NCBI GenBank assembly: GCA_016209255.1
Contig: JACQWL010000048.1
Span: 1 to 47,275 of the forward strand
Length of the DNA: 47,275 nt
Source: Verrucomicrobiota bacterium
GTDB lineage: Bacteria; Verrucomicrobiota; Verrucomicrobiia; Opitutales; Opitutaceae
Reading direction: 5' to 3'
Position numbers and translations under genes: made by a program. This document shows positions 1-47,275 of this stretch, piece by piece (positions within the stretch are counted from its first letter, which is position 1; the number at the start of each line of letters is the position of its first letter). Under the pieces are notes generated by a model, which was not told where the DNA came from, searched no databases, and saw nothing but the letters and a program-made list of their open reading frames with translations.

Positions 1-296
1 CTCGCGGTGCAAGATGCCGCCAACCGTGAATGGCAGTTCGCGTCATTGCGCGCGCAGCTCAAGGGTGCAACGCTGCTGCGCGCAGCGGGTGACGTGGCAT
101 CGGCCGCGAGCCGCACCACTGGCGGCTGCTCGATCCTGCGGTACGGGCGCTGACCTTGCTCGGGCGGACGGACGAAAGCCGGATGATCATCGAGCAGCTT
201 CAACGGTTTGGCTACCAGCCACTCGACCCGTGGCCGGAGCCGGCAGGCGGGTTCCTTTCCGTTGGCGGCCAAAATCCAAGGCCACAAAAGGAATAA
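1..296 (+). pseudogene. 3' end of an unrecognised gene, probably frameshifted
   Basis: Coding-like sequence enters from the left edge. The first frame reads LAVQDAANREWQFASLRAQL and runs to a stop near 151. From about 110 a second frame takes over with a coherent helical tail containing ALTLLGRTDESRMIIEQLQR and FGYQPLDPWPEP, ending at TAA 294-296. The two frames look like one protein C-terminus joined by a frameshift or small deletion near 100-114. The tail resembles a helical-repeat (TPR-like) end but no family is recognised. The last residues after PEPAGG lie in low-complexity sequence and may not be native. The gene is partial, so its function cannot be given. Confidence 0.35.
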
Positions 297-385
297 AACT
301 GCCACAGCCACCAAAAGCCGCCGGGCGCGGCGCAAACCCTTGGGCGCGACCGCTCGCGTTTCTCCGGAGCCGGTCGCGGGCAGCC

Positions 386-1355
386 TCAATCACAGGTGAT
401 GTCCTCAGCCAGAATGTTCCATCCGCCTTCCGCGGAAAAGACGATGTCGCGGTTGGCCAAGTGGAACGCGTAGCGGCTGTCGTCGCGCAGCCGTTCCGAC
501 GGATCGGCAAATCGCAGTCCCAGCCGGCACGATCCGCGTGGAAAATCGGCCGGCACCGGCACCACCCCGCGCAAGCGGATCGCGCCGGTCTCCGGTCCCC
601 ACCAGCGCGGATCGGCGTCCGGCAGCACGATGGAGTGCGCGGGCTGCGTGGCACCCGGTGCCAGGAGACCGGCGGCGACGACGCGCGGCAAACGCGGCGA
701 GGCCAAGCCCACGTTCTTCAAGGTGAGTTCAAACGCCAGGGACCCGCCCGTGCGAATCGACCGCGCGGCGGGATTCCAGCGATGGCGGGTTGCCGTGAAT
801 CGAGCCATGGCATTCGCCCCATGGCCCGAGCATCCCGGCCTGGATGCCGCAGACCACGTCGCGGTTTTCCGTCAACACCGCACCGATCTGCCGGATATGG
901 CCGACAATGCGGTCGAGGTCTTTCGGATCAACCCGGTAGTCTTGGTTGGTGAAGCCATAGGCGGCACGAAAGACCACCTTGAATCCATGCTGCCGCGAGA
1001 CGGTCAACGCCTGCTGCAGCTCCTCCTGTTTGCCGGCGGTCAAGTCACGGTCCTTGAAATCGCGCAAATTCAGGGTCACGAGGAGCAAACTGATCCCTTG
1101 CGCGCGGAGCGTTTCCAACCGATCCATCTGATCCGAGCGGCGTTGGGCATAGAACCCTCGCTCCGGATTCGGCAGAATTTCCGAACTCTCGCGGAACACG
1201 CGCTCCGCACGCCCCACGGCGGATCCACGGTCCGGTTGCTCCGCGCCACCCAACCGGCCCCGGAGCACGAGCGCGCTCGAACCCACGGTGGAAAGCCCGA
1301 GGAGGGAAAGAAATCTTCGGCGGCTGACCGCGCCGGCGCGAGAGAGCGGGAGCAT
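386..1355 (-). pseudogene. DUF4874/DUF4832 protein, internally deleted and frameshifted
   Basis: The start at 1355 gives a twin-arginine-like leader (SRRRFLSLLG then a hydrophobic run). A DUF4874-like N-terminal half follows, with NPERGFYAQ, GISLLLVTLNLRDF and the GPWGECHGS segment. That frame stops at 729. A second frame, readable from about 808 to 386, carries the C-terminal DUF4832 beta-sandwich (RTGGSLAFELTLKNVG, ending GWNILAEDITCD). Family members are, from memory, roughly 450-500 residues. Here about 160 N-terminal and 140 C-terminal residues remain, so the middle is missing and the halves are out of frame. In 750-800 the same bases read sensibly in both frames, which marks the junction. 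The intact product would be an exported, probably carbohydrate-related protein of unknown activity. It should not be functional as it stands. Confidence 0.75.
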
Positions 1356-1570
1356 GGTCGTTTGCGTTCCTGTTCTTGCCTGTGATTCAGTAACCACTTT
1401 GTGGACCGGGCCAATCCAGGCCGCAAACCTTATCCTTTCGAGGGGACGCGACGGGGCAGCTTTGGGGCTTGGGGTGCGGCAGAGGATGTCCAACGCAACT
1501 CCGAACATGGCTCTCCGTTCACCTCAAACCCCAAAGCCTGACCCTGTCGGCTCGTATCTGTCGGCTCGTG

Positions 1571-1942
1571 TCACCGCTTCGAACCGCTGCCGCCCAAGGT
1601 GACGCGCATCTCGCTGTGGCGGGTTCCGCCAGCGGCCGGCTCTGCTTTTACCCCCGGGCTTTTCCAGAGATCGGGACGCTCGCGACCGGCTTTGACGGTG
1701 TAGGATCCCTCGGCGAAAACTGGCGGGCGAAAGCGGTCGCCGCGGATGCGACGCGTGTAGGGCGCGAACCCGACCACCTGGTCGCGTGGGACCCGCACAA
1801 ACTCGGCGGGGAACCCCGTGGCCGGCTTGTCCCAGACATCGTCGCGCGATGCCAGCTCCAAGGTTGCACGCCGCGGACCCGGGAACGGCGACCCGGCGGC
1901 CGCCGACACAACCAGCGAGACGGTGAACAGCAGATGTTTCAT
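1571..1942 (-). CDS. Small secreted protein of unknown function, possibly a shortened remnant
   Basis: This 123-residue product starts MKHLLFTVSLVVSAAAGS, a clear signal peptide. The start has a strong Shine-Dalgarno (GGGGAG a few bases upstream), so it was a real gene start. The segment AEFVRVPRDQVVGFAPYT recalls the N-terminal strand region of secreted metallophosphoesterase or PhoD-like proteins. That resemblance is from memory and weak. The tail (RFRPPVFAEGSYTVKAGRERPD) looks like a different beta-rich domain. The protein is far shorter than such enzymes, and neighbouring genes show internal deletions, so it may join two ends of a larger gene. Its ATG overlaps the stop of the upstream fragment (ATGA). 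Confidence 0.4.
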   Translation of the reverse strand: MKHLLFTVSLVVSAAAGSPFPGPRRATLELASRDDVWDKPATGFPAEFVRVPRDQVVGFAPYTRRIRGDRFRPPVFAEGSYTVKAGRERPDLWKSPGVKAEPAAGGTRHSEMRVTLGGSGSKR

Positions 1943-2151
1943 GATCTCCCCTCATCAATCGCCTCTTGCCGCGCCTCGGTGCCGGGCCTCGTGCCATCGC
2001 CGACCGCGCCATGGGCGATGACGTTGAAGTCACCCGTCGGCGGCATGCGGAGAATTCCGTCCGCGGCGAGAGTGGCCAGAATCACCATCCTCATGCCCGG
2101 TTCGTACCGCATCTCGCGGCGGAACGCGAGCGGCTTGACGCGGAGGGACAA
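1939..2151 (-). pseudogene. N-terminal fragment resembling a GH28/pectate-lyase-superfamily protein
   Basis: A 70-codon frame contains FNVIAHGAVGDGTRPGTEA followed by RQEAID. This matches the typical opening of secreted right-handed beta-helix polygalacturonases and pectate-lyase-superfamily proteins (consensus FxVxxFGAxGDGxxxDTxAxQxAID). Everything after the first turn is missing and the frame stops at TGA 1939-1941. A weak hydrophobic leader (MVILATLAADGIL) precedes it. An intact member would be 400 residues or more, so this is a remnant. It is assigned by motif only. Confidence 0.45.
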
Positions 2152-2286
2152 ATGCGGGGCGGGGCGGAGGTGGAGTCTTGGCGCCCTGATAACGACTCCG
2201 CCCGCCGCGAAGCTACACCGCGCCCGCGCCCCGTCGCCGGTTCACTTTCTTCCTCCAACTCACGGCTGTGGAATCCTCTTTTTCAG

Positions 2287-2419
2287 AGTGTCACGTAATA
2301 GGTGACACTTTCGCTTCTTTCCTCCGATGAGCATCATGAAGAGTGTCACTTAATACGTGACACTTTTCAGGCACCTAACAGGGAAATACCGCAAAGAGTG
2401 TCACGTATTAAGTGACACT
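2287..2419. repeat. Three GTGTCAC-N7-GTGACAC palindromes at exact 55-bp spacing
   Basis: Three near-identical palindromes occupy 2288-2308, 2343-2363 and 2398-2418. Each has perfect 7-bp arms GTGTCAC and GTGACAC around a 7-bp AT-rich centre (GTAATAG, TTAATAC, GTATTAA). The start-to-start distance is 55 bp both times. The second and third are reverse complements of each other over about 27 bp (GAAGAGTGTCACTTAATACG and onward), so 2338-2423 forms one large inverted repeat with about 32 bp between arms. The intervening sequences are not repeated. This could be an operator array, a REP/BIME-like element or the recognition site of an absent transposase. The third copy overlaps the 3' end of the S58 remnant. 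Confidence 0.85.
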
Positions 2420-2818
2420 CTTCGCGGTTCGATGGGAGGCGCGCCGGATGGGGCGGCGGGCGAACAGTCGTCCGCGTCGCCTCGTCCCAACGCAATCCTC
2501 AGGGGCCCACGCGAGACGGGCACTGGAGGACCGAGCTCCGCGGAGGCCGACGTTCCACCGCCAACGAACTGGCCGCGACGGCGCTCGGCCCTCCTCGACC
2601 GTGTGTCCGCGTCCGGTAACCGTGACGGCCTGAAACAGCGAATTGTAGGCGGCCTCCTCCGTCGCTTCGAGCGCGGCCTCGAACAGCGGCGAAAGAGCCT
2701 CGGTCGGGAGCAGGGCACGCGGTCGCTGCCCGCCAGCGGCCGCGCCGCAAGCAAGCAAGGCGAGGATCACGGCTGCGGCGGCGAGAACCAAGCGCATGAC
2801 GTGCGGTGATGCTTTCAT
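2408..2818 (-). pseudogene. Remnant of a secreted S58 (DmpA-type) aminopeptidase
   Basis: The frame begins with a signal peptide (MRLVLAAAAVILALLACGAA) and passes after about 15 residues into LFEAALEATEEAAYNSLFQA then VTVTGRGHTVE. That segment is typical of the extreme C-terminus of S58 self-processing aminopeptidases, which run to about 350-400 residues. Nothing of the catalytic core, including the autoprocessing Ser, is present. Leader and tail therefore appear joined by an internal deletion near 2715-2755. After GHTVE the frame degenerates and runs into the palindromic repeat, where it stops. The start could be 2818 or 2797. The product should be inactive. Confidence 0.6.
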
Positions 2819-2906
2819 GGTGAAATCGATCAGAGACCTGCGGTTGCACCACCTTCACGCAAAGGCACGAAGCGGAGCTGGCGTCTACCACAGCGTGCCC
2901 ACAGCG

Positions 2907-5111
2907 CTATCGGCGAATGGTGACAACGTAAGAGGTAGTTGGAGCGTTGAGCTGCAGTACCCAGCCGTCACCGGATCGGGCCGCCGCTTGTTGCGTCGCC
3001 GCGGTCGCGGCCGCACCATCCAGCGGTGCGGCGAGAACCTGCCGAACGTTTTCCAGTCCGCTCAGCCGCAACGTGGCCTTGACCGGCTCGATCCGCGTGG
3101 GCGCGGCGCCCCGCTTTTCGAGCGAATTTCGCTTCGCGTTCCATTCCATCCCGGAATTCGCCATGCGGGCGGTCGCGGTCACGAGCAGTTTTTCTGCTTG
3201 CGCGATCGGCCGGTCATCCAAGGCGCTGAGCGTGATGGCACTGAAAGGTGTCTGCACCTCGACGGCCAGGTTTTTCAGGCGCACTCGATTCATGCCGACG
3301 AACCCGATCAACGCCTGGCTGCGTTCGGTGTCCACGGCCACGAGCCCGGTTGCCCGTTCGCCGAAATGCCACGCCAACTCGCCGGTGTCGGAGCGCAGGG
3401 GATTCGCGTCCTCACCGGTAAACGTTCCCGTGGCGGGACCATCCAGGGAGGCGATGCGCGACGCGTGTTGCAGCGGGAGGCCCGGCGGGAATCCCGGCGT
3501 GAAATACGGTCGGTCCTTCGCCGGCAGGCGCAGGCTCTCGCGCACCTGCTCGCGCGTGTAGGTGCGCGTGAGGGTCCGGGCCGCCGGGCGCACATCGCCC
3601 CGCAGAAACATCAGCGCCCCGGCCGGCAACTGGGTCATCTTCACGGGGTCCATCGCCAGATCGAAGTGCCCGCCAACCTTGGCTTCCAGCGCGACGACAT
3701 CCTGATGCGCCAGACTATACCAGAAGAGACCATCCCAGTCCTGGAAGGCCGCATACGCCGCCAGGATGGGAATCCCCTCGCAGGCGTATTCGTTGGGAAA
3801 CGGATGGTTGACCTCGGAAACGGTGTACGGTTTGCCGGCAAAGGCCGACCGCGAAAGCCCGACCACCGTGGAGGAAAACGGGGCATCCACCATCGGCGTG
3901 TTGGCGATCGTGAAGCCGGTTTGCCGGCCCGTTTGCGGATCGGTCTGATAACTGGGATGCTGCCAATAGACGTGGCCGTCCACGACATCGAGCAGGGAGG
4001 TGCCCAGTAGTTGCGGATAACCGGTGCGGGAATGGCCATGATCGCTGTTGCCGAGCAGCAGTGCCTTCACGCCCAATTCCTCGCGCAGGAATTTCGCCAT
4101 CGAGAGGTAGAAGTGGCGCTCGATTTCGAGGTAGAATTCGGCCTCGGCATGGAAGCGGTCGGCCGGCGCTTTCGCGAATTGATCCGGGGCGAGCCGGGGA
4201 ATTGGGGCGTCGGCCGCCAGTCCTTCCTGCTCGCGCCATCGCCGCAGAACCTCCGCCGCGTATTTCGGCGGCAGCCAGGCGTTGAACCGATCCGTCAGGT
4301 CGGCGGCATAGCTCGCCGGGATGTCGGTCCAGGTGCCGGGGTTCTTGCGCGTGTTTTTCCCGCGCAAACGTCCGTCCTTCCAGGCTTCGATCAGCGAGTT
4401 TTCGTTGACGAACTCGATCAACATCACGGCCGGCTCCTGCGCGTAGGTGGCGCCGGTATAGGGATTCCGATGCGTCAGAAGCTGCCGGGCGTATTCGCGC
4501 TGCAACTCCAGGAGGCGCGCATCGAAGAACGTCAGCGCCTTGGCGAAACCGAGCAACTCGTGGTCCTTCACACCGTCGCCGGCTTGGTAGGAACGGCCGA
4601 CATTCAGGTTCAGGTCCGAGTAAATGCCCCGTTGCTTGAGTGCCGCGATGAACCAGTCGAGCCGGTCCATTTGTGCAGCGTCGAGCCCGCGCGTGTCGTT
4701 GCGATCGGCCGCGATCACGCCGCGGGGCGCCGGGCGGTCGAGGAAGTGAAACCGCACGCCGTTGACGCCACACCGGGCGAGGTGGGCGGCGATGCGCGGA
4801 GCGTTTTCCTTTGCCGGCAGCGCGCCCGGCCCGGTGACATTGACCCCCCAGATCCGAAAACGCCGGCCATCGGGATAGGCGAGATGGCCGTCTTTGATCC
4901 GGATGTGGCCGGATTTGCCGGCCGGCGCCTCGAGCAGGAAACTGACATCGGCAGCGGCATCGACCCGTTCCGGCCATTCCACCGCGAAGGCCGGCTGCGA
5001 CGCGAGGTCCGCCGGCGTTTTGCCGGCGTGATAGTCGACGCTGGCCGCAAATCCGCTGGAGAGGCCAAGCAGCGCGGGATATACCAGGAGATCCAAAGCG
5101 GTGGTTTTCAT
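2907..5111 (-). CDS. Secreted cellulase-like glycoside hydrolase (GH5-like, clan GH-A)
   Basis: This 734-residue protein starts MKTTALDLLVYPALLGLSSG, a signal peptide, so 5111 is preferred over an in-frame ATG 19 codons upstream. After an N-terminal strand region (RRFRIWGVNVTG, about 85-95), the TIM barrel shows RFHFLD near 121, a candidate acid/base Glu237 in LIEFVNENS and a candidate nucleophile Glu433 in TVSEVNHPFP. This is the NE...E arrangement of clan GH-A. A beta-rich C-terminal region (about 530-734) probably supports binding. The substrate is unknown; GH5 members cut beta-mannans, glucans and xylans. It acts in the periplasm or outside the cell. It looks intact, unlike the genes on its left. 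The family-level call is solid; the GH5 subfamily is not. Confidence 0.85.
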   Translation of the reverse strand: MKTTALDLLVYPALLGLSSGFAASVDYHAGKTPADLASQPAFAVEWPERVDAAADVSFLLEAPAGKSGHIRIKDGHLAYPDGRRFRIWGVNVTGPGALPAKENAPRIAAHLARCGVNGVRFHFLDRPAPRGVIAADRNDTRGLDAAQMDRLDWFIAALKQRGIYSDLNLNVGRSYQAGDGVKDHELLGFAKALTFFDARLLELQREYARQLLTHRNPYTGATYAQEPAVMLIEFVNENSLIEAWKDGRLRGKNTRKNPGTWTDIPASYAADLTDRFNAWLPPKYAAEVLRRWREQEGLAADAPIPRLAPDQFAKAPADRFHAEAEFYLEIERHFYLSMAKFLREELGVKALLLGNSDHGHSRTGYPQLLGTSLLDVVDGHVYWQHPSYQTDPQTGRQTGFTIANTPMVDAPFSSTVVGLSRSAFAGKPYTVSEVNHPFPNEYACEGIPILAAYAAFQDWDGLFWYSLAHQDVVALEAKVGGHFDLAMDPVKMTQLPAGALMFLRGDVRPAARTLTRTYTREQVRESLRLPAKDRPYFTPGFPPGLPLQHASRIASLDGPATGTFTGEDANPLRSDTGELAWHFGERATGLVAVDTERSQALIGFVGMNRVRLKNLAVEVQTPFSAITLSALDDRPIAQAEKLLVTATARMANSGMEWNAKRNSLEKRGAAPTRIEPVKATLRLSGLENVRQVLAAPLDGAAATAATQQAAARSGDGWVLQLNAPTTSYVVTIRR

Positions 5112-5468
5112 GCAGTGATGGCGTTGATTGTAACCGGGCGCGGTGCCCAGCCGCAGTCGGCCGGACAACGGTCCTTCAGCCGGACACCCGATCGCGTCTG
5201 GCCATCACACCCGCGTTCACGGAAACGCAACTAACAGAAGCCGGGGCGGAGAGAAGCGGCAAATGTCCCGTCCGCCGGAAGGGCATGGTCAGACGCCGCG
5301 AATTTCGCCGCCGCGAGATCGAGCCGCAGAATCCGCACCCAACCTTGATCCGCGTCAAGGTCCGCATCCGGTCGAACGGTTATCATCAACCGCATACGAC
5401 TCCGACGTTTGGGCGTGCCGTCGCTCCGGCGCGGCGGCGGGAATTTCTGCAACCCGGCTCCTACCTCC
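5112..5468. other. Intergenic region between divergent genes
   Basis: This 357-bp stretch separates the leftward GH5-like gene from the rightward NirK-like gene, so both promoters should lie here. No convincing -35/-10 pair or operator is visible. On the minus strand, about 5231-5335 reads VRILRLDLAAAKFAASDHAL and ends at a stop. This looks like a possible decayed protein C-terminus but is not recognisable. Confidence 0.5.
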
Positions 5469-7145
5469 ATGAAAACACTGACCAAGAATCGCACGCGGTG
5501 GCGCATCCTCACCCGCACCGGGCTGCTCGCGGCGCTCCTGCTCGCATCGCGGGCCCAAGCCTGCGAAGCCTGCGCACCGCTGATGGCCAGACGCCTGCTC
5601 ACCGGCGACAAGGCGTCCGCCCACGCCGCGGAAATGGTTTCCCTGATCAACAATTCCGGCTGGGAGGGAGCCCAACGCATGCTCGCTGCGACCATGGGCG
5701 CTCTCGCCGCGCCAACCGGCCCACTGCGTGTCGCCGCCGCCCCGGCCGCCGCAGCCCCAGCCGCGAGCAGCGCGGCAGCACCTGCCGCCGGCAGCGCCGC
5801 AGCAGCTGCCGCCGCCGCGCCTGGCCCGCACCCGTTCCAGGCAATCATCGACCGCGACAAGAAACTCGGCATCTGGGAAACCAGCTACGTGCCGCCCGGC
5901 ACCACACCGGACAAGAAATTTACGCTCGTGATGTCCGAGGGCGAGGTGTTCCTCGGCAATGGCGTCATCTACAGCGGCTTCACCGTCAACGGCTCGATCC
6001 CGGGCCCAACCCTCATCGCCGAGGAGGGAGATGTGATCGAATTCACGGCCGTCAACAAGGGCGACGTCCCTCACGGTCTCTCGATCCACGCGGCCTATAC
6101 GCAGACCTCGAAATATTTCGGCCGCATCCCGCCCAGCCAGAGCCGGGTCCATACGCTCCGCGTCAACCACCCCGGCGTCTACATGTATCATTGCGCGCCG
6201 GGCGGCCATGCCATCCCGATGCACACGCTGCTCGGCCAGTACGGCATGCTCGTCGTCAAACCGAAGACGGTGAAATTCAAGATGGAGGAAGTCATGGGCC
6301 GCAAACCGGACGTCGAAATCTACCTCGTCCAGCACGAGCTGTTCAGCAGCGGCAAGGACGCCGTGGAGGGCCGCGCCGCGTACACCATGTTTAACGGCAA
6401 ACTGTTCCGCTACGCCGAAAGCCCGATCAAGGCGCGCCCGGGGGATTTCGTGCGCGTCAATTTTCTCAACGTCGGCCCCAACCAGATGGCCACGTTTCAC
6501 CTCGTCGGCATCATCTGGGACTACGCCTACTGGCAGGGCACGCCCACCCCGGCCAACACCTTCGCCGGCGGCCAGACGGTGCTCGCCGGGCCGTCCGACT
6601 CCTGGGTGGTCGACTTCCGCGTGCCACCGGACGAGGGGGCGTATCTGATCGTCACGCACGCCTTCGGCAGCGCCACGCGCGGCGCCATCGGCATCCTGCA
6701 GGCCACCAAGGACGCGGTGCGCGACACCGTCGTGCTCGCCGACGGCCCGCAATACCCGCCGGAAGAATTCGAAAAGCTGAAGGCCAAGGCGGTGCGAACC
6801 ATCTCGCCCTTCCAGCCTGGTTCGGACGAGTTGGAGAATCCCTACCGGCTGCCAGCGGGCGAAAAAAAGCTCCGCGTCCAAATCATCGGCAATTCCTACT
6901 GGCCGAAGGTCGCGGTCATCCCGTCCGGCACCACCGTCGAGTGGATCAACGAGGATGTGTTCACGTTTTACAACGGCGAGTTCGCCGGCGTCCACGATGT
7001 GGTGACCAGCCAGGGGCCCGACAACATCGAATCCAAGATGCTCGGTCACGGGGAAAAATGGAGCAAGGTGCTCGAGAAAAAAGGCGAGTATCGCTACTAT
7101 TGCACGCCCCACCCGTACATGGAGGGCATCGTCCGGGTGGAGTGA
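5469..7145 (+). CDS. NirK-like multicopper protein with an added C-terminal cupredoxin domain
   Basis: 558 residues. A signal peptide (about 1-30) is followed by a Cys pair (ACEACAP, 31-37), an Ala/Pro linker (about 88-118) and two cupredoxin domains laid out as in copper nitrite reductase. A third plastocyanin-like domain follows (about 465-558) with ligands in VHD and CTPHPYM. By comparison with NirK, type 1 copper ligands are His202, Cys242 and His252. Type 2 ligands are His207, His241 and His397, and His344 matches the catalytic His. Two key positions differ: the axial Met is Gln257 (HTLLGQ), and the catalytic Asp is Ser205 (PHGLSIH). It is thus a NirK-family periplasmic copper protein, but nitrite reduction is doubtful. 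The start at 5469 is chosen for the signal peptide. No accessory nir genes are nearby. Confidence 0.85.
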   Translation: MKTLTKNRTRWRILTRTGLLAALLLASRAQACEACAPLMARRLLTGDKASAHAAEMVSLINNSGWEGAQRMLAATMGALAAPTGPLRVAAAPAAAAPAASSAAAPAAGSAAAAAAAAPGPHPFQAIIDRDKKLGIWETSYVPPGTTPDKKFTLVMSEGEVFLGNGVIYSGFTVNGSIPGPTLIAEEGDVIEFTAVNKGDVPHGLSIHAAYTQTSKYFGRIPPSQSRVHTLRVNHPGVYMYHCAPGGHAIPMHTLLGQYGMLVVKPKTVKFKMEEVMGRKPDVEIYLVQHELFSSGKDAVEGRAAYTMFNGKLFRYAESPIKARPGDFVRVNFLNVGPNQMATFHLVGIIWDYAYWQGTPTPANTFAGGQTVLAGPSDSWVVDFRVPPDEGAYLIVTHAFGSATRGAIGILQATKDAVRDTVVLADGPQYPPEEFEKLKAKAVRTISPFQPGSDELENPYRLPAGEKKLRVQIIGNSYWPKVAVIPSGTTVEWINEDVFTFYNGEFAGVHDVVTSQGPDNIESKMLGHGEKWSKVLEKKGEYRYYCTPHPYMEGIVRVE

Positions 7146-7210
7146 GCCACCGCTCCCGCGCGAAGCCGGATGGTCGCCGGCCGGCGCACCCCACTTCTGG
7201 ACCCTGGAGC

Positions 7211-7257
7211 CGCGACGCCCCCGTCGCGGTTGCGACCCACGCGACGGGGGCGTCGCG
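7211..7257. repeat. Perfect 18-bp inverted repeat (hairpin) after the NirK-like gene
   Basis: CGCGACGCCCCCGTCGCG (7211-7228) and its exact reverse complement (7240-7257) flank an 11-base loop. There is no T-run, so it is not a classical terminator, though the very stable stem could end transcription or protect the upstream mRNA 3' end. The core CTGGAGCCGCGACG recurs near 31336 without its partner arm, which suggests a dispersed REP-like element. Confidence 0.7.
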
Positions 7258-7384
7258 TCCCCAATAACCTCACGGCTGTAATCGGCGCATTTCCGGCTGG
7301 TCCAGAAACCGGGGTGCACTCGTCGCCGGCCGGGTGTGGTTTAGGGGCTCGCATTCGCGATCATCATTCGCACCATCCGGCCGG

Positions 7385-9220
7385 ATGCTGAGAAAGATCC
7401 TCCAAATCGCCGGCGGGCTGGCCGTGGTCGTTTTCGTCGGGCTCGCCGTCTTCGCCATCAATCTCGTCTGGTTCCGGCCGTGGAGCCTGCGGCTGTTCTA
7501 CGAAAAGGTCTTCGTCTCCTACGCGCTCGAGAACCCGGAGCTGTTGTCGTCGGTCGGCACCGCGGAGAAATTCGGCTACCGGGCGCACAACGCGCATCTC
7601 AACGACGCCTCCGTCGATCGGGTTCTGAAGGACTTGGAGCGTGCGCGGCGGAACCTCGCCGATCTCGCCCGTTACGATCTCGGGCGCCAGAGTCCCGCCG
7701 AACGCCTCTCCACCCGCATCCTGACCTGGTATCTCGAAAACCTCATCGAGGGCGGCAGATTCGCCTTTCACAATTATCCCGTCAACCAGCTGTTCGGCAT
7801 CCAGAGCGGCCAGCCGGACTTCATGATCAACATCCACCGCATCCCCGATCGCAAGGGCGCCGAGCATTACCTCGCCCGCCTGGGCGAGTGGGGCCGCAAG
7901 TTCGACCAGGTGATCGCCGGCCTCCGTTACCGGGAGGAGCGCCGGATCACGCCGCCGCGCTTCGTCGTGCAACGCGTGCTCACCGAGATGCGCCGTTTCG
8001 TCGCCAAGCCGCCCCGGGAAAACGTCCTCTTCACCACCTTCGCCAAAAAGGTCGACGAACTCACGAACCTGCCCGACGCCGACAAAGCCGCCCTCAAGTC
8101 CCGCGCCGAGGCTGCGATTACCAGCGGCGTCTACCCCGCTTACCGGCGCTTGATCGACACCCTCGCGGCGCTCGAGCCGAAGACCTCCACCGACGACGGC
8201 GTGTGGAAACTGCCGGAGGGAGACGCGTTCTACGCGCACCAGCTCCGCACCTTCACGACGACGAAAATGACCCCGCAGGAGGTGCATGAACTCGGGCTCC
8301 GCGAGGTCGCGCGCATTGCGGCCGAAATGCGCGCCATCCTCGACGCGCAGGGCCACACTGGCGGCACGCCGGGCGAGTGGCTGCAGCGCCTGGCCCGGGA
8401 GCCGCGCTTTCTCCACGCCAACGACGACGCGGGCCGGCAGGCCGCGCTCGCCGAGTACACGCGGCTGATCGAGGAGGCGCTCGTGCGTTCGCGCGACGTC
8501 ATCGGCCTCGCCCCGAAGGCGAAGATTGAGATCCGCCGCATCCCGGAGTTCAAGGAGGCCACCGCGCCCGGCGCTTACTACCAGCGACCGGCGCTCGACG
8601 GCTCCCGCCCCGGCGTGTTCTACGCCAACTTACGCGACATGGGCGAGGTGCCGAAATTCAACATGAAGACGCTTGCCTACCACGAAGGCGTGCCGGGCCA
8701 CCATTTCCAGCTGGCAATCGCGCAGGAGACGAAAGGCCTGCCCACCTTCCGCAGCCTGCTCCCGTTCACCGCCTATATCGAAGGCTGGGCCCTTTATACC
8801 GAATGGCTCGCGGTCGAGATGGGACTGTACCAGGATGACCCCTACAGCAGCCTCGGCCGCCTGCAAGACGAGATGATGCGCGCCGTCCGGCTGGTCGTTG
8901 ACACCGGCCTCCACTTCAAGCGCTGGCCGCGGGAGCAGGCCATCCGCTACATGGTTGAGCACACCGGCATGGCCGAAGCCAGCGTGGTGTCCGAGGTTGA
9001 GCGCTACATCGTCAACCCCGGCCAGGCCTGCGCCTACAAGATCGGCATGTTGAAAATCCAGGAGCTGCGCCGCCGGGCGGAAAAAGCACTCGGTCCGCGA
9101 TTTGACCGGCGCGAATTTCACGATGTCGTCCTGAAGAACGGCGCCGTGCCGCTCGAGATCCTCGAAACGCTCATCGACGAGTGGATCGCGGTGCGGGCCG
9201 GTGTCGCGTCGTCAACCTGA
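7385..9220 (+). CDS. DUF885 family metallopeptidase-like protein, membrane-anchored
   Basis: This 611-residue protein has one N-terminal transmembrane segment (about residues 6-28, IAGGLAVVVFVGLAVFAI), so the start at 7385 is preferred over 7334. The DUF885 body carries HEGVPGHHFQ near residue 435 and EGWALYTEWL about 35 residues further on. These are the family's zinc-site-like HExxxHH and downstream Glu. Length is normal for the family. Members are thought to be carboxypeptidase-like dipeptide or oligopeptide hydrolases anchored on the outer side of the inner membrane; the exact substrate is unknown. It stands alone on the plus strand and looks intact. Confidence 0.88.
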   Translation: MLRKILQIAGGLAVVVFVGLAVFAINLVWFRPWSLRLFYEKVFVSYALENPELLSSVGTAEKFGYRAHNAHLNDASVDRVLKDLERARRNLADLARYDLGRQSPAERLSTRILTWYLENLIEGGRFAFHNYPVNQLFGIQSGQPDFMINIHRIPDRKGAEHYLARLGEWGRKFDQVIAGLRYREERRITPPRFVVQRVLTEMRRFVAKPPRENVLFTTFAKKVDELTNLPDADKAALKSRAEAAITSGVYPAYRRLIDTLAALEPKTSTDDGVWKLPEGDAFYAHQLRTFTTTKMTPQEVHELGLREVARIAAEMRAILDAQGHTGGTPGEWLQRLAREPRFLHANDDAGRQAALAEYTRLIEEALVRSRDVIGLAPKAKIEIRRIPEFKEATAPGAYYQRPALDGSRPGVFYANLRDMGEVPKFNMKTLAYHEGVPGHHFQLAIAQETKGLPTFRSLLPFTAYIEGWALYTEWLAVEMGLYQDDPYSSLGRLQDEMMRAVRLVVDTGLHFKRWPREQAIRYMVEHTGMAEASVVSEVERYIVNPGQACAYKIGMLKIQELRRRAEKALGPRFDRREFHDVVLKNGAVPLEILETLIDEWIAVRAGVASST

Positions 9221-9362
9221 TGAAGACCGCAGGAGGGATCTCGATGCCGTCTTCACTTTCGCGTCGTCAATTGTCCCAAACCCGCGGTAAAGAACACCCG
9301 CATCATCGCCTTCCGAAGCGGCCTCCGGGAAGCTTCCCTCGACTGCAACCGAAAGACGTTCC

Positions 9363-10166
9363 ATGAAAATCATCCGCCACCTCACTCCCGCCGGGCCCGC
9401 CTACGCCGCGCTGCAACCGGACGGTTCCGCCCGCGAAATCGCGGGCGACATCTTCGCCGATTTCCGCGTCACCGACCGCGCCGTCACGCCCGGCAAGCTT
9501 CTCGCGCCCGTGGTGCCGGCGAACATCCTCGCCATCGGTCTTAACTACAAGAAACACGCGGCCGAAGGCGGCCACCCACCGCCGGCGCACCCGGTGCTGT
9601 TCATCAAGGCGACCAGTTCGCTCCAGCATCCCGGGGACGCGATCGAGCTGCCGGTGAAACTCGCAAGCACGAAGGTGGATTACGAATGCGAACTCGCGGT
9701 GGTGATTGGCCGCCGGTGCAAGAATGTCCCGCGCGCCCACGCGCTCGACTACGTGCTCGGCTACACCTGCGGCAACGATGTCTCGGCCCGCGACTGGCAG
9801 CGCGACGGCGGCGGCGGCCAGTGGTGCCAGGGCAAGAGCTTCGACACCTTCTGCCCGCTCGGCCCCGTGCTCGTCACGAAAGACGAGATCCCCAATCCGA
9901 ACAGCCTCCGCATCCGCACGATCCTCAACGGCGACGCGATGCAGGACTGGAACACCGACGACATGATCTTCGACGTGGCCGCGATCGTCGAATTTCTCAG
10001 TGGCAGCAAGACGCTCCTGCCCGGCACGGTCATCATGACCGGCACGCCGCACGGCGTCGGTTTCGCGCGCCAGCCGCCGGTGTGGCTCAAGGCCGGCGAC
10101 ACCGTGAGCATCGAGATCGAAAAAATCGGCACGCTGACGAATCCGGTGATCGACGAGCCGGTGTGA
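9363..10166 (+). CDS. Fumarylacetoacetate hydrolase (FAH) family protein
   Basis: 267 residues, normal length for the bacterial FAH-like family. It shows LAIGLNYKKHAAE near 56, the metal-site segment VDYECELAVVIGR (about 106-118), NDVSARDWQR and the C-terminal VIMTGTPHGVGF. Relatives hydrolyse C-C bonds of 1,3-diketo acids or act as 2-hydroxyhepta-2,4-diene-1,7-dioate isomerases or oxaloacetate decarboxylases in aromatic or sugar-acid catabolism. The precise reaction cannot be fixed from sequence. There is no signal peptide, so it is cytoplasmic. No pathway partner is adjacent; the next gene is a broken beta-galactosidase. Confidence 0.9.
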   Translation: MKIIRHLTPAGPAYAALQPDGSAREIAGDIFADFRVTDRAVTPGKLLAPVVPANILAIGLNYKKHAAEGGHPPPAHPVLFIKATSSLQHPGDAIELPVKLASTKVDYECELAVVIGRRCKNVPRAHALDYVLGYTCGNDVSARDWQRDGGGGQWCQGKSFDTFCPLGPVLVTKDEIPNPNSLRIRTILNGDAMQDWNTDDMIFDVAAIVEFLSGSKTLLPGTVIMTGTPHGVGFARQPPVWLKAGDTVSIEIEKIGTLTNPVIDEPV

Positions 10167-10195
10167 GCTGAAATCGGCGCCGCCGTTTTCTTTGA

Positions 10196-10222
10196 CCGCC
10201 GGCGGACGCAGTCCGCTGGCGG
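10196..10222. terminator. Possible hairpin terminator after the FAH gene
   Basis: CCGCCGGCGGA and TCCGCTGGCGG pair over 11 bp (one G-U) around a CGCAG loop, 30 bases after the FAH stop. There is no clear T-run, so this is a weak call. Confidence 0.35.
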
Positions 10223-10292
10223 CCGCCGGACTGTCATCCGATCTTTGTGTTTCCTCCACGGACCGGTAGTGGCAGCATCAGCGCGCCGTCCC

Positions 10293-11554
10293 ATGAAACG
10301 CATTCTGCTTCGCGCCCTCGCCACCATTACGCTCTGTTATCTCGCGCCCGCCATGCCCGCCCAGCCCACCGCCGCCGCTTTCAAGTTTCCGCCCGCCGAT
10401 CTGATGAACATCGGCGTGTACTATTATCCCGAAGCCTGGCCGGCCGCGCAGTGGCCCCGCGACATGGCCAACATCAAGAAGCTCGGGATGGAATTCGGCC
10501 ACCTGGGCGAGTTCGCGTGGGCGTTCATGGAGCCGACCGAGGGCCACTTCGACTTCGCCTGGCTGGACCGCAATGTCGCCCTCGCCGCCGAACAGGGCCT
10601 GAAGGTCGTCCTCTGCACTCCGACCCCCGCGCCGCCCATCTGGCTCACCGAGGCTCATCCCGATGTCCTGATGGTCGACGCGAGCGGCCGCCGCCAGGTC
10701 CACGGCACGCGGCAGCACGCTTGCTGGAGCGTCGAAACCTACCGGCGCTACGTGGCGAAGATCGTCGGCGAACTCGGCCGCCGTTACGGAAAAGATGCGC
10801 GCGTTTGGGGCTGGCAGCTCGACAACGAGCTCACGCACTATGGCAAGGAGCCCTGCTTCTGCGACGCGTGCCAGCGGAAGTTTCAGGCGTGGCTGAAAAA
10901 CAAATACGGGGAGATCGCCGCGTTGAATCGCGACTGGGGCAACGCCTTCTGGTCGCAGCTGTACCAGCGTTTCGACCAAATCCGCCTGCCGAACACCCGG
11001 GAGTTCGTCGCCCAGTTCAACCCCCACCACATGCTCGATGCGCAACGCTGGTTCGACGCGGTCACCTCTGGGAGGCCGCTTGGGCGGCGCCGATCCACGA
11101 TCTCATTGGGGCGAGCATCAAGTTCTACGACACCCTGCCCGCACCGAATGTCGCGCGGGTGAAGGCCGGCGGGCAAACCCACGATTGGTTCACTTGGGGC
11201 GAGGTCCTCGAGCCGCGCGCCGGCACGACGGCGCTCGCGACCTACGCCGACCAGTACTACGCCGGCAGTATCGCCGCAATCACCCGCCGGCTCGGCAAAG
11301 GCAGCGTCACCTACGTCGGCGTCGATTCGCTGACGGGGTCGCTCGAGGCCCAGTTGGTGCGCGACGTCTTCGCCCGCGCCGGCGTCGCGACGGAAAATCT
11401 CGCCGAAGGCTTCATCGTCGACTGGCGGGACGGCCTGTGGGTCGCGACCAATTCGACCGAGAAAACGCAACCGGCGCCGATTCCCGCGCAAGCGAAGATC
11501 CTCCTCGGCACGCGCGAGGTCCCGACCGCCGGGGTGACGGTGTGGCGGGAGTAA
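10293..11554 (+). pseudogene. GH42 beta-galactosidase, internally deleted and frameshifted
   Basis: From ATG 10293 a signal peptide (about 1-27) precedes a good GH42 barrel start: MNIGVYYYPEAWP, FGHLGEFAWAFMEP, TPTPAPPIWL, and the acid/base Glu in WGWQLDNELTHYG with the CDAC cysteines. Family features stop at QRWFDAV (near 11060). Immediately after, in another frame, comes the GH42 C-terminal part: EAAWAAPIHDLIGASIKFYD, the trimerisation-like domain and WRDGLWVATN, ending GVTVWRE at 11554. The second half of the barrel with the nucleophile Glu is missing, roughly 200-250 residues. Two ends of one gene are joined out of frame at about 11060-11085. A full enzyme is about 650-700 residues. It cannot be catalytically active. 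Confidence 0.85.
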
Positions 11555-11655
11555 TGGCGGTCGCCCGCTCCCAAATTTGCGAGTCGCAAAATGTTAGCTG
11601 CTTTATGTCTTGGCAGAGAGTCGCTTCCCATTAGGGATTCCTCACTCTTCCCACC

Positions 11656-11940
11656 ATGAAAAAACGAATCGGATTGTTCACCCCCAGGGCCAAGATCAAG
11701 AAAGGCTTCTCGACGACGACCACGACGTATGTCGAGGTCGAAGATGTCGCGGAACTGGCCGCCAAGCTTTCGGGCCTCGGCGCCACGCGCCTTGGCCTCC
11801 TCTGCCGCGACCGCCTGGGCGCCACCAGCATCGAAGGCAAAATGTTTCCCGCTGCGGACCTTAAGCCAACGCATCTCGACTGGCTCACGGACAAGCCGAA
11901 GGAATTTCAGACCCGTGGATTGTTCTACGAGATCAAGTAA
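11656..11940 (+). CDS. Small hypothetical protein, 94 residues
   Basis: ATG 11656 opens a basic N-terminus (MKKRIGLFTPRAKIKKGF), then a Thr run, a helix-like EDVAELAAKLSGLGATRLGL and an ending RGLFYEIK. Lys/Arg-rich start, high third-position GC and a clean stop support coding. No family is recognised and no export signal is seen. It sits just after the broken GH42 gene and could be a fragment. Confidence 0.45.
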   Translation: MKKRIGLFTPRAKIKKGFSTTTTTYVEVEDVAELAAKLSGLGATRLGLLCRDRLGATSIEGKMFPAADLKPTHLDWLTDKPKEFQTRGLFYEIK

Positions 11941-12457
11941 GGACGCTGAAGGCATTCCGCATTTTCGCATTCCGCTGAATCTGCCCCACGCCGGGCGCGT
12001 GGCGCGGCGAATTGTTCTGCTGATTCCGACACGGGTGCCCGGCCCCGGGCCCGAGGCGGACGCGGTGCGGCAGGTTGCGAAGGAACTCGAGGACTTGCTC
12101 GCTCCCTGTTTCGATCTCGGCGAAAACCCGGACGGTGAATCCGCGAATCGCATCCGCGACCGCGCGGCGGGGCTCGGCCGGAGGCTGGTCGACGCCATCG
12201 AAAGGGGCGGATTCGCCTCCGATCGGCTGGGCCAATGTGTGCGAAACCTCTTTGAGTGCCTCGAACTGGGCCCCGAGGGGGCAGCCATCTCCCTCCGCGC
12301 GGGCGAGAATCCGAATTCGCTCCAGCGTCCGTCGGGACTCTAATTCACTCCGCCATTGACAACAACCCGCGGACACGAGCACACCCCTTGCCCGTTTGTG
12401 AATACTGGTCCAGCCTGGCAGCCAGGCGAACACCCACCACCCAAAGATAATAATCCT
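11941..12457 (+). other. Stretch with no recognisable gene; one coding-like frame
   Basis: From a possible GTG at 11999 to TAA at 12343, the plus strand reads VARRIVLLIPTRVPGPG, then helical sequence (ADAVRQVAKELEDLLAP, RAAGLGRRLVDAIERGGF). Codon third positions are GC-rich, as in real genes. There is no known family, no good start and no ribosome-binding site, so it may be the tail of a decayed gene. The remaining 115 bases upstream of the Dabb gene hold nothing recognisable. Confidence 0.25.
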
Positions 12458-12826
12458 ATGAAAAAACTGATCCTAATCCTGATGACTGCCGGCCTGCTCA
12501 CGCTGGGCGCGGCGACTGCTGCGGCGCAAACTGCACCCAAATCCGTGATCCACGTGGTCACGGTTTCGTGGAAGGCCGGCACCACGCCCGAGCAAATCAA
12601 AGCCGCGCTTGACGGCGTCAAGGCGCTGCCGACGAAGTTCAAGGGCATCACGCGCGTGTGGACGAGATCCATCAAAGTCCAGGGCGGCAAAGCCAACGCC
12701 TTTGTGATGGAGTTCGTCGACGAGGCGGCGCTCAAGGCGTATGCCGACAGCCCGGCGCAAAAGGAATGGTACAAGGTCTATGTGCCGATCCGCGAGGAGA
12801 GCACGACGTTCGACATCACGAACTGA
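12458..12826 (+). CDS. Secreted Dabb (stress-responsive alpha/beta barrel) domain protein
   Basis: 122 residues. A signal peptide (MKKLILILMTAGLLTLGAAT, to about 24) is followed by a ferredoxin-like Dabb domain. Visible segments are VIHVVTVSWKAGTTPEQIKA, GITRVWTRS, NAFVMEFVDEAALKAYADSP and EWYKVYVPI. Dabb proteins form dimeric alpha/beta barrels and are of mostly unknown function; a periplasmic version is common in this kind of bacterium. The start at 12458 is chosen because the upstream in-frame codons are not protein-like. A strong terminator follows 29 bases after the stop, so it is probably a single-gene transcript. Confidence 0.85.
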   Translation: MKKLILILMTAGLLTLGAATAAAQTAPKSVIHVVTVSWKAGTTPEQIKAALDGVKALPTKFKGITRVWTRSIKVQGGKANAFVMEFVDEAALKAYADSPAQKEWYKVYVPIREESTTFDITN

Positions 12827-12855
12827 GAATCTTGCTGGTTTGAGGAATCATCACA

Positions 12856-12879
12856 GGCCGCCGCGAGGCGGCCTTTTTT
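12856..12879 (+). terminator. Rho-independent terminator of the Dabb gene
   Basis: A perfect 7-bp stem GGCCGCC / GGCGGCC with a GCGA tetraloop is followed by TTTTTT (12874-12879), 29 bases after the stop codon. This is the clearest intrinsic terminator in the window. Confidence 0.92.
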
Positions 12880-13771
12880 GTCTTCGCAAACCGGGGTGTC
12901 TTCAAACCTGGCCTGTCATTCTGAGTGGTTTAATGTCGTAGCCCTGAGCGGAGCGAACGGGGAAGAATCAGGCCGGAGGCACGAAGCCGTTGGCCCGGAA
13001 CTTTCGCAGCGCGTCGTAGCCGCAATCTGATCGCGTGAACGGTAAAGCAATCGATCCGGCAGGGAGTTCGCGGATCGACCCATGTCAGAGTGTGTCCATG
13101 CAGTCGGCCCCACTTGGCCAATACGTATCCATGCATTCGATAAACAAGGAATGGCGTAGCAGCCGAGGTCACGAGGCTGGCGAGTGCGGTTCTTTTCCCG
13201 TCCAGCCTCCTTACGTCGGCTGCTACATCCAACTGCATCGTTGCGGCTAATCGAGTGAACCGACGATCACCAACAGGCAGGCTGGCGACCTCCCGTCTTC
13301 GCCCTACGGGCTACGACGCGGCAAGGGACTCGTGGCGCGCCGAAGCCTTGGCGAAGGCGGCTGGACGCCGGCTGGCCTTGTTCGCTGAAGAAACGCGCCC
13401 GGAGGTCGCGTTACTGCGACGATCCTTGTCAATCCACTGACGGCGGTTTACGCGGATTTCGCGGATGCCTTCGGCGACTCGTCTGCCTTTATCCGCTCCA
13501 TCTGCGTTTTCCGCGGTTAAAATGATTGGGGCGTTTCATTTGGCTGCGGCGGCGCCGCGCCAAGTTACCCGCGGCAAGAAAGCCTGGCGGCGTTGCTCTG
13601 TGGCCTCGGGTTGGGCCTCTGTGCACTCTGTGACGAGAATCCCGTCTGTCTCGGCGTGCAGGACGGCGCGGTCTGTCATTTGCGGAAGATTCCGGGCTCC
13701 ACTCGCTCACGCTCGTCGCTACGCTCGAAGCTACACTGGGGCGCCCCAAGTCATCACCCCACCCACCCAAC
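12880..13771. other. Long non-coding stretch of repeat debris
   Basis: About 890 bp with no plausible gene. It holds one hairpin repeat (13156-13226), a second copy of TCCATGCA (13095 and 13129) and inverted stretches such as CGCCGAAGCCTTGGCGAAGG near 13337. A formulaic run (GCGGATTTCGCGGATGCC and nearby) resembles dispersed intergenic sequence. It separates the Dabb terminator from the convergent toxin-antitoxin pair. Confidence 0.6.
13156..13226. repeat. Hairpin repeat family B, copy 1
   Basis: Imperfect 22-bp inverted repeat: GTAGCAGCCGAGGTCACGAG at 13156 onward pairs with sequence ending CGTCGGCTGCTAC at 13226. A second copy of the same 71-bp length lies at 21097-21167, with shared GAGTGCGGTTC in the loop and similar flanks on both sides (ATCCATGCA upstream, ACTGNATCGTTNCGGC downstream). 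It is REP-like; no transposase is seen nearby. Confidence 0.8.
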
Positions 13772-14179
13772 TCACGCAAACGGATCCAAGACGGACACGC
13801 GCGCCTTCGTGAAATCGCGGGTGTTGCGGGTGGCCACGGTCAGCCCATGCGTCAACGCCGTCGCCGCAATCATGCTGTCCGTGATCGGCATCGCCTCGCC
13901 CCGGCGCCGCAGGTCGGCCAGCAACTTCGCCCAGCGCAGCCCGGTCGCCGCCTCCCACGGCAGGCAGTGAATTCGGCGCACGACCTCGTCGAACCAACGC
14001 TCGAGCGCCTGCCGCCTTCGCGACGCGGTCAACCGGTGAATCCCGAATCGAATCTCACCCAGAATGATCGGATCGACCGCCAGCTCGCGCTCGTTGCGTC
14101 GCAGCCAATCGACCACCCTGGCGTCGGGTGCAGGCTTGGTCGCCTCACCGAGCACATTCGCATCGACCAGGAAAGTCAC
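13772..14179 (-). CDS. vapC: PIN-domain toxin (VapC-type ribonuclease)
   Basis: 135 residues, typical PIN length. Acidic site residues are visible: Asp6 in FLVDANVLGE, Glu in ILGEIRFGI, Asp in MPITDSMIAATAL and the late TRNTRDF. These coordinate Mg2+ for single-strand RNA cleavage, typically of initiator tRNA or rRNA in VapC. ATG overlaps the stop of the antitoxin gene by four bases (ATGA), so the pair is translationally coupled. No decay is seen. The target RNA cannot be told from sequence. Confidence 0.9.
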   Translation of the reverse strand: MTFLVDANVLGEATKPAPDARVVDWLRRNERELAVDPIILGEIRFGIHRLTASRRRQALERWFDEVVRRIHCLPWEAATGLRWAKLLADLRRRGEAMPITDSMIAATALTHGLTVATRNTRDFTKARVSVLDPFA

Positions 14180-14406
14180 AACGTGTCGGTCGATTCCGAA
14201 GCGACCGGGCTGAAGAAGCCCTTTTCCGGGCAGGCCAGCAAGCAGTCAACCAAGCCGGTATTCGCCGGACGGGCGAGTCGCACCAGCCGGTATTCTCCCC
14301 GGTCAAGCCGCTCGATTTCGAATTCCTGGCCAGACTCGATTCCATCGCGCCGGCGAATCTCCGCCGGCAGCACAATCTGGCCCTTGCTCGAAATGCAGGT
14401 TGTCAT
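14176..14406 (-). CDS. vapB: AbrB/SpoVT-fold antitoxin of the VapBC-type pair
   Basis: 76 residues. The N-terminal swapped-hairpin DNA-binding motif is clear: TTCISSKGQIVLPAEIRRRD, then GIESGQEFEIERL. The C-terminal part (GLVDCLLACPEKGFF) should wrap the PIN toxin. It is the first gene of a two-gene minus-strand operon and normally represses its own promoter, which would lie in 14407-14480 facing the bicupin promoter. Neighbouring repeat debris suggests a mobile or unstable locus. Confidence 0.9.
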   Translation of the reverse strand: MTTCISSKGQIVLPAEIRRRDGIESGQEFEIERLDRGEYRLVRLARPANTGLVDCLLACPEKGFFSPVASESTDTL

Positions 14407-14479
14407 GGAGAGTAAGATTCCATCTTACTTCACGGAGTCAAATCGCGAATTGGTCTCCGCCCAGCCGCCCCGCCCGCCC

Positions 14480-15502
14480 ATGCAAACCATCCACATCCCC
14501 GACCTCCCCTGGGAGGAGCAGCACTCGCCCACGCGCAAATTTCACTCGTTCTGCCGCAACGTTTCCCTCGCGCTCGGCGGGCTTCGCAACACCGGCACGT
14601 GGGGCGGCGGGCACCCGTTCGATCTGCAGATACGCCGCATCCCGCCCGGCGCCGCCATCTGCCCGTTCCATTCGCACTTCGCCCAATGGGAACTGTTCGT
14701 CGTCCAGGCCGGCAACGGCACCGTGCGCGCCAGCGGCGAGACGCACGCGATCACGACCGGTGAGGTCTTCGTCCATCCGCCCGGCGAGCCGCACCAGCTC
14801 ATCAATACGGGTTCGATCGATCTCGAGGTCTTCATCATCGCCGACAACCCCGATCTCGACGCGTTTCACTATCCCGACTCCCACAAGTGGGGCCTGCGCC
14901 CGCCGGGAAAATATTTCCGCATGGCCGAAGTCTGCTACTTCGATGGCGAGGAGGCTCCGGTCACCGGCGCGCCGCCGTATGTTCCCTCCGGCTCACCGCC
15001 GTCGCCCGAGATTGCGCCCTTCGCCCGGCGCAGACTTCACCCCGACCGTCTCGCGTGGGAGGAGTGGCATTCACCGAAAGGGAAATTTCGCGGCGCCAGC
15101 AAAGAACTGTCCATTGCTCTCGGCGCAAAACGCAACACGCCCGCGGGTCTCGGCGGCCATCCGTTCGATCTCGAACTCGGCAAACTTGGGCCGGGGCAAT
15201 GCGGTTGCCCGTTTCACCGCCACGCCGCCCAGTGGGAGATGTTCGTCATCCTCGGCGGCACGGGCACGGTGCGCACCACCGATGCCGCAACTCCGGTGCA
15301 CGCAGGCGACGCCTTCATCCACCCCCCAACCACCGCCCACCAGTTCACCAACACCGGTGACACCGATCTCCTGTTCTATCTTGTCGCCGACAACCCGCCG
15401 GTCGACTACTGGTATTATCCCGACTCCAACAAGTGGGGCCTCCGCGCGCCGCGAAAGTTTTTCCGCATCGACGACGTCGATTATTGGGACGGTGAGGAAT
15501 AG
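14480..15502 (+). CDS. Tandem-duplicated cupin protein (bicupin)
   Basis: 340 residues made of two homologous halves. Each half has the order W-E-E-x-H-SP..KF, LSIALG-type strand, GGHPFDL, CPFH-x-H-xxQWE(L/M)FV, G-x-GTVR, HPP..HQ(L/F)xNTG, and YPDS-K-WGLR-P-K-FR ending YFDGEE or YWDGEE. The two halves span about 1-157 and 185-340, joined by a Pro/Ala-rich linker (APPYVPSGSPPSPE). Metal-binding cupin motif 1 (H-x-H...E) and motif 2 (final H) are kept in both. Such proteins may be sugar or small-molecule isomerases, dioxygenases or sensors. There is no signal peptide, so it is cytoplasmic. ATG 14480 starts the first repeat cleanly. Confidence 0.8.
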   Translation: MQTIHIPDLPWEEQHSPTRKFHSFCRNVSLALGGLRNTGTWGGGHPFDLQIRRIPPGAAICPFHSHFAQWELFVVQAGNGTVRASGETHAITTGEVFVHPPGEPHQLINTGSIDLEVFIIADNPDLDAFHYPDSHKWGLRPPGKYFRMAEVCYFDGEEAPVTGAPPYVPSGSPPSPEIAPFARRRLHPDRLAWEEWHSPKGKFRGASKELSIALGAKRNTPAGLGGHPFDLELGKLGPGQCGCPFHRHAAQWEMFVILGGTGTVRTTDAATPVHAGDAFIHPPTTAHQFTNTGDTDLLFYLVADNPPVDYWYYPDSNKWGLRAPRKFFRIDDVDYWDGEE

Positions 15503-15585
15503 GGGTGATCCCAGATTCAGCACTTCAAACCCACCGCGGATCACCTGGCGTGGCGCAGCCGCAACCAAACTCAAGCCACCAAAGC

Positions 15586-15704
15586 CTTGGCCACAAAAAG
15601 GCGCAAAAATGCCTGCAGCCGCGGCGGAAATCTTTCGCGCGCTTATAAGCGCGACGCACGCTTCAGCTGGTGCCCTTGATCTTTCGTGCCTTTTTGTGGC
15701 CAAG
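15586..15704. repeat. Small inverted-repeat element with internal palindrome
   Basis: CTTGGCCACAAAAAGGCGC at 15586 and its near-exact reverse complement (TGCCTTTTTGTGGCCAAG, ending 15704) bound a 119-bp segment, with about 20 of 22 arm bases matching. A perfect 16-bp palindrome CGCGCTTATAAGCGCG lies inside at 15638-15653. Half of the arm (CCAAGGCCACAAAAGG) also appears near 275. It looks like a tiny non-autonomous element. The rest of the gap between the bicupin and the convergent CehA gene (15503-15870) holds nothing recognisable. Confidence 0.65.
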
Positions 15705-15870
15705 AAATCTCCGGCGCCTGCGTGTTTTTTCAGGGATAGCGAACGCATGTCCGCGAACGCACTCACGTCGGATTCAAGACACGAGTGATTCGCGGGCATG
15801 CTTGGTCCGCCAAACCCGCGCCAGCGAGCTGGCGGCCTACATGTACGAAATCAAAACGAAACGTTCTCCA

Positions 15871-17724
15871 TCACCGCCGCCCGCGCAGTTCCTCGAGTTT
15901 CGCTTCCGCCTCGGCGACGCGACGCTCCAGCCGTGCCCTGGCGCCGGGATAGAGCGCCGGACTGGGAGTCGAGCGCAAGGCCTGACGCTCGTCGCGCGAG
16001 GCGGGAGAATTGAACAGATCTCGAATCTCCTGCAGGTAGCGTTTCGTGAGTTCGATCTGCGGCGCCAGATTGGCCCGATTGTGGAATCCGTCGCCGTTGA
16101 CCGTCACATAGACCGGCGTCGTATGGGCGAGCTGCGCCACCCCGGCATCCGTGCGAGCCGCCAGCCAGATTCCATGTTCCACCCCGAGTTCGAGGTCGAC
16201 AGACAGCCGACCGGGATTCTGTCCCGGCTCGCCGGCAGTCACCTCAGCCAGAACTTTCCCGTGTCCGATAATCTGCAGGCGTTTGAGCGGGATCTGCGGC
16301 TGATGCCCGTACGCCGTCGCTGAAATGCGCAGCTTGGTTCCGGCCTTTACGTCCAAAGATGAACCGGGAAGGCGGCCGTTGACCTGGAAATCCAGCATCG
16401 GTCCGGTCGTGACAAAGGTATTGCCGGCTTTCACCCCTTCCAGCCAGCGCGCGAAGGAAAACGGCTGGCCGGCGTAGGTATAAAACCGGGCGTCGCCGAT
16501 CTGGGGTCCAACCTGCTCTTCGCCGGGCCGCTGGCCGCGACCGCACCACGGAAAGTCCGACCCACCCAGGGCCGTCAACTTATAGCCGAGATCCAGAAAC
16601 CGATAATAATGGTCCAATGCCAGCGGCCCCTGCGGCACGCAAAACTGCATGACTTCCAGGAAGTCGATCTTCCCGGCCAGCACATCCAGGGACATGCCGC
16701 GATAACCATGGAACGACATGGCGGAATGCGCATAACCGGAGACGCCCCCGAGTTCATGAACCCGGTCAAAAACCCGGTCGTAGGAATAATAGTCGTCCTG
16801 AAACCGCACGAATCTTTCGGCCCCCACCGAAATGGTGTGCCCGAGTTCATGGGTGCGCGGTTCCTCCTGGCCCGGCGTGAGAATATACCCGCCCGCGCCA
16901 TAACGCCCCTTTTCGCCCCAGGCATACTGCGAAAAATAGGTTGTCCAAAAATCCCCCATCTGCAGGAGAACGCCGACATGGACATCCTCGGCCGCAATCC
17001 AGTCGAGGATCAGCGGGTTTTCGCGGGGCGAGCGCCGGAGGTGAATATGGTCGTCCGCCGAGTACCAACCTCGTGCCGGCATGTCGACCCAGCGGCGAAG
17101 CGAATACTTTCGCGCCACATGATCGCCCGCCTTCAACACCAGCTCCTCGGATTCTCGAATGAACTCGTATCCCTTGGTCAGCGTAACACGAAACTTGCCC
17201 GCCGGCATCGGCATGTCGAACGACCCACTGACGTAGAATGCGCCGTCCGGTTGAAACGCATAGCCCTGCGCCGAATCGTTCGGCCCGTACATCACGCCGA
17301 TGGCTTCCGGCGGCAGGCCGACGACCGAACCGGGAAAAGCGAGCCGGGCCTCCGCCGCACCGGGCGCGTTTCGCGGCATGGGCAAGCCGAGCGGCTTGCC
17401 ATCTTCGCCCGTAATGCGTACCCGAACCGGCGTTGGTTCACCCGTCTTGGCGTCGAGGATCGTGACCGCAAGTCTCGCTTCGCCCCGCGCAATGCCAGGA
17501 ACGCCGATGGGCTGCTCCGTCCCCGCCGGCTGCAGCGCCAGCGCGACCCCATGATCCGGATGGGCGGGCAGCGCATGCGGCCAGCCGAGGGCGGTCAGGG
17601 AGATGACACTCGCGAGTCTCATCGGCCACCACGGTCTCATGGCCGTGTTCGAGGAGACCGCTATTGCACCGCGACGAATCTGCCGAGCGCGGTTCATCGG
17701 ATATCTGTTGATGCTCGATTTCAT
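15871..17724 (-). CDS. Secreted CehA/McbA-type PHP metallohydrolase
   Basis: 617 residues. After a leader and a beta-rich domain (about 80-210, AVTILDAKTGEPTPVRVRI), the PHP-like domain opens with GWYSADDHIHLRR near residue 219. Its metal-binding His and Asp continue through SGYAHSAMSFHG and TALGGSDFPW, ending NTFVTTGPMLDFQVNG near 450. CehA/McbA relatives hydrolyse aryl carbamate or ester bonds, and many verrucomicrobial ones have unknown polysaccharide-linked roles. A C-terminal coiled region (ARLERRVAEAEAKLEELRG) closes the protein. The start is uncertain: ATG 17724 has an upstream GGGA, but ATG 17640 (MRPWWPMRLASVISL) would give a more ordinary signal peptide. Confidence 0.8.
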   Translation of the reverse strand: MKSSINRYPMNRARQIRRGAIAVSSNTAMRPWWPMRLASVISLTALGWPHALPAHPDHGVALALQPAGTEQPIGVPGIARGEARLAVTILDAKTGEPTPVRVRITGEDGKPLGLPMPRNAPGAAEARLAFPGSVVGLPPEAIGVMYGPNDSAQGYAFQPDGAFYVSGSFDMPMPAGKFRVTLTKGYEFIRESEELVLKAGDHVARKYSLRRWVDMPARGWYSADDHIHLRRSPRENPLILDWIAAEDVHVGVLLQMGDFWTTYFSQYAWGEKGRYGAGGYILTPGQEEPRTHELGHTISVGAERFVRFQDDYYSYDRVFDRVHELGGVSGYAHSAMSFHGYRGMSLDVLAGKIDFLEVMQFCVPQGPLALDHYYRFLDLGYKLTALGGSDFPWCGRGQRPGEEQVGPQIGDARFYTYAGQPFSFARWLEGVKAGNTFVTTGPMLDFQVNGRLPGSSLDVKAGTKLRISATAYGHQPQIPLKRLQIIGHGKVLAEVTAGEPGQNPGRLSVDLELGVEHGIWLAARTDAGVAQLAHTTPVYVTVNGDGFHNRANLAPQIELTKRYLQEIRDLFNSPASRDERQALRSTPSPALYPGARARLERRVAEAEAKLEELRGRR

Positions 17725-17862
17725 ATATTTTTTTCGTCCCTGGAGAGCCGAGCTCCGTCGAGGTCGCTTCGTTGCCGGCGATATTTCGGCCTCGGCGGAG
17801 CCCGGCCCTCCGATGGTTGGCGAAGGTCCGATCGCGCCGACAAAAGACTATGCAAGGTTATT

Positions 17863-17978
17863 GTAGGAGCCTGCTTGCAGGCGATTTCGTGGCACCGGCT
17901 TTCCAGTCTGTGAGATCCGAAACAACGTACGGGAAAGTTTGTACCACGACAAACCATCGCCTGCAAGCAGGCTCCTAC
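17863..17978. repeat. Hairpin repeat family A, copy 1
   Basis: A perfect 23-bp inverted repeat has arms 17863-17885 (starting GTAGGAGCCTGCTTGCAGG) and 17956-17978, separated by 70 bases. It lies between two co-directed minus-strand genes. The same arms recur at 23783-23851 and 31422-31490. It resembles the REP elements widespread in bacteria. Confidence 0.92.
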
Positions 17979-17991
17979 ATCTGCGTCTCTC

Positions 17992-20900
17992 TTATCTCAA
18001 CGGCCTGGCCACATAATCCGGCCATTCGATGCGGAGTTGTTCGTATCGCGGATCGACGAAGGGCGGCCAGACCGGACCTTCCGCCCGGACATCGGCGTGA
18101 ATCGCTTCCATGTTCTTCCTGAGCTCGGCGAGTTTTTCGGGATTGGCCGCAGCCAGGTCGGTTTTTTCCGCCGGATCTTGGTCGAGATCGTAGAGCTCGA
18201 AACCAGTGAGGCGCGCCGTCTTGATCAACTGCATGTTGACCTCGGTCCACTCGGCCGGCTTGGGCTTGGGGCCATCGAGGGCCGCGAGCAGCTTCCAGCG
18301 GCCGTCGCGCAGGGCGACCTGCGGTCTGGACCCGGCCCAGATGAATTCCCAAAACAAAGGCTTCGTCCGCTGCACCGCGCCGTTGCCGAGCAGCACCGGG
18401 ACAATGCTGGCGCCATCGAGCTTCCGGTTTGATGGCGCGGCAATGCCGGCGATCTGGCAGAGCGTCGGCAGGACGTCCACCCCGCTCACCGGCTGGGCGC
18501 TGCTCCGGCCCGGCTTGATGTTTCCCGGCCAGCGGACGATTCCGGGCACACGGATGCCGCCCTCGTAGAGATGGCCCTTGAATTCCCGGAGGCCGGCAGT
18601 CGAACCGGCGTTGTGCCAGCGGGTGCGGGCGGGACCGTTATCCGAGGTGAACCAAACGACAGTGTCTTTGGCGAGGTCATGGGAATCGAGCGTCTGGAGA
18701 ATCCGGCCGAGCGCGTCGTCCATCTGCGTGACATTCCCGTAGTAGGCGACGCGGCTTGGGTCGTCGGGGTGTTTGTCTTGATAGAGAGACTGAAAGCGCG
18801 GGTCGGTGGCAATGGGTTCGTGGGGCTCGTTGAAGGCAACGTACAGGAAGAAGGGCTTGGACTTGTCGCGGAGCGTTGTGAGCCAGGCGATGGCCTCGTT
18901 GGCGACGATCGCGCTGGAGTAGCCGACAATAGGTCCCTGGGGAATGCCATTGCGCACAAAATTATACGGGTTGCGGTGGTTCGGCAGTGCGTTGTTCTGG
19001 ACGGCGAACCAATGGTCGAAACCGTGGTCGTTTGGTTGCGGCTGGCCCGGGAGGTTGAAGAGCCCGTTCAGGTGCCACTTGCCGACCTGCGCCGTGGCGT
19101 AGCCGGCCTGCTTGAAGAGCGACGCCACGGTGATTTCGCCGGCGCGAAGATGCACGGGCGTCATCATGGAAAGCTGGTTGTAAATACCCACGCGGTAGGG
19201 AGTGCGTCCGGTCATGATTGCCGCGCGGGCGGGCGAGCAGTTTGCGGCCGCGGAGTAGCAGTGAGTCAGCTTGAGTCCAGCCTCTGCGAGGCGATCGAGA
19301 TTGGGAGTTTTAATCTCGGAGTGCCCAAAGCACGCCAGGTCGCCGTAACCCAGGTCGTCGGCGACCACGAGAAGGATGTTGGGCCGGTGGCGCAGCTGCT
19401 CGATGGCGTCACGATAGATGCCGGTTACTTCCGCCCGTTGTTGTTCGTCGTCAAACCGCGCCTTCGCTTGAATCGTCCGCAGGTTCTTTTCCATCTCTTC
19501 CATCAATGCCTGGGCGGCCGCGCGATCGAACAGCGGCCGGCCCGTCAGGTCGAAGTAAATGGCGCTGGTGTGCGAGAAAAGCGCCTCGCCCAATTCGTTC
19601 CGGCCCGCCCCACCCCGGTTGATCGGCAGCCCGGACGGAACCACGGGAAGACCGTCGGTATCCAGCGCTCCCCCGCTCGTCCGCGCGGCCACCCAACCGG
19701 AGTGCTCGACCGCCAGCGGATACTCCAGCTCCGCGACGAAGTGTCCGCGAACGGCCCGGCTGGGGGCGCGATGTACGACGCGGCCGTTGTGGACCAATTC
19801 CAAAGCCTGGAAATTGGAGCGGCCCGTGGCGCGGGCTCGAATGGCGATCCGTTCGGGCCCACGGAGCGCCACGGTGTCGCCAACCTGGTGCCGGCCGGCC
19901 TGCAATTCCAAAAGCGGTCCGTTGGTGATGAAGGTTCTGCCGGCGGCGAGTCCCCGCAACCAGTTTTGCACGGTCAACGGCTCTTTCAGTTGCACGTACA
20001 CCCGCGAAAAATCGTACATGAACCAGTCCGTGCCGGTGGAAAAAGAGACCTTCAGGCCGAGATTGAGGAACCGATAATACGTGTGCGCATAACTGCCCTG
20101 GCTTCCACCGTCGAAGATATTGTGCGCGTGCAAGCGGCCGGAAATCCAATCGGGCGCATGCTCGAATCCGAAGGCATTGTGGCACCAGACAATCGTGGCG
20201 CCCTGGGCCCGCGCCTGGTCGATGCCGCGGCGCAGCGGCGGATAGTCCGGCCCGCCGCCGGTGATGCCCGCACCGATGCTCACCGGGTGAACGAGACTTG
20301 GCAGATCCAGAAACATCACGTGTCCGTAACCCTCGCCGCCCGAGCCGAAATTGTGCCGGTGCTCCTCGCCATTCCCGAAGCGCAAGATTGAGGACGAAAG
20401 CGCCTCCAAGTCCGCCCGGGCATAGGAATTCGATATGTAATCCCTGTCTTCCTTGGCGCGGGCCAGGTGGGAGACAAAGATCAATTCGACGCCGTCGCCC
20501 GTCGGCAGCGTGCGCAAATACTCGTCGGCTTGCCCGCGGGTCATGCCTCGCACATGCAGGTGCGTGTTGCCACTGCGCCAGCCGAGACGCCCGGCCGAAA
20601 GGAAACGCTGGAGCGGGACGACCAGCTCACGGCCGGACGACTCGCGCAGGTCTACCGTCGTGATCGCCAGTTCGGTTTCAAGACCCGAAAAAGCCTCGAT
20701 GCGCAACTGCTCGCGCGGGACCGCAACGACACCCGGTTCGGGCAGGACGTACCATTCCTTGCCGGGGTGAGCGGCGCGCAATTTGAGGCCACGACTCAAC
20801 AATCCGGGCAACTCGACGCCTCGCCCGCTCGCACCGACAATACGCACGAGGCCCGGCAAAGGCTGCTTCGTCTCCGCGTCAACGAGTCTGAGCGTCAACC

Positions 20901-21069
20901 GGCCTTCGCGTTGCCCGCCCGCGCCTGCCGCAGTGTCTTGGTGCAACGACGAAGTCCTCGCCAGGGCAACCGTTTCCCGCGCATCCAGCAACCGCTCGAA
21001 CCGGTGAAACGTGCTCTCGTGCGCTGGCCCGGGCGCGGCGCCGGGACCAAGGAGCAACAACAACTGCAT
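17992..21069 (-). CDS. Fusion: CehA-like metallohydrolase domain joined to type I sulfatase
   Basis: From ATG 21069 the product is 1025 residues. Residues about 35-550 form a CehA/McbA-like region: a carboxypeptidase-regulatory-like start (GRLTLRLVDAETKQPLPGLV), GWRSGNTHLHVRG, VWCHNAFGFEHAPDW and SFSTGTDWFMYD. With no linker or second signal peptide, IYRDAIEQLRH passes into RPNILLVVADDLGYGDLACF at about 560, a complete sulfatase. Its formylglycine site is CSPAR at Cys611, with GKWHLNG and TSDNG later. Sulfatases cleave sulfate esters after Cys is converted by a formylglycine-generating enzyme. The N-terminal leader (MQLLLLLGPGAAPG) lacks basic residues and starts beside repeat family B, so the true N-terminus may be altered. 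The fusion may come from a deletion joining two neighbouring genes. Confidence 0.82.
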   Translation of the reverse strand: MQLLLLLGPGAAPGPAHESTFHRFERLLDARETVALARTSSLHQDTAAGAGGQREGRLTLRLVDAETKQPLPGLVRIVGASGRGVELPGLLSRGLKLRAAHPGKEWYVLPEPGVVAVPREQLRIEAFSGLETELAITTVDLRESSGRELVVPLQRFLSAGRLGWRSGNTHLHVRGMTRGQADEYLRTLPTGDGVELIFVSHLARAKEDRDYISNSYARADLEALSSSILRFGNGEEHRHNFGSGGEGYGHVMFLDLPSLVHPVSIGAGITGGGPDYPPLRRGIDQARAQGATIVWCHNAFGFEHAPDWISGRLHAHNIFDGGSQGSYAHTYYRFLNLGLKVSFSTGTDWFMYDFSRVYVQLKEPLTVQNWLRGLAAGRTFITNGPLLELQAGRHQVGDTVALRGPERIAIRARATGRSNFQALELVHNGRVVHRAPSRAVRGHFVAELEYPLAVEHSGWVAARTSGGALDTDGLPVVPSGLPINRGGAGRNELGEALFSHTSAIYFDLTGRPLFDRAAAQALMEEMEKNLRTIQAKARFDDEQQRAEVTGIYRDAIEQLRHRPNILLVVADDLGYGDLACFGHSEIKTPNLDRLAEAGLKLTHCYSAAANCSPARAAIMTGRTPYRVGIYNQLSMMTPVHLRAGEITVASLFKQAGYATAQVGKWHLNGLFNLPGQPQPNDHGFDHWFAVQNNALPNHRNPYNFVRNGIPQGPIVGYSSAIVANEAIAWLTTLRDKSKPFFLYVAFNEPHEPIATDPRFQSLYQDKHPDDPSRVAYYGNVTQMDDALGRILQTLDSHDLAKDTVVWFTSDNGPARTRWHNAGSTAGLREFKGHLYEGGIRVPGIVRWPGNIKPGRSSAQPVSGVDVLPTLCQIAGIAAPSNRKLDGASIVPVLLGNGAVQRTKPLFWEFIWAGSRPQVALRDGRWKLLAALDGPKPKPAEWTEVNMQLIKTARLTGFELYDLDQDPAEKTDLAAANPEKLAELRKNMEAIHADVRAEGPVWPPFVDPRYEQLRIEWPDYVARPLR

Positions 21070-21096
21070 CCATGCAGTCAAACGCGCGGCAAGGTC

Positions 21097-21167
21097 GTAG
21101 CTGCCGAGGTAACGAGGCCGTCGAGTGCGGTTCACCACACGTTCAGCCTCCTTAGGTCGGCTGCTAC
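21097..21167. repeat. Hairpin repeat family B, copy 2
   Basis: It has the same 71-bp length and layout as 13156-13226. Arms are GTAGCTGCCGAGGTAACGAG and a partner ending GGTCGGCTGCTAC, and the loop contains GAGTGCGGTTC. Similarity continues outward to ATCCATGCAGTC at about 21068, which includes the likely start codon of the CehA-sulfatase fusion on the other strand. Confidence 0.8.
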
Positions 21168-21269
21168 ATTCGACTGAATCGTTACGGCCAAGAATGACCG
21201 GGCTTTCTGGACGCCCAATTACCCTGCAGCCCACCGGGTTCCAAAAACGGACTGGCCGGTTCGCGCTCA

Positions 21270-23606
21270 TCATGGCCGGCCCGCCACCGTCGCCTTCGCC
21301 CGGCCGAAATGCTCCTCGATGAACTCGAAGGTGCCCACCGCATGGATTTCGTGGATGCCACGAAAGTATTCGATCCTGGATTTCTCCGGGATCTTCAATT
21401 TGTCGTAGTGGCGGTACACCTTCGCGTATTCGAACGCCACCCATTCATCGATGCCGACGCCGTCGTCGTGGCCGCGTTCCACCATGAAGGGCCGGGGTGC
21501 AATCATCGCCGCCATCTCGGCGTAGCCGAAGGTCATGCCCAGGTTGAAATCGAACATTTCATACTCCGGCGCAAACATGTAGCTGTTCGAATACGCGGTG
21601 GAGGCATTCTTCCAGATCCACTCGTTGAAGTCCCCCGACGGAATCGCCAGCGCATACCGCTCCAGCAGCGCCGGCACCCGCACGGCGACTTTGCCGCCCC
21701 ACGACAACCCATAAAGTCCGATGCGCTTGGGATCCGCCCACGGCTGCGCCGTCAGCCAGTCAAGGAGGCGCTCGTGGTCGGCGAGGATGAACGAAAACAC
21801 GGAAAGCCCGAGCGGATTGGCCTTCCGCTGCAGTTCGCGATAGCGGTCGCCCGCCCGCCAGGGGAAATGCGGCGCGAACACGACATACCCGCGGTCGGCC
21901 AACTGCGCGGCGAAACCCTTGTACGTGCGGCTGCTCCGGTCGACCACGACCCCGGGGAGTCCGCCGCCGCCGTGGTGGGCAACGATCACCGGGCGTCGCT
22001 CACCCGGCTTGAGGTCATTTGGCAGCAGCAGGTAGCCCCAGACGATCATGTCGGGAAGTACGTCGAGTGTGACCTCGTAGCCCGTCCACGACGCGTTGTC
22101 GGCGAATTTCCGCGAACGGGGATTCAATCCCGCCTGGCCCGCTGGCAGCCGTCCGATCACTTCGCCCCACAGTCGATCCCGGTAGGGCTGCATCGTGGCG
22201 CTCCAGGCACCGGCCGCGACGGGCGGGTTCTTTTTCCAGAAATCGCGATCGCGCACCTCACGGGAAACTTCGATCAGTTGCTGGGTGTAACGCTCGAGTT
22301 CCTCGACCTGCCGGCGCTGGCGAACCAAAGAATCCGGTCCGGCGGGCGACTCCGGGATCGCGCCCGGCGGCGGGATGGGAGCGGCGCCGGGGCGCAGTTG
22401 CCCGAGAAACTGGTTCAGGGTGGTCTCGGCCAGCGGCTCGCGGCCCGTCACCACGTGAATCGATGACGCAAACGAGCCGGCCCGCCGCTTCGCCCGTTCG
22501 ACTTCTCCGGATACGCTCGCCAGCGACGGAGTCGCGATCCGCCCGGGGGCGGCGGACGCCCGGACGCGCCCGGAACCTGCTGGCGGCGCCGGTGGACCTC
22601 CGACGTTGGGAAATGTCGACGGCTCCACGAAGAGGATCCGGGGAACAATCAGGCTCGCGATTTCCGCGTCGCCGAATTCCCGCAGCAGCCCGAAGAGATT
22701 CCGATAGATCGGTTCGGCCCAGATTGCCTCCCGGCGGTCGAAATAGCCGCTGACCACGACCGCATCGATCCGCGGATCCAATGCGGCGCTATAGAATGCG
22801 AGGAGTCCGCCCTCGCCCCAGCCCACGACGCCGATCGGCGCCCGCCGCGTGGAATTCTGCCGGTTGAACCAATCCACCGCGGCGAGAATTTTCTGCACTT
22901 CGTATCCGATCACATGCCGCCCAAACGTGTAGGCCTGCCGATAGATCCATTCGCGATGCGGTTGGTTGGTGTGAAGTTTTAGCGCCGCATTGCCGGAAAA
23001 CACGGGCTCCCGGCTGATCAGGGTGGGAACCACGACCTGGCAGCCGCCTTCCGCCAAACGGCGCGCAAATTGCAGGGCGGGCGGCAAGCTTCCCCCGATT
23101 CCCGCGATGACCTCGGGCGCTTGATCCGCGTCCGGAATCGCGACGACCCGGGCCGTCGCCTCGCCCTTGGGTTGCAGCAACAAGCCCTCGCCATAAACCC
23201 CGGGCAGAACGGGCCACCGCACCGCGTAGGCCGTGAAGCGGTTCGTCTCCAGCAGCATGGCGGGGCGGGATACCGTGGCCACGAACTCCGGCTCGGAGCC
23301 GGCCACCCGCGAATCGATCACCCCGATGACCCGGGCGAATCGATCCCGATTGGGAGTCACGGATTTTTCGTAGTTGGCCCGACTGGAGAAATCCGGGTGC
23401 CACTTGCCGCCGCGTTGATCGACCGAAGCCGCCAACTCGCGGTCGAGGAACCGCGTCATGCCGGCAATCATTTCGTCGGAGAGATCCCGTTCTCCGACCA
23501 AAGGCTGGGTGCCGGGCAGGACTTCCGTCGCGCCATGGGCGACGCATGCACCCAGCGCCAGGATCGTTGCGGCGACGAAGAATCGAAATCGATCGGGAAG
23601 GTTCAT
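21270..23606 (-). CDS. Secreted double alpha/beta-hydrolase (acetyl xylan esterase/dienelactone hydrolase-like)
   Basis: 778 residues with a signal peptide (to about 26, ending ACVAHGA). Two alpha/beta-hydrolase-like domains are present. In the first (about 110-400) the nucleophile elbow reads GVVGWGEGGLL, with Glu where Ser is expected. The second (about 500-778) has HHGGGGLPG, a normal elbow GLYGLSWGG, APRPFMVERGHDDGV and a late His in GIHEIHAVGT. The second domain is therefore the likely esterase and the first may be structural or binding. It probably removes acyl groups from polysaccharides outside the cytoplasm. A decayed paralogue lies immediately upstream. The sequence looks intact. 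Confidence 0.82.
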   Translation of the reverse strand: MNLPDRFRFFVAATILALGACVAHGATEVLPGTQPLVGERDLSDEMIAGMTRFLDRELAASVDQRGGKWHPDFSSRANYEKSVTPNRDRFARVIGVIDSRVAGSEPEFVATVSRPAMLLETNRFTAYAVRWPVLPGVYGEGLLLQPKGEATARVVAIPDADQAPEVIAGIGGSLPPALQFARRLAEGGCQVVVPTLISREPVFSGNAALKLHTNQPHREWIYRQAYTFGRHVIGYEVQKILAAVDWFNRQNSTRRAPIGVVGWGEGGLLAFYSAALDPRIDAVVVSGYFDRREAIWAEPIYRNLFGLLREFGDAEIASLIVPRILFVEPSTFPNVGGPPAPPAGSGRVRASAAPGRIATPSLASVSGEVERAKRRAGSFASSIHVVTGREPLAETTLNQFLGQLRPGAAPIPPPGAIPESPAGPDSLVRQRRQVEELERYTQQLIEVSREVRDRDFWKKNPPVAAGAWSATMQPYRDRLWGEVIGRLPAGQAGLNPRSRKFADNASWTGYEVTLDVLPDMIVWGYLLLPNDLKPGERRPVIVAHHGGGGLPGVVVDRSSRTYKGFAAQLADRGYVVFAPHFPWRAGDRYRELQRKANPLGLSVFSFILADHERLLDWLTAQPWADPKRIGLYGLSWGGKVAVRVPALLERYALAIPSGDFNEWIWKNASTAYSNSYMFAPEYEMFDFNLGMTFGYAEMAAMIAPRPFMVERGHDDGVGIDEWVAFEYAKVYRHYDKLKIPEKSRIEYFRGIHEIHAVGTFEFIEEHFGRAKATVAGRP

Positions 23607-23782
23607 TGGTCGGGAGTCAGAGTTCGAAAGGTAGCTTTGTCACGGTGGGGTGAGTTGATATTGATCCGGATCGTAGGGTGCGCGACGATTTTAGCTGAAG
23701 CGCCGCGCCACCCACGGCGCCCGTGGGGCCTTTGACGGGCCGCGGTCGGAGAAGTGATGGCCAAAGATCGGAGTTGGTTTTT

Positions 23783-23851
23783 GTAGGAGTCTGCTTGCAG
23801 GCGATAAACCCGTACCGAACGGCATGGAATCGCCTGCAAGCCGGCTCCTAC
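23783..23851. repeat. Hairpin repeat family A, copy 2
   Basis: Arms 23783-23805 and 23829-23851 match the 23-bp arms of copies 1 and 3 with one change in each (GTAGGAGTCTG; GCAAGCCGGCTCC). The loop is 23 bases. It lies between the intact double hydrolase and its decayed paralogue. Confidence 0.9.
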
Positions 23852-23874
23852 CCCCGGCTCAGTTCCGAAGCCAA

Positions 23875-24880
23875 TCATGGCCGTCCGCTGTTTTCTGGCG
23901 CGGGCTGGGGCTCCGGCCAATTGAGATGACGATGGAGAAATGTCATGGTGCCGACGCCATGGATGGTGTGCGGGCTGTCAAAGTATTCGATTTCCGTCTG
24001 CTTTGGAATCCAAAGTTTCGCATAGAGCCGGTTGACCTTCGCGTACTCGAAGGACACCCACTCGTCGAGTCCGACGCCATCGACGTAGCCGCGCTCGATC
24101 ATGAAGGGACGCGGCGCAATCAGGGCGGCCTGCTCGGCATGACCGAACGTATCGACATTGGGCTGGCTGGACAACCAATCGATGATGCGGTCGTGCTGGG
24201 CCACGATGACCGAAAACAGGGTCGACCATCACTTCGTAGCCCGTCCACCTGGGCTGCTCGACGAGTGGGCGGGAGCGCGGCCGCAGCGCCCGCAGGAATG
24301 CCAGCAACGTGCCCTCGGCCACCAGGCCGATCACCGTATCCGAGGTTCCATGATGGAGCTGAATGCCCGCGGCCATCGACCCGGCCAGTCGCCGGGCGCG
24401 CTCGAATTCGGCCCGGACCTCGTTGAAATCAAACGTCCGGATCCGGCCCGGGGTCGCACCGGTGCGACCGGCTGGCGGCCCCGGCGGTCCTTGCACATCC
24501 GGCGCCGTCGGATGCTCCACCAACAGAGCCCGGGGAACGATCAGTTGCGCGATCTCGGCGTCGCCAAACTCCCGCAGCAGGCCGCCTTCACCCCAGCCAA
24601 CGACGCCGATACCGAGACGCGAACCCGGCTCCTGCCGGCTCAGCCAGTCCACCGCCGAGAGGATCTTGTGGATTTCATAGCCGATCACGTGCCGGCCCAG
24701 CACAAAGGCCTGGCGGTAAATCCACGCGCGATGCGGCTGGTTGACGCTGCGATTGACCAGTGGGCTGCCGGTAAAGGTGTCCGCCCGATCCGCCAGGGTC
24801 GGGATGATGACCTGACAGCCATTCTCGGCCAGGCGGCGCGCACATTGCCGGTTCGCGGGAAGGCCGGCGGCCAGACCGGC
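23875..24880 (-). pseudogene. Decayed paralogue of the double alpha/beta-hydrolase, with at least four internal deletions
   Basis: Alignment to the intact 778-residue neighbour shows ordered fragments: CARRLAENGCQVIIPTL, YRQAFVLGRHVIGYEIHKIL, GVVGWGEGGLL, REFGDAEIAQLIVPRALLVE, RWTGYEVMVD, SVIVAQHDRIIDWLSSQP, TFGHAEQAALIAPRPFMIER and GLDEWVSFEYAKVN to the stop at 23875. Missing are the N-terminal 150 or more residues and about 39 residues after GEGGLL. Also missing are about 88 after LRP, about 87 after YEVMVD (with a frameshift near 24210-24230) and about 65 after SSQP, including the Ser nucleophile elbow. Its 5' edge abuts the stop codon of the upstream propeller gene, so the intergenic region and start were lost too. 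It cannot be functional. Confidence 0.88.
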
Positions 24881-26422
24881 CTACTTGAATTGAAACGAAA
24901 AGAGATCGCTGTCCTTGAGCTCAAAACGCAGGCGGATGGGCTTGCCCGCCAACGCACTCACGTCGCCCCCACCCGTCCACCCGACCGCCCGATCGAGGGT
25001 ATCGCCGAAAATCGGCGGACAATCTTCCAACGCGAAACCGGGCAACGGCCTCCCCTTTTCGTCCTGAAGTTCGACCCGGATGTTCCCCGCGGCCGAGGTG
25101 GAAAAATTGAGATTAAGGCTCCGGCCCGCGAATCGGATCGGTTTGCTGATGACCTCGCCCCCGCTCATCGGCGCCTGCGCCGAAACGAAGCCATCGAGCC
25201 GCAGCGTATAGCGGCGGAGCGTGCTGCTCGTGCCGACCCCGTAGCTTTCGATCGCATAGAGCGAGAGTTCGTTGGGCGCACCCTCCAGCGCCGACTTTGT
25301 CTCCACGAGATGCCAACCGGCGAGCTGGTGCGGATAATGCCACGTTCCCTCACGTTCGATGCCGGGCCGGATGAAGGCCTCATTCCAGCGCTTGAATTCC
25401 ACGCCATCCCGGCTGGCCATCAGGAGACTCTCGCAGATCGCGGTGCCGTAGCGCTCGACGATGCCCGCCTTCAACTCCCGGTGCGCCTGGTCCGGCAGCG
25501 CCCGCATCGAATCGGACCACCCGCGCTCGACGTAGCGCTGGGGGAGCCCGATCAACAGATGGGGGGCCCGGTCGTAGGGCTTGACGGCATTGGTGTAGAG
25601 CTGCTCCGGCGGCGAATCGACATAGCGCAGATCCGCCTGCCGGCTCCAATGGATGAAATCCTTCGAAGTGGCCGTCCGGATGGAGCGAATGCCCTTGGGT
25701 TTCCAGTCGTTGTCGTTGGTCACGCCGCCGGTGAAGTAGCGCCAATACGCCCGGTACTCACCGCGCACACCGTCCCAAAACGCCAGGTTCTGCGAGTCGA
25801 ACGCGCCGTCGGTGATCACGGGCGCGGTGCTCATGGGCGACCAATGAAGCCCGTCCGGCGAGGCGAAGGCCAGCAAGCCCAGCGGCTTCTTCGAACGGAT
25901 GATCGCCTTGTAGCGCTCCGTCGGCTTGGCCGCGGGATTCTCGTCCTTGAACACCGCCGGGTGCCCGGCATCAGCGTTCACCCCCTGAAACGTGCCGCTG
26001 AGCAGTACGATGTTGTTCGCCTTCGAGCCTTGGAACTCATGCAGGCCGAGTTCGGGCCGGCGCCAGTGAATGCCATCGTCGCTCCCGGCAAAACAAAGAA
26101 AATTGTTGCTCGTGCGCGCCTTCCCGGGGGTGAAGGTGATCTGCCACCCGCGATAGTACATGCGGTAGCGATCACCATCCTTGAAAATGCTGTGGTAGGC
26201 GCTGGCGTTGCCCTCCCACGGTCGGTCGTGCTTGATCACGACTTCCCGCGCGACCGGGTGATGCAGCCGCAGCTCCGCCTTACCCTGAAGCTGATCCACG
26301 AGAAAACCGTCGATCCACAGTTCACGCCGGGAGCCGACGTCGATCACGTCTGACGAAGCGGCGAAGGCCAAGGATGAAACGGCCCATGCCATCAGGAACA
26401 CCCGAACGGGAATATTCTTCAT
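24881..26422 (-). CDS. Secreted beta-propeller glycosidase-like protein (GH43/GH32-like)
   Basis: 513 residues with a signal peptide (MKNIPVRVFLMAWAVSSLAF, cleavage near AAS). RRELWIDGFLVDQ opens the five-bladed propeller. Repeated blade motifs follow (YHSIFKDGDRYRMYYRGW, FAGSDDGIHWRRPELGL, AFASPDGLHW, LLMASRDGVEFKRW), then a C-terminal beta domain ending KDSDLFSFQFK. This fold is shared by GH32, GH43, GH68 and related families and is abundant in verrucomicrobia, but no enzyme activity is established for this group. It is probably periplasmic. Its stop directly touches the decayed esterase. The next gene upstream encodes a related propeller. The C-terminus looks natural. Confidence 0.75.
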   Translation of the reverse strand: MKNIPVRVFLMAWAVSSLAFAASSDVIDVGSRRELWIDGFLVDQLQGKAELRLHHPVAREVVIKHDRPWEGNASAYHSIFKDGDRYRMYYRGWQITFTPGKARTSNNFLCFAGSDDGIHWRRPELGLHEFQGSKANNIVLLSGTFQGVNADAGHPAVFKDENPAAKPTERYKAIIRSKKPLGLLAFASPDGLHWSPMSTAPVITDGAFDSQNLAFWDGVRGEYRAYWRYFTGGVTNDNDWKPKGIRSIRTATSKDFIHWSRQADLRYVDSPPEQLYTNAVKPYDRAPHLLIGLPQRYVERGWSDSMRALPDQAHRELKAGIVERYGTAICESLLMASRDGVEFKRWNEAFIRPGIEREGTWHYPHQLAGWHLVETKSALEGAPNELSLYAIESYGVGTSSTLRRYTLRLDGFVSAQAPMSGGEVISKPIRFAGRSLNLNFSTSAAGNIRVELQDEKGRPLPGFALEDCPPIFGDTLDRAVGWTGGGDVSALAGKPIRLRFELKDSDLFSFQFK

Positions 26423-26519
26423 ATGAAGGTCAGATTGGCAAAAAGATTTCAGCCGATGCTCGTGGGACCATTCCGGTTGCGATCCTTCCCTCCCAACCGG
26501 GATGAAACGGCTCCAGTGC

Positions 26520-27974
26520 TCACTCCCAATTCTCGATCCGGGATAACTTCACCGGATCTGGACCGAACGAAAACGCATACAATTCCGCACCTTCCTCCAG
26601 CGTGAAGGCCAAACGGAACGCGCTCCCCGGATGGAGGTGTTTCCCAGTCAGGGTGGGCATCCTCACTCCGTCGGTGTCGATCGTTGTCGCCACGGCGACG
26701 GGTCGCAGGTACTCATCCAGCACCTGAACCGTGACCCGCCCGCGGCTGTTGAGATACAGCGTGGTTTCATCGGCGGCGAGTGAAACCGATTTCGTCACGA
26801 GCCGGGCTTTTGCCCGGTCTGGAACCAGGGCGGCAAATCCGTCCCGGCGCAGGGTTGCGAGGCCAATGGCCGAACGGCTCGACCAAGCGTTGCCACCATC
26901 GAAGCCCGAATAATAAACATAGGTCGAATCGCCGCGAGAAACCGGCCGTTGGACGAAAATAACGCAGCCCGAGTCCCAGGCTCCGGCCGGTCCGGGCAGC
27001 AGCTGCGGGGTCTGCGGGAAAGGCTCCGTCCATTCGATGCCATCGTAACTATAGGTGAGGCCAATCGACATCTGAACCCCGGCGCTGAATCCGGCGGGCC
27101 AGAATTGACCCAGGAGACCGATCAAGACCCGGCCACGATCCCAGACCGCAGCGCCCATGTGATTTTGCAGCGCTGCTTCACGAAAATAGGGATTGATCGG
27201 ATAGTGGAAGAGCGGTTTCGGATAAAGATCCCAACTGACCGCGTCCGGCGAGTGAAAGCCATACATGACCCGGCCGTGCGCCTTGCCGTCCGGCAGATGG
27301 AAATAGGGCGAGACACCCTGCCCCAGCACCCACCATTCCCGGTTGCGATGAAACAATCCGTAGGCTTCGAAGTGCCGAACCGAGATCGCCGGCTGCGGGT
27401 CGAATTCCCAACTCAAACCGTCTTTGCTCGTCAACACTTTGAAGGTGGCTCCCGACTGCCCCTTGGCGGCCGGGGTGCCGACGTCGGCCCGGAAGAATCC
27501 AGCGAGGGCCCGGTAAGCCTTGCCCGGCACGGTTTCATCCGGCACCACGACAAACGTAATGGGACCGCGTAACAATAGATTCGTGCCCGGCTCCAACCGA
27601 TCCAATTTCGGTTTGATCCAATGCACGCCATCCGGGCTTTCCGCGTAGCCCACCGCGTGGTCCTTGTACGTGCCCCCCGTCTTCATGGCCGTGTACCAAG
27701 CCCGGAGTTTGCCGTCCTCCGGAAACATGCTGGTATAACTGAGCCGATGCGAATCGGCCGCCTGGCCGGCACCGCGGGCGATGACCGGGTTGTCCGGATG
27801 TTTTTTCGGCGTTTGCAGCACCAACTTCGAGCCGGTGGTTTCCAGCCAGATTTCGTGTTCAAACGCGAAAAATGTCCGGAGCTTGGCGTGGGCGCGATCC
27901 TGGCCGAGCTCCGCGGCGGATCCCGAGAGGAGCCAGACGCAGCTCAACACCGCGGTAAGCCACGACGTGCGCAC
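26520..27974 (-). CDS. Secreted beta-propeller glycosidase-like protein, second copy
   Basis: 484 residues from a GTG at 27974. GTG is chosen because it opens a signal peptide (VRTSWLTAVLSCVWLLSGSA) and no ATG is suitable; the upstream codons are not protein-like. The propeller shows SYTSMFPEDGKLRAWYTAMK, YAESPDGVHWIKPKL, LTSKDGLSWEFDP and YGFHSPDAVSWDLYP, and it ends with a beta domain (RVTVQVLDEYLRPVAVATTI). It is distantly related to the neighbouring 513-residue protein and probably acts on the same polymer. The unusual start, with no clear ribosome-binding site, leaves open a lost 5' end. Confidence 0.7.
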   Translation of the reverse strand: MRTSWLTAVLSCVWLLSGSAAELGQDRAHAKLRTFFAFEHEIWLETTGSKLVLQTPKKHPDNPVIARGAGQAADSHRLSYTSMFPEDGKLRAWYTAMKTGGTYKDHAVGYAESPDGVHWIKPKLDRLEPGTNLLLRGPITFVVVPDETVPGKAYRALAGFFRADVGTPAAKGQSGATFKVLTSKDGLSWEFDPQPAISVRHFEAYGLFHRNREWWVLGQGVSPYFHLPDGKAHGRVMYGFHSPDAVSWDLYPKPLFHYPINPYFREAALQNHMGAAVWDRGRVLIGLLGQFWPAGFSAGVQMSIGLTYSYDGIEWTEPFPQTPQLLPGPAGAWDSGCVIFVQRPVSRGDSTYVYYSGFDGGNAWSSRSAIGLATLRRDGFAALVPDRAKARLVTKSVSLAADETTLYLNSRGRVTVQVLDEYLRPVAVATTIDTDGVRMPTLTGKHLHPGSAFRLAFTLEEGAELYAFSFGPDPVKLSRIENWE

Positions 27975-28252
27975 TGCCAGGAAACAGCGGCGGATTGAAA
28001 GGTGAGCCGGGCGCTTCGGCGCGCGGCTCCTAGGTGGTACGAACGATCCAACGGAGAAAACAGCCGCGCGCGGAGAGCACGGCCCACCCCGAACCGCCTC
28101 CAACCGGTTTCTCTCCGCCCCAAGCAAAACGCAGTTTGCAGTCGGGGCGGCATCGTTACGATTAAGCTCCCCTTCGCGACGAGGGCTCGTCGCTCGCGGC
28201 GGCACAAGTAGGTCCATCATGAAAGAATTATTGGGATCGGTTCGCGCCACCA

Positions 28253-31200
28253 CTAGAACTTCGCCGTTACGCCGGCGTTGAAGACAACTCCCGGCTTGGT
28301 CCTGATCCACGGCAATCCGTTCACCGCGCTGACATCTTCCCGGTTGGCCGCATTGTTCAGGTTGGCGACGTCGAGGTAGACATTGTACGTGCGGTTGATC
28401 CGGTAGTTTATCTTCATGTCGATTGAGAGACGCGCCATGCGTTTGAATTCGATTCCACCGCTGGCCAGGCCGATGCTGGCTCCCGGACTGGTGGCGCGGA
28501 AATTGCCCAGCAGCCGAAATTGCAGGCCGTAGTTGGAATACGAAATGCCGGCATTGGCAGTCCGCGGGACCATGCCCGGGAGTTTGGTCGACGTCACCAG
28601 GGTGCCGAAATTTCCGAGCGCTTGGAGCACGGTGAGATTCGCAAACGCGCCGAACCCCCGCCAAAATCCGGCGAGCTTGCTGAACTGCTGCTGGTAACCG
28701 AGCTCCACACCCCGAACCCGGGCGCTGCCGATGTTCATCGTCCTGGTCAACGTATAGCCTGCGTACATGCCGCTGCCATCGAGCCCTTCCGGCCCCAGGA
28801 TGGAGCTAAACGAGCGGAAGTAATTGCTGATCTCCTTCAGGAAGACGCCGGCGCTGAACAACCCGATCGGTTCGAAGTATTTCTCCACGCTGACATCGAA
28901 GTTGTTGGAAAAATACGGTTTCAGATCGGGATTGCCCACCGAGACCGAGCCCGCGGTGAGATTCTCGGTCAGGGTTGGCAGCAGGTTGCCCACGCCCGGA
29001 CGCGTGATGGAGCGGTTGTAGCTCGCACGAATGAGGAAGTTCTTCATCGGCTCGTAGACAAAGTGTACACCGGGGAAAACATTCTTATATTCGCCTTTGC
29101 CCTTCCGGGGTGCGACGAAGGAGCGCTGCGCCCGGGCCACGTCGGCCGCCACCACCGCCGGATCCAGGTTGGCGCCCCCGACGCTGTTGCCACCGAAGGC
29201 CGCGGTGGTGTTGCGGGTCCAGCCGGTGGCCGTCACCTTCGTGTTTTCGACGCGCAGGCCCGAGAGGATGCGGAGTTTTCCCAGATCGACCCGCCCGGAA
29301 ATGTAGCCCGCGGTGATCTTCTCGGCGAAATCGTTGTTCGCCCCGTTCGAGACGCTGTAGCTGTTGTAGGCATTGGCCGCCGTTTGCCCCCAGTAACCGC
29401 TGGTTGCATTGGTCGGGTCGTCGGCGCCACCGCTGCCGCCAAAATTCGTGAAGGGGAAGGGACCGTACCGCACTTCGCTCAATTTGAGCGACTGCTTCGC
29501 ATACGGAACCATGGAGTCGTCCGCGGAATTCGCCACCCGGTCCGCGCCCACGAAGGTGTACTGCGACTGCTTCGTCCTTTGTTTTCGCTGACTGTCGTTG
29601 TATTTCACGCCCACCTTGATCGAGGCGGGCGCCGCCGTGGCGAAGTTCTTGGTGAAATCCGCCCGTGCCCCATAGAGATCGTTGGGGGCCGATTGATCCG
29701 TACGGGTCCAGGTGGTCATGCGGTAGCTCGCCGGATCGTAAATCGATGGCCCGGCGGTCTGGGTAATGGAGGGGTACCACGCGTCCCCACCACGCCGGTC
29801 GACGGCCAGGCCGATGCCGGTGGACGTGGCCTGGACATCGTGGGTATTGAACAGCTGCAGATCGGCATGGGAGTAGTTGCCCCGCAGGCTGAGGGTCGCT
29901 GCTCCGCCGAACAGGGCGTGCTCGCTGCCGACATTGACGCCATAGTTGCGGGCGTCCCGCGGCGCCTGGACGATGCGAGGGTTGGCGATGGCCGTTGCCG
30001 TGGGCAACAGGGTCGAGGATTCATAGGTGCTGCCCGGGGCAAAGTTGGCGGGGGTGGCCGCGGCGTTGCCGATGCCGATGCGGAAAAGCTGCTGCAGTTG
30101 GTCGTTGGTGTTATACGAGAATTTGGCAAAAACATAGGAGTCGGGGCTTAGTCTGTAATCGATGCTTGCCCCGGTATTGATCGCCCTGGTTGGAGCCCAA
30201 AAATCCCCAAAACCAACGAAGCGAGTCAGCGGAGCACTCGAGTCCGGTGCCAGGTAATAGGAACTCAAACCGGCGTAGACGCTTCCGGCCTCTTCTTGCA
30301 GGGTGGTGTAGACCGATCGACTGACGTTGACCGCCACCCCCAGATTGTTCTTCCCCGAAAAAACACTGAACACATCCGAATAGCTCACCGCCACGAGCCC
30401 CAGGTCATCGGCAATTTTATCCTGGAAGGGACTGCCTTTGAATCGACGGTCGCGCCAGCCCAGGCCGAGATTGACCGTGATGTTCCGTCCAGCCTGCTCG
30501 AAGCCGCGCTTCGTCACCAGATTCACATAACCGGCGATGGCGTTGGCATCCTGATCCGGCGTCGGCGCCTTGATCAGCTCCACCGAACTGAGATTGCCGG
30601 TGCCGAATTGCTCCGGTTGGTAGACCCGGTTGGCGCTGGAGCCCTGGGAGTTGGCGACCGTTTCGCCGTCGATCAGCATGACGGAGAATTCCGAGGTCAT
30701 CCCGCGGACGGAGATGGATCGGATTTGATCGCCGGTGATGGTCTCGGCCGCGATGCCCGAGAGCCGTTGGAGCAACTCCGCGGGATTGGCGGCGGGATTG
30801 CCGAATGCGTCGATCGACGCCACCGTTTTCAGGTTGGGTGCCTGCCGCTGCAGCTGGATCGCCAACGCGTTGCCTTCGCGTTCACCCGTGACCGTGAACG
30901 GCGCCAGGGAGTAGATTTCGGACGTTAAATCGACATTCCGGGTCACCGTCACTCCCGGTGGCGCCTCGACGACAATGCGGGCCGTGTCCAATCCGGTGTA
31001 GGAAATCACCAGAGTCTGGTTCCCCGGCGGCACGTTGAGCGCGAACGCGCCAGCGAAGTCGGTAAGGGTCCTCAAATTTGTGCCCTCGACCTGGACCACG
31101 GCACTGCGGAGATAATCCCCGGTGGCGACGTTCTTCACCCGCCCCGTGACCTGGCCCATTTCCTGGATTGCACCCACCGGGCCACCGCTGGCGGCGACGC

Positions 31201-31270
31201 CGGAATGGGCCGGCCCCAGCGCCAGGGCGAGCCATGCAATCACGAGTGAGACTGGATTTCTTGGTTTCAT
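28253..31270 (-). CDS. TonB-dependent outer-membrane receptor
   Basis: 1005 residues, full length. In order: a signal peptide (to about 27), a carboxypeptidase-regulatory-like domain (GQVTGRVKNVATGDYLRSAV, about 39-115) and a plug domain. The plug has ISVRGMTSEFSVMLIDGETV and SSVELIKAPTPDQDANAIAG, followed by YVNLVTKRGF. A large 22-strand barrel follows, ending in a C-terminal Phe (VFNAGVTAKF) as the outer-membrane assembly machinery requires. Barrel signatures include SYNRSITRPGVGNLLPTLTE and GNPDLKPYFSNNFDVSVEKY. It should import oligosaccharides or other large ligands released by the neighbouring hydrolases. It is the first gene of the minus-strand cluster; the upstream gap carries a hairpin repeat. 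Confidence 0.92.
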   Translation of the reverse strand: MKPRNPVSLVIAWLALALGPAHSGVAASGGPVGAIQEMGQVTGRVKNVATGDYLRSAVVQVEGTNLRTLTDFAGAFALNVPPGNQTLVISYTGLDTARIVVEAPPGVTVTRNVDLTSEIYSLAPFTVTGEREGNALAIQLQRQAPNLKTVASIDAFGNPAANPAELLQRLSGIAAETITGDQIRSISVRGMTSEFSVMLIDGETVANSQGSSANRVYQPEQFGTGNLSSVELIKAPTPDQDANAIAGYVNLVTKRGFEQAGRNITVNLGLGWRDRRFKGSPFQDKIADDLGLVAVSYSDVFSVFSGKNNLGVAVNVSRSVYTTLQEEAGSVYAGLSSYYLAPDSSAPLTRFVGFGDFWAPTRAINTGASIDYRLSPDSYVFAKFSYNTNDQLQQLFRIGIGNAAATPANFAPGSTYESSTLLPTATAIANPRIVQAPRDARNYGVNVGSEHALFGGAATLSLRGNYSHADLQLFNTHDVQATSTGIGLAVDRRGGDAWYPSITQTAGPSIYDPASYRMTTWTRTDQSAPNDLYGARADFTKNFATAAPASIKVGVKYNDSQRKQRTKQSQYTFVGADRVANSADDSMVPYAKQSLKLSEVRYGPFPFTNFGGSGGADDPTNATSGYWGQTAANAYNSYSVSNGANNDFAEKITAGYISGRVDLGKLRILSGLRVENTKVTATGWTRNTTAAFGGNSVGGANLDPAVVAADVARAQRSFVAPRKGKGEYKNVFPGVHFVYEPMKNFLIRASYNRSITRPGVGNLLPTLTENLTAGSVSVGNPDLKPYFSNNFDVSVEKYFEPIGLFSAGVFLKEISNYFRSFSSILGPEGLDGSGMYAGYTLTRTMNIGSARVRGVELGYQQQFSKLAGFWRGFGAFANLTVLQALGNFGTLVTSTKLPGMVPRTANAGISYSNYGLQFRLLGNFRATSPGASIGLASGGIEFKRMARLSIDMKINYRINRTYNVYLDVANLNNAANREDVSAVNGLPWIRTKPGVVFNAGVTAKF

Positions 31271-31421
31271 GTTATTGGGAGATTCATCGCGAGCATCCGG
31301 CGGTTCTAATTTCTCGGGCGTTCACCTGGCGCACCACTGGAGCCGCGACGTGTGTTGCTAGGGACGGCAGGTTCACGCTTATCCTAAGTTGCGTTCAAGA
31401 TGACACGAATACCGGGCTTTT

Positions 31422-31490
31422 GTAGGAGCCTGCTTGCAGGCGATTTCACTGGTTTCGGACCGGCATTATCGCCTGCAAGCAGGCTCCTAC
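31422..31490. repeat. Hairpin repeat family A, copy 3
   Basis: A perfect 23-bp inverted repeat has arms 31422-31444 and 31468-31490 around a 23-base loop, identical in arms to the copy at 17863-17978. It lies between the full-length TonB receptor and the miniature one. The rest of the 31271-31529 gap holds nothing recognisable. Confidence 0.92.
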
Positions 31491-31529
31491 AGGCAGACCA
31501 ATTAGGCTCATCTTGAAAGCGAATTAGAA

Positions 31530-32252
31530 TCAGAACGCGATCCGGGCCGAGCAGCGGAAGGTGCGCCCGTCGCCCCAGGCCCCGGTGGAAAGCGCGTAGG
31601 AGCGGAAATAATCTCTGTCCATCACGTTGTTGATGTTCAGATTGAAATCGACGCTGCGCTTCCAGATTTTCGTGCGGTAGCCGAACATCAGGTTCGCCTT
31701 TTCGAAATTCCGATAAGAGGCCTGCTTGGTCAGTTGATTGATCAAGCCGCCCGCCGTGCCTTCGCCGTAGAGAAACGCTTGAGGGCCGCGCAGGAGTTCC
31801 ACGCGTTCGATGGCGTAACTGTCCGAGGTCCCGCCGTACCACGTGACGCCATTCCGGAGACGCAAATTGGCCAAAATGCCGCGGAAAACGAAGCCCTCGT
31901 TGGCGCTCTCGCCGTTGGTGTCGATTTCACCCGTGACCGCGAAAAACATGGCGTCGGAAATCTTGGTCGCAATCAGGTCGTCGAGCAGTTCGCGATTCAA
32001 GACGGAGATGGAATTGGGGGTGTCACGCAAATCCGCGAGGGTCCGGGAACCGGACACCGTCTGCGTGGACCGGTAGCCCTCGTCCTTGTCGCCCGTAACC
32101 TGGAAAATCGAGAGGACGACCGGTTCCTCCTTCGCGGCGCCCTGGGCTGGAGCTGGCGCCAGGCTTCCGGCCACATTCAAGGCGGCGCGGGTTGGCGCAA
32201 CCGCAAAGACGATCCAAACGATCAAAAGAACACGAGGGAGCTTGGGTTTCAT
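31530..32252 (-). pseudogene. Miniature TonB receptor: plug joined in frame to the barrel end
   Basis: 240 residues in one open frame. A signal peptide (to about 24) and a plug domain (FQVTGDKDEGYRSTQTVSG, DTPNSISVLNRELLDDL, RVELLRGPQAFLYGEGTAGG) pass at about residue 180 straight into a last-strand motif. That motif is MFGYRTKIWKRSVDFNLNIN, NVMDRDYFRSYALSTG and the terminal Phe. Normal receptors of this type have 700-1000 residues, so some 500 barrel residues are missing while the frame is kept. The junction is about 31690-31725. It may be an in-frame deletion product that is still expressed, but it cannot form a transport barrel. It is called a pseudogene on structural grounds. Confidence 0.8.
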
Positions 32253-32471
32253 GGTGCGGGAAGCTTCTGCGGAGACTCTGGGTAGTGCGCGGTGGAGTTG
32301 GGGCGGAATGCGGGGAGAGCCGGCACCGTCGGACGCGCGGACATGTTCGGTGGACAAATGGGTCTGGGGCGGGGGCATTGGCGTGATACGCCGACCCGAG
32401 GGCAGTTCAAGATCCAAACCGAAGGGCGGGAGTTGCGCCCGTGCCGCTTTCCGCCCTGACTGCTCGCGTTG

Positions 32472-33209
32472 ATGAACGCTGACGCTCCCGCTCCCGGCCG
32501 CACCCGGCTCCTGATGATCGACGACGACCGCAAGCTGTGCCGGCTCGTCGCCACGTACCTCGAACCGCTCGGCTTTGATGTCACCGCCGTCCACACCGGG
32601 CCTGAGGGCGTCGAACGCGCGACCACCGCGGGCGAAACGTGGCATGCCATCGTGCTCGACGTGATGCTGCCGGGGCTGGACGGATTCGAGGTGCTGAAAC
32701 GCATCCGCGCCCGCAGTACCGTGCCCGTGCTCATGCTCACCGCGCGCGGCGACGAAACCGATCGCATCGTCGGCCTCGAGGTCGGTGCCGACGATTATTT
32801 GCCGAAGACCTTCTCGACCCGCGAGCTGCTTGCCCGTCTGCGCGCCGTGCTCCGCCGCAGCGTCCTCAGCGCCGCGACCAAACCGGGCTCCGCGGCGCCG
32901 CCGGCGGAAATCGTCGTCGGCCCCCTGCGCCTCAATCTCGACGCCCGCTCCGCCGTGCTCGACACCACCCCGCTCGTCCTCACCCCGGTGGAGTTCGATT
33001 TGCTGGCGAGCCTCGCGAAGGCCCGCGGCCGGATCAAATCCCGCGAGGCGCTCCTCGATGAGTGCCGCGACCGCAATTACGACGTCTTCGATCGCTCGAT
33101 CGACGTCCACGTCTCCTCGCTCCGCAAGAAACTCGGCGACGATGCGAAGGAGCCGCGTTTCATCCGTACCGTGCGCTCGGCCGGTTACATGATGGTCGTG
33201 CCGGAGTGA
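32472..33209 (+). CDS. OmpR-family two-component response regulator
   Basis: 245 residues. The receiver domain (about 12-130) has the acidic pair LLMIDDDRK, the phosphoacceptor Asp in HAIVLDVMLPGLDGFE and TAR. The usual Lys-Pro switch motif reads LPKTFSTREL, so Pro is replaced by Thr. The winged-helix DNA-binding domain (about 150-245) has TPVEFDLLASLAK and SIDVHVSSLRKKLGD, ending FIRTVRSAGYMM. No sensor kinase gene follows; only about 105 bases separate it from glgA. It could regulate the glycogen cluster, which is an inference from position only. ATG 32472 is used; a TTG one codon earlier is possible. Confidence 0.92.
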   Translation: MNADAPAPGRTRLLMIDDDRKLCRLVATYLEPLGFDVTAVHTGPEGVERATTAGETWHAIVLDVMLPGLDGFEVLKRIRARSTVPVLMLTARGDETDRIVGLEVGADDYLPKTFSTRELLARLRAVLRRSVLSAATKPGSAAPPAEIVVGPLRLNLDARSAVLDTTPLVLTPVEFDLLASLAKARGRIKSREALLDECRDRNYDVFDRSIDVHVSSLRKKLGDDAKEPRFIRTVRSAGYMMVVPE

Positions 33210-33314
33210 TGGGGCGCGAGGACTTCTTTCCGCGTCGGGGACCGCGGAACGCCGGGCTCGATTCATAGTGCTCGCGCTATCCGGTGGCTGCGCCATCCTG
33301 CCACCAGCAATCGC

Positions 33315-34787
33315 ATGTACGTCGTAATGATCGCCTCAGAATGTGCGCCGGTGGCCAAAGTCGGCGGGCTGGGTGATGTCGTCTTCGGACTCTGCCGCGA
33401 GCTGGAAATCCGGGGCAACGCGGTGGAAATCATCCTGCCCAAGTATGACTGCCTGCGTTACGACAAGATCCACGACCTGCAGCTCGCGGCCAAGGACCTG
33501 TGGGTGCCGTGGTATGACAGCTCCGTTCACTGCAGCGTGTATTTCGGCTTCGTGCAGGGCCGCAAGTGTTTCTTCATCGAGCCGCACTCCGATCGGAATT
33601 TTTTCAATCGCCGCCTGTTTTACGGGCAGGAGGACGACGACCAGCGCTTCGCTTTTTTCAGCCGGGCCTCGCTGGAGTTTTTGTTTCGGAGCAACAAGCA
33701 TCCAGATGTCATTCACTGCCACGACTGGCAGACCGCCCTCGTGCCGGTGCTGCTTTACGAAATCTACGAGCAGGCGGGCATGACGCAGCCGCGCGTGTGC
33801 TTCACGCTGCACAACCTTTATCACCAGGGGGTCACCCGCGAACACATCCTCCGCGCCACGGGGTTGAACCGGCACGGCTATTTTTTCCACCCGGACCGGC
33901 TGCAGGACAATTTCAACCGCGGCGCCATCAACCTGATGAAGGGCGGCATCGTCTACTCCAACTTCGTCACAACCGTCTCGCCGCGATACGCGTGGGAGAT
34001 GTTGCACGCCGACCAGAGCTTCGGCTTGGGGCATACGCTGCAGCTCCACCGCCACAAGATCGGCGGCGTGCTCAACGGGCTGGATTACGACGTCTGGAAT
34101 CCGGAGGCCGATCCGCACATCCCCTGCCCCTATGGGGTCGCGACGCTGGACAACAAATACGAGAACAAGCGGGCGTTGCGGCAGCGGTTCTGGTTGCGGG
34201 ACGTGTTCCGGCCCATCGTCTGCTACATTGGCCGGCTGGATCATCAGAAAGGCGTGCCGCTCATCACCCACGCGATCCACTACTGCCTGCAACACGGCTG
34301 CCAGTTCGTGCTCCTGGGCACGAGCCCGGACCCGAAGGTCGCACAGCACTTCCAAGGCCTCAAACAGCACTACAACGACAATCCCGACTGCCACCTGGAG
34401 CTGAGTTTCAACGAGGAAATCTCCCATCTGATCTACGCCGGGGCGGACATGATTGTCGTTCCCAGCCTTTTCGAGCCGTGCGGACTCACGCAGCTGATCG
34501 GCCTCAGGTACGGCACCGTGCCGATCGTGCGCGCCACCGGCGGCCTGATGGACACGGTGTTCGACGCCAACCACTCGAACAAGCCGTATCACGAGCGCAC
34601 GGGTTATGTCTTCAACGATTTCAACCCCCAGGGCATCGAGTCGGCGCTCGAGCGCGCCATCGGCCTGTGGAGCAACTTCCCGCAGCACTTCCGCGAGCTG
34701 ATGATCAATGGCATGCGCTCCGATTTCTCGTGGAATCATCCCGGCCAGCACTACGTGAACGTGTACGAGCGCATCCGCGCGAAGTGA
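33315..34787 (+). CDS. glgA: Glycogen synthase (GT5, ADP-glucose dependent)
   Basis: 490 residues, normal length for bacterial GlgA. The N-terminal ADP-glucose binding loop is SECAPVAKVGGLGDVVFGLC (about 8-27). HDWQTALVP, YIGRLDHQKG and the C-terminal ADP-binding EPCGLTQLIGLRYGTVPIVR with TGG are all present. The enzyme extends alpha-1,4-glucan chains in the cytoplasm. It is the first gene of a co-directed run with GH57 enzymes and branching enzymes. No ADP-glucose pyrophosphorylase gene (glgC) is in the window. It looks intact. Confidence 0.95.
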   Translation: MYVVMIASECAPVAKVGGLGDVVFGLCRELEIRGNAVEIILPKYDCLRYDKIHDLQLAAKDLWVPWYDSSVHCSVYFGFVQGRKCFFIEPHSDRNFFNRRLFYGQEDDDQRFAFFSRASLEFLFRSNKHPDVIHCHDWQTALVPVLLYEIYEQAGMTQPRVCFTLHNLYHQGVTREHILRATGLNRHGYFFHPDRLQDNFNRGAINLMKGGIVYSNFVTTVSPRYAWEMLHADQSFGLGHTLQLHRHKIGGVLNGLDYDVWNPEADPHIPCPYGVATLDNKYENKRALRQRFWLRDVFRPIVCYIGRLDHQKGVPLITHAIHYCLQHGCQFVLLGTSPDPKVAQHFQGLKQHYNDNPDCHLELSFNEEISHLIYAGADMIVVPSLFEPCGLTQLIGLRYGTVPIVRATGGLMDTVFDANHSNKPYHERTGYVFNDFNPQGIESALERAIGLWSNFPQHFRELMINGMRSDFSWNHPGQHYVNVYERIRAK

Positions 34788-34987
34788 GAAAAATCCCCTC
34801 GAACCCCATTTCGGCCGCCCGCGCGAAGTGCCGGTCCCAGCGGGGAAACGGTCCGGCGAGCAGGGGAAAGAGGTCGTATAATATCATCGGTGGGCAGCGC
34901 GAGCCCGGCGGAGCCTGGCTCCCGCACGCGGAATTTGACGGAGCCGTCTTTTTCGGCGTCTGTGACGCCCGATTTGTTTCCCAACCC

Positions 34988-36451
34988 ATGAACGACCTCC
35001 TCGAATACGTTGCCCAGCGGCCCAACCTCTCCGGCTCGCAGCCGACGATCGATACCGCGCTGCGCGCCAGCCGGAACCGGCCGGTGTTTCTGCCCGACCG
35101 CCGCATCGATTTCGGCCGCGCGAAAAGCGCCTTCGCCATCGCCCTGCACATGCACCAGCCGCTGATTCCCGCCGGCGGCGGGGATCTTTCGACGGCCGAG
35201 ATCATCAGCAACCTGAAACACATGATGGACAACCCGGGAACCGGCGACAATCACAACGCCTCCGTTTTCCACTGGTGCTACAAGCGCATCGGCGAGTTCG
35301 TCCCGCAACTGGTCGATGAGGGAAAACAGCCGCGCGTCATGCTGGAGTATTCCGGGACACTCCTGCACGGCCTCCGCCAGATGGGGTTGAACGATGTCTT
35401 CGACTCCCTGAAGCGAATCACCTGCGAGCCGCGCTATTGCGCATCGGTGGAATGGCTGGGTGCGCCCTGGGGACATGCGGTGGCGCCGTCGACGCCGGTG
35501 CAGGATTACCGGCTGCACGTCACCGCCTGGCAGCATCACTTCGCGGCCATCTTCGGGATGGAGGCGCTGGCGCGCGTGCGCGGCTTTTCGCCCGCGGAGA
35601 TGGCGCTGCCGAATCATCCGGACACGGCCTACGAGTTCGTAACGACGCTGAAGGATTGCGGCTACCAGTGGGTGCTGGTGCAGGAGCACACCGTCGAGCG
35701 GCCGGAAAACGGTGGCGGGCTGGAGCGCCGGCACCTGCCGCACCGGCTGGTTTGCCGAAACTCCCACGGCAAGGAGGCGAGCATCATCGCGATCGTCAAG
35801 ACGCAGGGCAGCGACACCAAGCTCGTCGCCCAGATGCAGCCCTACTACGAGGCGAAGAGCCTTGCCCGCTGGGAACTGGCCGGCCGGCAGGTTCCGCCGC
35901 TGGTCACGCAGATCGCCGACGGCGAAAACGGCGGCGTCATGATGAACGAGTTCCCGTCCAAATTCATGGAGGCGATGCGCGAATGCACGGGCTCCGACAC
36001 GCCGGCGATGAACGCGACGGAATACCTGGAGCACCTCTTTGCGCTGGGGATTCAGGAAAAGGATCTGCCCGCGGCGCAGCCCATCTGCCAGAAGCGGATT
36101 TGGGACCGGTTCAAGCCGGGCGACGGCCTCGAGAAAATGGCGAAAGTGATCGAGCAGTTGAAAAAGGAGGATCACCGGTTCCACGTCGACGGCGGCAGCT
36201 GGACGAACGACATCTCGTGGGTGCGGGGCTACGACAACGTGCTCGGGCCCATGGAGCGGGTCAGTTCGCTCTTTTTCGAAAAAGTCCTGAAGGCCGGGGT
36301 GTCGCCGGCCGATCCCCGCTATCGCAACGCGCTGTTTCACCTCCTCTGTTCGCAGACCAGCTGCTACCGCTACTGGGGCCAGGGGGTCTGGACGGATTAC
36401 GGCCGCGAAATCTGCCGCCGGCTCGAAGCGATCCTGCAACACGATTTTTGA
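34988..36451 (+). CDS. GH57 alpha-glucan-active enzyme, first copy
   Basis: 487 residues. GH57 region 1 is clear as ALHMHQPLIPAGG at about 53. A candidate nucleophile Glu204 is in GFSPAEMALPNHP and a candidate acid/base Asp311 in IADGENGGVMMNEF. GH57 retaining enzymes include amylases, 4-alpha-glucanotransferases and branching enzymes, and this subgroup's activity is not settled. No signal peptide is seen, so it acts in the cytoplasm on glycogen or maltodextrin. It ends RLEAILQHDF. A paralogue, roughly 60 percent identical by eye, follows after the hicBA pair. The 200-bp gap upstream holds nothing recognisable. The start at 34988 is the first ATG after non-coding-like sequence. Confidence 0.88.
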   Translation: MNDLLEYVAQRPNLSGSQPTIDTALRASRNRPVFLPDRRIDFGRAKSAFAIALHMHQPLIPAGGGDLSTAEIISNLKHMMDNPGTGDNHNASVFHWCYKRIGEFVPQLVDEGKQPRVMLEYSGTLLHGLRQMGLNDVFDSLKRITCEPRYCASVEWLGAPWGHAVAPSTPVQDYRLHVTAWQHHFAAIFGMEALARVRGFSPAEMALPNHPDTAYEFVTTLKDCGYQWVLVQEHTVERPENGGGLERRHLPHRLVCRNSHGKEASIIAIVKTQGSDTKLVAQMQPYYEAKSLARWELAGRQVPPLVTQIADGENGGVMMNEFPSKFMEAMRECTGSDTPAMNATEYLEHLFALGIQEKDLPAAQPICQKRIWDRFKPGDGLEKMAKVIEQLKKEDHRFHVDGGSWTNDISWVRGYDNVLGPMERVSSLFFEKVLKAGVSPADPRYRNALFHLLCSQTSCYRYWGQGVWTDYGREICRRLEAILQHDF

Positions 36452-36570
36452 TGACCGCCGCCGGGATGCCGGGGTTGAGCGCGACCGCTGGCCGGAAATC
36501 AGCCCGGGGGAGGAGGAACTCCCGATTTCGCGCGCTTGCGATGGCCGGGGTAGTCGGTCAGCTTGTGGGC

Positions 36571-36774
36571 ATGAACGAACTGGTTTTCGCGGTCACACAG
36601 GAAGGCGATGGCGGTTTTGTCGCCGAGGCACTCGGGGAGAGCATCTTCACGCAGGCCGACACTTGGGACGAGCTGCGCGTCAACGTGCGCGAGGCCGTGA
36701 CGGCGTTTTATTTCGACCGACCCGCCCCGGCCAGCGTGCGGCTGCATCTCGTGCGCGACGAAGTGATCGCATGA
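36571..36774 (+). CDS. hicB: HicB-like antitoxin
   Basis: 67 residues. MNELVFAVTQEGDGGFVAEA and GESIFTQADTWDELRVNVRE match the short degraded-RNase-H-like fold of HicB-type antitoxins. It overlaps the downstream HicA-like gene by four bases (ATGA). No separate C-terminal DNA-binding domain is present, as in the short HicB forms. The pair is inserted between two paralogous GH57 genes, so the arrangement there is glgA-GH57-hicB-hicA-GH57. Confidence 0.8.
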   Translation: MNELVFAVTQEGDGGFVAEALGESIFTQADTWDELRVNVREAVTAFYFDRPAPASVRLHLVRDEVIA

Positions 36775-37010
36775 AGTTGCCGCGCGACCTTTATGGCCGC
36801 GATCTGGCGGCGGGGTTATGCCGAAACTGGGACTATCGGCAGGTCAATCAGGTGGGCAGCCACATCATTTTGCAGACGGAGACACCCGGGCATCACCGCC
36901 TCGCGGTGCCGGATCACAAGCCGCTGAGGATTGGCACGCTCAACGGCATCCTGCGCGATGTCGCTACCGCCAAGCACACGACACGCGAGGCCATATTGGC
37001 TTCCCTCTAA
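36771..37010 (+). CDS. hicA: HicA-like (YcfA family) mRNA interferase toxin
   Basis: 79 residues. LYGRDLAAGLCRNWDYRQVN then VGSHIILQTETPG, with the conserved catalytic His in GSH, and HKPLRIGTLNGILRDV form the dsRBD-like HicA fold. HicA cleaves mRNA and is neutralised by HicB. Its start overlaps the antitoxin stop, so translation is coupled. 81 bases separate it from the next GH57 gene, which may be read from the same transcript. Confidence 0.85.
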   Translation: MKLPRDLYGRDLAAGLCRNWDYRQVNQVGSHIILQTETPGHHRLAVPDHKPLRIGTLNGILRDVATAKHTTREAILASL

Positions 37011-37091
37011 GTCGCGGCCCGACCGATGCCTTGGTCGGCCGGCGCGATCGGTGGTCGGCCGGATGTTTCCAACTCAAAATACGATTTTACC

Positions 37092-38567
37092 ATGAGCGAA
37101 CTGCCTCAGTTCATAGACGGCCTGCCCAACATTTCCGGATGGGACGAGGCGCGCGACGAAGCGACCCACCGGGGACGGGATCGCAGCGTTTTTCTCCACG
37201 AGAGCGGCATCGATTTTGGCCGCGCGCGGGGAGCGTGCGCCGTGGCGCTGCACATGCACCAGCCGCTGATTCCAGCGGGCGGCCCGGGCCGCGGCGCCGA
37301 TCCGCGCCACGAGCCGCTCGTCGGCAATCTCCGGTTCATGGAAGGAAGCCCCTTCGAGGAGGATCGGCACAACGCCGATGTCTACCGCCGGTGCTACCGC
37401 CGCCCGGGCGAGTTCATTCCGCAAATGGTCTGCGAGGGCAGGCAACCGCGGCTCACGCTGGATTACACCGGCACGCTGTTCCTCGGCCTGCAGCAGATGG
37501 GCGCGCACGATGTCCTCGACGCGCTGCGCACCCTCGCCTGCGATCCGCGCTACCGGCGCTGCGTCGAATGGCTGGGCACCACGTGGGGCCACACGGTGGC
37601 GCCCTCCACTCCGCCGCAGGATTTTCGGCTGCACGTGACGGCGTGGCAGAATCATTTCGCCTCGCTCTTCGGCCTCGAGGCCCTCAGCCGCGTGCGCGGC
37701 TTCATGCCTTCCGAATTGGCGCTGCCCAACCACCCCGACGTGGCCTACGAGTTCGTGAAGACGCTGAAGGATTGCGGCTATCGGTGGGCGATCGTGCAGG
37801 AGCACACGGTGGAGAATCCGGATTCGGGTTGGGGCTCGCCTTATCTTCATCTGCCGAACCGGATGGTCTGCACGAACTCGCGCGGCGAGACGGCCAGCAT
37901 CGTCGTGTTGATCAAGACCAGGGGCAGCGACACGAAGATCGTCGGGCACATGCAGCCGTATGACGAGGCGTGCAGCCAGTCGCGGTGGGACTACCGGGGA
38001 CGGAAGATCCTTCCGCTGGTCACGCAAATCGCCGACGGCGAAAACGGCCACGTGATGATGAACGAGTTTCCCGGCACGTATCTCGACGTGGTGCGCCGCG
38101 CCTCCGGCTCGGACGTGCCGCTCGTCAACCCCACGGAATATCTGGAATACCTCTCGGCCGACGGCTGGAGGGAGGAGGATTTTCCGGTGGTCCAACCCGT
38201 CCGGCAAAAACGGATCTGGGAACGGTTCCGTCCCGGCGAAGGGCCGGAAAAACTGGCACAGGTCATCGAGCAGTTGCGCCGCGAGGACTACCATTTCCAC
38301 GTCGAAGGCGGCAGTTGGACCAACGACATCTCGTGGATCTACGGTTACGAAAACGTGCTCGGGCCGATGGAGAAGGCCAGCGCGCTGTTTTACGAAAAGG
38401 TGTTGCGCGCGGGCGTCTGGCCGGGCGAACAGCGTTATCGCAACGCGCTGTTTCATCTGCTCACCGCGCAGACCAGTTGCTTCCGCTACTGGGGCCAGGG
38501 GCGCTGGACGGACTACGGCCGCGAAATCAGCCGCCGGGCCCTGGAGATTCTCACCCACGATTTTTAG
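37092..38567 (+). CDS. GH57 alpha-glucan-active enzyme, second copy
   Basis: 491 residues, a paralogue of the first GH57 protein along its whole length. It shares ALHMHQPLIPAGGPG, GFMPSELALPNHP (candidate nucleophile Glu) and IADGENGHVMMNEF (candidate acid/base Asp), and ends RALEILTHDF. The start at 37092 gives MSELPQFIDGLPNISGWDEA, which aligns with the paralogue N-terminus; the upstream in-frame ATG at 37026 does not. Two copies side by side suggest division of labour in alpha-glucan remodelling, or a hetero-oligomer. Both are guesses. No deletion is seen. Confidence 0.88.
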   Translation: MSELPQFIDGLPNISGWDEARDEATHRGRDRSVFLHESGIDFGRARGACAVALHMHQPLIPAGGPGRGADPRHEPLVGNLRFMEGSPFEEDRHNADVYRRCYRRPGEFIPQMVCEGRQPRLTLDYTGTLFLGLQQMGAHDVLDALRTLACDPRYRRCVEWLGTTWGHTVAPSTPPQDFRLHVTAWQNHFASLFGLEALSRVRGFMPSELALPNHPDVAYEFVKTLKDCGYRWAIVQEHTVENPDSGWGSPYLHLPNRMVCTNSRGETASIVVLIKTRGSDTKIVGHMQPYDEACSQSRWDYRGRKILPLVTQIADGENGHVMMNEFPGTYLDVVRRASGSDVPLVNPTEYLEYLSADGWREEDFPVVQPVRQKRIWERFRPGEGPEKLAQVIEQLRREDYHFHVEGGSWTNDISWIYGYENVLGPMEKASALFYEKVLRAGVWPGEQRYRNALFHLLTAQTSCFRYWGQGRWTDYGREISRRALEILTHDF

Positions 38568-38686
38568 CCGGCGTGTTTCGCCTGCCAATCCGTTGACAAA
38601 CCAAACCGCCTCGTCGGAATGGGGGCGCCACATAGGGCCGGGCACATGCTGCCCGCGCCACTTCACCAAACGACGGATACTCGAAC

Positions 38687-41206
38687 TTGCAGGAAAAATT
38701 GATCACTTCCGATCCGGCCATAAAATTGGGCCGGCCTGTGGTTGCGGGCACGCGAGTCACCGTCGACGAGGTCCTGGACCAGCTGGCGGCGGGCGCCACC
38801 ATCGCCGAAATAATCGAGAGCCACCCCGGGCTCGAGGTCGAAGGCATCATGAGTGCGCTGGCCTTCGCCGCCGATGCCGTGCGGGACGATTCTCCGCTCG
38901 AGAAAACATCGCCGCTCGATCTGCACGGCCCGCATGTCGTCTCGATCCCGGATGCCTCGACCGGGACGAACCAGAACGCGATCGCCGTCCGCGCCTTCCT
39001 GCCGGACGCCACGGCCGTCTCGGTTCGACGGTTGCTGCCGGCGCCACCGCCAGCCGGGCGCGCGTGGTTTCCCGGGCTGGAGCCGGCCACTCCGGGTCCC
39101 GAACCGGATGCCGTCGAGCTTCCGACGCTTCATCCGATGGAGCGCGTTCATCCAGCCGGAGTCTTTGAGGCTCTTTTTCCCGGCGAGACGGAACCGTTCC
39201 CTTACCAGCTTGCCGTCACGTCGGACGACGGCGAGACGCGGCTGATCGACGCCCCGCATGCTTTGCCGCCGTATCTTGCCAGCGGGGACCTGCCTCCGTT
39301 TGCGGAATCGGCGAGCCGTGACGCCGGCTCATCCGAGCACGCGCGGCGCGCCTGCCGCTGGCATGAGCTGCTTGGGGCCCATCCCGTTGAACACGCCGGT
39401 TTGAAGGGAACGGCCTTCGCCGTCTGGGCCCCAAATGCCGCGAGCGTGAGTGTGATTGGCGACTTCAACCAGTGGGACGCGCTCGGTCATCCCATGCGCC
39501 CGGTCGACATCACGGGCGTGTGGGAGCTGTTCGTGCCGGGATTGGGCGAGGGCGCACTCTACAAGTATCGCATCACCTCCCGGGATGACGGCCGCCAGTT
39601 CGATCGGGCGGATCCCTATGCGTTCGCGGCGGAATTGCGGCCCCGGACCGCGTCCGTCGTTTGGAATCTCAACCGCCATCAATGGCACGATGAGGAATGG
39701 CTGAAGGCGCGGCCGCAACGCCAGGCCTCGGACTCGCCGATCGCGATCTACGAGGTGCATCTGGGGTCGTGGCGGCGTTCACCGGCGGCGAACGGCGGCG
39801 GCGCGCCGCGCTGGCTCACGTATCGGGAATTGGCGGACAAACTGGTGCCGTACGTCAAGGAAATGGGCTACACGCACATCGAGCCGATGCCGGTGGCCGA
39901 ACACCCCTTCGACGGTTCGTGGGGCTACCAGATCACGGGGTTCTTCGCCCCCACGGCGCGCTACGGTTCGCCGGACGATTTCCGCTACTTTGTGGACACG
40001 GCGCATCAGGCGGGCCTGGGCGTCATCATGGACTGGGTGCCAGGACATTTCCCGAAAGACGCACACGGGCTGGCGCTCTTCGACGGCAGCCACCTGTATG
40101 AGCACGCCGACCCGCGCCGGAGCGAGAACCTCGAGTGGGGGACGCTGTCGTTCAATCTCGCGCGGGATGAGGTGAGTGCGTTCCTGCTTTCGAACGCCCT
40201 TTTCTGGGTGGAGCAGTACCACGTCGACGGCCTCCGGGTGGATGCGGTCTCCTCGATGGTCTACCTGGATTATTCGCGCCAGCACTGGGTGCCGAACGAA
40301 TTTGGCGGCCGGGAGAATCTGGAAGCGACCGCGTTTCTCCAGCGGCTGAACAACCTCATGCATCGGGAACACCCCGGGGTGTTGATGATCGCCGAGGAAT
40401 CCACCGCGTGGCCGCACGTGACGGGCCGCGAGATCCCGGACAGTCTCGGCTTCGACCTGAAATGGAACCTCGGCTGGATGCATGACACGCTGGGCTACGC
40501 GCAAAGGGATCCGCTGTTCCGCCGCCATCACCACCACAACCTGACCTTTTCGCTCACCTACGCGTTCAGCGAGAGCTTTCTGCTGCCCCTCTCCCACGAC
40601 GAGGTCGTGCACGGCAAACGCTCGCTGCTGTCCAAGATGCCGGGCGATTCGTGGCAGCAGTTCGCCAACCTCCGGGCGCTTTACGGGTACATGTATGCCC
40701 ACCCCGGCAAGAAACTGCACTTCATGGGGAGCGAGTTCGGACCGCGGCTCGAATGGAATCACGACACGGAACTCGACTGGACGCTGCTGGAGCACGAGCC
40801 GCACGCCCAGCTGAGAGCCTATGTCAAGGAGCTGAACCGGCTGTACGCCGCGCACCCGGCGTTGCACGAAGTGGATTTCAGTTGGGCCGGCTTCCAGTGG
40901 CTCGATTGCGACGACGCGGACCGCAGCATCGTGTCTTTCCTCCGGCGCGGCAGGAACGACGCGGATTTCCTGGTCGTGGTGGTGAACTTCACGCCGGTGC
41001 CACGCGCGGACTATCGCCTGGGGGTGCCCGTGGCCGGTTGCTACACGGAATTGCTGAACAGTGACGCGGCCGCTTTCGGCGGCAGCAATCGGCGCAACCC
41101 GGCCCATCTTCCGAGCGAGTCAACCCCGGTCAACGGACAGCCGCATTCGGTTGCCGCCACCCTGCCGCCATTGGGGATCGCGATATTCGCTCGCGACGCG
41201 GATTAG
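38687..41206 (+). CDS. glgB: Glycogen branching enzyme with an N-terminal DUF433 antitoxin-like domain
   Basis: 839 residues. Residues 4-65 (LITSDPAIKLGRPVVAGTRV, EVLDQLAAGATIAEIIESHP) are a DUF433 domain, a VapB-like antitoxin fold. At about 75 the frame passes into the GlgB N1 domain (DLHGPHVV, AIAVRAFLPDA). Then come CBM48 (AFAVWAPNAASVSVIGDFNQ, about 243) and the GH13_9 barrel: Asp519 in DGLRVDAVSS, the Glu pair at 570-571 in IAEEST and Asp638 in LSHDEVVHGK. The C-terminal beta domain ends IAIFARDAD. The enzyme makes alpha-1,6 branches. The DUF433 part is not a usual GlgB feature and probably came from a neighbouring toxin-antitoxin gene by deletion, removing the native GlgB start. An internal start cannot be excluded. 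Confidence 0.88.
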   Translation: MQEKLITSDPAIKLGRPVVAGTRVTVDEVLDQLAAGATIAEIIESHPGLEVEGIMSALAFAADAVRDDSPLEKTSPLDLHGPHVVSIPDASTGTNQNAIAVRAFLPDATAVSVRRLLPAPPPAGRAWFPGLEPATPGPEPDAVELPTLHPMERVHPAGVFEALFPGETEPFPYQLAVTSDDGETRLIDAPHALPPYLASGDLPPFAESASRDAGSSEHARRACRWHELLGAHPVEHAGLKGTAFAVWAPNAASVSVIGDFNQWDALGHPMRPVDITGVWELFVPGLGEGALYKYRITSRDDGRQFDRADPYAFAAELRPRTASVVWNLNRHQWHDEEWLKARPQRQASDSPIAIYEVHLGSWRRSPAANGGGAPRWLTYRELADKLVPYVKEMGYTHIEPMPVAEHPFDGSWGYQITGFFAPTARYGSPDDFRYFVDTAHQAGLGVIMDWVPGHFPKDAHGLALFDGSHLYEHADPRRSENLEWGTLSFNLARDEVSAFLLSNALFWVEQYHVDGLRVDAVSSMVYLDYSRQHWVPNEFGGRENLEATAFLQRLNNLMHREHPGVLMIAEESTAWPHVTGREIPDSLGFDLKWNLGWMHDTLGYAQRDPLFRRHHHHNLTFSLTYAFSESFLLPLSHDEVVHGKRSLLSKMPGDSWQQFANLRALYGYMYAHPGKKLHFMGSEFGPRLEWNHDTELDWTLLEHEPHAQLRAYVKELNRLYAAHPALHEVDFSWAGFQWLDCDDADRSIVSFLRRGRNDADFLVVVVNFTPVPRADYRLGVPVAGCYTELLNSDAAAFGGSNRRNPAHLPSESTPVNGQPHSVAATLPPLGIAIFARDAD

Positions 41207-41258
41207 GAAGCAGAATTCGCGCTAGACGCGCCCGCGCCACGCGAACACCCTCGCGGCC

Positions 41259-43472
41259 GTGCTTCTCCCCCGGACCGCCCTCAAGGCACTGCTCGCCGCC
41301 AAGCACGCCAGCCCGCACGATTTTCTCGGGATGCACCCGCACGTGCACCGGCGCAAGAAAGGCGTGATCGTGCGCGCGTTCGTGCGCGAGGCCGCCCGTT
41401 GTGACGTCATCGACGACGCCACCGGCGGGGCGATCGCCATGACGCCGGTTGCCCCCCAGGGAGTTTTCGCCGGGTTCATCCCGGGCCGGCCGGACGTTTT
41501 TCGCTATCAACTCCGCGCCACCCTGCACAACGGGGATGTCCGGCAGTTTTTCGATCCTTACTCGTTTCTTCCGACCCTCGGCGATCAGGATCTCTATCTT
41601 TTCAACGAGGGCAACGAGCACCGCATTTACGAAAAACTTGGCGCGCACCTGCGCGTGATCGACGGCGTGCCGGGCGTCGCCTTCGCCGTCTGGGCGCCGA
41701 CCGCCGCGCGGGTGTCGGTCGTCGGCAACTTCAACCACTGGGATGGGCGCTTCCATCCCATGCGCATGCTGGGCGCATCCGGCGTCTGGGAGCTTTTCCT
41801 GCCGGGGCTGGGCGAGGGCGAACTGTACAAGTTCGAGCTGCGCGACCGGCGTGGGGGACTCCACCTGAAGGTCGATCCGTACGGCACCTATTTCGAGCCG
41901 CCCCCGAACAACGCTTCGATCGTGTGGAACCCGCGCAAACACGCGTGGAACGACGCCGGATGGATCGAGCGGCGAACCGACGCCGCCGGCCAGCTCGACC
42001 GCCCGGTTTCGGTCTACGAAATCCACCTGGGCTCGTGGCGGCGCAAGCTCGAGGAGTCCAACCGCCCGTTCAGCTACCGCGAACTTGCGCCCGTGCTCGC
42101 CGACTATGTGGTCGAGATGGGTTTCACGCATGTCGAGGTCATGCCGCTCGCCGAGCATCCGTTCGACGGGTCGTGGGGCTATCAGGTCACCGGCTTCTAT
42201 GCGCCCACCCAGCGCTTCGGCCCGCCGGAGGATTTTTCGTTCTTCGTCGACCATCTGCACCAGCGCGGCATCGGGGTGATCCTCGACTGGGTGCCGGCGC
42301 ATTTTCCGCGCGACACCTTTGCGCTCGCGGATTTCGACGGCACTCACCTTTACGATCACGCCGATCCGCGGCAGGGTGCGCACATGGACTGGGGCACGTT
42401 GATCTTCAACTATGGCCGCAACGAGGTGCGCTGCTTCCTCGTCGCCAATGCGCTGGCCTGGTGCGACCGCTATCACATCGACGGGCTGCGCGTCGATGCC
42501 GTCGCCTCGATGCTCTACCTCGATTACTCGCGCAAGGCCGGCGAGTGGATTCCCAACCGTTACGGCGGCCGGGAGAACCTCGAAGCCATCGCGTTCCTGC
42601 GTGAGACCAACGAACTCGTGCACCGTTACTATCCCGGCGTGCTCACCATCGCCGAGGAATCGACCTCGTTCCCCGGGGTGACGAAACCCGTCAAAGACGG
42701 CGGACTGGGCTTCGACTTCAAATGGAACATGGGCTGGATGCACGACACGCTGCGCTATTTTCAGCAGGAGCCCGTCCATCGCAAGTGGCACCAGAAGGAG
42801 CTCACGTTTGGCATGCTCTACCAGTACTCGGAGCATTTCGTGACCGTGTTCTCGCACGACGAGGTGGTGCACGGGAAAGCGTCGCTGCTCATCAAGATGG
42901 GGGGGCGAAACATCCCGCAAAAAGCCGCGAACCTCCGCGCCCTGTATGCGCACACGTGGGCCTGGCCGGGGAAGAAGCTGCTCTTCATGGGCGGCGAGTT
43001 CGCCCAATCCGCCGAATGGAACCACGCGGCCAGCCTCGACTGGCACCTCTGCCAATATCAGGATTACGAAGGCGTCCGGCTGCTCGTGCGCGATCTCAAC
43101 CGGCTCTACGTGAGCGAGCCCGCGCTTGGCCGCAACGACCTCAGCCCGCAGGGATTTCGCTGGCTCGCCACCTACGACAACCAGGCGAGCGTGATCGCCT
43201 ACCTGCGCACGGATGCGTCCGGGCAGGCGATGTTCGCGATCGTCTGCCATTTCACGCCCGTCATCCGGCCGAACTACCGCGTGGGCGTCCCGCGCCGCGG
43301 TTTCTGGAAGGAAGTGATCAACACGAACAGCCAGTACTACGGCGGCGGCGGGCTCGGCAATGACGGCGGGCGCGTGACGGAGGACGTCCCGGCGGACGGT
43401 TCCGCCCACAGCATCCGCCTCACGCTCCCGCCGCTCAGCACAACGATCTTCAAGTGGACGACGGAGAAGTGA
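41259..43472 (+). CDS. glgB: Glycogen branching enzyme, second copy
   Basis: 737 residues from GTG 41259, normal for GlgB with an N1 domain. HASPHDFLGMHPHV opens N1, and AFAVWAPTAARVSVVGNFNH opens CBM48 (about 140). The GH13_9 barrel has Asp413 in DGLRVDAVAS, IAEESTSFPG and FSHDEVVHGK, and the protein ends TTIFKWTTEK. It follows the DUF433-fused GlgB by 52 bases. The two copies differ widely, so this is an old duplication or separate acquisition, and they may set different branch lengths. No ribosome-binding site is obvious, and no alternative start fits better. Confidence 0.92.
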   Translation: MLLPRTALKALLAAKHASPHDFLGMHPHVHRRKKGVIVRAFVREAARCDVIDDATGGAIAMTPVAPQGVFAGFIPGRPDVFRYQLRATLHNGDVRQFFDPYSFLPTLGDQDLYLFNEGNEHRIYEKLGAHLRVIDGVPGVAFAVWAPTAARVSVVGNFNHWDGRFHPMRMLGASGVWELFLPGLGEGELYKFELRDRRGGLHLKVDPYGTYFEPPPNNASIVWNPRKHAWNDAGWIERRTDAAGQLDRPVSVYEIHLGSWRRKLEESNRPFSYRELAPVLADYVVEMGFTHVEVMPLAEHPFDGSWGYQVTGFYAPTQRFGPPEDFSFFVDHLHQRGIGVILDWVPAHFPRDTFALADFDGTHLYDHADPRQGAHMDWGTLIFNYGRNEVRCFLVANALAWCDRYHIDGLRVDAVASMLYLDYSRKAGEWIPNRYGGRENLEAIAFLRETNELVHRYYPGVLTIAEESTSFPGVTKPVKDGGLGFDFKWNMGWMHDTLRYFQQEPVHRKWHQKELTFGMLYQYSEHFVTVFSHDEVVHGKASLLIKMGGRNIPQKAANLRALYAHTWAWPGKKLLFMGGEFAQSAEWNHAASLDWHLCQYQDYEGVRLLVRDLNRLYVSEPALGRNDLSPQGFRWLATYDNQASVIAYLRTDASGQAMFAIVCHFTPVIRPNYRVGVPRRGFWKEVINTNSQYYGGGGLGNDGGRVTEDVPADGSAHSIRLTLPPLSTTIFKWTTEK

Positions 43473-43580
43473 CGTTGGGGAGGAAGAACGAACGGTCGGA
43501 GACGCGCGAGAGTGGAAGACGGGCGCATCTGCCGGTTGGATTTCGCGTTCTCCCGGACGCCCGTGGTCCGCCTCCCGGCC

Positions 43581-45722
43581 TCACTTCACGCCCAACTTCG
43601 CCACCTCGGCTGCCGTGAGCGCGCGGCTGAAGACGGCGATTTCATCGAGCCGGCCCTCCCAGTTCGACTCGTTGTCGCTGCGGCCGCCGAAGAAGCACTG
43701 ATCAAAACCCGCGGGAAAATTGGCGGCGGCCTGGGTTTCGAATTCGAGTGCCCCGTTCAGGTAGGCGCGCACCTTGCCCCGATCGCGAACGAGCACGACG
43801 TGCTGCCATTGCCAGCGGGGAATCTCGGTCTTGCCCGCAGCGACCCCCTGCGGGTTGTCGCCGTGGAAAAAGATGAGTTTGCCCGTGTTGCCGCTCTTGC
43901 CGCCGATGCCGAAATGATCGCCATACGCGCCGAGGCCGTTGTCACGGCCGCGGGAGAAAAGCCAGCCGCTGATCTCCCGGCCCTCATTCGGCATGCCGTT
44001 CCACAGCCAGCACGACACGGAATAACGATCCCCGAGATCGGCCAGGCGCGCGCGCAACCGCCCTCCGACGAAGTGGGCGGCGCGGTTCTTTTCCCCCTGG
44101 GCACAGAAAGCCTCCGAGCGCGGACCCTCGAGATAGTAGGTCACTTCGCGTTCAAAAACCGCGTCGCGGTGATTGCCGCTTTCGTCGCTGGCATGGGGGC
44201 CGGCGAACTCGTTGAGCCGCCACCACGCGGCCGGCTTGAGGCCGAGAATCGCGCGCGCGGCCACGCCCTGGCTCAACGTGTATTCGCGCCGCGGCTGACC
44301 CGTGACTTTCTCCACGAGGGTGATCGCGGCCTCGGTAATTCTGGGCTCGGCCATGACTTCAAGTCCGGCGGAGCGGGCGGCCCAGGTGTTGTAGCCACCG
44401 AAGAGGTGCATCTCCGGCGGCGGGATGTAGCCATCGCCCCCGTTGGCCAGCTCGATGACCATGTTGTGCGGCAGCGGACTGGCGGCTTTGATCTTCAGGC
44501 CGGTGATGGCGTAGGTTTCGGTGGGCGTGGTGGCGATGGCGATGTCCCCGATGCGCAGAGCCTGCACCACAATCTCCGTCTGCTGGCGTTCGTGCAGGAT
44601 GATCTGCTCCCGCGCATAGACTTCCGGCGTGGTCTTGGGCACCCGATCGCCCATCGCGGCCACGATGCGCTGCGCCCACTCGAGCCGCTGCTTGTCGGGC
44701 ACGCGGTATTTCAGGGTCATGCGCTGCTCGGCCATCGCGATGTCGGCGTCCTCGCGGTACTTGATCCCGGCATAGGCTTTCAGCGCGATGTCCAGCAGGC
44801 CATTGGCGTATTCCTCGATCGTCACCTTGGAATTCCATTTTTCCGCCGGAATCGTGTAGTCGCGCCGATAGATGTCGCCGCTGCAACCGTGGGACATGAG
44901 GCCGACAAAGGCCGGCTTGCCGCCGGCATCCGGCGCAAGACGTTTCTTCAAGCCCTCCGCAAACAGACCGAAGTAATCGGCGCTGATGTCCTTGTCGCCA
45001 AAGTAGTGCATGGAGAAATTGCCCATGACGGCGATGGGCCGGCCATCCCGCGCTTGAATCGACACGAGCGAAAGATCGGGATCCTTGGGGCCCGATTCGC
45101 CCGTGACATGATCCCAGTTCGCGCCGGCGTGCATATTGGCACGCAGGGTCATGTTGCCGAACGGATCCTCGGCGAGGCGATCCGGCCGTCGGATCCATTG
45201 GCGGAGTGCGGTGAAGTTCGCGGCATCCGCCTTGGCGAAACCGATGCGCGCGGGTTCCAGGTTTGCCTGCGCCGCGGCGATGGCCTCGACAAGTTTGCCG
45301 CGCAGAAACGGCACGTAGGCGGCATCGGCATCGGTGCCCAGGCAGCCCAGCACGGACGGAACCGAGTGCGCGTGCGTGGCGGAGATCAGCATGCGACCGG
45401 CGGGAATACCCGTGCGTTGTGCGGCCAGCGCCTTGGCTTCGTCCAGCATCGGCCGCCCCATCATGCAGCTATCGACCACGACAATCGCGATCTGGCTCTT
45501 CCCGTCGTCCAGCACGATGGCGCGCGCGTGGATGCGCGTTTTAATCCGGTCACTCTGACGGCTGAGCATGCCGCCGTTGAGGAGCACGGGCAGCTTCTCC
45601 GGCGTGATGTCGATCGCCGCGGCGCCGGCCTTGATCGCCGCATTCGCGGGTACAGCGGCGGTGAGGAGGAGGCCAAGGGAGAGAAGGAGGTGCAGAGGGA
45701 AAGGGCGGAGCGGGGAGAGCAT
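43581..45722 (-). CDS. Secreted neutral/alkaline ceramidase-like protein with C-terminal LamG domain
   Basis: 713 residues. A signal peptide (about 1-28) is followed by a neutral/alkaline non-lysosomal ceramidase-type domain: AAAIDITPEKLPVLLNGGM, LISATHAHSVPSVLG (zinc-ligand His pair) and SHGCSGDIYRRDY. From about 505 a concanavalin/LamG-like domain begins (AWWRLNEFAGPHASDESGNH) with YSVSCWLWNG, WQHVVLVRDRGKVRAYLNGA and DEIAVFSRALTAAEVAKLGV. True ceramidases cleave the N-acyl bond of ceramide, but many verrucomicrobial homologues sit in polysaccharide clusters and may deacylate other molecules. It is convergent with the second glgB and looks intact. Confidence 0.85.
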   Translation of the reverse strand: MLSPLRPFPLHLLLSLGLLLTAAVPANAAIKAGAAAIDITPEKLPVLLNGGMLSRQSDRIKTRIHARAIVLDDGKSQIAIVVVDSCMMGRPMLDEAKALAAQRTGIPAGRMLISATHAHSVPSVLGCLGTDADAAYVPFLRGKLVEAIAAAQANLEPARIGFAKADAANFTALRQWIRRPDRLAEDPFGNMTLRANMHAGANWDHVTGESGPKDPDLSLVSIQARDGRPIAVMGNFSMHYFGDKDISADYFGLFAEGLKKRLAPDAGGKPAFVGLMSHGCSGDIYRRDYTIPAEKWNSKVTIEEYANGLLDIALKAYAGIKYREDADIAMAEQRMTLKYRVPDKQRLEWAQRIVAAMGDRVPKTTPEVYAREQIILHERQQTEIVVQALRIGDIAIATTPTETYAITGLKIKAASPLPHNMVIELANGGDGYIPPPEMHLFGGYNTWAARSAGLEVMAEPRITEAAITLVEKVTGQPRREYTLSQGVAARAILGLKPAAWWRLNEFAGPHASDESGNHRDAVFEREVTYYLEGPRSEAFCAQGEKNRAAHFVGGRLRARLADLGDRYSVSCWLWNGMPNEGREISGWLFSRGRDNGLGAYGDHFGIGGKSGNTGKLIFFHGDNPQGVAAGKTEIPRWQWQHVVLVRDRGKVRAYLNGALEFETQAAANFPAGFDQCFFGGRSDNESNWEGRLDEIAVFSRALTAAEVAKLGVK

Positions 45723-46081
45723 GGCTGAAAACTACCGGAGGGATGAACGATGCAGGGATGAGGCCACCCATCTTTGGTGGATCGTGCCGTGCGGAGTCAA
45801 TGGAGGAGGTACTTGAAGATCCTTCAGGGTTTAACGCGGTCCTCGCGGGGCTGTTCCTGCTCGCGATGCGGCTGCGGCAGCTCATCTGCCTTCGCCGGGA
45901 AACGATTTTCTCCGCGATCCACCGTTCGATCTCCGGGAACAACCCGCGGGTGTGCTTGCTCATGACGGGTGACACGGCCCGAGCTCTTGGTCCTGCGGCT
46001 GGCGCCAGCAACGCAATTCCCGAACCCGGCGGATGAGTTTGGTTTTGCCTGCGGCGAAAGATTCACCACCGTCGCTCCGCC
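45723..46081. other. Intergenic region between divergent ceramidase and transporter genes
   Basis: 359 bases that should hold two divergent promoters. No recognisable gene, hairpin repeat or clear -35/-10 pair was seen. A purine-rich stretch (GGATCGTGCCGTGCGGAGTC, GGAGGAGGTACTTG) is present near 45780-45815 but is not followed by a convincing gene. Confidence 0.45.
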
Positions 46082-47275
46082 GTGTCGACCCCGCCTGCCC
46101 CCCAACCCGTCCCGACTCACGCCAGCAGCGCGGGCGATTTCCTGCGACCAGCCCCGACCTCTTTCGGTGGCATTCTCCGCCAGCTTGGCCCCGGACTCAT
46201 CATCTCGGCCAACATCGTGGGCTCGGGCGAATTGATCGTGACGCCGAAACTCGGCGCGAGCGTGGGTTTCACGCTCTTGTGGTTCATCATTCTCGGCTGC
46301 GTGCTGAAAGTGTTCATCCAAGTCGAGCTCGGCCGTTTCGCCCTGGCGCGCGGATTGACCACCCTCGAGACCATGAACTTGGTGCCGGGCCCGCGCGTGG
46401 TCGTCTCGTGGCTGCTCTGGCTGTGGCTCCTGATGTTTCTCGCCACGGTGTTTCAAGTGGCGGGCATGGTGGGCGGCCTCGCCAGCATCCTCACGCTGGC
46501 CGGTGTGACGCTGGCGAAATCGACGGTCGCCGTGCTCATCGGCGCCGTGACCGCCCTGCTGCTCGTAATCGGGCGGTACAAGCTGATCGAGGTCGTCTCC
46601 ACCGCGATGGTCGTGGCCTTTACCCTGTGCACGATGGTGGCCGTGATCGCGCTGCAGTTCACCTCCTACGCCATCACGCCGCACGATCTCGCCGTGGGCC
46701 TGGGTTTTCGCCTGCCGCCCTCGTTCACCGTCGCGTTTGCGGCGTTTGGGATCATCGGCGTCGGTGCGTCGGAACTCATCTACTATCCCTATTGGTGCAT
46801 CGAAAAAGGTTACGCGCGCAACGTGGGCCCGGCCAACGCCACGCCGGAGTGGGCCGGGCGCGCACGCGGCTGGATGCGCGTGCTGCGGGCCGACGCGTGG
46901 CTCTCGTGCCTCATCTACACGAGCGCGACGCTGGCATTCTACCTGCTCGGCGCCGCGGTGCTGCACGCTAAGCAGCTGGATGTGACCAACGCCGAAATGA
47001 TTCCCGTGCTCTCGCAGATGTATCAAGAAACCTTCGGCCGGTGGAGCCTGTGGCTCTTCCTCGTCGGGGCATTTGCGGTGCTCTATTCGACGGTCTTCGT
47101 CTCGACCGCCTCCAATGCCCGCCTGCTCGTCGACGCCCTGGCCGTGTTTCGCGTGAAGAGTTACGCGACCGACGCCGACCGCCAACGCGACGTCCGCTGG
47201 TTGAGCGTGATCGTGCCGGCGGCGTGGGTCGCGCTCTACCTCATCTGGGGCTCGCCCGTCACGCTAGTGTTCGTC
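46082..47275 (+). CDS. Divergent NRAMP-like membrane transporter, 3' end outside the window
   Basis: 398 codons from GTG 46082 run off the right edge. The protein has about ten hydrophobic helices and starts TM1 with GPGLIISANIVGSGELIVTP, where classical NRAMP metal carriers have DPGN. The TM6 region reads FGIIGVGASELIYYPYW in place of the MPH metal site. Both unwound helix centres thus carry a Glu (GSGEL, GASEL) and lack the Asp, Asn and Met ligands. The fold assignment rests on overall layout and motif positions. The substrate is unknown and may not be Mn2+ or Fe2+. No regulator is adjacent. Confidence 0.75.
   Translation, partial: MSTPPAPQPVPTHASSAGDFLRPAPTSFGGILRQLGPGLIISANIVGSGELIVTPKLGASVGFTLLWFIILGCVLKVFIQVELGRFALARGLTTLETMNLVPGPRVVVSWLLWLWLLMFLATVFQVAGMVGGLASILTLAGVTLAKSTVAVLIGAVTALLLVIGRYKLIEVVSTAMVVAFTLCTMVAVIALQFTSYAITPHDLAVGLGFRLPPSFTVAFAAFGIIGVGASELIYYPYWCIEKGYARNVGPANATPEWAGRARGWMRVLRADAWLSCLIYTSATLAFYLLGAAVLHAKQLDVTNAEMIPVLSQMYQETFGRWSLWLFLVGAFAVLYSTVFVSTASNARLLVDALAVFRVKSYATDADRQRDVRWLSVIVPAAWVALYLIWGSPVTLVFV

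Follow-up and report, generated by a model that had tools for sequence, protein, structure and literature searches.

Dispersed palindrome arrays in Opitutaceae genomes and a small helix-turn-helix protein family as their predicted partner

The window, a stretch of 47,275 nucleotides from an Opitutaceae genome, carries three palindromes with identical arms that are probably operator sites for a dedicated small XRE/Cro-like helix-turn-helix (HTH) protein. We assign this reading, which derives from sequence comparisons, a probability of roughly 0.74. An HTH dimer would bind each 21-bp dyad, neighboring dyads 54–55 bp apart would be bound together, and arrays would form a larger complex. Autoregulation of the HTH gene is proposed because palindromes bracket it, and the dispersed sites may act much like transcription roadblocks, as excerpts describe for mycobacteriophage stoperators (PMC6550527), or may be architectural; they would be maintained only in the presence of the HTH protein. 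A broader and more tentative proposal, with the odds somewhat against it, is that Opitutaceae chromosomes host several mutually orthogonal systems, each comprising a solo HTH gene between its own palindromes and anything from a few to 73 dispersed copies, some of them in frame in conserved genes. Positions would be inherited across species, the site sequence would switch with the recognition helix, and the sites would be a replicating or actively maintained partner without a transposase of its own.

The three-palindrome array and its dispersed relatives

Palindromes of the form GTGTCACN7GTGACAC are denoted type A. The array and the ORF adjoining it comprise the following features.

2288 to 2308, unstranded: type-A palindrome copy 1, GTGTCAC-GTAATAG-GTGACAC (dyad scan; genome with 73 exact copies of the pattern)
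2309 to 2342, unstranded: spacer 1, 34 bp (sequence)
2343 to 2363, unstranded: type-A palindrome copy 2, GTGTCAC-TTAATAC-GTGACAC (dyad scan; inverse of copy 3)
2364 to 2397, unstranded: spacer 2, 34 bp (sequence)
2398 to 2418, unstranded: type-A palindrome copy 3, GTGTCAC-GTATTAA-GTGACAC (dyad scan)
2408 to 2818, minus strand: Peptidase_S58-like ORF with its stop codon within palindrome 3 (Pfam PF03576 match)

A sequence-only reading of this DNA had described three dyads with identical arms and two equal 55-bp steps, and both were recovered exactly (2288–2308, 2343–2363 and 2398–2418; steps of 55 and 55 bp). When up to two mismatches were allowed, three dyads were observed in the window against 0.09 expected from shuffled sequences, none of which reached three. 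A wider dyad pattern revealed nothing in the window beyond these three dyads, the window holds no site of type B (defined below) at two or fewer mismatches, and it has no Rfam match at the gathering score. Copies 2 and 3 are mutually inverted, as had been noticed, with 30-nt arms that are 97% complementary, and the larger hairpin suggested for them agrees with the folding of the strand 2270–2440 as RNA at -81.4 kcal/mol (z -10.4). The description of the 7-bp centers as unrelated did not hold, given that the copies listed mostly read NTAWTAN or nearly so.

The ORF at 2408–2818 aligns to profile positions 265–306 of the 307 in PF03576 (E 7.8e-7) and looks decayed, since only the last ~42 Peptidase_S58 positions are matched. 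A second short ORF near the array (1939–2151, minus strand) is a gene remnant without a Pfam match at 0.01, and we take it to read like the start of a pectinase-type protein. As far as tested, no regulator adjoins the array, in keeping with the earlier description: tblastn with the HTH protein introduced below returned no match on the window's contig (C291) and two matches elsewhere in the genome, on contigs C82 and C395.

The palindrome proved to be a dispersed repeat. The window's genome (G000), a metagenome-assembled genome (MAG) of 6.78 Mb in 647 contigs that is 85% complete, holds 73 exact copies, and a reversed-pattern control gave 0. Among the 57 genomes searched (G000 and 56 relatives), the motif was detected in nine, with 73 copies in G000, 41 in G022, 32 in G025, 31 in G003, 6 in G030, 5 in G011, 2 in G023, and 1 each in G024 and G029. 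The motif is thus neither unique to the window nor unconserved. One exact 21-mer searched against named genome contigs matched at least 110 stretches, and all 110 listed titles were Opitutaceae, Opitutae, Opitutia, Opitutus, Cephaloticoccus or Verrucomicrobia MAGs.

Type-A palindromes are grouped in arrays of one to four. The exact 55-bp period does not extend to the family as a whole, because only 71 of 116 distinct neighboring pairs 30–200 bp apart have steps of 53–57 bp and a further 24 have steps of 45–48 bp; several arrays in G022 are symmetric, at about 46-55-46. Same-face helical phasing is not supported, as the 46- and 55-bp steps differ by no whole number of turns. Judged by the central base, pairs at 53–57 bp comprised 47 inverted and 26 direct, and those at 45–48 bp comprised 10 inverted and 16 direct. 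Type-A spacers differ in sequence, yet a CAGAGGGA-like mid-spacer motif learned on 13 G022 spacers was enriched in G000 (30 spacers, z 5.8), G003 (12, z 4.8) and other genomes (20, z 7.7), where it lay within 3 bp of the spacer center in 77, 58 and 70% of cases, respectively. In type-B spacers the corresponding values were z 2.0 in G018 (n = 10) and z 1.0 in others (n = 5), which is only suggestive of a motif common to both types. Within the window, the center of spacer 2 (ACAGGGA, about 2378–2384) matches this motif by eye, and the center of spacer 1 (TCCTCCGA, about 2320–2327) is a weak by-eye match to its minus-strand form.

A MITE-like repeat of ~125 bp was also observed in Opitutus-like MAGs, with ends TA-GTATTACTCTGTTA and TAACAGAGTAATAC-TA and a type-A palindrome at its center (loci L123, L124, L127, L132, L149, L157, L161, L164, L166, L173, L188, L194 and L290). 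It would represent a predicted HTH site within a mobile element.

A small HTH gene family and its presumed cognate palindromes

When the 733 ORFs near arrays were clustered, a small HTH protein ranked seventh by locus number, and it was chosen as the candidate because its gene stands between palindromes. This arrangement was found in four genomes, at L078 (in G003), L169, L190 and L221; L225 is the same place as L078 and was counted together with it. The gene is solo and its product has ~100–130 aa. A tblastn search of the 57 genomes gave 24 matches in 13 genomes, five of them in G003. Relatives of the gene are bracketed by other palindromes, namely TTGTCATN7ATGACAA (type B), TGTAACG/C (types C/E) and TTTCACG (type D), and further palindrome types beyond A–E bracket others.

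In a first set of 27 HTH genes, one fixed scan placed a dyad within about 420 bp of 24, and 16 of these have matching sites on either side; the background was 36 dyads in 305,181 bp. Adding two slightly different bracket forms raised the count to 26 of 27, leaving L320 with none. An alignment query was later run against 387 genomes of the phylum, with no more than 11 candidates scored in each; 23 genomes had a match, 18 of them in family f1, and G203 had eight matches. Brackets were present at 15 of the 20 later HTH genes, on both sides in 10 (background, 26 dyads in 305,181 bp). No dyad was detected at L320 or at the remaining five later loci. In bracketed members a stretch of the protein reads PDAERT or a close variant, but in L320, L332, L337, L342 and L356 it is LDAERT, and these five may therefore use another site shape. 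L345 is an HTH relative likewise without a dyad of the scanned form. The later set excludes L330, which is the same place as L221, four loci that duplicate places already counted (L329, L331, L344 and L352), and L347–L351, whose matches are weak (E 4e-8 or worse) and lie outside the family.

We compared eight recognition-helix residues, spanning the turn and the start of the helix predicted at 75–83, with half-sites assigned by hand from the bracket scans. Helix distance and half-site distance were correlated in the first set (Mantel r 0.71, 24 genes, 0 of 20,000 permutations; L320, L324 and L326 left out), and the correlation persisted in this set when the rest of the protein was controlled for (partial Mantel r 0.69, 0 of 5,000). 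The later set gave r 0.89 (15 genes, 0 of 20,000), and r 0.70 after removal of its two Pro members (13 genes, 0 of 20,000). At the third helix residue, R or K accompanied G and P accompanied T in all 15 later genes, the two Pro cases not being mutually independent because their genomes belong to a single genus and share DNA. A residue-7 rule derived from the first set was dropped after it held in just three of seven later genes. With L330 included, brackets numbered 16 of 21, r was 0.88, the third-residue rule held in 16 of 16 and residue 7 in four of eight. The existence of this cognate family supports the suggestion in the sequence-only reading that the palindromes are under selection for protein binding, the binding being predicted.

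The HTH fold itself is weakly supported. The AlphaFold model, built from four sequences, has a mean pLDDT of 67 and helices at 45–58, 64–71, 75–83 and 91–105, and its Foldseek matches, mostly HTH chains of the Cro, P22 C2 and HipB-like kinds, all fell short of E ≤ 0.001. Pfam matches were to YdaS_toxin and HTH_3, all below the cut-off, and the best E in a PDB sequence search was 0.095. Of two HTH proteins compared with NCBIfam, one had no match and the other matched TIGR02607 (antidote_HigA) at E 0.11, far below the cut-off; PADLOC gave no match for five proteins, and PHROGs gave weak matches only (E 0.017 or worse). HTH relatives were absent from 50,697 phage and 72,556 plasmid records (tblastn, E ≤ 0.001, one type-A HTH query), and none was confirmed in viral contigs with the alignment query. 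Among ORFs within about 1.5 kb of the HTH gene, less at contig ends, no gene that might encode a partner enzyme was common to all types. An aminotransferase-like gene adjoins the HTH gene at six loci, mostly of type E, which looks like vertical inheritance.

The distribution of sites among genomes was then compared with that of the proteins. With HTH types assigned by helix and bracket, site thresholds set after the counts were seen, and p-values that ignore shared ancestry, any HTH gene was present in 13 of 17 genomes with any site type vs. 0 of 40 others (p 1e-9, 57 genomes). Genomes with five or more type-B sites were G000 (27), G003 (18), G004 (39), G005 (13), G011 (49), G018 (31), G025 (19) and G034 (20). 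A type-B helix was encoded in seven of these eight (not in G025) compared to none of the 49 others (p 3e-8, again ignoring shared ancestry), two of which have one type-B site each. Type-D sites were found in G029 (42) and G003 (13), both with the HTH gene, and singly in G025 and in G024, where the HTH gene is a pseudogene (a broken copy). Sites of types C/E were found in G003 (45), G005 (33), G023 (8), G029 (4) and G035 (4), and five genomes have 1–3; C/E HTH genes occurred in four of the five genomes with at least four sites vs. three of 52 others. In the latter three, the C/E-like genes are G000:C395, G004:C102 and G024:C73, and the genomes have 0, 0 and 2 C/E-pattern sites, respectively. 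Type-A HTH genes were present in three of six genomes with at least five type-A sites vs. 0 of 51.

In these sequence-based counts, a site population (2 to 49 copies) and the matching HTH type occur together in most cases, with exceptions. No type-A HTH gene was found in G000, which has the most type-A sites (73) and is 85% complete. Orphan populations also occur in G025 (19 type-B sites without a type-B HTH gene) and in G011 and G030 (5 and 6 type-A sites without a type-A HTH gene), and G004:C90 combines a type-B helix with TTGTCGTC brackets.

In-frame copies and alternative explanations

Of 61 array clusters in G000, G003 and G022, 14 overlap a predicted ORF and seven lie in frame within proteins aligned to homologs. 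The names of the array-bearing proteins are our presumptive assignments, made in part by eye.

G000 and G003: in-frame array in a polyprenyl glycosylphosphotransferase
G003: in-frame array in RlmN
G000: in-frame arrays in a helicase, an epimerase and a DmsC-like protein
G003: in-frame array in a DmsC-like protein, in a frame other than the predicted ORF

The dyads are translated as CHV(I/L)(R/S)DT or VTYYVT, and the RlmN insert sits in a length-variable loop (19 aligned genes). The RlmN gene of G017 (L231) has a different insert (CHGEERSDEAIQLDRHGALRAPRDD...) in the same loop, perhaps another translated repeat. In shared glycosyltransferase and RlmN arrays, arms were identical at 28 of 28 positions in four comparisons and at 27 of 28 in the two with L128. 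Third codon positions in the arms were identical at 10 of 10 in all six comparisons, with identities of 0.53–0.62 at flanking third positions. The loci of G000, G003 and L128 and the methyltransferase loci were ascertained by palindrome, whereas the two G025 genes, having been found by protein search, were not chosen for it. Sites in conserved genes may also have re-inserted independently at the same place.

Site type differs between genomes at several orthologous places. The epimerase has a type-A site in G000, L206 and L227 and a type-B site in the same codon region in G018. In the DmsC-like protein, the site shared by G000 and G003 is of type A, and the one in the same loop of G029 is of type D. 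Exceptions in the DmsC-like gene are a second G029 site upstream and a type-A site in another loop in L148. In five MAGs (loci picked by exact 21-mer), a single type-A dyad occupies matching codons of a methyltransferase, and in G018 a type-B pair lies at and beside that place. For L119 (type A) and L372 (type D), the evidence of a switch is limited to flanking sequences that are similar left and right of the site.

These observations bear on several alternatives to operator sites for an HTH protein. The palindromes might be short insertions spread by some enzyme and preserved through protection or copying by the HTH protein, with shared genes reflecting the few loops that tolerate inserts. 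Their patchy presence (nine of 57 genomes), the several orthogonal types per genome (as judged by the HTH matches in G003 and G203), positions in loops of variable length (RlmN, for example), the single type-D site where the HTH gene is a pseudogene (G024) and the L148 site in another DmsC loop are all consistent with such a selfish population of sites. We nonetheless regard it as the less likely reading, given that neither an enzyme nor an empty site with exact boundaries was found and that a single type-A palindrome occupies the same methyltransferase codons in five MAGs, albeit at loci ascertained by 21-mer. Movement by a RAYT (Y1) transposase as a REP/REPIN family, with the HTH link incidental, is improbable. 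The palindromes are dispersed, 47 of 73 pairs at 53–57 bp are inverted by the central base, G000 has 16 Y1_Tnp matches, and excerpts of a published study describe in-frame intragenic REPs in O. terrae (PMC3733652). However, the gene that the palindromes bracket is an HTH gene, neither a GTAG nor a CGTC tag was present at the stem ends of the dyad sequences, and the earlier proposal that RAYT genes would be flanked by the same arms was not supported: the exact palindrome (GTGTCACGTAWTACGTGACAC) was absent from the flanks (up to 1,500 bp, shorter at contig ends) of all 46 Y1_Tnp loci examined, comprising all 16 matches in G000 and 30 of 58 in five relatives. The 16 G000 loci had no match at two or fewer mismatches, and the 30 others had two loose matches that look like chance, one at L097 (two mismatches) and one at L117 (one mismatch and a 5-bp center, where the transposase match begins or ends).

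An action of the hairpins in RNA, as terminators or processing sites, would account for perfect stems and strong folding. Base pairs immediately flanking the dyad core covary clearly in G029, at offsets 1 and 3, partly in G003, at offsets 1 and 2, and weakly at one offset in G000, although copies within subfamilies could be the cause. Against this, nothing clear was seen beyond the core in G022 or G018, positions 8/14 of the center frequently do not pair (GTATTAA, CTATTAA), several arrays lie within genes and are translated, and the window lacks an Rfam match. We hold this explanation to be very improbable. We give equally little credence to the array as a MITE remnant, in which the palindrome would be the central part of MITEs that we presume to be IS630-like. 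The palindrome does lie centrally in the ~125-bp element with TA-GTATTACTCTGTTA ends in several Opitutus-like MAGs, but such ends were not seen by eye around the window array, and the arrays with similar flanks in G000, G003 and G022 were few, being orthologous loci apart from two short matches inside G022.

A RAYT-like gene in G000 (locus L017) has repeats of its own, GGGGTCACGTCC on one side (1223) and GACGTGACCCC twice on the other (2294 and 2320), and these are unlike the type-A palindrome.

Relation to known dispersed-site systems

The papers cited in this section are drawn on in excerpt. A study of GTAG REPs reported many REPs in O. terrae, in-frame intragenic ones included (PMC3733652), and neither TTTCACG nor the term 'helix-turn-helix' appears in its text as excerpted. 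Like REP/REPIN-RAYT systems (PMC3733652, PMC8049555), the palindromes described here are short, dispersed, often paired, present in tens of copies, sometimes in frame, and associated with a dedicated protein. Unlike in REP/RAYT systems, the dedicated gene encodes a small HTH protein rather than a Y1 transposase, and the site sequence follows the HTH helix.

In Cluster A mycobacteriophages, one repressor, for which autoregulation has been proposed, serves 20–30 dispersed stoperators, and stoperator motif and repressor diverge together such that repressors prefer cognate sites (PMC6550527, PMC9283540). The Opitutaceae sites resemble stoperators in being dispersed and in having a motif that diverges with the cognate protein. 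They differ in that stoperators, as described in those excerpts, are asymmetric, co-oriented with transcription and located in phage genomes, whereas the sites here are dyads on bacterial contigs that form arrays, lie in some cases in frame in genes, and belong to several systems per genome. In XRE-family autoregulation, a dimeric HTH regulator has palindromic operators close to the gene that encodes it (PMC12565409), an arrangement that the HTH gene described here would share; the many dispersed sites, the in-gene copies and the type switching at orthologous places set it apart from those regulators as excerpted. Rickettsia palindromic elements (PMC3733652) are likewise palindromic DNA translated in frame in conserved proteins, but they have another sequence and host group, and a cognate DNA-binding protein is not among their features in the excerpted description.

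MatP-matS, Noc and SlmA are systems in which a sequence-specific protein has dispersed chromosomal sites, and the Opitutaceae palindromes, with their presumed specific protein, are similar in this respect. For MatP, 23 matS sites are given in excerpts (PMC3330122, PMC4726725). Up to eight paralogs per genome, patchy presence within one genus, arrays, and a site-bracketed gene distinguish the Opitutaceae palindromes from MatP, Noc and SlmA. No report of an Opitutaceae HTH protein with dispersed cognate palindromes was found among the literature matches listed, in a search whose scope mostly excluded subscription journals. We set the putative protein-and-site system apart as new because the defining features of REP/RAYT and of stoperators that were tested were absent from it; a stricter placement could be among dispersed-site HTH systems.

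A dispersed palindrome family, even one with copies in frame in genes, is not necessarily a REP family mobilized by a transposase. With some 45 HTH genes (27 + 20), most of which have adjoining sites, a protein-DNA recognition code becomes directly testable, for example through the Arg/Pro to G/T switch, and G203, with its eight HTH matches, is suited to asking how many orthogonal systems coexist. In the single-contig genome G029, none of the type-D sites listed falls within a 1.7-Mb interval (C1 2976572–4663639). The findings also raise the question of how tens of 21-bp sites, among them sites within conserved genes, arise, persist over deep divergence, and change type with one small protein.
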